From assembly GCA_025350685.1 (NCBI GenBank), contig JANXXK010000116.1, positions 1 through 45,659 of the forward strand: 45,659 nucleotides of DNA, in the 5' to 3' direction. This stretch comes from Alphaproteobacteria bacterium (lineage in GTDB: Bacteria; Pseudomonadota; Alphaproteobacteria; Caulobacterales; Caulobacteraceae). This document shows positions 1 through 45,659 of the stretch, one piece after another. Both the position numbers and the translations under genes were made by a program. Positions within the stretch are counted from its first letter, which is position 1. The number at the start of each line of letters is the position of its first letter. The notes under the pieces are model-generated. The model saw nothing but the letters and a program-made list of their open reading frames with translations. It did not search any database and was not told the origin of the DNA.

Positions 1-1590
1 GCCCGGCCTTCCCAGTAGGGGGCGCGGACCTTGTTGCGCTGGATCTTGCCGGCTTCGGAGCGGGGCAGGTCCGTGACAAAGTCGACGCTGCGCGGGACTT
101 TGAAGGCCGGCAGGTTGGTCCGCGCGAAGGCCAGGATCTCCTGGGCCAGCTTATCGGAGGGCGCATAGCCGTCCTTCAGCATGATCACCGCCTTCACCTG
201 CTCGCCCCACTCGTCGTGCGGGATGCCGACGGTCGAGCTATCGGCGACGGCGTCATGTTTGATCAATTCGTTGTCGATCTCCTGGGGATAGATGTTCACC
301 CCGCCGGAGATGATCGTCTCGGCGTCGCGGCCGGTAAGGAACAGGTAGTCGTCCTCGTCGTAGTAGCCCACGTCGCCCAGGGTGAAGTAGTCGCCGACCC
401 GGCTCTTCTGAGTTTTGGCCTCGTCCTTGTAGTAGGTGAAGCCGCCGCCCGGCGGGAGCTGATGGTAGATCTTGCCCGGCATGCCCGGCGGCAGTTCGTT
501 GAGGTCGTCGTCGAGGATCTTGGAGCCCAGCATGGCCGGGCGCTTGCCGACGCTGCCCGGCTTCTTCAGCCACTCCTCGGCGGAGATCACGAAGCCGGCG
601 CCGCCCTCGGAGCCGGCGTAGTACTCGTTCAGCACCGGGCCGAACCATTCGATCATCGCCAGCTTGACCTCCGGCGGACAGGGCGCGGCACCGTGGACGA
701 TGTACTTCACGTGGCCGATGTCGTGGGCGGCCTTGACTTCGTCAGGCAGGGCCAGCAGGCGCTGGAACATGATCGGGACGAGGTGCATGTGGGTGACGCG
801 CCTGTCGACGATGGTCTTCAGGATCGCCTCGGAATCCCACTTGTCGGAGAATACCAGCTCGCAGCCCGCGCCCATGGCGCCGCGGACGTCGAAGGCGAGC
901 GGCGCGGCGTGATAGGCGGGGCCGGCGCAGAGCTGCACCGAGGTCTCGTGATCGTAGCCGCGCAGGGCATAGAGCCCCTGCACCGGAACCACCGGCTGGG
1001 CGCGGTAGACACCCTTCGGCCGCCCGGTGGTGCCGGAGGTGTACATCATGGCGTTGCCGAGAACCGGGTCGTCGATGTCCGATCCGTCGAGCGGTGCGAG
1101 CGCGGCGTCATAGTCGAGGAAGCCCGCCATCGGGGCGCCGATGGCCACCCGGACCGAGAGGCCGGGGCATTTGGCGGCGGCGGCTTCCGAGGCGGCGACC
1201 CGGACGTCGAAGAAGCCGGCCTTGGCCTCGCAGTCGTTGACGATGTAGGCGATCTCGTCGGCCGTCAGGTGCCAGTTGACCGGGGTGATCCGCCAGCCGG
1301 CGCGCTGGGTCGCGGCCAGCACCTCGACGAACTCGGCGCGGTTGGAACAGACCAGGGCGACCGAGTCGCCGGGCTTCATCCCGTGTTGGCGCAGCAGGCG
1401 CACGATGCGGTTGGCCTGGGCGTTGACCTTGCCCCAGCTATGGGTGGTTCCGTCGGGATCGTGGACGAAGGTCGCCTGCGGCTTCACGTCGGCCCAGACA
1501 GCAATGGTCATGCCGTTCATGCCCGCCGCGCCCAGGCGGTCGTCGAGGCTCACCTCTGCCGAACTCTGGCGATCCTTAACATCGTCCATC
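1..1590 (-). CDS. AMP-dependent acyl-CoA synthetase/ligase (3' end beyond window)
   Basis: Manual minus-strand translation from ATG at 1590: MDDVKDRQSSAEVSLDDRLGAAGMNGMTIAVWADVKP... with AMP-binding motif YTSGTTGRPKG, then YYAGSEGG and GDVGYYDEDDYLFLTGRDAETIISGGVNIYPQEID. The frame is open to the window edge; this ORF is missing from the supplied track. Confidence 0.93.
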
Positions 1591-1725
1591 AAATCCTCCC
1601 GGCGCCCGACAAATGCGGCGCGATCAATGCCTGCTGCAAGCCGGAAGACGGGATGAAATGATCCGCGCCCGCTGAACCCGGCGGTCTCGCTGGAGCCCTT
1701 TGAGCTCCCTTGTTTTTTCGTCCTT

Positions 1726-1757
1726 GAGCGTGAGGCGTTCAGGAACGCCTCACGCTC
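1726..1757. repeat. Perfect inverted repeat, 15-bp arms, 2-nt spacer
   Basis: gagcgtgaggcgttc-ag-gaacgcctcacgctc in the gap between DUF2177 and acyl-CoA synthetase. Confidence 0.85.
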
Positions 1758-1809
1758 GGGGGCACCATCACATGAGAGAATGCGGGCGACAATTGGGAGC
1801 GGGCGGCGC

Positions 1810-2220
1810 TTAGGGAAAGGTCCTTGAGGCCCAGCGCCAGGCGAGGTAGCCGGCGCTGGCGCCCACGGTGGTGAGGAACGTCCCCCAGCAGATGTCGATG
1901 ACGGTGATGTGGGTGGCCCAGACCTTCAGCGTCGCCTGGTTGGTGAGGTCGTAGGTGGCGTAGGCCATGGCCCCCAGCATCGCGCCGGCCATCGCGGTCT
2001 TGGCCAGGCCCAGGTCCTTGTTGGGCAGGATCGCCAGCATCAGCACGCCCAGGACATAGACCAGGTAGAAGACGACGGCCGCGGGCAGCTTGGGCGCATC
2101 GGCCAGCGCATAGTCGAGCAGCGGGCGATAGACCTTCTGGCCGGCCAGCGTGAGGTAGATGGCGTCGAGGGCGGCGAAGGCGGCGCCGGTGGCCAGATAG
2201 GTGATCAGGTATTTGAGCAT
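1810..2220 (-). CDS. DUF2177 family integral membrane protein
   Basis: MLKYLITYLATGAAFAALDAIYLTLAGQKVYRPLLDYALADAP...; four hydrophobic segments; typical DUF2177 pattern. Start chosen at 2220 rather than the longer ORF. Confidence 0.8.
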   Translation of the reverse strand: MLKYLITYLATGAAFAALDAIYLTLAGQKVYRPLLDYALADAPKLPAAVVFYLVYVLGVLMLAILPNKDLGLAKTAMAGAMLGAMAYATYDLTNQATLKVWATHITVIDICWGTFLTTVGASAGYLAWRWASRTFP

Positions 2221-2228
2221 GGAACCCC

Positions 2229-3254
2229 TCACGCAGGCCGCATCCGGTAGTGGCTGACGCCCCACTCGGCGCCGCCGCGGTGGCCGAAGAGGCCGGCTGT
2301 TGCCAGGAAGAACAGCCGCCAGCGGCGATGCCAGAGCGTGGCCTTGTCGCCATAGACCTCACGCAGCAGCGGGCGGATCGCAGCGACATTGCGGTCGTAG
2401 TTTGCCAGCCAGTGCAGCGCGGTCTGCTCATAGTGGCTGCCACTCCAGCGCCAGTCCGCCTCGACGGCGAACAGGTCGGGGAACTGGCGCATCAGGTTGT
2501 GGCTGGGCATCACCCCGCCGGCGAAGAAGTGCTGGGCGATCCAGTCGGCCTCGTTGTCGATGTCGAAGCGGTAGGGGCCGGTCTTGTGAGTGAAGACGTG
2601 GATGAACAGCCGCCCGTCCGGCTTCAGCCAGCCCCTCACCCGGGTGAGCAGGGCGCGCCAGTTGGCCATGTGCTCGAACATCTCGACGGAAACGACGCGG
2701 TCAAACTCGCCGTCCGCAGGATGGAAGTCGTTCATGTCGCAGGTGATGACCTCCAGGTTGCTCAGGCCGCGTTCCTGGGCCCGGGCGAGAATGAAGGCCC
2801 GCTGGCTGGCGGAATTGGAGACCGATCTGATTTGCGAATTGGGGAAGGCCTCAGCCATCCACAGCGACAGCGATCCCCAGCCGCAGCCGAGCTCCAGGAT
2901 GCGCTGGCCATCGTGCAAGTCGGCGTGGGCGACGGTCTCGGCCAGCGCCCGGTCCTCGGCCTGGGCCAGGGTCTCGCCGGGCGCATAGAGGCAGGAGGAG
3001 TACTTCAGGCGCGGGCCGAGGCAGGCCTCGAACAAGGCGGCGGGAACCTCGTAGTGCTGTTCATTGGCCGCGTCGGTGTGCTCGGCGATCGGTCGGGCGG
3101 CCATCTCGCGGGCGAAGGCGGCGTCGGCGTCCGGGCCGGCCGCGGCGGCCTGGCGGCGCGCGCCGGAAACCAGGAGCTGGATCGCCCCCTTGCGCACCGG
3201 ATCGGGAAGCGGTGCGCCCTCGAAGGCCAGCAGGGCGGTGGTGACGAGACTCAT
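2229..3254 (-). CDS. Cyclopropane-fatty-acyl-phospholipid synthase-family SAM methyltransferase
   Basis: LKYSSCLYAPGETLAQAEDRALAETVAHADLHDGQRILELGCGWGSLSLWMAEAFPNSQIRSVSNSASQ; CFA-synthase family signature. Confidence 0.85.
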   Translation of the reverse strand: MSLVTTALLAFEGAPLPDPVRKGAIQLLVSGARRQAAAAGPDADAAFAREMAARPIAEHTDAANEQHYEVPAALFEACLGPRLKYSSCLYAPGETLAQAEDRALAETVAHADLHDGQRILELGCGWGSLSLWMAEAFPNSQIRSVSNSASQRAFILARAQERGLSNLEVITCDMNDFHPADGEFDRVVSVEMFEHMANWRALLTRVRGWLKPDGRLFIHVFTHKTGPYRFDIDNEADWIAQHFFAGGVMPSHNLMRQFPDLFAVEADWRWSGSHYEQTALHWLANYDRNVAAIRPLLREVYGDKATLWHRRWRLFFLATAGLFGHRGGAEWGVSHYRMRPA

Positions 3255-3267
3255 GCGGACAACGACC

Positions 3268-4092
3268 TCAGGCGGCTTTGGGGGGAAGGGGCACGAAGGC
3301 GCTGACCCGGCGCTGGTAGTCGCGGTAGGCCTCGCCCTTGGACTTGAGCTGGGCGGCCTCCAGCGGCGGGATGCCGGAGACGCGGGTGAGCAGGATGAAC
3401 ATCACCGCCGCGGCCGTGAAGCTGAGCCAGGTGGCCGGGTGGGCGGGGTCAAAGGCGATCATCGGATAGGCCAGCCATCCGGCCCATTCGAAGAAGTAAT
3501 TGGGGTGGCGCGACCAGCCCCACAGGCCGGCGTCGCAGACCTTGCCCTTGTTCGCCGGGGCGGCCTTGAAGGCCTTCATCTGGGCGTCGGCCAGACCCTC
3601 GCCGAGGATCGCGGCGATCAGGACCGCCACGCCCAGCACGTCGCGCAACCCGATCACCGGGGCTGGAACGCGAGCTGCCGTGAGCACCGAGAGCGCGAGC
3701 AGGGCCGCGGCCGGCGCTTGGGGCAGGGTCACGAACAGCATGTTCCGCCCATAGGCCGGCCCCCAGTCCTTGCGGAACTGGGCGTAGCGCGGGTCCTCCG
3801 GATGGCCGGCGACGCGGGGCGCCAGATAGGCCCCCAGGCGGACTGCCCAGAGCGCGACAAGCGCAGCCACCAGCCACTGCCGCGGGTGCGGCGCATAGGC
3901 GGCATCCAGCGGGAACAGGGCCGCGCCGGCCAGCGTTCCTCCGGTTCCGAATGTCCAGAAGACGTCGGTCCAGCCGCCATTGCCGCGCCTAAGCCCGTAG
4001 GCCCAGGCGGCGACCATGACGCCGGTCATGACGATGAGCACAGTCAGGGTCAGGCCTACGATCATGCGCGATCCACTTTCCACTGAACTCAT
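3268..4092 (-). CDS. DUF1295 (steroid 5-alpha-reductase-like) membrane protein
   Basis: Contains GLWGWSRHPNYFFEWAGWLAYPMIAF and RVSGIPPLEAAQLKSKGEAYRDYQRRVSAFVPLPPK; start may be the internal M (MIVGLTLTV). Confidence 0.85.
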   Translation of the reverse strand: MSSVESGSRMIVGLTLTVLIVMTGVMVAAWAYGLRRGNGGWTDVFWTFGTGGTLAGAALFPLDAAYAPHPRQWLVAALVALWAVRLGAYLAPRVAGHPEDPRYAQFRKDWGPAYGRNMLFVTLPQAPAAALLALSVLTAARVPAPVIGLRDVLGVAVLIAAILGEGLADAQMKAFKAAPANKGKVCDAGLWGWSRHPNYFFEWAGWLAYPMIAFDPAHPATWLSFTAAAVMFILLTRVSGIPPLEAAQLKSKGEAYRDYQRRVSAFVPLPPKAA

Positions 4093-4198
4093 ACGCGATC
4101 ACACCCTGGCCCGGATGCATCCGCCCGGTGAAGCCTTCCGTAGACCTTGGAGTGCGCGCTGGGCGATGGCGCGCCTCCGGTTGACCAAGAGGTAGGGT

Positions 4199-5545
4199 GT
4201 GTTCGATTCGGAAGAGCGGCGGCTGCGGATCGCGGTCGTGGGCGGCGGCATTGGCGGACTGTCGGCGGCGTGGCTGCTGTCGCAGCGCCACGATGTGGTC
4301 CTGTTCGAAGCCGAACCGCGCCTGGGCGGCCACGCCAACACCACCGAGGCGCCGGGGCTGAAGGGTCCCGTGCCGGTCGACACCGGCTTCATCGTCTTCA
4401 ACGAGCCCAACTACCCCAATTTCACCGCCATGCTCGCGCACCTGGGCGTGGAGACCATTCCCGCCGACATGGCGCTCTCGGTCAGCCTGGACGACGGCAA
4501 GTTCGAATATTCCAGCTTCGGGATGAGCGGCATGTTCGCCCAGCTGTCGAATATCTTCTCCGCGCGGTTCTGGCTGATGCTGCGCGACGTGACCCGCTTC
4601 TATCGGCACGGGCCGAAGGACCTGGCGGGGCTCGAGGCGCCGCTGACCTCGCTCGACGACTATCTGAAGGAGAAGGGCTACTGCCAGGCGTTCCGCGACG
4701 ATCACCTGCTGCCTCAGGCCGCGGCGATCTGGTCGACGCCGCTGGCCGCCATCGGCGCCTATCCGGCCGCCGCCCTGATCCGGTTTTTCCAGAACCACGG
4801 GATGATGTCGATCTTCGGCCGGGGACTGTGGCGCACCGTGGCCGGCGGCAGCCGATCCTATGTCCGCGAGTTGGCCAAAGCTTTCCAGGGCGAGACCCGC
4901 GCCGCGCACCGGGTGACCAGCGTGCGGCGCGTCGCCGACGGGGCCGAGGTGCGCGACGCCTCGGGCCGCGTGGAGCGCTTCGACGAGGTGGTGATCGCCA
5001 CCCACGGCGACACGGCGCTGGCCCTGCTGGAAGACCCGACGCCGGAGGAGAAGCGCCTGCTGGGCGCCTTCAAATACAGCCGCAACCTGACGGTGCTGCA
5101 CACCGACGCCAGCCTGATGCCCAGGCGCAAGGCGGCCTGGACCAGCTGGAACCACATCGGCCGGCGGGAGAACCCCGAGGACGGCTGCGTCACCTACTGG
5201 ATGAACCGGCTGCAGAGCCTGAAGGACGCGCCGGACCTGTTCGTGACGCTGAAGCCGACGCGGCCGATCGCGCCGGAGAGCGTGATCAGGACCGAGGTCT
5301 ATGAGCACCCGCTGTTCGACGCGGGCGCCATTGCCGCCCAGCGGGAGATCTGGAGCCTGCAGGGCACGCGCTCGACCTGGTTCTGCGGCTCCTATTTCGG
5401 CCACGGTTTCCACGAGGACGCGCTGCAATCCGGCCTGGCGGTGGCCGAGCAACTGGGCGGCGCGTGTCGCCCTTGGCGTGTGGCCGACGAGAGCGGTCGC
5501 ATCCACGTGGCTGCGCCGCGGGGCGCGGTCGAGGCCGCCGCGTGA
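4199..5545 (+). CDS. NAD(P)/FAD-dependent oxidoreductase (amine-oxidase-like)
   Basis: RLRIAVVGGGIGGLSAAWLLSQRHDVVLFEAEPRLGGHANT dinucleotide-binding fold; GTG start. Confidence 0.88.
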   Translation: MFDSEERRLRIAVVGGGIGGLSAAWLLSQRHDVVLFEAEPRLGGHANTTEAPGLKGPVPVDTGFIVFNEPNYPNFTAMLAHLGVETIPADMALSVSLDDGKFEYSSFGMSGMFAQLSNIFSARFWLMLRDVTRFYRHGPKDLAGLEAPLTSLDDYLKEKGYCQAFRDDHLLPQAAAIWSTPLAAIGAYPAAALIRFFQNHGMMSIFGRGLWRTVAGGSRSYVRELAKAFQGETRAAHRVTSVRRVADGAEVRDASGRVERFDEVVIATHGDTALALLEDPTPEEKRLLGAFKYSRNLTVLHTDASLMPRRKAAWTSWNHIGRRENPEDGCVTYWMNRLQSLKDAPDLFVTLKPTRPIAPESVIRTEVYEHPLFDAGAIAAQREIWSLQGTRSTWFCGSYFGHGFHEDALQSGLAVAEQLGGACRPWRVADESGRIHVAAPRGAVEAAA

Positions 5546-6330
5546 TGACGGCTTGCGGCCTCTATACGGGCCTGGTCAGCCACCGCCGCGTGAGGCCGCG
5601 CGAGCACAGGCTGGCCTACAAGGTCTTCATGCTGCTGATCGACCTGGACGAGCTGCCAGGCCTGAAGCTGAAGACCCTGGGGATCGGCCGCTTCAACCTG
5701 TTCGGCTTCGATCCGCGGAAGTTCGGCCCAGATTCGACAGAGGGGGGCTCCGGCCAGCCGTTGAAGGCCCAGATCGAGGCGACGCTGGCCGACGCTGGAA
5801 TCGCGCACGGCGGCCCGATCCGCATGCTGGCCATGCCACAGATCCTCGGCCGGGTGTTCAATCCGCTGACGGTCTACTTCTGCCACGCCGCCGACGGAGC
5901 GCTGAGCGCGATCCTCTATGAGGTGAACAACACCTTCGGCGAGCGGCACAGCTACCTGATCCCGGCGCCCAACGCCGCGCTCGTGCGCCAGACCTGCGCC
6001 AAGGCTTTCTACGTCTCGCCGTTCATGGACATGGATCTTTCTTACGCCTTCCGGATCCTGCGGCCCGAGGAGCAGGTGATGGTTGCGGTCGACGTGGACG
6101 ACGCCCAGGGCCGGCTGCTGACCGCGAGCTTCGCCGGGGAGCGGCGCGAGCTGACCGATGGCAATCTGCTGCGCGCCTGGCTGAGCCATCCCTGGATGAG
6201 CCTGGGCGTGGTCGTGGCGATCCACTGGGAAGCGCTGTTCATCTGGCTGAAGGGCGAGAAGGTGCGGGTGCGTCCGCCCAAGCCCTCGCGTGCCGTGACC
6301 GTGGCGCCCCAGGCGAAACTGGCGGCCTAG
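5545..6330 (+). CDS. DUF1365 domain-containing protein
   Basis: MTACGLYTGLVSHRRVRPREHRLAYKVFMLLIDLDELP...VFNPLTVYFCHAADG...KAFYVSPFMDMDLSYAFR. ATG overlaps the TGA of the upstream gene (TGATG). Confidence 0.87.
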   Translation: MTACGLYTGLVSHRRVRPREHRLAYKVFMLLIDLDELPGLKLKTLGIGRFNLFGFDPRKFGPDSTEGGSGQPLKAQIEATLADAGIAHGGPIRMLAMPQILGRVFNPLTVYFCHAADGALSAILYEVNNTFGERHSYLIPAPNAALVRQTCAKAFYVSPFMDMDLSYAFRILRPEEQVMVAVDVDDAQGRLLTASFAGERRELTDGNLLRAWLSHPWMSLGVVVAIHWEALFIWLKGEKVRVRPPKPSRAVTVAPQAKLAA

Positions 6331-6396
6331 CCAAAAGACCTTGGCGCGGGTCGGCCTCGCGCTCAGAATACGCCGCACAGCAATTGGAAACTCGGG

Positions 6397-8283
6397 ATGA
6401 GTGATTCGCCCCCCACGGGGCGGGGTGCGGCCCCGTCTGTGGCCCCATCTGTGGCCCCGCCTGTGAATGGGCCTGCGGCGCCGATCCTTGACGTCTCGGC
6501 CATGCCGCGGGTGCTGGCCCGGATCGCCGGGCTGGCCATGCGCTATCCGTGGCGCGTGGGGCTGACCATCCTGACGTCCCTCCTGGCGGCGGTGGCCAGC
6601 CTGATGCTGCCCCGGTTGATCGGCCGCTCCATCGACCAGGCGCACCACCTGCTGGCGGCCGGTTCAGCCAATTCCGACGCCGCACAGGCAGCCCTGTTGT
6701 GGACCGCCGGCCTGGTGATCGCCGCCACTCTGGCGCGCGGGTTCCTGACCATGTGGGCGGGTTACCTCGGGGAGTACCTCAGCCAGAAGGTCGCGCTGGA
6801 CCTCAGGCGAGCCTATTTCCAGCAGCTGCAGCGGCTGTCGTTCGGCTTCCACGACAAGATCCACTCCGGCGACCTGATCACCCGCGGCATGCTCGACCTG
6901 GAGGGTACGCGGGCGTTCATCCAGGGGGCGATGGTCCCGGCCCTGTCGCTGACCCTGCTGATCGGATTCGCGGCCTGGATGATGATCTCCGCCGATCCGG
7001 TGATGGCCGCGATCGGGCTCGGCTTCACGCCGATCGCCGGGGTGGCGCTGGCGCGGATGGGGTTCCGGCTGCGGGTCACCTGGCTCAGGGTCCAGCAGCT
7101 GATGTCGATCCTGACGCTGACCATGGAAGAGAACCTGCAGGGCATCCGCGTGGTCCGCGCCTTCGCCGGTCGCGCCTTTGAGCTGGGCAAGTTCGACGCC
7201 GCCTCGCAGGAGGTGCTGGAGCACCAGTATCGGCGTATCACGCTCAGGTTCCGGGGCGTCGCCTGGATGCAGGCGAGCTACTACGCCTCGCTGGGCGCCT
7301 TGCTCTGGTACGGCGGGACCAAGGTGCTGGACGGGCGGATGACGGTCGGCGGTTTGACCAGCTTTGTCATCTACATGTCGCTTCTGCAGGCGCCGATCCG
7401 CCAGGTGGCGATGATCTTCAACGCCATGGCGCGGGCGACCTCGTCGGGTGGGCGGCTGTTCGAGGTGCTGGACCTGAAGCCGGAGATCGCCGACCGGCCT
7501 GGGGCTACGGCGCTGGTGGCCCCGCAGGGCGTGCTGCGCTTCGAGCATGTCGGTTTCCGCTATGATGCTGGCGGCAAGCAGGTTCTCAGCGACATTTCCT
7601 TCGAGGTGCGGCCGGGCCGCACCCTGGGCGTCGTCGGCCCGCCGGGGTCGGGCAAGTCGACCATCGCCAACCTCATCCCGCGCTTCTACGACGTCAGCGA
7701 GGGGCGCATCACCATCGACGGGATCGACATCCGAGACGTAACGCTGGCCTCCTTGCGCGAATACGTCGGGCTGGTGCAGCAGGAGGCGTTCCTGTTCGAC
7801 GCCTCGGTGGGCCACAACGTCGCCTACGCCGATCCGTGGGCGGAGGATGAGCGGATCGTCGGCGCCGCCAAGACCGCCCAGATCCACGAGCATATCGCCA
7901 GCCTGCCCGCCGACTACGAGACCCGGGTCGGCGAGCGCGGGGTGGCGCTCTCCGGCGGCCAGCGGCAGCGGATGAGCATCGCGCGCGGCGTGGTGCCGGG
8001 GCCCGGGATCATGATCTTCGACGACTCCACGGCGGCCATCGACGCGGTCACCGAGCGCCGGGTGCGCGAGAACCTCAGCCACGCCACGGCGACCAAGGCG
8101 ACGGTGATCATCGCGCATCGCCTGTCGTCGCTGATGCATGCGGACGAGATCATCGTGCTGGACGACGGGCGGATCGTGGAACGCGGCGACCATGCCTCGC
8201 TGGTCGCCGCCGGCGGGACCTACGCCGAGCTGTTCGAACTGCAGAGCCGCACGACCTCGGGCGAGCTGGAGGCGGCGGAATGA
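6397..8283 (+). CDS. ABC transporter, fused TMD-NBD half-transporter A
   Basis: Six TM segments; Walker A GPPGSGKS; signature LSGGQ; Walker B IMIFDDS (Asp at the catalytic Glu position). Confidence 0.92.
   Translation: MSDSPPTGRGAAPSVAPSVAPPVNGPAAPILDVSAMPRVLARIAGLAMRYPWRVGLTILTSLLAAVASLMLPRLIGRSIDQAHHLLAAGSANSDAAQAALLWTAGLVIAATLARGFLTMWAGYLGEYLSQKVALDLRRAYFQQLQRLSFGFHDKIHSGDLITRGMLDLEGTRAFIQGAMVPALSLTLLIGFAAWMMISADPVMAAIGLGFTPIAGVALARMGFRLRVTWLRVQQLMSILTLTMEENLQGIRVVRAFAGRAFELGKFDAASQEVLEHQYRRITLRFRGVAWMQASYYASLGALLWYGGTKVLDGRMTVGGLTSFVIYMSLLQAPIRQVAMIFNAMARATSSGGRLFEVLDLKPEIADRPGATALVAPQGVLRFEHVGFRYDAGGKQVLSDISFEVRPGRTLGVVGPPGSGKSTIANLIPRFYDVSEGRITIDGIDIRDVTLASLREYVGLVQQEAFLFDASVGHNVAYADPWAEDERIVGAAKTAQIHEHIASLPADYETRVGERGVALSGGQRQRMSIARGVVPGPGIMIFDDSTAAIDAVTERRVRENLSHATATKATVIIAHRLSSLMHADEIIVLDDGRIVERGDHASLVAAGGTYAELFELQSRTTSGELEAAE
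6427..6462 (+). repeat. 3 x 12-bp imperfect tandem repeat in the N-terminal coding region
   Basis: gcggccccgtct gtggccccatct gtggccccgcct, encoding AAPSVAPSVAPP. Confidence 0.75.
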
Positions 8284-10142
8284 GCGAGGCGGTCGCCGAA
8301 CCACAGGTGCGCAAAGCTCCGCGGGCGTCTCTCGGTTCGCCGGAAGGCGACGACGTGTTCGGCGTGTTCGATCCGAAGGTGGCGCGCAGGTTCTTCGCCT
8401 ACCTCGGGCCGCATCGGAAAAGCTTCCTCATCGCCCAGGTGGCGGTGCTGTTCTCGGCCGCCTCGCAGCTCAGCCTGCCCCTGTTGATCGGCCAGGTGGT
8501 GAGTGCGGCGTTGCGCCATCAGACCGAACGGTTCCACGGGTTGCTGGTCGCCTTCGCCGTCGCGGGGGCGACGTTCAGCGCCGCCTTCTTCGTTGGCGAG
8601 TGGCTGTCGCAGCGACTGGCCAACCGGGTGATCTTCGATGTGCGCCGCGCGATGTTCGCCCACTTCCAGGACGTTTCGCTGTCGTTCATGGACAAGACCC
8701 ACGTGGGCCGGCTGATGAGCCGGCTGCAGGGTGACGTGGGCTCGCTGCAGGAGTTCCTCGAGAACACCACCGGGTCCGTGGGCGATTTCGTCATGCTGAT
8801 CGGCATCGCGGCGATGCTGCTGGCGATGGACCTGCAGCTCGGGCTGCTGACGCTCATGGTGCTGCCGGCGCTGATCGCCATCCGCGCCGTCTGGCTGCCG
8901 TTCTCGAAGCGGGCGTTCCGTCTCGCGCGCGACGCTTCCTCAAACGCCAACTCGGCGCTGGCCGAGAACATCAACGGCGTGCGCACGGTGCAGGAGACCC
9001 GGCGCGAACACCTCAACTACGAACTCTATGCCGAGAAGGCCCAGGACAATTTCAAGGCCCAGGCCGGCGCCGCCTGGATGGGCCAGATCATGGTGCCGAC
9101 CGTCGATGCGCTGACCGGCGTGGCCATGGCGCTGGTGATCGTGGTCGGCGGCGATGCAGTGCTCTCGGGACGGATCGACGTCGGCGTGATGGTGGCCTTC
9201 GTCCTCTATGTGCAGCGGTTCTTCGACCCGGTGCGGATGCTGTCGATGCAGTACACGATCATGCAGCGGGCCATGGCCGCGGCGCACCGGATCTTCGAGG
9301 TGCTTGATGTGCCGGTGACCATCACCGACAAGCCGGGCGCCCCGGCTCTGACCGCCGAGGCGCCGACCGTCGAATTCCGCAATGTGACCTTTGGCTACGA
9401 TCCGGCGCGGCCGATCCTGCACGACGTGAGCTTCAAGGTGCGGCCGCGCGAGGTGGTGGCGCTGGTCGGGCCGACGGGGTCGGGCAAGACCTCGATCATC
9501 GCGCTGACCCACCGGTTCTATGAGGTGGATGCGGGCCAGGTGCTGGTGGGTGGTGAAGACGTGCGCGACGTCACCCTGGACAGCCTCGGGCGGACCATCG
9601 GCATGGTGCTGCAGGAGCCCTTCCTGTTCACCGGCACGATCGAGGAGAACATCCGCTACAACACCGTCGGCGCGACGCGCGAGGCGGTGGTAGCTGCGGC
9701 CAAGGCGGTCTCAGCCCACGACTTCATCATGCGACTGCCGGAAGGCTACGACACCAAGCTCGGCCAGCGCGGCCGCAACATCTCGGTGGGCCAGCGGCAG
9801 CTCGTGTCGTTCGCCCGGGCCCTGGTGGCCGACCCGCAGATCCTGATCCTCGACGAGGCCACGGCCAATATCGACAGCTTCACCGAGCAGGCGATCCAGA
9901 AGGCGCTGAAGGTCTTGTTTGAAGGCCGCACGTGCATGGTCATCGCGCATCGCCTCGGCACCATCCGCGACGCCGACCGGATCATCGTGCTGAACCAGGG
10001 CCGCATCCTGGAGCAGGGCGGCCACGACGAGCTGATGGCGTCGGGCGGGCTTTACCGGCATCTCTACACCTCGGCCCACGCCAGCTTCGACGATCAGGTG
10101 GTGGCGGCGACGGGCGACGCGGAATTCGCCAGCCGGAGCTGA
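8280..10142 (+). CDS. ABC transporter, fused TMD-NBD half-transporter B
   Basis: Walker A GPTGSGKT; Walker B ILILDEATANID intact; signature ISVGQ (degenerate). Overlaps half-transporter A by 4 nt. Confidence 0.92.
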   Translation: MSEAVAEPQVRKAPRASLGSPEGDDVFGVFDPKVARRFFAYLGPHRKSFLIAQVAVLFSAASQLSLPLLIGQVVSAALRHQTERFHGLLVAFAVAGATFSAAFFVGEWLSQRLANRVIFDVRRAMFAHFQDVSLSFMDKTHVGRLMSRLQGDVGSLQEFLENTTGSVGDFVMLIGIAAMLLAMDLQLGLLTLMVLPALIAIRAVWLPFSKRAFRLARDASSNANSALAENINGVRTVQETRREHLNYELYAEKAQDNFKAQAGAAWMGQIMVPTVDALTGVAMALVIVVGGDAVLSGRIDVGVMVAFVLYVQRFFDPVRMLSMQYTIMQRAMAAAHRIFEVLDVPVTITDKPGAPALTAEAPTVEFRNVTFGYDPARPILHDVSFKVRPREVVALVGPTGSGKTSIIALTHRFYEVDAGQVLVGGEDVRDVTLDSLGRTIGMVLQEPFLFTGTIEENIRYNTVGATREAVVAAAKAVSAHDFIMRLPEGYDTKLGQRGRNISVGQRQLVSFARALVADPQILILDEATANIDSFTEQAIQKALKVLFEGRTCMVIAHRLGTIRDADRIIVLNQGRILEQGGHDELMASGGLYRHLYTSAHASFDDQVVAATGDAEFASRS

Positions 10143-10160
10143 GCGAACATGGTTCTTGAC

Positions 10161-10193
10161 TGATCGTTCAATCAAGGATTGATTGAACGATCA
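10161..10193. promoter_or_regulatory. Perfect palindrome, probable TetR operator
   Basis: tgatcgttcaatcaa-gga-ttgattgaacgatca (15-bp arms, 3-nt spacer) immediately upstream of the likely TetR start. Confidence 0.75.
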
Positions 10194-10212
10194 ACTCAGA
10201 AGGCTCCTATCC

Positions 10213-10830
10213 GTGGACACCCGCCCCGACACCCGTCTGCGCATCCTGCTCTCCGCCATGGAGCTGTTCTCGGAGAAGGGCTTCGGCTCGACCTCGATCT
10301 CCGACATCCTCAGCCGCTCGCAGGCCAATTCTGGCAGCCTCTACCACTATTTCCCGGGCAAGCAGGACGTGCTGGTCGGCGTGCTGGAGCTCTATCGCGA
10401 CGGCATCCACGAGATGCTGCTGGAGCCGGCCTGGCGCGGCGTCGAGGACCCGATCGACCGGATCTTCGCCCTGCTCGACCGCTATCGCGCGGCGTTGCTG
10501 GAAAGCGAGTGCGTCTACGGCTGCCCGATCGGTAGCCTGGCGCTGGAGCTGCACGAGCCGGACCCGGTGGTGCGCGAGCTCTTGGCGCAGAACTTCGCCG
10601 GCTGGACGAGGGCCATCGGCGGCTGCCTGCGCGAAGGGGCGGAGAGGCTGCCGCCCAACACCAACATCCAGGCGCTGGCCGAGTTCATCCTGACCACCAT
10701 GGAGGGTGGAGTGATGCAGGCCCGCACCCACCGCGAGATCGCCTATTTCGACCGCAGCATCAGCCAGCTGCGCCATCACATCGCGTTGCTGGCCGAGGTC
10801 GCACGGCTGAGAGCCGGCGGGGTACACTGA
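10213..10830 (+). CDS. TetR/AcrR family transcriptional regulator
   Basis: LRILLSAMELFSEKGFGSTSISDILSRSQANSGSLYHYFPGKQDVLVGVLELY HTH. GTG at 10213 preferred because ORF-track starts at 10179/10183 lie inside the palindrome. Confidence 0.88.
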   Translation: MDTRPDTRLRILLSAMELFSEKGFGSTSISDILSRSQANSGSLYHYFPGKQDVLVGVLELYRDGIHEMLLEPAWRGVEDPIDRIFALLDRYRAALLESECVYGCPIGSLALELHEPDPVVRELLAQNFAGWTRAIGGCLREGAERLPPNTNIQALAEFILTTMEGGVMQARTHREIAYFDRSISQLRHHIALLAEVARLRAGGVH

Positions 10831-10858
10831 CAACTTCACGTCCTCGGGGGGTTACATC

Positions 10859-11254
10859 ATGCCACACGTAAACTGGCTGGCCGTCGTCGCAGCCGCGCTA
10901 TCGAGTTTCCTGCTGGGCGGGATCTGGTACTCGGCGCTCTTCGCCAAGGCCTGGCAGGCCGCCGCTGGGCTGAGCGACGCCCAGGTCGCCGCCGGCAATA
11001 AGGCGCTGATCTTCGGCGGTTCATTCGTGCTGTCGCTGCTGGCCTCGGCGGTCTTCGCCCTGTTCCTGGGTCCCAACCCCGCGCCGATGCTGGGCGTCGG
11101 CGCGGGCTTCGCTGCGGGCCTGTGCTGGGTCACCGCCAGCTTCGGGATGAACTACCTGTTTGAGCGCAAGCCGCTGAAGCTGTTCCTGATCAACGGCGGC
11201 TATCACACGCTGCAGTTCACCGCGATCGGGGCGATCCTGGGCTTCTGGCACTGA
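10859..11254 (+). CDS. DUF1761 family membrane protein
   Basis: MPHVNWLAVVAAALSSFLLGGIWYSALFAKAWQAAAGLSD... matches the DUF1761 pattern. Confidence 0.8.
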   Translation: MPHVNWLAVVAAALSSFLLGGIWYSALFAKAWQAAAGLSDAQVAAGNKALIFGGSFVLSLLASAVFALFLGPNPAPMLGVGAGFAAGLCWVTASFGMNYLFERKPLKLFLINGGYHTLQFTAIGAILGFWH

Positions 11255-11832
11255 TGCGCGACCTGGTCCTGGCGGCCTTCGGGGCGCTCGCCGTGGCGGG
11301 CCTGGCGGCGGGCGCGGCCATCGCCCAGACCAAGGCCGACCTGGCCGTGGTGCGCGACACCTCAACCATCGATCAGACCGGCGCGCGGCTGCTGCGCGAC
11401 ACTGTGCGGATCCACGCCACGCCGGCGGTGATCTGGCGGGCCCTGACCGACCAGGGCGCCTATCGCGCCTGGGCCGCGCCACAGAGCTTCATCGACTTCC
11501 GCGTGGGCGGCCTTTTGGAAGTGGGATTCCAGCCGGGGGCCAAGCCCGGCGATCCGGCCAATCTTAAACAGCAGATCGTCGGCTACCTGCCCGAACGCCT
11601 GCTGGTGTTCCGCAACCTGCCATCAGCCGGCGGACCGCCGGGCGCCGCGGTCTATCCTCAGCTGGCGATCATCATGGAGATCGCGCCGCAAGCGGACGGC
11701 GCTAGCGAGGTCAGCCTCTCGCAGGTCGGCTATCAGCAGGGCGCGGATTTCGACGCGCTGTACAGGTTCTTCAAGACGCACAATCCGGAATATCTGGCCG
11801 CGCTGAAGGCCTACGCCGAGGCCGCCCACTAG
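11254..11832 (+). CDS. Exported SRPBCC (START/AHSA1-like) domain protein
   Basis: Signal peptide MRDLVLAAFGALAVAGLAAGAAIAQ, then RLLRDTVRIHATPAVIWRALTDQGAYRAWAAPQSFIDFRVGG. Confidence 0.75.
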   Translation: MRDLVLAAFGALAVAGLAAGAAIAQTKADLAVVRDTSTIDQTGARLLRDTVRIHATPAVIWRALTDQGAYRAWAAPQSFIDFRVGGLLEVGFQPGAKPGDPANLKQQIVGYLPERLLVFRNLPSAGGPPGAAVYPQLAIIMEIAPQADGASEVSLSQVGYQQGADFDALYRFFKTHNPEYLAALKAYAEAAH

Positions 11833-12536
11833 GCCTTACGGAACACCCAGATGTCGCCGACGTCGCCCAGCGGGATCGGGTCGCGGTCGAGGACCAGGCC
11901 GCTGCCGGTGGCGACCGGAACCGGGTCGGCGATATACAGGGTCTGGCGTTCCGGCGATCGGCGCAGCACCGTGCTCCAGGCATCGAACTCGACATATTCG
12001 ATCACCTGGTCGAGGCGGCCGACCTCCTCACGATAGCTCCGCTCAAGGATGAACAGCTGCAGACGCCCGCCGGTGGAGGTCGGCTGGTCGAACACCGGCA
12101 GGCTGGGGTCGGCCGCGGCCGGCAGGCGCATGATCGCCTCCCGCGGCAGGTGGAATGCGGCCATGCCGCCCGACTTCAGATGCCGCGCGGCGGTGACGAA
12201 AGTGTTCTTCCAGGCCGACCCGCGGGGCACATGGGCCAGGGTGAAATAGGGACAGATCACCAGGTCGACGGTCCGCTTGGCGTCGAAGGCGGTCATGTCG
12301 CCGCGGCGCAGTTCGACCCGTGCAGCGACCGAAGGTTCGAGGTCGGCGCGCTTGGCGCTGGCCTGGGCCAGCATGGCCGGAGCGATGTCCAGGCCCATGA
12401 CCGACAGGCCGCGCTCGGCCAGCGCGAAGGCGAGGCGGCCGGTGCCGCAGCCCAGCTCCAGCACCGTGCCGCCGGGCGGGGCGAGGCCGAGATAGATCTC
12501 CAGATCGCCGGTCAGCCGCGCGTCCGCGCCGGTCAC
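11829..12536 (-). CDS. Class I SAM-dependent methyltransferase
   Basis: GGTVLELGCGTGRLAFALAERGLSVMGLDIAPAMLAQA. In-frame upstream codons encode ARPYYADKALSAAFYDTV, so the true N-terminus probably extends to about 12590. Confidence 0.85.
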   Translation of the reverse strand: MTGADARLTGDLEIYLGLAPPGGTVLELGCGTGRLAFALAERGLSVMGLDIAPAMLAQASAKRADLEPSVAARVELRRGDMTAFDAKRTVDLVICPYFTLAHVPRGSAWKNTFVTAARHLKSGGMAAFHLPREAIMRLPAAADPSLPVFDQPTSTGGRLQLFILERSYREEVGRLDQVIEYVEFDAWSTVLRRSPERQTLYIADPVPVATGSGLVLDRDPIPLGDVGDIWVFRKA

Positions 12537-12750
12537 GGTGTCGTAGAAGGCCGCGCTCAGCGCCTTGTCGGCATAGTAAGGTCGCGCTTGCGCCAGAGCC
12601 CTGCCCCTCGAAGGCGCAGCCCGCCAAATTGTTTGAGCAAGGCCGCCTTACAGAACCTTCATGGCCTGCGACATTGCGCCGGATCAAGGCTGGGGCCAAA
12701 TAACAGTGTGACCGAGCTCGATTGCGAGCCATCGGGGGAGCCAGACCCAC

Positions 12751-13422
12751 GTGACCACCATCAAATCCCGCTTCGCACGCGTAGCGTTGATCCTGCTTGC
12801 GCCGCTGATGATCGCCGGCTGCGGCTACAACACCATCCCCACCCAGCAACTCGCCGCCCAGTCCAAATGGGCCGAGGTGCAGAACCAGTACCAGCGCCGC
12901 GCCGACCTGATCCCCAACCTCGTCAACACCGTGAAGGGCTATGCAGCCCAGGAGAAATCCACCTTGGTCGAGGTGACGGAGGCCCGCGCCTCAGCCACCC
13001 AGGTCAAGGTCGATGCCTCGACGATCACCAATCCAGCCGCCTTCCAGGCCTATCAGCAGGCGCAGGACAAGCTGTCGGGCGTGCTCGGCCGGCTGATGAT
13101 GATCCAGGAGCGCTACCCGGACCTGAAGTCGAATGAGAACTTCATGGCCCTGCAGAGCCAGCTCGAGGGCACCGAGAACCGGATCGCCATCTCGCGGCGC
13201 GACTACAACGACAGCGTCCAGGCCTACAACACCACCCTGGTGACCTTCCCGCAGATCATCTGGGCCAAGACGGCGCATGGCGACGCCAAGCCGATGCAGC
13301 TGTTCACGGCCGCGGCGAGCGCCCAGGCGGCGCCGACGGTGAGCTTTGACACCACCCCGCCGCCGGCGCCCTCCGGCACGGCGCCGGGCAGTGCGCCGCC
13401 GGCCGCTCCGGCGACGAAGTGA
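12751..13422 (+). CDS. LemA family lipoprotein
   Basis: Lipobox LLAPLMIAGCGYN, then WAEVQNQYQRRADLIPNLVNTVKGYAAQEKSTLVEVTEARA (LemA signature). Confidence 0.92.
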   Translation: MTTIKSRFARVALILLAPLMIAGCGYNTIPTQQLAAQSKWAEVQNQYQRRADLIPNLVNTVKGYAAQEKSTLVEVTEARASATQVKVDASTITNPAAFQAYQQAQDKLSGVLGRLMMIQERYPDLKSNENFMALQSQLEGTENRIAISRRDYNDSVQAYNTTLVTFPQIIWAKTAHGDAKPMQLFTAAASAQAAPTVSFDTTPPPAPSGTAPGSAPPAAPATK

Positions 13423-14252
13423 GCCCGGCCCCGACGCGGATTGCCTCGCGCGCCTCCCCTCTCCCCGCATGGGGGAGAGGGCTTCTAGTGCTGATCTTCG
13501 CCGTCTTCGCGCTTAGCACCGGCGCAACGGCCGCCGACCTGAAGTTCCCGCCGCTCACCGGACGCGTGGTGGACGACGCCCACATGCTGTCGCCGGCGAC
13601 GGTCGCCAAACTCGACGGCGAGCTGGCCAATCTGGAGGCTCAGACCGGCCACCAGCTGGTGGTCGCCACCGTGCCCGACCTGCAGGGCCATGAGATCGAA
13701 GACTACGGCTACCAGCTCGGCCGCACGTGGCAGCTGGGCCGAAAGGGCGTCAACGACGGAGCCATCCTGCTGGTCGCGCCCAACGATCGGAAGGTGCGCA
13801 TCGAGGTCGGCTACGGCCTGGAGCCTGTGCTGACCGACGCGCTCACCAGCGTGATCCTGCAGCGAAAGGTGCTGCCGCAGTTCCGCGCCGGGCACATGGA
13901 ACAGGGCGTCGTCGACGGCGCCGAGGCGGTGGTCGGCCAGCTCGGCCTGCCGGACGACCAAGCCAAGGCCAACGTCGCCCAGGCCGCTCAGCAGCCGGTC
14001 GTGCACCAGAGCCGCGGCGGCGGGCCGCACATCCCGGTGATCTTCATCCTGTTCATCCTGTTCTGGGTGATCTCGGGCCTGCTGCGCGGCGGCCGCAGGG
14101 CCGGCGGGCTATGGTGGCTGCCGTTCCTGTTCATGGGGGGCGGACGCGGCGGCGGTTGGGGCGGCGGCGGCGGATTTGGCGGCGGCGGCGGGGGTGGTTT
14201 CTCCGGCGGCGGCGGCTCGTTCGGCGGCGGTGGCTCCTCGGGCAGCTGGTAG
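13419..14252 (+). CDS. TPM-domain protein (YgcG family), Gly-rich C-terminus
   Basis: PPLTGRVVDDAHMLSPATVAKLDGELANLEAQTGHQLVVATVPDLQG; C-terminal GGGG/SGGW tail; follows lemA. Confidence 0.9.
   Translation: MSPAPTRIASRASPLPAWGRGLLVLIFAVFALSTGATAADLKFPPLTGRVVDDAHMLSPATVAKLDGELANLEAQTGHQLVVATVPDLQGHEIEDYGYQLGRTWQLGRKGVNDGAILLVAPNDRKVRIEVGYGLEPVLTDALTSVILQRKVLPQFRAGHMEQGVVDGAEAVVGQLGLPDDQAKANVAQAAQQPVVHQSRGGGPHIPVIFILFILFWVISGLLRGGRRAGGLWWLPFLFMGGGRGGGWGGGGGFGGGGGGGFSGGGGSFGGGGSSGSW
13457..13481. repeat. REP/RPE-like palindrome inside the TPM signal-peptide coding region
   Basis: ccctctcccc-gcatg-ggggagaggg (10-bp arms, 5-nt loop), read through as SPLPAWGRG. Confidence 0.7.
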
Positions 14253-14261
14253 GGGAAGACT

Positions 14262-14966
14262 GTGATGAAGCATCTGACCCCGGAAGACCTGGCGGCCATC
14301 GAGGCTGCGGTGCGCGAGGCCGAAGCCCGCACCACCGGCGAAATCTATTGCGTGGTCGCTCACGACAGCTCGCACTACGGGGAAACGCCGCTTGCCTGGG
14401 CCTCGGGCGTGGCCCTGCTCGGTCCGGCCCTGCTGCTGCTGTTCGGCGTGCGTGTGACCATCCCCGACTTCTTCTCCACCTGGTCGGCCTCAGAGGTCGG
14501 CGCGGCGATCGAAAATGCGGTGCGCAGCGCACTTACCGGCGCGATCGTCACCCAGGCCGTGCTGTTCGTTCTGACGGGTCTGATTGTCGAGGTCCCGGCG
14601 GTGCGCCGGTTGCTCACGCCCAAGAGCGTCAAGCGCCAACGGGTGCGCAGGCGCGCCGCTGAGCAATTCGCCGCCAAGAACTTGCACACCACCCGTGAGC
14701 GGACCGGCGTGATGATCTTCGTCTCGCTTGACGAGCGCATGGTCGAGCTGATCGCCGACGAAGGCATCGCCGACCACGTGGACATCCACGTTTGGGACGG
14801 CGCGGTGGCGGCCTTGACCGACGGGTTGAGACAGGGCGACCCGGCGATGGGTTTCAAAGCCGCAATCGGGCTTTGCGCCGACGTCCTGGCGGAGAAATTT
14901 CCCGCCAGAGTCGGTGATAATCCCAATGAAATCCCCGACGCCGTGGTGGTGCTTCCCCGAGCCTGA
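14262..14966 (+). CDS. TPM-domain membrane protein
   Basis: LTPEDLAAIEAAVREAEARTTGEIYCVVAHDSSHY; two TM segments; VMIFVSLDERMVELIADEGIADHV. Confidence 0.85.
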   Translation: MMKHLTPEDLAAIEAAVREAEARTTGEIYCVVAHDSSHYGETPLAWASGVALLGPALLLLFGVRVTIPDFFSTWSASEVGAAIENAVRSALTGAIVTQAVLFVLTGLIVEVPAVRRLLTPKSVKRQRVRRRAAEQFAAKNLHTTRERTGVMIFVSLDERMVELIADEGIADHVDIHVWDGAVAALTDGLRQGDPAMGFKAAIGLCADVLAEKFPARVGDNPNEIPDAVVVLPRA

Positions 14967-15072
14967 GGAAACGGCGGGCGTTGAGGCGATCGGCCGCACG
15001 GTTAATGGCCAAGCTTAACTATGCATCTTCTGGTATTGCGACGGTCGCACGCCCGCGTGAGATTGTGGGCGG

Positions 15073-16476
15073 GTGTGTTGGGACGCGCGGAAACCAGTGG
15101 ACGTTCCAGGCGAGATCACCGGTGCGGAAGACGCGATCGTGCGCTCGGGGGCCGACGCGACGGCGCTGGGCATGCCCTTCGTCATTGAAAGCAAGCCCGA
15201 TGGATCGCGGCGCATCGTCTTCGCCGGCCCCCGCTCCCTGGGGGTGAACGGCGTCACCGGCTCGGCGATCATGGCTGACGCCCAGCTGTTCTTCGACATG
15301 ATCCTCCCGGAGCATCGAGCTGCCCTCGACGCGGCGCTGGCCCGGGCGCAGGCGAGCCTGGAGCCGGTCGATGTCGAGGTCGCCATGCGCCGCGCCGACG
15401 GCGAGGTGCGCTGGCACCGGATCGCCTCGCTGCCGCGCCGGCAGCCCGACGGGTCGGTGATGTGGGACAGCCTGCAGGTGGACGTCACCGACCGGCGCGA
15501 GATGGCCGCGGCGTTGCGCGAACAGCGGCGCAGGCTGGAGATGGCCGTGGACGCCACCGGCCTCGGCTTCTGGGAATGGGACGTCAGCGCCGGGCGGCTG
15601 CAATGGTCTGACCGCAACCGGCAGCTGTTCGGCGTTGCGCCTGGCGCCGAGGTGTCGGTGGAGCGCTATCTTGAGCTGGTGCACCCTGAGGACCTGCCGA
15701 AAGTCGCAGCGGCCTATGAGGCGGCGCGCAGCCAGCCGCAGGGCGGGGACTACTCCCTCGAGCACCGGGTGGTGCGACCCGACGGCGTCACCGTCTGGAT
15801 CCAGTCGACCGCCCGGGTCTCAACCGACGACGAGGGCCAAGCGCGGCTGGTGGTCGGCGCCTCGCTGGACATCACCGCACGCAAGGCCGTCGAGGAGCGC
15901 CGCGGCCTGTTGATGGGCGAGCTGGCGCACCGGGCGAAAAACGGCATCGCGGTTATGATGGCCATGGTCGCCCAGACCGCCCGCAGCCAGACCACGGTCG
16001 AAGGCCTCGAGGAGGTGCTGATGGCCCGGCTGAAGGCGATGGCCGACAGCCAGGACCTGGTGACCGCCGCGGGCGGGCGGCCGGTCAGCCTCACCGAAGT
16101 GATCGGCAAGGCCGTGGCGCCCTTCGACCAGGGCCGGTTCGATGTCGACACCGACCTGGGCGGGGTGACGCTACGCGGCGACATGGCCAGCGGCATGGGC
16201 CTGCTGATCCACGAGATGGCCACCAACGCGATGAAGTACGGCGCGTTGTCCAACCCCGCGGGCCGGGTGACCATCGCGCTCGAGCCAGCCTACGGGGGCC
16301 GCTCGGCCTTCCGCTGGCGCGAGCGGGGCGGGCCGCAGGTGGCGCCGCCCCCGGGGTCGGGCTTCGGCACGCGGCTGCTGAACCAGGTGCTGCGGCCGCA
16401 GGGCGGCGAGGTGAAATTCGATTTCGACCCGCTGGGCTTCCATGCACGGGTGGAGTTCCCAACCGTTCGGCAGTGA
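15073..16476 (+). CDS. PAS-domain HWE-family sensor histidine kinase
   Basis: PAS/PAC repeats (EVRWHRIASLPRRQPDGSVMWDSLQVDVTDRREM); H-box GELAHRAKNGIAVMMAMVAQTAR; WRE motif FRWRERGGP. Confidence 0.88.
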   Translation: MCWDARKPVDVPGEITGAEDAIVRSGADATALGMPFVIESKPDGSRRIVFAGPRSLGVNGVTGSAIMADAQLFFDMILPEHRAALDAALARAQASLEPVDVEVAMRRADGEVRWHRIASLPRRQPDGSVMWDSLQVDVTDRREMAAALREQRRRLEMAVDATGLGFWEWDVSAGRLQWSDRNRQLFGVAPGAEVSVERYLELVHPEDLPKVAAAYEAARSQPQGGDYSLEHRVVRPDGVTVWIQSTARVSTDDEGQARLVVGASLDITARKAVEERRGLLMGELAHRAKNGIAVMMAMVAQTARSQTTVEGLEEVLMARLKAMADSQDLVTAAGGRPVSLTEVIGKAVAPFDQGRFDVDTDLGGVTLRGDMASGMGLLIHEMATNAMKYGALSNPAGRVTIALEPAYGGRSAFRWRERGGPQVAPPPGSGFGTRLLNQVLRPQGGEVKFDFDPLGFHARVEFPTVRQ

Positions 16477-16551
16477 ACCTACACAACGCTCTTTCCTTGC
16501 TGGAACCTCTCCGGCGGCTCTAAAATTCGTCAGATCATCGGGAGAGGCGCC

Positions 16552-17016
16552 ATGGCCTTCAAGCTCAACGTAAACGGCAAGGTCATGGAGGCGGACGTCG
16601 ATCCGGACACCCCGCTGCTCTGGACGCTCCGCGACAGCCTCGGAATCCTCGGCCCGAAGTTCGGCTGCGGCGTCGCCCAGTGCGGCGCCTGCACGGTGCA
16701 CATCGACGGCAAGCCGGTGCGCAGCTGCGTGCGTCCGGTGAGCTCGGTCGGCGCCGGCAAGATCACCACCATCGAGGCGATGGCCGACGATCCGATCGGC
16801 AGACGCGTCCAGGCGGCCTGGATGGAGCTGGATGTCGCCCAATGCGGCTACTGCCAGCCCGGCCAGATCATGGCGGCGACCGCGCTGTTGGCCGAGAAGC
16901 CCAAGCCCACCGATGCCGACATCGACGCGGCGATGACCAATATCTGCCGCTGCGCCACCTACACGCGCATCCGGGCGGCCATCAAGAAGGCTTCCGGCCA
17001 GAAGATGGAGGCGTAG
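16552..17016 (+). CDS. (2Fe-2S)-binding small subunit, IorA-like molybdenum hydroxylase
   Basis: CGVAQCGACTVHIDGKPVRSC and AQCGYCQPGQIMAATALL...NICRCATYTRIRAAI. Confidence 0.92.
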   Translation: MAFKLNVNGKVMEADVDPDTPLLWTLRDSLGILGPKFGCGVAQCGACTVHIDGKPVRSCVRPVSSVGAGKITTIEAMADDPIGRRVQAAWMELDVAQCGYCQPGQIMAATALLAEKPKPTDADIDAAMTNICRCATYTRIRAAIKKASGQKMEA

Positions 17017-17020
17017 CGCC

Positions 17021-19207
17021 ATGACCCTAGAACTTACCGGCGCCTCGCGGCGCGACCTGCTGAAGGCCTCCGTCATTGGCGGCGGGCTGGTGCTCAGCTT
17101 CCGTATCGCCGCCAAGGCCGAAGCCGCCAGCGCGGCCGGCGCCCAGGCGCTGAACGCCTATGTGCGCATCGCGCCCAACGGCATCGTCACCATCATGGGC
17201 AAGAACCCGGAGATCGGTCAGGGCATCAAGACCTCGCTGCCGATGATCATCGCCGAGGAGCTGGACGTCGCCTGGGAGAACGTCCGCATCGAACAGGCCG
17301 ACTGCGATCCCAAGCTCTATGGCAGCCAGTTCGCCGGCGGCAGCCTGGCGACCCCGATGAACTACGACGACCTGCGTAAGGTCGGCGCCGTCGCGCGCGC
17401 GATGCTGGTCAACGCTGCGGCCACCGCCTGGAACTGCCCGTCTGGCGAGTGCAAGACCGCCGAGGGCCAGGTGATCCACGTCTCCACCGGGCGCAAGGCG
17501 GCCTATGGCGCGCTGGCCGGCCAGTGCGCCGGCGTGTCGGTCCCCGACCCCAAGACGATCCCGCTGAAGGATCCCAAGGCCTACAAGATCATCGGCAAGG
17601 CGACGCCGCAGTACGACACCGCCAAGATCGTCACCGGCCAGCCGCTGTTCGGCATCGATGTGCGCCTGCCGGGCATGTTGTACGCGACCTTCGAGAAGGC
17701 GCCGGTGTTCGGCGCCAAGGTGGTCTCGGCCGACCTCGACGCCGCTCGCGCGGTGAAGGGCGTCAGGAAGGCGTTCATCGTCGAGGGCGGGACCGACCTC
17801 TCTGGCCTAACGCCCGGCGTCGCCGTGGTCGGTGACACCTGGTGGGCGGCGCGTAAGGGCCGCAACCAGCTTAAAACCCAGTGGGCGGATCATCCGACCT
17901 CCAAGCAGTCTACGGCCGGCTTCAACAAGCGCGCGGCGGAACTCAACGCCGGCGCGCCGCTGATGAGCCTGCGCAAGGACGGCGATGTCGACGCCGCGCT
18001 GAAGGGCGCGGCCCACGTGATTGAGGCGGCCTACGCCTATCCGTTCCTCAGCCACGCGCCGCTCGAGCCGCAGAACACAACGGCGGTGTTCACGGACGGG
18101 AAGCTGGAGATCTGGGCGCCTAGCCAGAACCCGCAGCCCGGCCGCGCGCTGGTCGCCAAGACGCTCGGCATCAGCGCCGACAACATCACCGTCCACATGA
18201 CCCGCTGCGGCGGGGGCTTCGGGCGGCGGCTGTCCAACGACTACATGGTCGAGGCCGCCTGGATCGCGCGCGAGACCGGGGCGCCGGTCAAGCTCTTGTG
18301 GACCCGCGAAGACGACATGCACCACGACTTCTACCGGCCCGCCGGCTACCACTATTTCAAGGGCGGGGTGGACAAGGACGGCAAGATTGTCGCCTGGCAA
18401 GACCACTTCGTGACCTTCGGCGAAGGGGCGAGCCTGGCCTCCAGCGCCGGCATGGGCGCCAACGAATTCCCCAGCCGCTTCGTGGGGAACTGCAAGATCG
18501 ACCAGTCGACCATCTCGCTGGGCGTGCCCACCGGGCCGATGCGGGCGCCAGGCTCGAACGCGCTGGCGTTCGTGAACCAGAGCTTCATCGACGAGCTGGC
18601 GGTGGCGGCGGGCGCCGATCCGCTGGCCTTCCGCATGAAGCTCTTGGGCGACGCGCCGATGGTGGGGACCGGCCCGTCCGGCTACAACGCCGGGCGCATG
18701 AAGGGCGTGTTGGCGGCGGTCGAAAAGATGTCGGGCTGGAAGGACCGAGGCAAGCTGCCCAAGGGGACCGGTATGGGCGTCGCCTTCCACTACAGCCACG
18801 CCGGCTACTTCGCCGAGGTGGTGAAGGCCTCGGTGGCCGCCGACGGGAAGATCAAGATCCACAAGGTCTGGGTCGCCGCCGACGTGGGCCGCCAGATCGT
18901 CAACCCGTCCGGCGCCATGAACCAAGTGCAGGGCGCGGCGCTGGAGGGCATCAGCCACGCCCTCTATCAGAAGATCACCATCGAGAACGGCGCGGCCAAG
19001 GAAAGCAACTTCAACACCTATCCGCTGCTGCGGATGGCCATGGCGCCGCCGGTGGAGGTGAAGTTCGTGATCACCGACTATCCGCCGACGGGCCTGGGCG
19101 AACCGGCGCTGCCGCCGGTGATCCCGGCGCTGACCAACGCCATCTTCGCGGCCACGGGCAAGCGCATCCGGACCCTGCCGATCGACACGAGCCAGCTGAA
19201 GGCTTAG
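17021..19207 (+). CDS. Molybdopterin-binding large subunit, IorB-like, Tat signal
   Basis: SRRDLLKASVIGGGLVLSF Tat motif; RCGGGFGRRLSNDYMVEAAWIA; GLGEPALPPVIPALTNAIFAATGKRIRTLPI. Confidence 0.92.
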   Translation: MTLELTGASRRDLLKASVIGGGLVLSFRIAAKAEAASAAGAQALNAYVRIAPNGIVTIMGKNPEIGQGIKTSLPMIIAEELDVAWENVRIEQADCDPKLYGSQFAGGSLATPMNYDDLRKVGAVARAMLVNAAATAWNCPSGECKTAEGQVIHVSTGRKAAYGALAGQCAGVSVPDPKTIPLKDPKAYKIIGKATPQYDTAKIVTGQPLFGIDVRLPGMLYATFEKAPVFGAKVVSADLDAARAVKGVRKAFIVEGGTDLSGLTPGVAVVGDTWWAARKGRNQLKTQWADHPTSKQSTAGFNKRAAELNAGAPLMSLRKDGDVDAALKGAAHVIEAAYAYPFLSHAPLEPQNTTAVFTDGKLEIWAPSQNPQPGRALVAKTLGISADNITVHMTRCGGGFGRRLSNDYMVEAAWIARETGAPVKLLWTREDDMHHDFYRPAGYHYFKGGVDKDGKIVAWQDHFVTFGEGASLASSAGMGANEFPSRFVGNCKIDQSTISLGVPTGPMRAPGSNALAFVNQSFIDELAVAAGADPLAFRMKLLGDAPMVGTGPSGYNAGRMKGVLAAVEKMSGWKDRGKLPKGTGMGVAFHYSHAGYFAEVVKASVAADGKIKIHKVWVAADVGRQIVNPSGAMNQVQGAALEGISHALYQKITIENGAAKESNFNTYPLLRMAMAPPVEVKFVITDYPPTGLGEPALPPVIPALTNAIFAATGKRIRTLPIDTSQLKA

Positions 19208-19225
19208 GCGGCTCAGGAGAGAAGG

Positions 19226-19723
19226 ATGAGGGCGGTGATCGGTAGGCCCTTGGCCGGGCCCCTGTCGCTCGGTCGGCCAGGCTGGTCGCTCGTACTGGTC
19301 TTCGTGCTTGTGGCGATCGTACTGCTGGCGATGTCTGCGCCTATTCCGGCCGACTCCAAGCGAGAGTGCGGGCTTGCGGCTGACGTGGCGGCCGTGGTTG
19401 GCGGTGGCCCATTCTATCGGGACCTCGAGGACGAGATCATTGGCGAACCCAAGATCGATGACAGCCCATGGAAGGCGAATTGCCTTGCAACGTTCGGGCA
19501 GCGGGGCTTGAGCGTCCTTCCTGTGGGCGCACTTCTTTTCGGGCCCACACGCCTGGGAACCCGCTTCACGCGGCCGTACTTCATCGATGACCGCCACGCG
19601 ACGATAGATGAGGAAGCCTTTGGCGGGCACGGTGGCGCTACACGGACCAGCGTCGAACGTCATGGGAACCATTGGTCGATCCTGAGGCGACGCAAGCCCG
19701 ACAGTTGGCCTCCCACCCTCTGA
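19226..19723 (+). CDS. Hypothetical membrane-anchored protein
   Basis: 165-aa ORF with one N-terminal TM segment (WSLVLVFVLVAIVLLAM) and soluble C-terminus; no family recognised. Confidence 0.55.
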   Translation: MRAVIGRPLAGPLSLGRPGWSLVLVFVLVAIVLLAMSAPIPADSKRECGLAADVAAVVGGGPFYRDLEDEIIGEPKIDDSPWKANCLATFGQRGLSVLPVGALLFGPTRLGTRFTRPYFIDDRHATIDEEAFGGHGGATRTSVERHGNHWSILRRRKPDSWPPTL

Positions 19724-19802
19724 GGGGTTGGCGCGCGTCGCCGCATTTGCTTGATGGTTCCTGAGGCGGCCCTAGACCGCTTGTTCAAAAACGGGGACGG
19801 TC

Positions 19803-22800
19803 TTGGTCAAGAAGCTGCTGATCGCAAACCGGGGTGAGATCGCCGTGCGGATCGCCCGCACAGCCGCCGAGATGGGCGTGCCCACGGTGGCGGTGTTTTC
19901 CGAGGACGACGCGGCCTCGCTGCACACCCGCAAGGCCGACGAGGCGGTGGGCCTGAAGGGTTCGGGGCCGGCGGCCTATCTGGACATCGCCCAGGTGGTC
20001 GCCGCGGCCAGGGCGGCCGGCTGCGACGCCGTGCATCCGGGTTATGGGTTCCTGAGCGAGAACGCGGCCTTCGCGCGGGCATGCGCCGAGGCCGGACTGA
20101 CCTTCATCGGGCCAAGCGCGGAGACGTTGGAGCTGTTCGGCGACAAGGGCCGGGCGCGGGCTCTGGCCCAGCAGTGCGGCGTGCCGGTGCTGCCGGGGAC
20201 CGACGGACCGACCAGCCTGAAGGACGCCAAGGCCTTCTTCGCGAGCCTCGGCAAGACCGCGGCGGTGATGGTCAAGGCGGTGGCCGGCGGCGGCGGGCGC
20301 GGCATGCGGCCGGTGACGGACGCCAAGGATTTGGACGCCGCTTACGAGCGGTGCGCTTCCGAAGCCAAGGCCGCGTTCGGCAACGGCGACCTCTATGTGG
20401 AGCAGTTCCTCACCCGCGCGCGGCACATCGAGGTGCAGATCGTCGGCGACGGGGCCTCGGTCAGCCACCTGTGGGACCGCGAATGCAGCCTGCAGCGGCA
20501 GCGGCAGAAGGTCGTCGAGATCGCGCCGGCCGACATGCTGCCGATGGCGTTGCGGGAGCGGCTGTTCGCGGCGGGCGTGGCGCTGGGCGAGGCCGCCGGC
20601 TACCGCAGCCTGGGCACCATGGAGTTCCTGGTGGCCCCCTCCAGCAAGAATGGCGACAGCTTCGTGTTCATCGAGGGCAATGCGCGGCTGCAGGTCGAGC
20701 ACACGGCCACCGAGGAGGTCACCGGCCTGGACCTGGTGCGGCTGCAGCTGCAGATCGCGGCGGGCCGGTCGCTGACCGATCTGCGCCTGACCCAGGGCGA
20801 CGTGCCCGCGCCGCGCGGGCACGCGGTGCAGGCGCGGGTGAACCTGGAGACCATGGCGGCGGACGGCTCGGCCAGGCCGGCGGGGGGCATGCTCACCGTC
20901 TTCGAGCCGCCGTCGGGGCCGGGGGTGCGGGTCGACGGCTTCGGCTATGCCGGCTACCGCACCAGCGCGCGGTTCGACAGCCTGCTCGCCAAGCTGATCG
21001 TCCATGCGGGCGCGGGCGGGCTCAGCCGCGCCATCGCCAAAGCTTATCGCGCGCTCAGTGAATTCCGCATCGAGGGCTCGGCCAGCAACATCGCCTTCCT
21101 GCAGAACCTGCTGGCCCTGCCGGCGGTGGCGGCCGGCGAGGTCCATACCCGCTTCATCGAAGAGCACATGGGCGAATTGGCCGGCGCGCCCGAGGCCCAT
21201 CCGAAACTCTATTTCGATGCCGCCGCGCGGGGGACCGCGGCGCCGGCGGGAAGCCAGCGCGTGGGCTACCAGGTCGACGCCGGCGATCCGCTGGCCATAC
21301 TGGCGCTCGGCAAGCAGGAGATCGATCAGCCTGCAGAGGAAGCCGAGCCGGAGGGGCCGGAAGGGACCCGGCCGCTGCGCGCGCCGCTGCAGGGCACGGT
21401 GATCAACATCTCGGTGGCCGTCGGCGACGAGATCCGCGCCGGCCAGGCGCTGATGATCATGGAAGCCATGAAGATGGAGCATGTGATCGCCGCCGAGGTG
21501 TCCGGCATCGTGCGCCAGATCACCGTCGAAGTCGGCGACACCGTGTTCGAGGACCATCCGCTGGCTTTCCTCGAGGAAGCGGAGATCGACGGGACCGGCG
21601 GTCAGGACGACGAGGTCTTTGACCTCGATTTCATTCGCCCGGACCTGGCCGAGGTGCTCGACCGCCATGCCCGCACGATGGACGCCGCACGGCCGGACGC
21701 GGTGGCGCGGCGGCGCAAGACCGGCCAGCGGACGGCGCGGGAGAACGTCGACGACCTGCTCGACCCCGGCAGCTTCGTGGAATACGGGCCGCTGGTGGTG
21801 GCGGCGCGGCGGCGGCGCAATTCACTCGATGAGCTGATCGCCACCACCCCTGCTGACGGCATGATCATGGGCATGGGCGCGGTGAACGGCGACCGCTTCG
21901 CCGAGGAGCGGGCGCGGTGCGCCGTGCTCTCCTACGACTACACGGTGCTGGCCGGCACCCAGGGCGGCAACAACCACTGGAAGCTCGACCGGATGAGCGA
22001 GTTGATCCACCGCTGGAAACTGCCGACGGTGTTCTTCACCGAGGGCGGCGGCGGGCGGCCGGGCGACACCGAGGGCGGCGGCTTCACCCGCGGCTTCGAG
22101 TTCTGGGGCAGGCTGTCGGGAACCGTGCCGCTGGTGGGGGTGAACTCGGGCCGCTGCTTCGCCGGCAACGCCGCCATCCTCGGTTGCTGCGACGTGATCA
22201 TCGCCACCAAAGACTCCGCGCTCGGCATGGGCGGGCCGGCGATGGTCGAGGGCGGCGGCCTGGGTGTCTTCCGGCCCGAGGAGATCGGCCCGATCAAGGT
22301 CATGCAGGCCAACGGCACCATCGACGTGCTGGTGGAGGACGAGGCCGAGGCGGTGGCCGCGGCGAAGACATACATCTCCTACTTCCAGGGCCCAGTCGCC
22401 GACTGGGCCTGCGCGGATCAGCGGCTGCTGCGCCGGGCGGTCCCGGAGAACCGGCTGCGGGTTTACGACGTCCGCAAGGTGATCGAGCTGATCGCCGATG
22501 AGGGCAGCGTGCTGGAACTACGGCCCAAGTTCGGCCTGGCCATGGTCACCGCCTTCATCCGCGTCGAGGGCCGGCCGATGGGGGTGTTCGCCAACAACCC
22601 GATGCATATCGGCGGGGCGATCGACAGCGACGCCTCGGACAAGGCCGCGCGGTTCATGCAGCTCTGCGAGGCCTTCGATATCCCCCTGCTGTCGCTCTCC
22701 GACACGCCCGGCAACATGGTGGGTCCGGAAGCGGAAAAGACCGGCCTGATCCGCCACTGCTCGCGGCTGTTCGTGATCGGGGCGAACCTGACCGTGCCGA

Positions 22801-23177
22801 TCTTCTCGGTGATCATCCGCAAGTCCTACGGCCTGGGCGCCATCGCCATGACCGGGGGCAGCTACCAGGCGGCGATGTTCTGCGTCTCCTGGCCGACCGG
22901 CGAGTTCGGCGGCATGGGGCTGGAGGGCTCGGTGAAGCTGGGCTACCGCAACGAACTCGCCGCCATCGAAGACCCGCTGGCCCGCAAGGCGAGGTTCGAC
23001 GAGATGGTCGCCAACGCCTACGCCAACGGCAAGGCCATGGCCCGCGGCTCCTATCCCGCGCTCGATGACGTCATCGACCCGGCCGACACGCGCCGCTGGA
23101 TCGTCGGCGGGCTGAAGGCGCTGCCGCCGATCCCGCCGCGCACGGAGAAGAAGCTGCGCTGGGTGGACAGCTGGTAG
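19803..23177 (+). CDS. Single-chain biotin-dependent acyl-CoA carboxylase (BC-BCCP-CT fusion)
   Basis: BC start KLLIANRGEIAVRIARTAAEMG, VKAVAGGGGRGMR; biotinylation motif IMEAMKMEH (nt 21462-21482); CT region RRRKTGQRTARENVDDLLDPGSFVEYGPL...GGSYQAAMFCVSWPTGEFGGMGLEGSVKLGYR. Confidence 0.93.
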   Translation: MVKKLLIANRGEIAVRIARTAAEMGVPTVAVFSEDDAASLHTRKADEAVGLKGSGPAAYLDIAQVVAAARAAGCDAVHPGYGFLSENAAFARACAEAGLTFIGPSAETLELFGDKGRARALAQQCGVPVLPGTDGPTSLKDAKAFFASLGKTAAVMVKAVAGGGGRGMRPVTDAKDLDAAYERCASEAKAAFGNGDLYVEQFLTRARHIEVQIVGDGASVSHLWDRECSLQRQRQKVVEIAPADMLPMALRERLFAAGVALGEAAGYRSLGTMEFLVAPSSKNGDSFVFIEGNARLQVEHTATEEVTGLDLVRLQLQIAAGRSLTDLRLTQGDVPAPRGHAVQARVNLETMAADGSARPAGGMLTVFEPPSGPGVRVDGFGYAGYRTSARFDSLLAKLIVHAGAGGLSRAIAKAYRALSEFRIEGSASNIAFLQNLLALPAVAAGEVHTRFIEEHMGELAGAPEAHPKLYFDAAARGTAAPAGSQRVGYQVDAGDPLAILALGKQEIDQPAEEAEPEGPEGTRPLRAPLQGTVINISVAVGDEIRAGQALMIMEAMKMEHVIAAEVSGIVRQITVEVGDTVFEDHPLAFLEEAEIDGTGGQDDEVFDLDFIRPDLAEVLDRHARTMDAARPDAVARRRKTGQRTARENVDDLLDPGSFVEYGPLVVAARRRRNSLDELIATTPADGMIMGMGAVNGDRFAEERARCAVLSYDYTVLAGTQGGNNHWKLDRMSELIHRWKLPTVFFTEGGGGRPGDTEGGGFTRGFEFWGRLSGTVPLVGVNSGRCFAGNAAILGCCDVIIATKDSALGMGGPAMVEGGGLGVFRPEEIGPIKVMQANGTIDVLVEDEAEAVAAAKTYISYFQGPVADWACADQRLLRRAVPENRLRVYDVRKVIELIADEGSVLELRPKFGLAMVTAFIRVEGRPMGVFANNPMHIGGAIDSDASDKAARFMQLCEAFDIPLLSLSDTPGNMVGPEAEKTGLIRHCSRLFVIGANLTVPIFSVIIRKSYGLGAIAMTGGSYQAAMFCVSWPTGEFGGMGLEGSVKLGYRNELAAIEDPLARKARFDEMVANAYANGKAMARGSYPALDDVIDPADTRRWIVGGLKALPPIPPRTEKKLRWVDSW

Positions 23178-23238
23178 AAGGCTTGATCCGAAGCGCCGGA
23201 CGCGCGGTACTCTCAATCCTAGGACGGGAGGGCCTCAG

Positions 23239-24171
23239 ATGAGCCAGTTCACGCGCCGCGGCGCGCTCAGTTTTGGAGCCGCCGCCCTCGCCGCGCCGGC
23301 GTTCGGTCAGCCGGTGACCACGGGCCGGGCCAAGGTTCCGGGCGGGACGATCTGGTGGAAGAAGGTGGGCGCCGGCTCGAAGCCGCCGTTGCTCACCCTG
23401 CACGGCGGGCCGGGTGCGGGGCATAACTACCTCTTGTCGCTGGCGGCGCTGGCGGACGACCGGCCGGTGATCTTCTACGACCAGCTGGGGTGCGGGCAGG
23501 CGGACAGCCCGGTCGACGAGAAGATCTACACGATCCAGCGCTCGGTCGATGAGCTGGACGCGGTGCGCCAGGCGCTGGACCTGAAGGAGATCGTGCTCTT
23601 CGGCCATTCGTGGGGCTCGATGCTGGCCATCGAATACCTCTGCCAGGGGCGCGGCGCCGGCGTGCAGAAGCTGATCCTCGGCGGGGCGCTGGCCAGCGTG
23701 CCCCAGGCCAACGCCGGCCAGATGCGGCTGATCGCGGCCATGCCCGACGGCGCGGGCGCCCGGATGCATACCCTGGAGGCCGCGCACAAGGAGGACAGCG
23801 CGGCGTACGGCAAGCTCACCGAACTCTTCTACAAGCGGCACGTCTGCAGGGCCGACCCGCCGCCGCCGGAATTCCTGGCGTCCATGGACATCGTCGGCAA
23901 GTCGATCGCCTATCGGGTGATGAACGGGCCGAACGAGTTCACCATCATCGGCGTGATCAAGGACTGGGACCGCCGCAAGGACCTACACAGGATCAAGCTG
24001 CCCACCCTGATCACCACCGGGGAGTACGACGAGGTGACACTCGACTGCCACCAGACCATTCACCAGGCGATCAAGGGTTCGACGCTGGAGATCTTCAAGG
24101 ATTGCAGCCACATGACCATGTGCGAGCAGCCGGCGAAGTACGTGGCGTCGCTGCTGCGGTTCATGGCTTGA
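23239..24171 (+). CDS. Proline-iminopeptidase-like alpha/beta hydrolase, Tat/Sec signal
   Basis: LLTLHGGPGAGHNYLLSLAALADDRPVIFYDQLGCGQAD; nucleophile elbow FGHSWGSM; N-terminal RRGALSFGAAALAAPAFGQ. Confidence 0.88.
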   Translation: MSQFTRRGALSFGAAALAAPAFGQPVTTGRAKVPGGTIWWKKVGAGSKPPLLTLHGGPGAGHNYLLSLAALADDRPVIFYDQLGCGQADSPVDEKIYTIQRSVDELDAVRQALDLKEIVLFGHSWGSMLAIEYLCQGRGAGVQKLILGGALASVPQANAGQMRLIAAMPDGAGARMHTLEAAHKEDSAAYGKLTELFYKRHVCRADPPPPEFLASMDIVGKSIAYRVMNGPNEFTIIGVIKDWDRRKDLHRIKLPTLITTGEYDEVTLDCHQTIHQAIKGSTLEIFKDCSHMTMCEQPAKYVASLLRFMA

Positions 24172-24837
24172 TCATTCCCGGCGGAGCACCCTATCGGCGA
24201 TCTGCGGGCCTTTGAGCCGGGCCGTATGGGCTGACTTGATGGCCGCGGGGTCGTAGGTCGGTCCCGTGACCCAGTCGAGGAAGCTGAGGCCCTTGGGCTC
24301 GGCCTCCTCCAGATAGGTCTCGAACGTGTAGTCGAGGATGCCGGTCCGCCCGGACTTAAGGTGGAGGTAGCGCAGGGAGAGCTGATCCAGGGCCTGCCGG
24401 ATAGGCTGGCCTCGCCGAAAATGCATGTAGAGCGCGCTCATCATGCTGGCGCGATCCGCACCGGATTTGCAGTGGAAAAGCGCGGGATATTCGATCGACG
24501 CGAACAGGTCGCGGGCCGCCAGCACCTGCTCCCGGCTGGGGGCGTCGCGCGAGGTGATGGTGAAGTTCACGAGGGTCAGACCCAGCCGCTCGCAGGCGTC
24601 CTTTTCCAGGGCGTGGAAACTGGCGTCGAACCCGCCGCGAAGATTGACCACCGTGCGGACGCCCCTGGCCTTCCAGGCCGCGAGCTGGTGAGGCCAGGGC
24701 TGATTGCTTCGGACGGCCTCGTCAGAGATCCAGTGCGCGTTGCGAAACGGCAGCCGCAGATAGGCGTGATCTCGCCACAGGTAGTCGAGATAGGCCCAGA
24801 GACGCCCGTGGCGCGTCTTCAGATCGAACTGGGCCAC
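24172..24837 (-). CDS. Dual-specificity/tyrosine-phosphatase-like protein
   Basis: P-loop HCKSGADRAS (C-x5-R), preceded by VRTVVNLRGGFDASFHALEKDACERLG. Confidence 0.83.
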   Translation of the reverse strand: MAQFDLKTRHGRLWAYLDYLWRDHAYLRLPFRNAHWISDEAVRSNQPWPHQLAAWKARGVRTVVNLRGGFDASFHALEKDACERLGLTLVNFTITSRDAPSREQVLAARDLFASIEYPALFHCKSGADRASMMSALYMHFRRGQPIRQALDQLSLRYLHLKSGRTGILDYTFETYLEEAEPKGLSFLDWVTGPTYDPAAIKSAHTARLKGPQIADRVLRRE

Positions 24838-25015
24838 GCCCGCATGCTCCGCTGTCCGCGATATCTTCCCTTCTCTCGCCTATCACGCGCCGCCCCGCGT
24901 CGCGCCATTTGGCCGCAGATCCTTTCTTCCCCGATTCAATGAGGGCTAGGCGCTCCGGCGTCGTCGTTGCTTTGTAGCCGGCATCAGCCGGCCCCCAACG
25001 AGCGAACGCCAGGCA

Positions 25016-25633
25016 ATGTCCGGTTTGAACTGGAAAGCGATCGAGTCCGCGCAACTCGCGACGGATCCGTTCGATCACTTTTGCGTCTCCGAGGCGGTGA
25101 CCCCGGTCTGCGCCGCGACGGTGGGTGCGGAATATCCGGCGATCCGCAGCTCAGGCTCGTTCTCGCTCGCCGACGCCCCGCCCGGCCCGATCCTGTCGGA
25201 CCTCATCGCGGACCTGCAATCGCCCCGTTTCCGCGCGCAGATGGAACGGATCTTCGGCCTCAATCTCGAAGACAAGCCGACGATGGTGACCTTGCGCGGA
25301 CAATGCTCGCCGCGTGACGGCCGAATCCACACTGATTCACGTTCGAAGATCCTGTCGCTGCTGCTCTACCTCAACGAAGGCTGGCAAGCCCCGGACGGCC
25401 GATTGCGCCTCCTGCGGGGAGGCGATCGGCTCGACGACTATGCCGTGGAGATTGCTCCGACCCTCGGCTCGCTGGTGGGCTTCCGCCGCACCGACAATTC
25501 CTGGCACGGCCACACGACCTTCGACGGCCAGCGGCGGGTCCTCCAACTCAACTACGTTCGGAGCGCCAGGGCGCCCTGGATCAACGCGCTGCGCCATCGT
25601 GTGTCGGCCCTATCCAAGCGCCCTGTCGCCTGA
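25016..25633 (+). CDS. 2-oxoglutarate/Fe(II)-dependent oxygenase
   Basis: RIHTDSRSKILSLLLYLNEGW (HxD) and NSWHGHTTFDGQRRVLQLNYV. Confidence 0.82.
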   Translation: MSGLNWKAIESAQLATDPFDHFCVSEAVTPVCAATVGAEYPAIRSSGSFSLADAPPGPILSDLIADLQSPRFRAQMERIFGLNLEDKPTMVTLRGQCSPRDGRIHTDSRSKILSLLLYLNEGWQAPDGRLRLLRGGDRLDDYAVEIAPTLGSLVGFRRTDNSWHGHTTFDGQRRVLQLNYVRSARAPWINALRHRVSALSKRPVA

Positions 25634-26619
25634 TGGCGTCGGACGGCGGCCCGAGGCCTCCCCGGGTCTGGTGCCTGACCACCGGCGAGGCCGGGCTGCG
25701 CCAGCAGGCGCGGGGCCTGGCGGGCGAACTCTCCGCCGACTTCGAGGAGCGGGTGGTTCGCGTCGGCCGCCTGGCGGCCCTCGCGCCGCCTCGCCTGTTC
25801 GCCCTGACCCTTGCCGGGGTGCAACCTGTGGAAGGCCCCCTCGCGGGCCCCTGGCCCGACGTCCTGGTCAGCGCGGGACGCCGCGCCGGCCTTGCCGCCA
25901 TGGCCGTCCGCCGCCGCAGCGCCGCGCCGCTGGTGACCATCCACATCCAGCCCCCCGGCGACCCCGCGGCCTTCGATCTTGTCGTCGCCATGCCGCATGA
26001 CCGCGTGAGAGGCGGCAACGTGGTCGAGGTGGAAACCGCCCTGCACGGCTTGCGCGCTCAAGCCTTGGCCGCGGCCTCCGCGACCGGTGATCCGCGGTTT
26101 GCCGGCTTGCCCCGGCCATGGACGGCCGTACTGCTGGGCGGGGATACGGCGCGCACGCCGTTCTCCGTCGCCGCTGCGCAGCGCCTGGCCGACGGCCTGG
26201 ACCGATTGCGGGCGAGTATCGGCGGGTCCTTGTTGGTGACGCCGTCCCGGCGCACGCCGCCCGCTGTCATCGCGACCCTCCGCGCGCACAACCACCGCGA
26301 TATGGCGACGTTCATCTGGGACGGCGGCGGACCCAATCCCTACCTGCCGATGCTCGCCTGCGCCGACGGCATCGTGGTCACCGGAGACAGCATCTCGATG
26401 ATCTCGGAGGCCCTGGCGACCACCGCGGACGTCTGGGTGTTCGAAGTGGATGGCGGAGAGCGGCATGCCCGCTTCGTCCAGGGACTGCTGGATCGCAAGC
26501 TGGTCGCTCGCCTCGGAGACCCCGCGCCCCCGAGGCGGCGCGAAGGGACCGATGCAACGCCCGTCGTCGCCGCCGTCGCCCGCCGGCTCATCCGCGAGAA
26601 ACTACAGCTCCAGGCCTAG
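25633..26619 (+). CDS. ELM1 (mitochondrial fission ELM1/DUF1022) family protein
   Basis: VWCLTTGEAGLRQQARGLAGELS...ISAGRRAG...; LVTPSRRTPPAVIATLR; IVVTGDSISMISEALAT. Confidence 0.82.
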   Translation: MASDGGPRPPRVWCLTTGEAGLRQQARGLAGELSADFEERVVRVGRLAALAPPRLFALTLAGVQPVEGPLAGPWPDVLVSAGRRAGLAAMAVRRRSAAPLVTIHIQPPGDPAAFDLVVAMPHDRVRGGNVVEVETALHGLRAQALAAASATGDPRFAGLPRPWTAVLLGGDTARTPFSVAAAQRLADGLDRLRASIGGSLLVTPSRRTPPAVIATLRAHNHRDMATFIWDGGGPNPYLPMLACADGIVVTGDSISMISEALATTADVWVFEVDGGERHARFVQGLLDRKLVARLGDPAPPRRREGTDATPVVAAVARRLIREKLQLQA

Positions 26620-26641
26620 GCTATCTGCCGCCGCCCAGGGT

Positions 26642-27997
26642 TCAGTGCGGGACGTAGGTCCGCAGCACGTCTTCGATGATCCGCTCGAGTTGGCCCAGCG
26701 TGTTGCAGCTTTTGGCCACGTGGGTGAAGCGCTCATAGCGGTGCATGACGCTGTCGCCCTGGCCCCAGTAGCTCTCGGGTTCGGGGTTCAGCCAGATTAC
26801 CGCGCGGGCCCGCTGCTGGATCAGGTGCATCAGGTCCAGCCGCGGATCGGCGAAGTTGGAGCGGCCGTCGCCCAGGAAGATCACCGTGGTGTGGCGGTCG
26901 ACGCGGTCCAGGTGGTTCTCGGCGAAGTCCTGCAGCGCGCGGCCGTAGTCGGTCTGCTGGAAGCCGATGGTCTGCAGCACCTTGAGGATCGCGCCCTCGA
27001 CGCCGTTGTCGTCGAGGATGGCGTTGACCGGAATCAGCCGCCCGGAGAAGGCGAAGGCGTCGAGCCGGTCGACCACCTCGTTCAGGGAATAGAGGAAGGT
27101 CAGCAGGAACTGGGCGGCGGCGGCTACGGACTTGGAGACATCGCAGATCGCCACGATCGAGGGCTTGTCGACCTTCTTGACCTTCCACGCGATCTCGAAG
27201 GGCACGCCGCCGTGGGCCATGGATTTGCGCAGCGTCTTGCGCACGTCCAAGTGGCCTCGGTTGGCGGTGTGGCGGCGGCGCGAATAGCGGTCGGCCAGGC
27301 GTTTCGCCATGCGTTTCACCAGCGCCTGCATCATCACCAGGTCGACCGGGTCGATGCCGCCGTCGGCGTTCAGCGCTTTCTTGGCCAGCATCTCTTCGCG
27401 CAGCGCCTTGCCCGAGCCGGCGGCGTAGAGCTCGTGCTGGCGCTCCACATAGGCCTTGGCCTGGTCGAGCAAAGCGCGGCGGCCGCGGTCGAGGCGTTCC
27501 GCCAAGCCTTGGCCCTCTGGCATCTTCCGCGCATTGGCGATGATCCGCTCGATCTCGGCCAGGCCCATCTCGTCGAGCAGGCGCCGCGTCATGCGGCTCC
27601 TCTGGGTGGAGAGCCGGATCTCGGCGACTCCGGCGCGCTCGGCGGCGGCCTCCATGGCCTGGGCGACGCTGGCCGCGTCGCCGCGCAGCAGCATCTGGGC
27701 GAGCTCAGACTCCGCGACGCCTGCCGCCTCGCTGGGGTTCTGGTCGCCTTCGGACTCAGGCGGCGGCGGTTCGAGGTCGAAGGCTGCGCGGCTGAAGAAG
27801 GTCTCGAAGGTGTTGTCGAACCGGCCGACCTCGTCGCGGCTCTTGGCGAGCACGGCGCAGAGCGCGTCCTTGAACAGCTCGCGGTCGGCGTAGCCGACGT
27901 TCTCCACCGTCCGCGCGGCGTCGATCGCCTCGGCCGGTGAGACCCGGACGTCGGCGGCGCGCAGGGCTCTTAAGAACTCTTCGAGGGTGTGCTGCAT
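26642..27997 (-). CDS. CoxE-like VWA-domain protein
   Basis: SIVAICDVSKSVAAAAQFLLTFLYSLNEVVDRLDAFAFSGRLIPVN and TTVIFLGDGRSNFADP. Confidence 0.88.
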   Translation of the reverse strand: MQHTLEEFLRALRAADVRVSPAEAIDAARTVENVGYADRELFKDALCAVLAKSRDEVGRFDNTFETFFSRAAFDLEPPPPESEGDQNPSEAAGVAESELAQMLLRGDAASVAQAMEAAAERAGVAEIRLSTQRSRMTRRLLDEMGLAEIERIIANARKMPEGQGLAERLDRGRRALLDQAKAYVERQHELYAAGSGKALREEMLAKKALNADGGIDPVDLVMMQALVKRMAKRLADRYSRRRHTANRGHLDVRKTLRKSMAHGGVPFEIAWKVKKVDKPSIVAICDVSKSVAAAAQFLLTFLYSLNEVVDRLDAFAFSGRLIPVNAILDDNGVEGAILKVLQTIGFQQTDYGRALQDFAENHLDRVDRHTTVIFLGDGRSNFADPRLDLMHLIQQRARAVIWLNPEPESYWGQGDSVMHRYERFTHVAKSCNTLGQLERIIEDVLRTYVPH

Positions 27998-28004
27998 GGC
28001 TGGT

Positions 28005-28964
28005 CTAGCGTCGCTGCAGCAGCTCGACGATCTGCGGCTCGACGGCGGCGATGTCCTGCTCGAACTTCAGGATGACGTTCAGCGTATCGCGCACCAGGGT
28101 CGGCTCGAGATCCTTCGCGTGCAGCAGGATCAGCGCGCGGGCCCAGTCGACGGTCTCGGAGATCGACGGCGGCTTGCGCAGATCGAGCGTGCGCAGGGAC
28201 TGGACAAAGGCCACCAGCTTGCCGGTCAGCGCGGCTTCGATGCCGGGCACGCGCGTCGCCACGATACGCTCCTCCAGCGCCGCCTCCGGCAGCGGGATGT
28301 GCAGGTGTAGGCAGCGGCGTTTCAGGGCGTCACCCAGGTCGCGGACGTTGTTGGAAGTGAGGAACACCAGGGGTGGGGTCTTGGCGATCACCACGCCCAA
28401 CTCCGGCACCGAGACCTGGTAGGCCGAGAGCACCTCAAGCAGGAAGGCCTCGAAGGCCTCGTCGGACTTGTCGATCTCGTCGATCAGCAGGACGCAGCCG
28501 TCGTCGTGGCGCAGCGCCTGCATCAACGGGCGCGGCTCAAGGAACGGCTCGGAGAAGAACAGGTCGCCCATGCCATGCAGGCGCTCCATGGCCGCGTCCA
28601 TATCGGGTGCGTCAGCGAGGGCTGCGCCCATCCGGTCCTTGAGAATCTGGGTGTAGAGAAGCTGCTTGCCGTACTTCCACTCGTAGAGCGCTTTGGACTC
28701 GTCGAGGCCCTCGTAGCACTGCATGCGGATCAGCGGCTTGGCCATCAGCCGCGCGGTGGAGAGCGCGAGCTCTGTCTTGCCGACGCCGGCCGAGCCCTCG
28801 ACCAGGATCGGCTTCTGCAGGTTCACGGCCATATAGAGGGCCGTCGCGATACGCCGCGAGGCAATGTAGCCGACCCCGCCCAGGCCTTCGACCAAGGCGT
28901 CGACGGAAGCAAAGGGATCGGCGCCCGAAAGGGCCGGCGCCGTTGGGGAAATCGTCAAAGTCAC
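28005..28964 (-). CDS. MoxR-family AAA+ ATPase
   Basis: KPILVEGSAGVGKTELALSTARLMAKPLIRMQCYEGLDESKALYEWKY; Walker B CVLLIDEIDKSDEAFEAFLLEVLS. Confidence 0.92.
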   Translation of the reverse strand: MTLTISPTAPALSGADPFASVDALVEGLGGVGYIASRRIATALYMAVNLQKPILVEGSAGVGKTELALSTARLMAKPLIRMQCYEGLDESKALYEWKYGKQLLYTQILKDRMGAALADAPDMDAAMERLHGMGDLFFSEPFLEPRPLMQALRHDDGCVLLIDEIDKSDEAFEAFLLEVLSAYQVSVPELGVVIAKTPPLVFLTSNNVRDLGDALKRRCLHLHIPLPEAALEERIVATRVPGIEAALTGKLVAFVQSLRTLDLRKPPSISETVDWARALILLHAKDLEPTLVRDTLNVILKFEQDIAAVEPQIVELLQRR

Positions 28965-29116
28965 AAGCTTTCAAAATGAAGGCGCGAAGGTCCGCGCACG
29001 CGGTCTGGAATGAGCTGATTGTGCCAAGCGGCCGGGACGAGGGCAAACGGGAACCCGCTTCCGGAAATTAACTAAGTCATTCTCGTGGTTTACGCGAACT
29101 TCACTCGCGTGGGCGT

Positions 29117-29794
29117 ATGGGGTGGGCAATGCGACCGATCCCGCCCCTCCGCGTAACGCCCCCGGTCGCCCTGTGCGTGGCCCTCTGCGTGGCCGCCGGC
29201 CTCACCGTCCCTACGCGGGCAGGGGAGCTGGCGCTGACCCTGGAAACCCCGGCGGGCAAGCCCGTGGCCAACGCCGTGGTGATGGTGCATTCGCAAGGCG
29301 CTCAACCCCGCGCGTCAATCCGCTTTCCCTGGGCCTACGTGATGGCCCAGAAGGACACCCAGTTCGACCCGTTCGTGCTGATCGTGCCGGTGGGCGCCGA
29401 CGTCTCGTTCCCCAATCGTGACCCGATCCGCCACCACGTCTTCTCGTTTTCGCCGGCTAAGCCCTTCGAGCTGAAGCTCTACAGCCGCGACGAGACCCGC
29501 GTGGTCAGCTTCCCCAAGGCCGGCGTGGTCAGCCTGGGCTGCAACATCCACGACAACATGACCGCCTTCATCCGGGTGGTGGACACCCCCTACGCCGTCA
29601 AGAGCAACGCGGCCGGCCAGGCGGTGATCCGCGACCTGCCGGCGGGCGCGGCGACGGTGACGGTCTGGCATCCGTTCATGAAGGTTCGCGGCGGCGAGCA
29701 GAGTCGCGACGTTGTCGTGCCGGCTTCGGGCGCGCTGGCGCTGGCGATGGTCGCCGACCTTCGGCCACCGCCGCTGCGGCGGGGCGGCTACTGA
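29117..29794 (+). CDS. Exported cupredoxin-like protein (methylamine-utilization-protein-like), paralogue 1
   Basis: Signal peptide; IRHHVFSFSPAKPFELKLYSRDETRVVSFPKAGVVSLGCNIHDNMTAFIRV; amicyanin-type C-x2-H-x2-M plus upstream His. Confidence 0.82.
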   Translation: MGWAMRPIPPLRVTPPVALCVALCVAAGLTVPTRAGELALTLETPAGKPVANAVVMVHSQGAQPRASIRFPWAYVMAQKDTQFDPFVLIVPVGADVSFPNRDPIRHHVFSFSPAKPFELKLYSRDETRVVSFPKAGVVSLGCNIHDNMTAFIRVVDTPYAVKSNAAGQAVIRDLPAGAATVTVWHPFMKVRGGEQSRDVVVPASGALALAMVADLRPPPLRRGGY

Positions 29795-32148
29795 TGCGCC
29801 TGGAGATGCTCGCGCGCCTGCGGATGTTCTCGCGGCTGCGCACCCGGCTGACCGTGCTCTATGTGGCGCTCTTCGGGGTGACGCTGCTGCTGGTTTCCGG
29901 CGCGGTGTTTACCGCCATCGACGGCGCGGCCCAGCGGCAGGTGCGCGGTGAACTGACCGCCGCCGGCACGGTGTTCGACCGGGTCTGGTCGCTGCGCTCC
30001 GATCGCCTGCGGGAAGGCGCCTCGCTGCTGTCGCGCGACTTCGGCTTCCGCGAGGCTGTGGCCACCGGTGATTCCGCCACCATCGTTTCAGCGATGGAGA
30101 ACCTGAAGCAGCGGTTCAACATCGACCGTGCCTTCATCGTCACCACCGACGGACGGATGATCGGCGACGATACGGGCGCGCTGGCCAAGGACGCGCCCAG
30201 GCTGACCGCGGCCTTCGACACGGCCGACGATCCCGCTGGCGTGGTCATGCTCGGCGGTCAGCCCTACCAGGTGATCGGCGCGCCGGTGCTGTCGCCCGAC
30301 CAGATCGGCTGGCTGGTGTTCGCCGTCCGCCTCGACCGGACCGAGATGAGCGCGCTGGAAAAGCTCTCGGCCATTCCGCTCAGCGCCACCGTGCTCAGCC
30401 ATGAGATCCGAGGCTGGCGGCTGGCCGACAATCCGCGGGCAGCGGGTCAGGAAGGGCTCAGCCGGTTCATCGACGCCGAGCTGAAGAAGCACATGACCAC
30501 GGCCCAGGCGCTGCAGCAGCGCGACGGGGCGGCGTTGGCGCTGGTGAAGCCCCTGCCGGCGCTGACCCGCGACGCGCCGGCGGTGCTGGTGCTGCGCTAT
30601 CCGCTGGCGCTGGCGCTGGCGCCCTACCGGCCGATGCTGATCATCGTCGCGCTCGCCGGGATCGCCGGCCTGGGGGTCGTCGCCTGGGGGTCCTGGGTGC
30701 TCGCTCGCGGCATCACCCGGCCGATCTCAGCGCTGGACGAGGCCGCCCAGCGCCTGCAGCGCGGCGAAGACGCCCAGGTGGTCATCGAGACGCAGGACGA
30801 GATCGGCCGTCTGGCCGGCAGCTTCAACACCATGGCCACCGAGATTCGCGACCGTGAGCGGAGGATCACCCACCTCGCCCTGCATGATGGCGAGACCGGC
30901 CTGCCCAACCGCCTCGCGCTCGAGCGGGTGGTCGAGGCGCTCTCCGACCTGCCGCCGGGCCAGGTCTATGTGGCCGCGCTCGGCATCCACCGTTTCGACC
31001 ATCTGCGCGGCGCCATCGGCTATGCCTTGGCGGCCCAGGCCATGCGGATGATCGGCAACCGCCTGGGCGGGCTCGCGCCTGCCTCCGGCGTCGCCCGCAT
31101 CGCCTCCGACGTCCTGGGCTTCGCCCTGATCGCCGCCGGGCCTGAGGCCGCCGCGGACGATGCGGCGCGGCTGATGGCCGAGCTGGAACACCCGCTGAAC
31201 CTCGGCGGCGACGCCATCGACGTGACGCTGAACCTGGGTCTGGCGCCGATCATCCGTGGCGCGGGGCCCGGCGCGGCCATCGAGCAGGCCAATATCGCGC
31301 TGGACCAGGCGCGGGCCTCCAAGCGCAAGGTCGCCTTCTTCGATGCCGTCGCCTACGGCGATCCGGCCTCCAACCTGTCGCTGATGAGCGGCATGCTGGG
31401 CGCGCTGGAGGACGGGGCGCTGGAGCTGTTCTACCAGCCGAAATTCGACATGCGCCAAAGCCGGGTCACCGGCGTCGAGGCGCTGTCGCGCTGGCGCCAC
31501 CCGCTCCGCGGCATGCTGTCGCCCGACCTGTTCATCCCGATGGCCGAGGAGACCGGACACATCCGCACACTGACGGAATGGGTGCTGAAGCGTGCGATCG
31601 CCGACCAGCGGACCATGGCCGAGGCCGGCCACGAACTCGACATGTCGATCAATATTTCCGGCCGGACGCTCGGCGAGCCCGACTTCGCCGACTTCGCCCT
31701 GGACGAGGCGGCCGGCGCCGCCGGCAAGCTGATGTTCGAGATCACCGAGACGGCGGTCATCGAGAACCCCGACGCGGCGCTGGCGATGCTCGACCGCTTC
31801 GCCGAGGCCGGTATCGCCATCTCCATCGACGACTTCGGCGCCGGACTGTCGTCGCTGGCCTATCTGAAGCGGATCCGCGGCCAGGAGCTGAAGATCGACA
31901 AATCGATCGTCCAGGGGGTCACCGAGAGCCAGCGCGACGCGCTGATCGTCCGCTCGACCATCGACATGGCCCACTCGCTCGGCCTGAAGGTCACCGCCGA
32001 GGGTGTCGAGACCAACGCCTGCTATGCGCTGCTGGGCGCGATGGGCTGCGACCAGGCGCAGGGCTATCTGATCGCCAAACCTTTGCCGTTAAAGGAACTT
32101 TTGACGTTTATCGGCGAGGATCAGCTTAGAGAACGCAGTTACGGCTGA
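29794..32148 (+). CDS. Cache-HAMP-GGDEF(degenerate)-EAL protein, putative c-di-GMP phosphodiesterase
   Basis: Two TMs flanking a Cache-like region; HAMP (SWVLARGITRPISALDEAAQRLQRGE); GGDEF position reads ASDVL; EAL motifs VEALSRW, NISGRTL, ITETAVIENP, IDDFGAGLSSL, LKIDKSIV, AEGVET present. Confidence 0.9.
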   Translation: MRLEMLARLRMFSRLRTRLTVLYVALFGVTLLLVSGAVFTAIDGAAQRQVRGELTAAGTVFDRVWSLRSDRLREGASLLSRDFGFREAVATGDSATIVSAMENLKQRFNIDRAFIVTTDGRMIGDDTGALAKDAPRLTAAFDTADDPAGVVMLGGQPYQVIGAPVLSPDQIGWLVFAVRLDRTEMSALEKLSAIPLSATVLSHEIRGWRLADNPRAAGQEGLSRFIDAELKKHMTTAQALQQRDGAALALVKPLPALTRDAPAVLVLRYPLALALAPYRPMLIIVALAGIAGLGVVAWGSWVLARGITRPISALDEAAQRLQRGEDAQVVIETQDEIGRLAGSFNTMATEIRDRERRITHLALHDGETGLPNRLALERVVEALSDLPPGQVYVAALGIHRFDHLRGAIGYALAAQAMRMIGNRLGGLAPASGVARIASDVLGFALIAAGPEAAADDAARLMAELEHPLNLGGDAIDVTLNLGLAPIIRGAGPGAAIEQANIALDQARASKRKVAFFDAVAYGDPASNLSLMSGMLGALEDGALELFYQPKFDMRQSRVTGVEALSRWRHPLRGMLSPDLFIPMAEETGHIRTLTEWVLKRAIADQRTMAEAGHELDMSINISGRTLGEPDFADFALDEAAGAAGKLMFEITETAVIENPDAALAMLDRFAEAGIAISIDDFGAGLSSLAYLKRIRGQELKIDKSIVQGVTESQRDALIVRSTIDMAHSLGLKVTAEGVETNACYALLGAMGCDQAQGYLIAKPLPLKELLTFIGEDQLRERSYG

Positions 32149-33411
32149 GTGTTGGAGGCCGACATCCCTCGGTCCTGGGCCATATCACTGACCGCGCTGA
32201 GCCTGGCCTGTTCGCTGGCCGGCGCGGCGCGTGCGCAGTCCGACATCGTCTCACCCGACACCTTCCACGGCCTGGTCGAGGTGCGCGCGGCGGCCGCGAA
32301 CGGCGAGCGCTCGTGGCTGCATGGCGGCTTCGGCAAGACCTCGGTCTCGGGGGGTGGGTCGGGCAATCTGGCGGTCAGCCAGGCCGTGCTCGAATGGAAG
32401 CCGAAGTTCAGCTTCTCGGTCTCCGGCGTGGTCAGTGTCCAGGCCCAGTCGCGGCTGCGGCCCGGCCTGGATCTGGACGAGGCCTATCTGCAGCTGCGCG
32501 CCCCGCCGGGTGAATGGGGCAGGCTCTCCGCGCGGGTGGGCTACTTCTACCCGCCCGTCTCGATGGAGCATGACGGGACGGGGTGGACCACGCCCGACAT
32601 GCTGAGCGCATCGGCGCTGAACACCTGGATCGGCGAGGAGGTCAAGGTGGCCGGCGTCGAGGCGAGCTGGCGCAAGACCCTTGGCAGCCATGAGCTGGAG
32701 GCCACCGGCGCGGTGTTCGGCTGGGACGACACCGCCGGCACCCTGCTGACGTTCCGTGGCTGGGCGTTGGGCGAGACCCGCGCGGGTGTCAGCGCCAGCT
32801 ACCACCTGCCGCCTCTGTCGCCGTTCGCAATGAGGTTCCAGGTCGACGAGACCTATCCGTTCCGTGAACTCGACAAGCGCGCCGGCTACTACGGCCGCCT
32901 CGAGTGGCGCCCGCCCGCGCCGGTCGCCTTCAACGCCCTCTACTACGACAACGCCGGCAACCGCACGGCCGTCGACTCCGACGGCCAGTGGGCCTGGGAG
33001 ACGCGGTTCCTCAATGTGGGCGTGCGCTGGGAGCCGTCCGCCGAGGTCCGGGTGCTGGCCCAGGCGATGACCGGCGAGACCAGGGAAGGCTATTCGATCC
33101 CTGGCGGAATCTGGTTCGACATGGGCTATCAGGCCGCCTACGTCCTGGCCTCGCGCAAGCTGGGCGAGGACGCCGTCAGCGGGCGGATCGACGCTTTCCG
33201 CACGCGCGACCGCACGTTCCGCAGCCTCGACGACAATCAGGAGAACGGCTGGGCGGCCACGGCCTCCTGGCGCCATCGCCTGGCGCCGCACGCGGACCTC
33301 CTCGTCGAGGCCCAGCACATCGACAGCAAGCGCGCGGCGCGGCGGCTCGTCCCCGAGGCGCCGAAGCACGATCAGAACATCCTGCAGGCGGCGCTGCGGC
33401 TGTTCTTCTAG
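32149..33411 (+). CDS. Outer-membrane beta-barrel (porin-like) protein
   Basis: Signal peptide ...LACSLAGAARAQ; alternating amphipathic strands; C-terminal LQAALRLFF with terminal Phe typical of outer-membrane barrels. Confidence 0.7.
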   Translation: MLEADIPRSWAISLTALSLACSLAGAARAQSDIVSPDTFHGLVEVRAAAANGERSWLHGGFGKTSVSGGGSGNLAVSQAVLEWKPKFSFSVSGVVSVQAQSRLRPGLDLDEAYLQLRAPPGEWGRLSARVGYFYPPVSMEHDGTGWTTPDMLSASALNTWIGEEVKVAGVEASWRKTLGSHELEATGAVFGWDDTAGTLLTFRGWALGETRAGVSASYHLPPLSPFAMRFQVDETYPFRELDKRAGYYGRLEWRPPAPVAFNALYYDNAGNRTAVDSDGQWAWETRFLNVGVRWEPSAEVRVLAQAMTGETREGYSIPGGIWFDMGYQAAYVLASRKLGEDAVSGRIDAFRTRDRTFRSLDDNQENGWAATASWRHRLAPHADLLVEAQHIDSKRAARRLVPEAPKHDQNILQAALRLFF

Positions 33412-33572
33412 TGTCCCGATTCCGAAGTTCGCAAGCTCTTGTGGCTGGCTCGGACGAACTTCGGAACCGATGAAGACACTAGCAAGTGTAGGTTTCTAGT
33501 GTGCTTTTTGGATTTGAAGTTCGCAACCGAGCAAGACCCGGAATGACGCGAACTTCAAATCCAGCATACTAG
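33408..33572 (-). repeat. Two-hairpin dispersed element, copy 1 (inverted relative to copies 2 and 3)
   Basis: CTAGTGTCCCGATTCCGAAGTTCG..CGAACTTCGGAACCGATGAAGACACTAG, 13-nt linker caagtgtaggttt, CTAGTGTGCTTTTTGGATTTGAAGTTCG..CGAACTTCAAATCCAGCATACTAG. Confidence 0.9.
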
Positions 33573-34201
33573 CCCTTCATCTCATGCTTGTGCCGGGTGG
33601 CCGGCGGGCGCAGCTCCAAGGTCAGGGGCAGGGCGGCGTTGGCCGTCACACTCAGCGGCCGCTCCGCCGGGGCGTGGGCCTTCATGTCCGGATGCCACAG
33701 GGAGACCTCGGCCGCGCCTGAGGGCACGCCGCGGATCACCGCCTCGCCCGCGGCGTTGGTCTTGGCTGCGTAGGGGCTGTCAGTGACGTAGATGAAGCCG
33801 ATCATGCTGTCGTGGATATTGCAGCCCAGCGGCACGACGCCGGCCTTCTCGAAGGTGACCGTGCGTTCCGCCTGCTGGCCGTAGAGTTTCAACTCGAATT
33901 TCTTGGTCGGCGCGAAGGAATAGACGTGGTGGCGGACCTTGTCCTTGTTGGGGAAACCCACCGTCGAGCCCACCGGTACGATCAGCACATAGGGATTAAA
34001 CGCGATGTTCTGCTGGGTCATGACGATCGGCCAGCTGAACTTGATCGGCTGGCCCACCGCGCCGCCGGCCGGATGGACCACCACCACGGCGTCAGGCAGA
34101 GGCGCGCCGTCATCGCCGTGAACGCTGAACGTAAGATCCGCCGCCGCGGCGTGGGTGGCCGTCAGAGTCAGCGCCGCCAGGGCGATCAGAAGATTTCTCA
34201 T
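33569..34201 (-). CDS. Exported cupredoxin-like protein, paralogue 2
   Basis: MRNLLIALAALTLTATHAAAADLTFSVHGDDGAPLPDAVVVVHP...VRHHVYSFAPTKKFELKLYGQQAERTVTFEKAGVVPLGCNIHDSMIGFIYV. Clearly paralogous to 29117-29794. Confidence 0.85.
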   Translation of the reverse strand: MRNLLIALAALTLTATHAAAADLTFSVHGDDGAPLPDAVVVVHPAGGAVGQPIKFSWPIVMTQQNIAFNPYVLIVPVGSTVGFPNKDKVRHHVYSFAPTKKFELKLYGQQAERTVTFEKAGVVPLGCNIHDSMIGFIYVTDSPYAAKTNAAGEAVIRGVPSGAAEVSLWHPDMKAHAPAERPLSVTANAALPLTLELRPPATRHKHEMKG

Positions 34202-34215
34202 GTCCTCCAAGTAGA

Positions 34216-34231
34216 TCGTTCGCTTGAACGA
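34216..34231. promoter_or_regulatory. Inverted repeat TCGTTC-gctt-GAACGA in the divergent promoter
   Basis: Located between the starts of cupredoxin 2 (-) and DUF3034 (+). Confidence 0.4.
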
Positions 34232-34294
34232 CATGTAAACGGGTTACCGGGCAATTCTCCGGTCCACATGGCGTGGATCGGAGACGCTGTACCC

Positions 34295-35170
34295 ATGAGA
34301 GTGTTGGTTGGACTGTGCGGCGCGGTTGCAATGCTCGCCGCGGCTGGCGCTGCCCAGGCCGGGGAACTGCGTGCCAGCGGCAAGCTGCTGCTGACCGGCG
34401 GAGTGAGCAATGTCGAGGGCGCGGGCGGCGGCGGCATCGCCTCGTGGGCGACCATCACCGGCTACGAGACCCGCGACGGGATCGGCGGTAACGTGCACGC
34501 CACCTACATCAATCTGCCGGACTATCAGTTCACCGCCTATGGCGTGGCGGCGGGCTTCTACGACCGCCTCGAGGTCAGCTACGCCCGTCAGGCGTTCGAC
34601 ACCCAGGGGACGGGCGCCAAGTTCGGCCTCGGCTCCGGCTTCACCTTCCACCAGGACGTGGTCGGCGCGAAGCTGCGGGTGCTGGGCGATGCGGTCTACG
34701 ACCAGGATAGCTGGCTGCCGCAGGTTTCGCTGGGCGCCCAGTACAAGAAGGCCGACCGCGGCACGGTGATCGGCCTGCTCGGCGGCAGGAAGGACTCCGG
34801 CGTCGACTGGTACGCCGCGGCCACCAAGCTGCTGCTGAACCAGAGCCTGGTGCTGAACGGCGCGGTGCGCGCCACCAAGGCCAACCAGACAGGTCTGCTA
34901 GGGTTCGGCGGCGGCAAGAACGACCACTATCAGGCGCAGTTGGAGGGTTCGGCGGCCGTGCTGCTCAGCCGCCGGCTGGTGGTGGGGGCGGAATACCGCA
35001 CTAAGCCCGACAACCTGCCGGGCCTGAAGGAGGACGACTGGATGGACGTCTTCGCGGCCTTCGCGCTGAACAAGACCCTGTCGGTCACAGTGGCCTATGC
35101 GGACCTCGGCGAGATTGCCACTTTCAAGGGCCAGCGCGGGGTCTACCTATCGCTGCAAGCAGGATTCTAG
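34295..35170 (+). CDS. DUF3034 family outer-membrane-type protein
   Basis: MRVLVGLCGAVAMLAAAGAAQAGELRASGKLLLTGGVSNVEGAGGGGIASWATITGYETRDGIGGNVHATYINLPDYQFTAYGVAAGFYDRLEVSYARQAFDT. Confidence 0.82.
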   Translation: MRVLVGLCGAVAMLAAAGAAQAGELRASGKLLLTGGVSNVEGAGGGGIASWATITGYETRDGIGGNVHATYINLPDYQFTAYGVAAGFYDRLEVSYARQAFDTQGTGAKFGLGSGFTFHQDVVGAKLRVLGDAVYDQDSWLPQVSLGAQYKKADRGTVIGLLGGRKDSGVDWYAAATKLLLNQSLVLNGAVRATKANQTGLLGFGGGKNDHYQAQLEGSAAVLLSRRLVVGAEYRTKPDNLPGLKEDDWMDVFAAFALNKTLSVTVAYADLGEIATFKGQRGVYLSLQAGF

Positions 35171-35173
35171 CAT

Positions 35174-35650
35174 ATGATCCGTAGTCTGACGTTCATTGCC
35201 ATCCTGACGCTCTCAGCCCCCGCCTTGGCCGAGGAAAAGTCGGTCGATCCCTATACCCAGTCGAACGCCAACGCGGGGGCCAAACCGTTCGCCGACGACC
35301 GTCTGCTGGTCGAATTCCACGGTCCAGCGGGGGTGTCGAAGATCATCGACGAGATGCTGGATGACTGCGTGAAGGATCCGCGCACGGCCGACATCTTCAA
35401 GGCCACAGACATGGAGCGTCTGCGCCGCACGCTAAAGGAACAGATCGTCTACATACTGGGTGGCAAGATCGACTACACCGGTCGCGACATGAAGGCCGTG
35501 CACAAGGACCAGGGCGTCCAGCAGATCGATTTCAACATCCTGGTCGAGTATCTGCAGATCGCCATGGACCACGAGCACGTGCCGTTCCGCGCCCAGAACC
35601 GTCTGCTGGCCAAGCTCGCGCCGATGCAGCGCGACGTGGTGGTCCGCTAG
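35174..35650 (+). CDS. Exported group I truncated hemoglobin-like protein
   Basis: Signal peptide MIRSLTFIAILTLSAPALAEE; globin core DPRTADIFKATDMERLRRTLKEQIVYILGGKIDYTGRDMKAVHKDQGVQQIDFNILVEYLQIAM with F8-like His. Confidence 0.8.
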   Translation: MIRSLTFIAILTLSAPALAEEKSVDPYTQSNANAGAKPFADDRLLVEFHGPAGVSKIIDEMLDDCVKDPRTADIFKATDMERLRRTLKEQIVYILGGKIDYTGRDMKAVHKDQGVQQIDFNILVEYLQIAMDHEHVPFRAQNRLLAKLAPMQRDVVVR

Positions 35651-35810
35651 TGTGCTGAATTTGAAGTTCGCCCGCTTCAGGGTCGCGCGCCGGAGCGAAC
35701 TTCAAATTCTTAAAGCACACTAGAAGCATAGGCTTTCTAGTGTCCTCATCGATTCCGAAGTTCGCCACAGCCCGCCACAAGCGCATGCGAACTTCGGAAT
35801 CAGGACACTA
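35647..35810 (+). repeat. Two-hairpin dispersed element, copy 2
   Basis: CTAGTGTGCTGAATTTGAAGTTCGC..GCGAACTTCAAATTCTTAAAGCACACTAG, linker aagcataggcttt, CTAGTGTCCTCATCGATTCCGAAGTTCG..CGAACTTCGGAATCAGGACACTA. Aligns to the reverse complement of copy 1. Confidence 0.9.
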
Positions 35811-35814
35811 AATC

Positions 35815-37347
35815 CTAGACGTCGAACTCGACGCCCTGGGCGAGCGGCAGGGTCGCGCCGAAGTTCACCGTGTTGGTGGCGCGGCGCATATAGGCCTTCC
35901 AGCTGTCGGAGCCGGCTTCGCGGCCACCGCCGGTTTCCTTCTCGCCGCCGAAGGCGCCGCCGATCTCGGCGCCCGAAGGGCCGATGTTGACGTTGGCGAT
36001 GCCGCAGTCGCTTCCGCGCGCCGAGATGAACAGCTCGGCCTCGCGTAGGTCGTTGGTGAAGATCGATGACGACAGGCCCTGCGGCACGTCGTTCTGCAGG
36101 CGAATGGCCTCGCCGAGGTCGGCATAGCGCATCACGTAGAGGATCGGCGCGAAGGTCTCACGGCGGACGACCTCGGCCTGCTGGCTCATCTCCACCAGCG
36201 CCGGTCGGACGTAGACGGCGTCGTCGCAGCCTGCGACCTCGACCCGCTCACCGCCGCAGACTTGGCCGCCAGCCGCCTTTGCGTCGGCCAGCGCGCGCCG
36301 GTGGCCCTCGAACGCCTGGGCGTCGATCAGCGGACCGACGAGCGTGCCGGTCTGCCGTGGGTCGCCCACCGCCACTGATGCGTAAGCGGCTTTCAGGCGC
36401 GGCAGGAAGGCGTCGTAGAGGCTCTCGTGGACGAACAGGCGGCGCAACGTCGTGCAGCGTTGGCCGGCGGTGCCCATGGCGGCGAAGGCGACCCCGCGCA
36501 GGGTCAGGTCCAGGTCGGCGGTGGGGGCGACGACGGCGGCGTTGTTGCCGCCAAGCTCCAGCAAGGCGCGGGCGAAGCGGGCGGCCAAGCGAGGCGCTAC
36601 GGCCCGCCCCATGGCAGTCGAGCCGGTGGCCGAGACCAGCGGGACCTTTGGGTGTTCGACGAGGGCCTCGCCGACCTCGCGGCCGCCGAGTATCACCGAC
36701 GACAGGCCGGCCGGCGCTTCGCCGAACTTCGCCGCCGCGCGTTCAAAGAGGGCCTGGACGGCGAGGGCGGTCAGCGGAGTCTTTTCCGAGGGCTTCCAGA
36801 CGACGGCGTCGCCGCACACGAGGGCGAGCGCGGCGTTCCACGACCAGACCGCCACCGGGAAGTTGAAGGCTGAGATCACGCCCACGACGCCCAGCGGATG
36901 CCAGGTCTCCATCATCCGGTGGTCGGGCCGCTCGGTGGCGATGGCCAAGCCGAAAAGCTGACGCGACAGGCCCACGGCGTAGTCGCAGATGTCGATCATC
37001 TCCTGCACTTCGCCGGCCGCCTCGGAGACGATCTTGCCGGCTTCCAGCGTGACCAGGGCCGCCAGGTCGGCCTTGGCCGCGCGCAGCTCCTCGCCCAGCA
37101 AGCGGACCAGCTCGCCGCGGCGGGGGGCGGGGACATTGCGCCAGGCGAGATAGGCGCAATGGGCGGCCTCGACCGCCTTTGCCACCATGGCAGGCGTCGT
37201 GTCGTGAACCTGGGCGATCGGCTCGCCGGTGAGGGGCGAATGGACGGCGCGCTCGCCGCCGGTCCACAGCGACTCGGCCACGCCGAGCCTACCAAGCACC
37301 TGGGTGGCCTCGGCCCGGGCCGAACTGATCTTCGATTGGGCGGTCAT
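35815..37347 (-). CDS. ALDH7-type aldehyde dehydrogenase (alpha-aminoadipic semialdehyde / piperideine-6-carboxylate dehydrogenase-like)
   Basis: VLGRLGVAESLWTGGERAVHSPLTGEPIA...LELGGNNAAVVAPTADLDLTLRGVAFAAMGTAGQRCTTLRRLFVHE...IGGAFGGEKETGGGREAGSDSWKAYMRRATNT. Confidence 0.9.
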   Translation of the reverse strand: MTAQSKISSARAEATQVLGRLGVAESLWTGGERAVHSPLTGEPIAQVHDTTPAMVAKAVEAAHCAYLAWRNVPAPRRGELVRLLGEELRAAKADLAALVTLEAGKIVSEAAGEVQEMIDICDYAVGLSRQLFGLAIATERPDHRMMETWHPLGVVGVISAFNFPVAVWSWNAALALVCGDAVVWKPSEKTPLTALAVQALFERAAAKFGEAPAGLSSVILGGREVGEALVEHPKVPLVSATGSTAMGRAVAPRLAARFARALLELGGNNAAVVAPTADLDLTLRGVAFAAMGTAGQRCTTLRRLFVHESLYDAFLPRLKAAYASVAVGDPRQTGTLVGPLIDAQAFEGHRRALADAKAAGGQVCGGERVEVAGCDDAVYVRPALVEMSQQAEVVRRETFAPILYVMRYADLGEAIRLQNDVPQGLSSSIFTNDLREAELFISARGSDCGIANVNIGPSGAEIGGAFGGEKETGGGREAGSDSWKAYMRRATNTVNFGATLPLAQGVEFDV

Positions 37348-37367
37348 GTTTTCTTGCTCGGGGTCTC

Positions 37368-38468
37368 TTACTCGGCGGCGGCGCGCAGTTGATCTTCGTC
37401 GGCAGCGTAGAAGGCGCCGAAGCGGTTGCCCAGGAATTGCGCCAGGGGAATGTCCTCCTGGCGGATGAACCCGGCCTGCGGCAGGGCGCCCTCGGCCAGC
37501 AGGTCAACGACGGCACAGACGGCGCCGGCCGTGGTGATCTGGATGGCGCTCTTCATCGCGCCCGCGATGGGTTGGGCGAAAACCTTGTTGACGTAGGTCT
37601 CCTGCATCAACCGCCCTTCCTTCAGTCCACTGACGGTTACGAAGACGATGACCACGTCCTGAAGGGTGGCGGGGACGGCGTTTTCCAGGATGTCCTTGAG
37701 CAGCGGTCGGCGGTTGCGCAGGCCCAGATCGTTCAGCAGCGCCTTCATGATCGCCGCGTGGCCAGGGTAGCGGATGGTGCGGTAGTTGAGATTGCGCACC
37801 TTGCCAGCGAGCGTCTGGCAGAGCGTGCCCAGGCCGCCGGAGGTGTTGAAGGCTTCGTAAATCACCCCGTCGAGGGCGAACTCCTCGCACTCCTCCAGCG
37901 CCGGGACCTCGCGCAGGACCCCGTTCACGATCGCCTCGCAGGGTTCGCAGTATTCGTTGATCACCCCGTCGGTCGACCAAGTCAGGTTATAATTCAAGGC
38001 GTTGGAGGGATAGCGCGGCAGGGCGCCGACGCGCAGGCGCACGTCGTGCAGTTCGTCGAAATGCTTGGCCAGGTCCCAGGCGGCGATAGTGATGAAGCCG
38101 GGGGCGAGGCCGCATTGCGGAATGAAGGCGGTCTTCGCGTCCGCCGCCAGCTCACGCACCACCCGGCTCGCGGCGACGTCCTCGGTGAGGTCCAGATAGT
38201 GGGCGCCGGCGGTTTTGGCTGCGCGGGCGACGATGGTGGTCAGGTGATAGGGCGAGGCGTTGACCACGGCAAAGCAGCCGCCCAGCGCCTGGGCGAGCGT
38301 CTGCGGGTCGTCAATCGGCATGGCCGCGGTCGCGGGCCTGGGCCGGGCGTCCAGCGCGGCGAGCGCCTGGGCGTTCTGGTCGATGACCAGCACCTCATAG
38401 GCGCCGCTCAGCAGGCTGGCGATGGTAGAGCCGATCTTGCCGGCTCCGACGACGGCGACCTTATGCAC
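37368..38468 (-). CDS. Saccharopine dehydrogenase-fold protein (saccharopine or lysine-6-dehydrogenase-like)
   Basis: VHKVAVVGAGKIGSTIASLLSGAYEVLVIDQN...LDLTEDVAASRVVRELAADAKTAFIPQCGLAPGFITIAA; adjacent to ALDH7 and Lrp. Confidence 0.85.
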   Translation of the reverse strand: MHKVAVVGAGKIGSTIASLLSGAYEVLVIDQNAQALAALDARPRPATAAMPIDDPQTLAQALGGCFAVVNASPYHLTTIVARAAKTAGAHYLDLTEDVAASRVVRELAADAKTAFIPQCGLAPGFITIAAWDLAKHFDELHDVRLRVGALPRYPSNALNYNLTWSTDGVINEYCEPCEAIVNGVLREVPALEECEEFALDGVIYEAFNTSGGLGTLCQTLAGKVRNLNYRTIRYPGHAAIMKALLNDLGLRNRRPLLKDILENAVPATLQDVVIVFVTVSGLKEGRLMQETYVNKVFAQPIAGAMKSAIQITTAGAVCAVVDLLAEGALPQAGFIRQEDIPLAQFLGNRFGAFYAADEDQLRAAAE

Positions 38469-38555
38469 GATGAAATCCTCCTGGGCGTGTCGTCCAAGGC
38501 TGACGGTTCGCGGCGCCGGTTTCAACTCGACTTTCGGCGTTAATGAGGATTATAT

Positions 38556-38580
38556 TGGTCGAATAGACCACCGAATTCGG
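38556..38580. promoter_or_regulatory. Candidate Lrp/AsnC operator
   Basis: 15-bp inverted repeat tggtc-gaata-gacca followed directly by the palindrome ccgaattcgg, in the divergent promoter. Confidence 0.45.
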
Positions 38581-38593
38581 CGAATCGACGACG

Positions 38594-39019
38594 ATGGACG
38601 ATCTCGACGACCATCTGCTGGCGCGCCTCAGGGAGAACGCCCGCGCACCCGTCGCCGAGCTCGCTCGCGCGCTCGGCCTCTCGCGCACCACGGTGCAGAG
38701 CCGGCTTGCCCGCCTGGAGCGCTCAGGGGTCATCGCCGGCTACGCGGTCAAGCTGTCGGAAGCCCGCGAGGCGGCCCTGATCCACGCCTTTGTCATGCTC
38801 ACCGTCGAGCCGAAGCAGGCCGCGGCCGTCACATCGGCGCTGAAACGCATGCCGGGCGTGCGCAAACTGCAGTCGGTCAGCGGACCCTTCGACATGATCG
38901 CTGCGGTGGAGGCCGCCAACGTCGGCGAGATGGATGCCCTGATCGACGAGATCGGCGGTCTGCGCGGCGTAGAGCGCACCAATTCCTCGATCGTGCTGGC
39001 GACCAAGTTCGACCGGTAG
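38594..39019 (+). CDS. Lrp/AsnC family transcriptional regulator
   Basis: MDDLDDHLLARLRENARAPVAELARALGLSRTTVQSRLARLERSGVIAGYAVKL. Confidence 0.93.
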   Translation: MDDLDDHLLARLRENARAPVAELARALGLSRTTVQSRLARLERSGVIAGYAVKLSEAREAALIHAFVMLTVEPKQAAAVTSALKRMPGVRKLQSVSGPFDMIAAVEAANVGEMDALIDEIGGLRGVERTNSSIVLATKFDR

Positions 39020-39065
39020 TGATGGGCTTGGATTCCCGCTTTCGCGGGGATGAGTCGCCACACGC

Positions 39066-40151
39066 TCATTTTTGCCGTGACGGCTTCAGACCTTGCATGG
39101 CTTCAAGGTTGCCCCCCAGCCGATCCTCCTGCACGGCTTTCAACAGCACGCGGGCAGCATTCTTGACCTCCAGCTGTATCGCCGTGTCGGTATCCAACTC
39201 GTCGTGGCTGGTGGCGTAGGGCTTCCAGTAACCCACGTAGCGGTCCAGTTCGGCGGTGGGCCCGGCGGAGCGCAGCTCCATTGAACTAAGCCAGTCGTGG
39301 AGCGCGCTGCGGACATTCTGTGCCCCTTCCACGTCGCCGTGCACCACAAGGGCGAACTGCCGGCCCGCCAGGTGCTTGGGATAGTCCCAGCCGTCGAGCT
39401 CTAGCTGCTTGGCTTCTTTCGGTTTCTTGCCGTGGGTCGAGCTGGGATCGGGGTTGCCGCCGTCGGCGCAGACCAGCCGGTCGATCATCAGCTTCAGCGG
39501 CGAGGAGGTCATGTACCAGTTGACCGGCGTGACGATCATCACGCCGTGAGCCTCCACCCACATGGGGTAGATCTCGTTCATCCAGTCCTGAGTCTGGCCC
39601 AGCGAATAGTTCGGGTAGCAGGAGCACGGCCAGTGGCAGAGCGCCGCGGCGGTAGAGAAGCAGGCCTTGCAGGGGTGGATCTCGCGCCCGTACTCCGAGG
39701 TCAGCCGCGACAGGTCCAGCACATTGACCTCGGCGCCCTTGGCGCCGCCCAGGATGCGCCGCGCCATGGCGATGAAGCGGTAGGACTTGGACATCTCGCC
39801 CGGGCAGGTGTGCTCGCTGCGCGACGAGGCGTTGATCAGCAGGAAGCGCATCGGCCCTTTCTCGTCGTCGTGCCGCGCCTGGGCGGCCTTCACCGCGTCG
39901 CGCGCGGCGATCCAATCCACCGACAGGTCGTAGCTCGGGTCGGCGAAGCCCTCGCCCGCCTTGCGCGTCACCGGCGACTTGCGGGCATTGATGTAGCCGT
40001 CCCAGGCCGCGTCGGCGATGCGCGCCAGGTCGGCGGCCAGCGGCCCGAAGGCGGGATCCTTGAACTGGCTGTTGAAGCGGGCGGTGAACGCGGTCTTGGT
40101 GAGCTCCGGGCTCGGCATGCCCTTGCGGGGCTCGGGGGCGCGAGGCGGCAT
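39066..40151 (-). CDS. Flavodoxin/NADPH-dependent FMN reductase-like protein
   Basis: MRFLLINASSRSEHTCPGEMSKSYRFIAMARRIL; GVMIVTPVNWYMTSSPLKLMIDRLVCADGGNPDPSSTHGKKP. Confidence 0.82.
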   Translation of the reverse strand: MPPRAPEPRKGMPSPELTKTAFTARFNSQFKDPAFGPLAADLARIADAAWDGYINARKSPVTRKAGEGFADPSYDLSVDWIAARDAVKAAQARHDDEKGPMRFLLINASSRSEHTCPGEMSKSYRFIAMARRILGGAKGAEVNVLDLSRLTSEYGREIHPCKACFSTAAALCHWPCSCYPNYSLGQTQDWMNEIYPMWVEAHGVMIVTPVNWYMTSSPLKLMIDRLVCADGGNPDPSSTHGKKPKEAKQLELDGWDYPKHLAGRQFALVVHGDVEGAQNVRSALHDWLSSMELRSAGPTAELDRYVGYWKPYATSHDELDTDTAIQLEVKNAARVLLKAVQEDRLGGNLEAMQGLKPSRQK

Positions 40152-40317
40152 GCGGTCTGGCTCCTGGATTGACGCCAGGAGCCAACGGGGTGATGAGCTG
40201 CCAGTTCCGTAAAATCCGCGCGTGAAAACAGCCGTTTCCGGTGTTTTTCCGCTGTAAACCTGACCTAAACACACCCTGGCCTAAGGTGTGCGCTCACTCG
40301 GAGTGCCCTCGGCCCCC

Positions 40318-42825
40318 ATGAAATCGCTTTCGCGCCGGTTCCTGATCAGCGTTGGGCTGATGTCGCTGGTCATGACCGTGCTCGGCACGCTGGGGGCGTT
40401 CGTCGTCTTCGAGCGCGAACTGTCGAGCCGTCAGATCGGCTACCTGACCGACTACGTGCGCGAGCGCTCCAGCAACGTCGACCGCCAGTTCTCCAATCTG
40501 TCGACCCTGCACAAGGCCGCCGGCGAGGAGCTTGAACGGCGGATGAACCTGCTGACCCCGGTCCAGGTCGACGCCCTCGCTGACGAATACTTTCCGCTCC
40601 AGTCCGACGGCACGCGCCGCAGCCGCCCGAAGTATTTCGACGGGGCCATGGAGCGGGGCGAATACACCTACGGCATGGGCTCCTACATCGGCCAGGCCGA
40701 AAAGATGACGCCCGAGCAGAAGAAGTCGCTGGTGGCCGCCTTCCAGCTGGTCTCCAACTTTGGCCAGGCCGCCCGGCGCGAGTACGACAACTTCTACTTT
40801 TTCACCCCGCCGGCGACCCGGCTGGTGGTCTATGGGCCCGACCGTCCCGACCACCTGATGTTCTACCGCCATGACGCGCCGGCCGACCTGTCGATCGCCA
40901 ACGAAGAGATGGCCAGCACCACCTCGCCGGCGTTGGATCCCACGCGGGTGACGCGCTGCACCAACCTGCAACGCCTGATCCAGGACAAGGTCGGCAAGCG
41001 GCTGGCGACGGCCTGCATGACGCCGGCCTACGTCAACGGCCGCTACGTCGGCGCCTTCGGGTCGTCGATGGAACTGACCCACTTCTTCCTGAACGCTGTG
41101 AAGGATACGCCCTCCGGTGCCTCGCCGATGATCGTCACGTCCAAGGGTGAGCTAATCGCCTATCCGGGCTTCACCGATCAGTCGAAGAGCCCGGAGAAGA
41201 CCCTGGCCGGCTACGAGAGAAACTTCGGCCTGAGGAAGCTGATCGTCGCCGTCGCCAAGGATGGCCGTGAAAACGGCGTGATTGCCAGCCCGGACGGGCG
41301 CCAGATCGTCGCCTTCGGCCGCCTGAGCGGCCCTAACTGGTATCTGCTGCTGACCTATCCCAAGGCCGAGGTGATGACCTCGGCGGCACGCTCGGTCTCC
41401 TGGGTGCTGCTGATCGGCGGCATCGCTTCGGCGTTGCAGACGCTCGCTGTCGTATTGCTTGCGCGGCGCAGTATCGTGCGACCGGTCGAGCGACTGGCGG
41501 CCTCCTGCGAACCGGAGGACGGCGCCGAGCGTCCCGACGTCAGCGATGTCGAACGCCGCAATGACGAGATCGGCGTCCTGGCCACCTCGCTGCGCACCGA
41601 GCGCGAGAAGACCGAGGCGGTGATGGCCTCGCTGGAGGACCGGGTCAGCGAACGCACCGCCCAGCTCGAGCGCGCCAACACCGAGAAGTCGCGCTTCCTG
41701 GCCAACATGAGCCACGAACTGCGCACGCCCCTGAACGGCGTCATCGCCATTTCCGAGACCCTGGCCGGCAAGCAGACCACCGCCAAGGGCCGCGAGCTGG
41801 CTGAGCTGATCGTCTCCTCCGGCCGGCTGTTGGAACGCGTGCTGACCGACATTCTCGACTTCTCGAAGATCGAGGCGGGCGAGATCACCCTCACCCGCGA
41901 CGAGTTCTCGATGAACCGGCTGGTGGGCGGTATCGCCGAGCTGCACCGCGCGTCCGCCCAGAGTAAGGGCCTGGCGTTTCACTGGGCCGTCGCGCCGCAG
42001 GCCGAAGGCTGGTTCGCCGGCGACACGGTCAGGCTCACCCAGGTGCTTTCCAACCTGCTCTCCAACGCGGTCAAGTTCACCGAGGCCGGCCAGGTCCGAC
42101 TGGATGTCAGCCGCAATGACGACGGCGTCGGCTTCGCCGTGTCCGACACCGGTATCGGTTTCGACGAGGAGACCGGCGCCAGGCTTTTCCGCCGCTTCGA
42201 ACAGGCTGACGCCTCGATCCGCCGGCGCTTCGGAGGCACGGGCCTGGGCCTGGCCATCAGTCGCTCGCTGATCGAGCTGATGGGCGGCCGGATCGAGGTC
42301 GCCTCCACGCCGGGCGAAGGTTCGACCTTCCTGGTACGGGTCCCGCTCGAGGCGCTCGATGGCGAAGCTCAGGTCGACGCTGGTCAGGCGCCGGACGTGA
42401 TCGACATCGCCGGCGCCCGCGTGCTGGTGGCCGAGGACCATCCGACCAACCAGAAAGTCGTCGAACTGATCCTGGAATCGGTCGGCGTGACCCCGACGAT
42501 CGTCGAGAACGGCGCGCTCGCGCTGGCCGCTCTGAAGGCCGAGCGCTTCGACGTGGTGCTGATGGACATGCAGATGCCGGAGCTGGACGGCCTGTCGGCC
42601 ACCGTCATGCTGCGCGCCTGGGAGAAGCAGACCGGAAGCCGGCGCACGCCGGTGATCATGCTGACCGCAAACGCGCTGGACGACCACGTCCGCTCCAGCC
42701 AGGAGGCCGGCGCCGACCTGCATCTGTCAAAGCCGATACACGCCCAGGCGCTGATCGAGAGCATCATGCACGCCATCGCCGCCCAGCCCGGCGAATCCCC
42801 CGGCGCCGAGGCCGACGTCGCCTAG
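40318..42825 (+). CDS. Hybrid sensor histidine kinase/response regulator
   Basis: Two TMs flanking a long sensor; [23 protein letters not shown]; HATPase [41 protein letters not shown]...[18 protein letters not shown]. Confidence 0.95.
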
Positions 42826-42983
42826 TGTGGTGGTTCCGAAGTTCGCCTGATGGATGGGGCAAGCTCTGTCGCGAACTTCAGAACCGTAAAACACAATAGA
42901 AACATAGACTTGCTAGTGTCCTTATCGATGCCGAAGTTCGTCGGACACCCGCCCCAGACGTGGGCGAGTTCGGAATCGGGACA
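42822..42983 (+). repeat. Two-hairpin dispersed element, copy 3
   Basis: CTAGTGTGGTGGTTCCGAAGTTCGC..GCGAACTTCAGAACCGTAAAACACAATAG, linker aaacatagacttg, CTAGTGTCCTTATCGATGCCGAAGTTCG..CGAGTTCGGAATCGGGACA. Right end degraded. Confidence 0.85.
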
Positions 42984-43169
42984 GGGCTTGGCGTCCGGGT
43001 TCAGGTAGATCGTCGTCCCGGCCGGGACCTTGAACGTGACCTAGCGGTAGGTCTGGTGATCGGCATGGGTCATGATGCCGCTAAGCGTGAGGTCCTGCGC
43101 TGCGGCAGGCGCGCCAACGAGCATCGCGAGCGCGACGGCCAGGACCGCCGCGCTCGCTCTGGATGGCAC
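42984..43169 (-). pseudogene. 5' remnant of an exported protein (possibly CehA/McbA-like metallohydrolase family)
   Basis: GTG start 43169: VPSRASAAVLAVALAMLVGAPAAAQDLTLSGIMTHADHQTYR*VTFKVPAGTTIYLNPDAKPC; in-frame TAG, then truncation at repeat copy 3. Confidence 0.6.
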
Positions 43170-43177
43170 CCGGATAG

Positions 43178-44326
43178 TCAGGGCGCCTCGTTCGACATCA
43201 CGATCGTCCCGGACGCAGCGAACATGCCGCCGACGCCGTGGGCGATGCTGATCTTGGCGCCCGGCGCCTGGGCCGGTGCGATCCCGCGCATTTGCCGAAC
43301 CGACTCCTGCAGGGCGTACATGCCGTACATGCCTGAGTGCATATAGGAGAGCCCGCCGCCGTTTGTGTTCAGTGGCAGTTTGCCTCCAATCGCGGTGTTC
43401 CGCTCCCGGATGAAAGCCGCGGCCTCGCCCGGTTTGCAGAAGCCGAGGTCCTCCAGGCCGTAGAGCGGCAGGTGGGCGAAGGCGTCGTAGATCATCAGGT
43501 GGTCGACGTCGGAATGCGTGATGCCGGCCTCCTCGAATGCCTTCTTGCCGGAGACCCGGAAAGCCTTGGAGGACGCGAAGTCCTCCATCTGACTGACCAT
43601 CGGCGTCTCGACGCTCTCGCCGGTTCCGAGGATGTAGACCGGCTTCTGCGGAAAGTCCCTGGCCCGCTCGGCGGAGGTCAGTATCAGCGCCCCGCCGCCG
43701 TCGGTGACCAGGCAGCACATCAGCTTGGTGAACGGCCAGGCGATCATGTCGGCGCTCATCACGTCATCGACGGTGATCGGGTCGCGGAAGCTGGCGCGCG
43801 GGTTCTTGGCCGCCCATTCGCGCTGGATCACGGCCACCGGGGCCATGTCCTCGGGCTTGAGGCCATAGGTCTTCAGGTAGCGCAGCACCGGAATGGTGAA
43901 CATGGTCGGCGGGCCCATCGGGCCGTAGGGCATTTCGAACTGGCCGTTGAGGCTGGCCCCGCCTCCGCCGCCGAACCGGCCCCCCCCGCCGACGCGGCTG
44001 CGCCCGCTCTCGCCATGGGTGATCAGGACGGTGTTGCAGAGCCCCTCGTTGATCGCCGCCGCCGCGTGGCGGACGTGCAGCATGAACGAGCAGCCGCCGA
44101 CACTGGTGCCGTCGGCGTAGGTGGGCGTGATCCCCAGGTAGTAGGCGAGCTCGGTGGGGCTGGCGCCGGCGGTGGCGACGCCGTCGATGTCGGAGGGCTT
44201 GAGGCCCGCGTCGGCCAGGGCGTTGAGCGCCGCGTCGGCGTGCAGACCGATCACCGACTGGTCGGGGATCTTGCCCATCTTGGTGGTCTCGGCGGCGCCG
44301 ACGATGGCAATGGAGTTACGCTTCAA
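43178..44326 (-). CDS. Thiolase-superfamily (acetyl-CoA acetyltransferase/lipid-transfer-like) protein
   Basis: NSIAIVGAAETTKMGKIPDQSVIGLHADAALNALADAGLKPSDIDGVATAG...GGCSFMLHVRHAAAAINEGLCNTVLITHGE. Confidence 0.88.
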   Translation of the reverse strand: MKRNSIAIVGAAETTKMGKIPDQSVIGLHADAALNALADAGLKPSDIDGVATAGASPTELAYYLGITPTYADGTSVGGCSFMLHVRHAAAAINEGLCNTVLITHGESGRSRVGGGGRFGGGGGASLNGQFEMPYGPMGPPTMFTIPVLRYLKTYGLKPEDMAPVAVIQREWAAKNPRASFRDPITVDDVMSADMIAWPFTKLMCCLVTDGGGALILTSAERARDFPQKPVYILGTGESVETPMVSQMEDFASSKAFRVSGKKAFEEAGITHSDVDHLMIYDAFAHLPLYGLEDLGFCKPGEAAAFIRERNTAIGGKLPLNTNGGGLSYMHSGMYGMYALQESVRQMRGIAPAQAPGAKISIAHGVGGMFAASGTIVMSNEAP

Positions 44327-44330
44327 GGGC

Positions 44331-44741
44331 TTAGCCTTTCGCCGGTTGGAACAGCGGAAGGGAGATGTCGTCGGTCTGCTTGGCGAAGCTGACCTCCAGC
44401 GCCATGTCGAGTTCGAGCGCCTCCGGCGTTTGCGGACAGTTCACGATATTGGTCATCATCTTCGGGCCCTCGGCGAGCTTCACCACCGCGATGGCGTAGG
44501 GCTCGGTCCCCATGTCGGGGCGCGGGCGCATGTTGATGACATAGGACCAGAGCACGCCCTTGCCGGAGGCGGCGTACTCCTCGACGTTGCGGCTGCCGCA
44601 GGCGGGGCAGAAGGGGCGGGGCGGGAAGTAGCTTCCGCCGTCGCATTCGGTGCAGCGTTGCAGGCGAAGTTCGCCGGCCTTGCACCCGTCCCAGAAATGC
44701 CGGGTCTCCGGCGTGGGCTCAGGCAACATCCGTGGTGGCAT
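44331..44741 (-). CDS. Zn-ribbon/OB-fold (DUF35-type) acyl-CoA-binding protein
   Basis: LRLQRCTECDGGSYFPPRPFCPACGSRNVEEYAASGKGVLWSYVINMRP. Confidence 0.9.
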   Translation of the reverse strand: MPPRMLPEPTPETRHFWDGCKAGELRLQRCTECDGGSYFPPRPFCPACGSRNVEEYAASGKGVLWSYVINMRPRPDMGTEPYAIAVVKLAEGPKMMTNIVNCPQTPEALELDMALEVSFAKQTDDISLPLFQPAKG

Positions 44742-44819
44742 GGAAATCCGTCCCTATGAAATTTGCTGAAACCCCCAAAGCCCGGGGGAGCCGCAGCAAA
44801 GCCGACCGGGGGCGGCTTG

Positions 44820-45524
44820 TCACGCAGCGGCTTCGGGTTCCGCTGCGACACCGAAGATTTCGCGGAACGCTTCGAGGCCGCGCGGGCTGAAGCTGACCAC
44901 CCGGCTGCCCGCTTCGCGTTGCGCCCAGCCCAGCCGGTAGAACCGTTCGAGCAAAGCCGCGCCGAGCGCGCCGGCCAGGTGCGAGCGGCGGACGCTCCAG
45001 TCGAGGCAGCCCTTGCAGAGTGGCCGCCGCAGGCGCGACAGCGCGGCCACATCGAGGCCGAGCGCGGTCATGAAGGTCTCGCCGCCTTCGCTCAGCACCA
45101 GGGTCTCGCCGGCGCCGACGATGAGCCCGCGATGAGTCAGGCTGTCCAGCAGGGCCACGCCCAGGTCGCCGGCCAGGTGGTCGTAGCAGACCCGCGCGCG
45201 ACGCAGCGCCGGCTGCCTGGGGCCGGTGCGGACCCGGGTGTGGCCGGTGCGTTCGGCGAGCCCGGTCAGCGCCTCCAGCACGCCCGCCACGTCGGGGCCG
45301 CTGAGCGCGTAGTAGACGTGCCGGCCCTGCTTGCGCCCCTCGATCAGGTGGGCGGCGGAGAGCTTGCCGAGGTGCGAGCTGGCCGTCTGTGCGGTGACCC
45401 CGGCCTCGCGGGCCAGCTCACCCGCCGTCAGCGCCTGGCCCGCCGAGAGCGCGGTCAGCATGTTAGCCCGCGCCGGGTCGCCCAGCAGGGCGGCGATGGT
45501 GGTGATGTCCGGCCCTGACTTCAT
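44820..45524 (-). CDS. ArsR/SmtB-family winged-helix regulator
   Basis: AALLGDPARANMLTALSAGQALTAGELAREAGVTAQTASSHLGKLSAAHLIEGRKQGRHVYYAL. Confidence 0.92.
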   Translation of the reverse strand: MKSGPDITTIAALLGDPARANMLTALSAGQALTAGELAREAGVTAQTASSHLGKLSAAHLIEGRKQGRHVYYALSGPDVAGVLEALTGLAERTGHTRVRTGPRQPALRRARVCYDHLAGDLGVALLDSLTHRGLIVGAGETLVLSEGGETFMTALGLDVAALSRLRRPLCKGCLDWSVRRSHLAGALGAALLERFYRLGWAQREAGSRVVSFSPRGLEAFREIFGVAAEPEAAA

Positions 45525-45566
45525 GCTTCGATCATACGCCTATCCTGGTCGTGGGCCAGGGGCGAA

Positions 45567-45586
45567 GCTTCGATCAGGATCGAAGC
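45567..45586. promoter_or_regulatory. Candidate ArsR operator
   Basis: gcttcgatc-ag-gatcgaagc (9-bp arms); an extra gcttcgatc half-site at 45525-45533 next to the ArsR start. Confidence 0.6.
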
Positions 45587-45635
45587 ATGGCGCCACGGCG
45601 GTAGGCTAGGAAGGCGGCGTCAATCGGAGGACCCC

Positions 45636-45659
45636 ATGACCGTCACTTGCTGCATCCGC
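45636..45659 (+). CDS. Start of a divergent gene (N-terminus MTVTCCIR; possibly NIPSNAP family)
   Basis: ATG preceded by ggagg; only 8 codons are in the window, so the family call is a guess from the N-terminus. Confidence 0.4.

What the first reader, a model, noticed from the sequence alone, without database searches (positions are those of the whole stretch)
33400..42830. Repeat ends supply the stop codons of four flanking genes; a clean empty site can be reconstructed
Seen directly: the terminal CTAG of the element contains the TAG stop of the porin-like gene (33409-33411), of cupredoxin 2 on the minus strand (33569-33571), of the truncated hemoglobin (35648-35650) and of the hybrid kinase (42823-42825). 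Removing copy 1 with one TA leaves ...CTGTTCTTCTAGCCCTTCATC..., where one palindromic CTAG stops both convergent genes. Removing copy 2 leaves CGC-TAA, still a stop. Established: IS630/Tc1-mariner elements insert at TA, often in CTAG, and duplicate TA. Inference: the element targets TA in stop codons, which makes insertion neutral because a stop is regenerated. This stop-codon niche appears worth describing.
Basis: partly seen in the sequence, partly recalled or inferred. Interest (0 to 1): 0.8.

Follow-up and report, generated by a model that had tools for sequence, protein, structure and literature searches.

The report
CTAG-targeting twin-hairpin repeat at stop codons
A 165-bp mobile DNA repeat made of two hairpins, found here and there across Alphaproteobacteria, inserts into the rare sequence CTAG; in these GC-rich genomes that is very often the stop codon of a gene, and because the repeat also begins and ends with CTAG the stop is rebuilt and the gene is unharmed.

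Summary
Three copies of a ~165-bp repeat lie at 33408-33572, 35647-35811 and 42822-~42987, and their terminal CTAG supplies the TAG of the four named genes. Across 108 non-redundant full copies from several genomes, 72 (67%) abut a gene with an exact stop overlap. Related genomes without the element show a single CTAG as the stop at the same place (porin, kinase and two other sites), so the stop predates insertion. At the hemoglobin/aldehyde-dehydrogenase site a second species carries the element at the same CTAG in opposite orientation.

The interpretation needs correction. The target is CTAG, not stop codons as such. In these genomes 44.5% of CTAGs outside coding interiors are already stop codons; the remaining excess (odds ratio 2.5, p=3e-5) fits selection against other sites, though 3'-end targeting or retained 3'-UTR function is not excluded. 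IS630 mobilisation is unsupported: one IS630 in the own genome, none in 9 of 11 carriers, no matching ends.

The element is a MITE-like, CIR-like twin hairpin with strong stem covariation and CcrM (GANTC) sites, found in at least ten alphaproteobacterial families and on plasmids. Its transposase is unknown.

The parts
33408..33572 (-). Copy 1 of the twin-hairpin element (hairpin A left, hairpin B right); its left CTAG contains the porin stop and its right CTAG the cupredoxin stop
33408..33411 (+). Left terminal CTAG; TAG 33409-33411 is the stop of the porin-like gene; element-free relatives have ...TTCTAG at the same aligned place
33569..33572 (-). Right terminal CTAG; stop of the convergent cupredoxin-like gene on the minus strand
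35647..35811 (+). Copy 2 (hairpin B left, hairpin A right); left CTAG contains the truncated-hemoglobin stop; right end reads CTAA
42822..42987 (+). Copy 3 (B left, A right), degenerate; left CTAG contains the hybrid-kinase stop; right end decayed (GGGACAGGGC)
32149..33411 (+). Porin-like gene ended by copy 1
   Evidence: no Pfam match
33569..34234 (-). Cupredoxin-like gene ended by copy 1
   Evidence: weak, below Pfam cut-off
35174..35650 (+). Truncated hemoglobin (PF01152) ended by copy 2
35815..37347 (-). Aldehyde dehydrogenase (PF00171); its own CTAG stop lies 4 bases beyond copy 2; in relative G085 this stop is the element's terminal CTAG
40288..42825 (+). Hybrid histidine kinase (HisKA-HATPase-REC) ended by copy 3; element-free G085 and G015 end ..GTCGCCTAG

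Best explanation
The repeat is a non-autonomous, MITE-like mobile element of about 165 bp: hairpin B, a 13-nt linker, hairpin A, with CTAG at the foot of each hairpin. A transposase acting in trans, not identified here, inserts it into a pre-existing CTAG so that CTAG stands at both ends afterwards, by duplicating either TA or CTAG. CTAG is its own reverse complement, so if the target was the C-TAG end of a gene the reading frame still meets TAG at the same codon, and for two convergent genes sharing one CTAG each side keeps a stop. CTAG is rare in coding interiors and strongly concentrated at gene ends in these GC-rich genomes, so a CTAG-specific element that survives purifying selection accumulates at stop codons. 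Shown: anatomy, CTAG flanks, empty sites with a single CTAG, exact stop preservation, repeated use of one site, stem covariation. Inferred: transposition in trans, selection as the cause of the 2.5-fold excess, and the absence of a fitness cost.
For: About 20 full and 6 partial copies in the own genome; patchy in the genus, from no copies to dozens (62 matching arms in G088, 47 in G061). Ends are CTAG at 86 of 95 left and 86 of 95 right. Empty sites in relatives: porin in G112, G047, G009, G091; kinase in G085, G015; L013 site as one clean CTAG in G088, G085, G071; L003 site in G088, G061, G085. The hemoglobin/aldehyde-dehydrogenase CTAG carries the element in G000 and G085 in opposite orientations. 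Exact stop overlap 72 of 108 against 178 of 400 background CTAGs. Only 2 of 95 copies have a gene reading into the element. Codon periodicity runs right up to the CTAG. NCBI annotation of two Labrenzia/Roseibium plasmids places an SDR gene's stop exactly in the element's end.
Against: No transposase with matching ends was found: RAYT PF01797 absent from the own genome, IS630 rare and unlike, IS481 absent from the own genome and unlike in relatives. The excess at stops over the CTAG background is not fully explained: divergent intergenic CTAGs are no more depleted than co-directional ones (8 of 25 against 67 of 192), so simple avoidance of promoters does not account for it. At the L014 site relatives have CAAG or other letters, not CTAG. 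Across the class only 4 of 17 copies scored as stop overlaps, with a poorly trained gene caller.
Confidence: 0.82

Rival explanations
1. The transposition machinery, or a host factor, actively favours gene 3' ends or stop codons beyond CTAG itself, for example by following termination of transcription or translation.
For: Stop use exceeds the CTAG background (67% against 44.5%, p=3e-5); in the exact-pattern set of other genomes 54 of 77 against 42.5%.
Against: No sequence context beyond CTAG at insertion sites; not significant in the own genome alone (10 of 18 against 46%); selection against other sites predicts the same direction.
Confidence: 0.12
2. The element is kept where it works as a 3'-UTR hairpin (RNase III site, mRNA end protection, control of termination, CcrM-linked signal), and selection for that function enriches it next to stops.
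For: Strong compensatory change in the stems (17 of 49 pairs with both sides changed; 58 cells against 14 in shuffles); DNA fold z-score -7.7; GANTC in hairpin A of most of the 19 own-genome copies, 17 with at least one site, against 0.19 expected per 165 bp.
Against: Copies are patchy between close relatives and the flanking genes have unrelated functions; no T-tract typical of an intrinsic terminator follows the hairpins in the sequence; hairpin maintenance is equally expected if the hairpin is needed for transposition.
Confidence: 0.15
3. The element carries CTAG itself, inserts anywhere, and creates new stops that truncate or extend genes.
For: Two own-genome copies (L005, L017) have a gene reading into the element; the L014 site is CAAG in relatives.
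Against: Element-free relatives end at the same CTAG at the porin, kinase, L003 and L013 sites.
Confidence: 0.04
4. It is an IS630/Tc1-mariner-derived MITE with TA duplication.
For: TA is always inside the target; three TTAG left ends and four CTAn right ends would fit a TA duplication in an nTAn target.
Against: IS630 transposase absent from 9 of 11 carriers and no matching terminal repeats; the outer base varies little more than the inner ones (11 of 190 ends against 3 to 8).
Confidence: 0.15

Closest known systems
CIR sequences (Caulobacter CcrM-associated intergenic repeats; Chen and Shapiro 2003, as described in PMC2229807 and PMC10969869)
   Same: Alphaproteobacterial dispersed intergenic repeat; two long inverted repeats forming two arms joined by a linker; TA at the termini; GANTC sites
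   Different: CIRs are described as about 110 bp with GANTC at a terminal loop; here about 165 bp with GANTC in the stem of hairpin A. Sequence identity with CIR1-4 not tested (original paper not held). CTAG targeting and stop-codon preservation were not found in the held texts on CIR.
TA-flanked bacterial MITEs (Correia/NEMIS, ERIC/RU-1, RUP)
   Same: Small, inverted-repeat ends, mostly intergenic, presumed mobilised in trans
   Different: Those form one stem-loop by 5'-3' end pairing (PMC2229807); here two hairpins. RU-1 and QMITE2 insertions at 3' ends can remove the stop and extend the protein (PMC2759123, PMC5896051); here the stop is kept exactly.
REP/BIME elements with RAYT (TnpA_REP) transposases
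   Same: Paired hairpins with a conserved tetranucleotide at the foot (from memory)
   Different: RAYT absent from the own genome and not tracking the element in the genus; the tetranucleotide here is a palindromic target at both ends.
IS481-family insertion sequences
   Same: A 1033-bp IS481 relative in G104 (L296) sits between CTAG repeats; CTAG targeting by IS481 itself is from memory
   Different: No IS481 transposase in the own genome and no similarity of terminal repeats.

Membership tests
CIR sequences | Two hairpin arms joined by a linker | tested here: met
   27-copy alignment, 49 stem pairs, 98% paired, both arms covarying
CIR sequences | TA at the termini | tested here: met
   CTAG at 86 of 95 left and 86 of 95 right ends
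CIR sequences | CcrM site GANTC conserved in the repeat | tested here: met
   17 of 19 own-genome copies have at least one, usually in both arms of hairpin A; position differs (stem, not terminal loop)
CIR sequences | Sequence homology to CIR1-CIR4 of C. crescentus | not testable with these tools
IS630/Tc1-mariner-derived MITE | Terminal repeats shared with an IS630-family IS | tested here: not met
   The only two IS630 loci in 11 carriers have no matching ends
IS630/Tc1-mariner-derived MITE | 2-bp TA target duplication | tested here: inconclusive
   CTAG on both sides; TA and CTAG duplication cannot be separated
IS481-derived MITE | Terminal repeats shared with an IS481-family IS | tested here: not met
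   No match in 30 IS481 loci of the genus
REP/BIME-RAYT | RAYT transposase in carrier genomes | tested here: not met
   PF01797 not found in G000 (93% complete) nor in most carriers
MITE (general) | Short, no coding capacity, inverted-repeat ends, dispersed multi-copy, flanked by a target duplication | tested here: met
   occupied and empty sites

The most novel reading that the evidence does not exclude
An Alphaproteobacteria-wide mobile hairpin family whose palindromic target and ends make the stop codon its main landing site, with targeting or retention at gene 3' ends beyond what CTAG abundance explains.
Probability: 0.25. Interest if true: 0.65.

Novelty: new variant of a known kind. Interest (0 to 1): 0.48.

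Why it matters
It gives a simple, quantified way for a mobile element to spread in gene-dense bacterial genomes without breaking genes: a palindromic target that is itself a stop codon. It predicts where such elements accumulate (genomes rich in CTAG stops), explains convergent gene pairs with a shared CTAG as reusable docking sites, and places strong hairpins, often with CcrM sites, directly behind stop codons, where effects on termination, mRNA ends or ribosome release can be tested.

Tried and rejected
Rfam: no family matches. RAYT/REP: not correlated. IS630 as mobiliser: rare and unlike. IS481 as mobiliser: ends unlike. Two inverted copies 754 bp apart in G061 looked like a candidate autonomous element, but the gene between them reads as a YceI-like protein (my reading, no family search), not a transposase. 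Extended target motif beyond CTAG: none. Orientation bias relative to the stop: B end adjacent in 34, A end in 21, weak, not pursued. Class-wide stop test was weak because gene calling could not be trained well per genome. Literature searches for MITE insertion into stop codons or CTAG found no report of this pattern in the held library.

Full report
Observation. The window holds three copies of a repeat of about 165 bp at 33408-33572, 35647-35811 and 42822-~42987. Each consists of hairpin B (CTAGTGTGC...GCACACTAG), a 13-nt linker and hairpin A (CTAGTGTCC...GGACACTAG). The right end of copy 2 is CTAA and the right end of copy 3 is decayed.

Extent. The own genome is a 3.88-Mb, 343-contig, 93%-complete assembly; it has about 20 full and 6 partial copies. 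Within the genus the element is patchy: 5 of 40 genomes in the first sample, the own one included, and among carriers from 1 to 62 matches to one arm. Exact pattern matches occur in Phenylobacterium and Caulobacter records, including the isolate Caulobacter ginsengisoli DSM 18695. Weaker matches, many full-length, occur in other families of the order, in 13 other genomes of 385 sampled from the class spanning at least ten families, and on two Labrenzia/Roseibium plasmids; none in phages.

Structure. In a 27-copy alignment, 49 stem pairs are 98% paired; 17 pairs change on both sides, with 58 such cells against 14 in shuffles and at most 4 in slid controls. Single-strand DNA folding gives z = -7.7. 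GANTC, the CcrM methylation site, is present in 17 of 19 own-genome copies, mostly in hairpin A, against 0.19 expected per 165 bp. Single or hybrid hairpin copies (L021, L023) look like deletions between internal direct repeats.

Target. Of 95 non-redundant full copies, 86 have CTAG at the left end and 86 at the right. Insertion sites show no further consensus. Relatives without the element show one CTAG at the same place: porin stop in G112, G047, G009 and G091, with TGA or TTTTAG in others; kinase stop ..GTCGCCTAG in G085 and G015; L013 site in G088, G085 and G071; L003 site in G088, G061 and G085. One intergenic site (L014) has CAAG in relatives. At the hemoglobin/aldehyde-dehydrogenase junction G085 has the element at the same CTAG as G000 but in the opposite orientation, most simply two independent insertions; there both terminal CTAGs are stops. 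In G228 two copies lie in tandem sharing one CTAG.

Stop codons. Two of 95 copies have a gene reading into the element. The null matters: over 588 kb of the own genome and about 700 kb of other loci, CTAGs outside coding interiors are stops in 178 of 400 cases, and 28% of all CTAGs are coding-interior. The excess is an odds ratio of 2.5 (p = 3e-5), but is not significant in the own genome alone (p = 0.30). The set from other genomes was found by an exact pattern and so leans to well-preserved copies; a smaller set found by similarity gave 8 of 13. NCBI's own annotation of the Labrenzia and Roseibium plasmids ends an SDR gene in the element's terminal CTAG.

Mechanism. The simplest account is CTAG-specific transposition of a non-autonomous element plus loss of harmful insertions. 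Because CTAG is a palindrome and stands at both ends after insertion, a C-TAG stop is rebuilt on either side. The transposase is not identified: RAYT, IS630 and IS481 were checked and none fits. Whether TA or CTAG is duplicated cannot be decided from CTAG-flanked copies.

Comparison. The architecture matches what the held reviews say of CIR sequences of Caulobacter and other Alphaproteobacteria: two arms, linker, TA termini, GANTC (PMC2229807, PMC10969869). Length and GANTC position differ, and sequence identity could not be tested. MITE insertions at gene 3' ends that extend the protein are known (PMC2759123, PMC5896051); exact preservation of the stop through a palindromic target was not found in the held literature.

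Verdict. Real, general and well explained; the phrase 'targets stop codons' should become 'targets CTAG, which is mostly harmless at stop codons'.

Noticed in passing
L003:1663-1730 (right flank of an own-genome copy): The 60-odd bases beyond this copy (CTTTTTCGCTCTTCCTGATCGGCTGACTTCAAGAAAGTCAGCCG) match several other places in relative G088: a second dispersed repeat family next to the element.
   Followed up: no
L296:1386-2418 (G104): A 1033-bp IS481-family element with ends GTGTGTGGTCCC..GGGACCACACAC sits between two CTAGs, so another CTAG-flanked transposon exists in this genus.
   Followed up: partly
L313:1-328 (G228 C56): Two nearly identical element copies in tandem sharing one CTAG, at a contig end.
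   Followed up: partly
L321:751-1834 (G061 C127): Two element copies in inverted orientation flank a single gene that reads as YceI-like (my reading, no family search), a possible composite arrangement.
   Followed up: partly
window 29329-29684 and 33679-34034: 356-bp inverted repeat at 72%; the two arms appear to be paralogous cupredoxin-like genes flanking a GGDEF-EAL gene and the porin gene; several relatives show two nearby matches to the cupredoxin part.
   Followed up: no
L023:1490-1561 and L021:1501-1576: Single-hairpin derivatives, one a B/A hybrid and one a clean hairpin A, also ending genes with their CTAG.
   Followed up: partly
L017:1501-1666 and L005:1501-1666: Two copies where a flanking gene reads into the element and stops inside it, so the stop is not preserved.
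   Followed up: no
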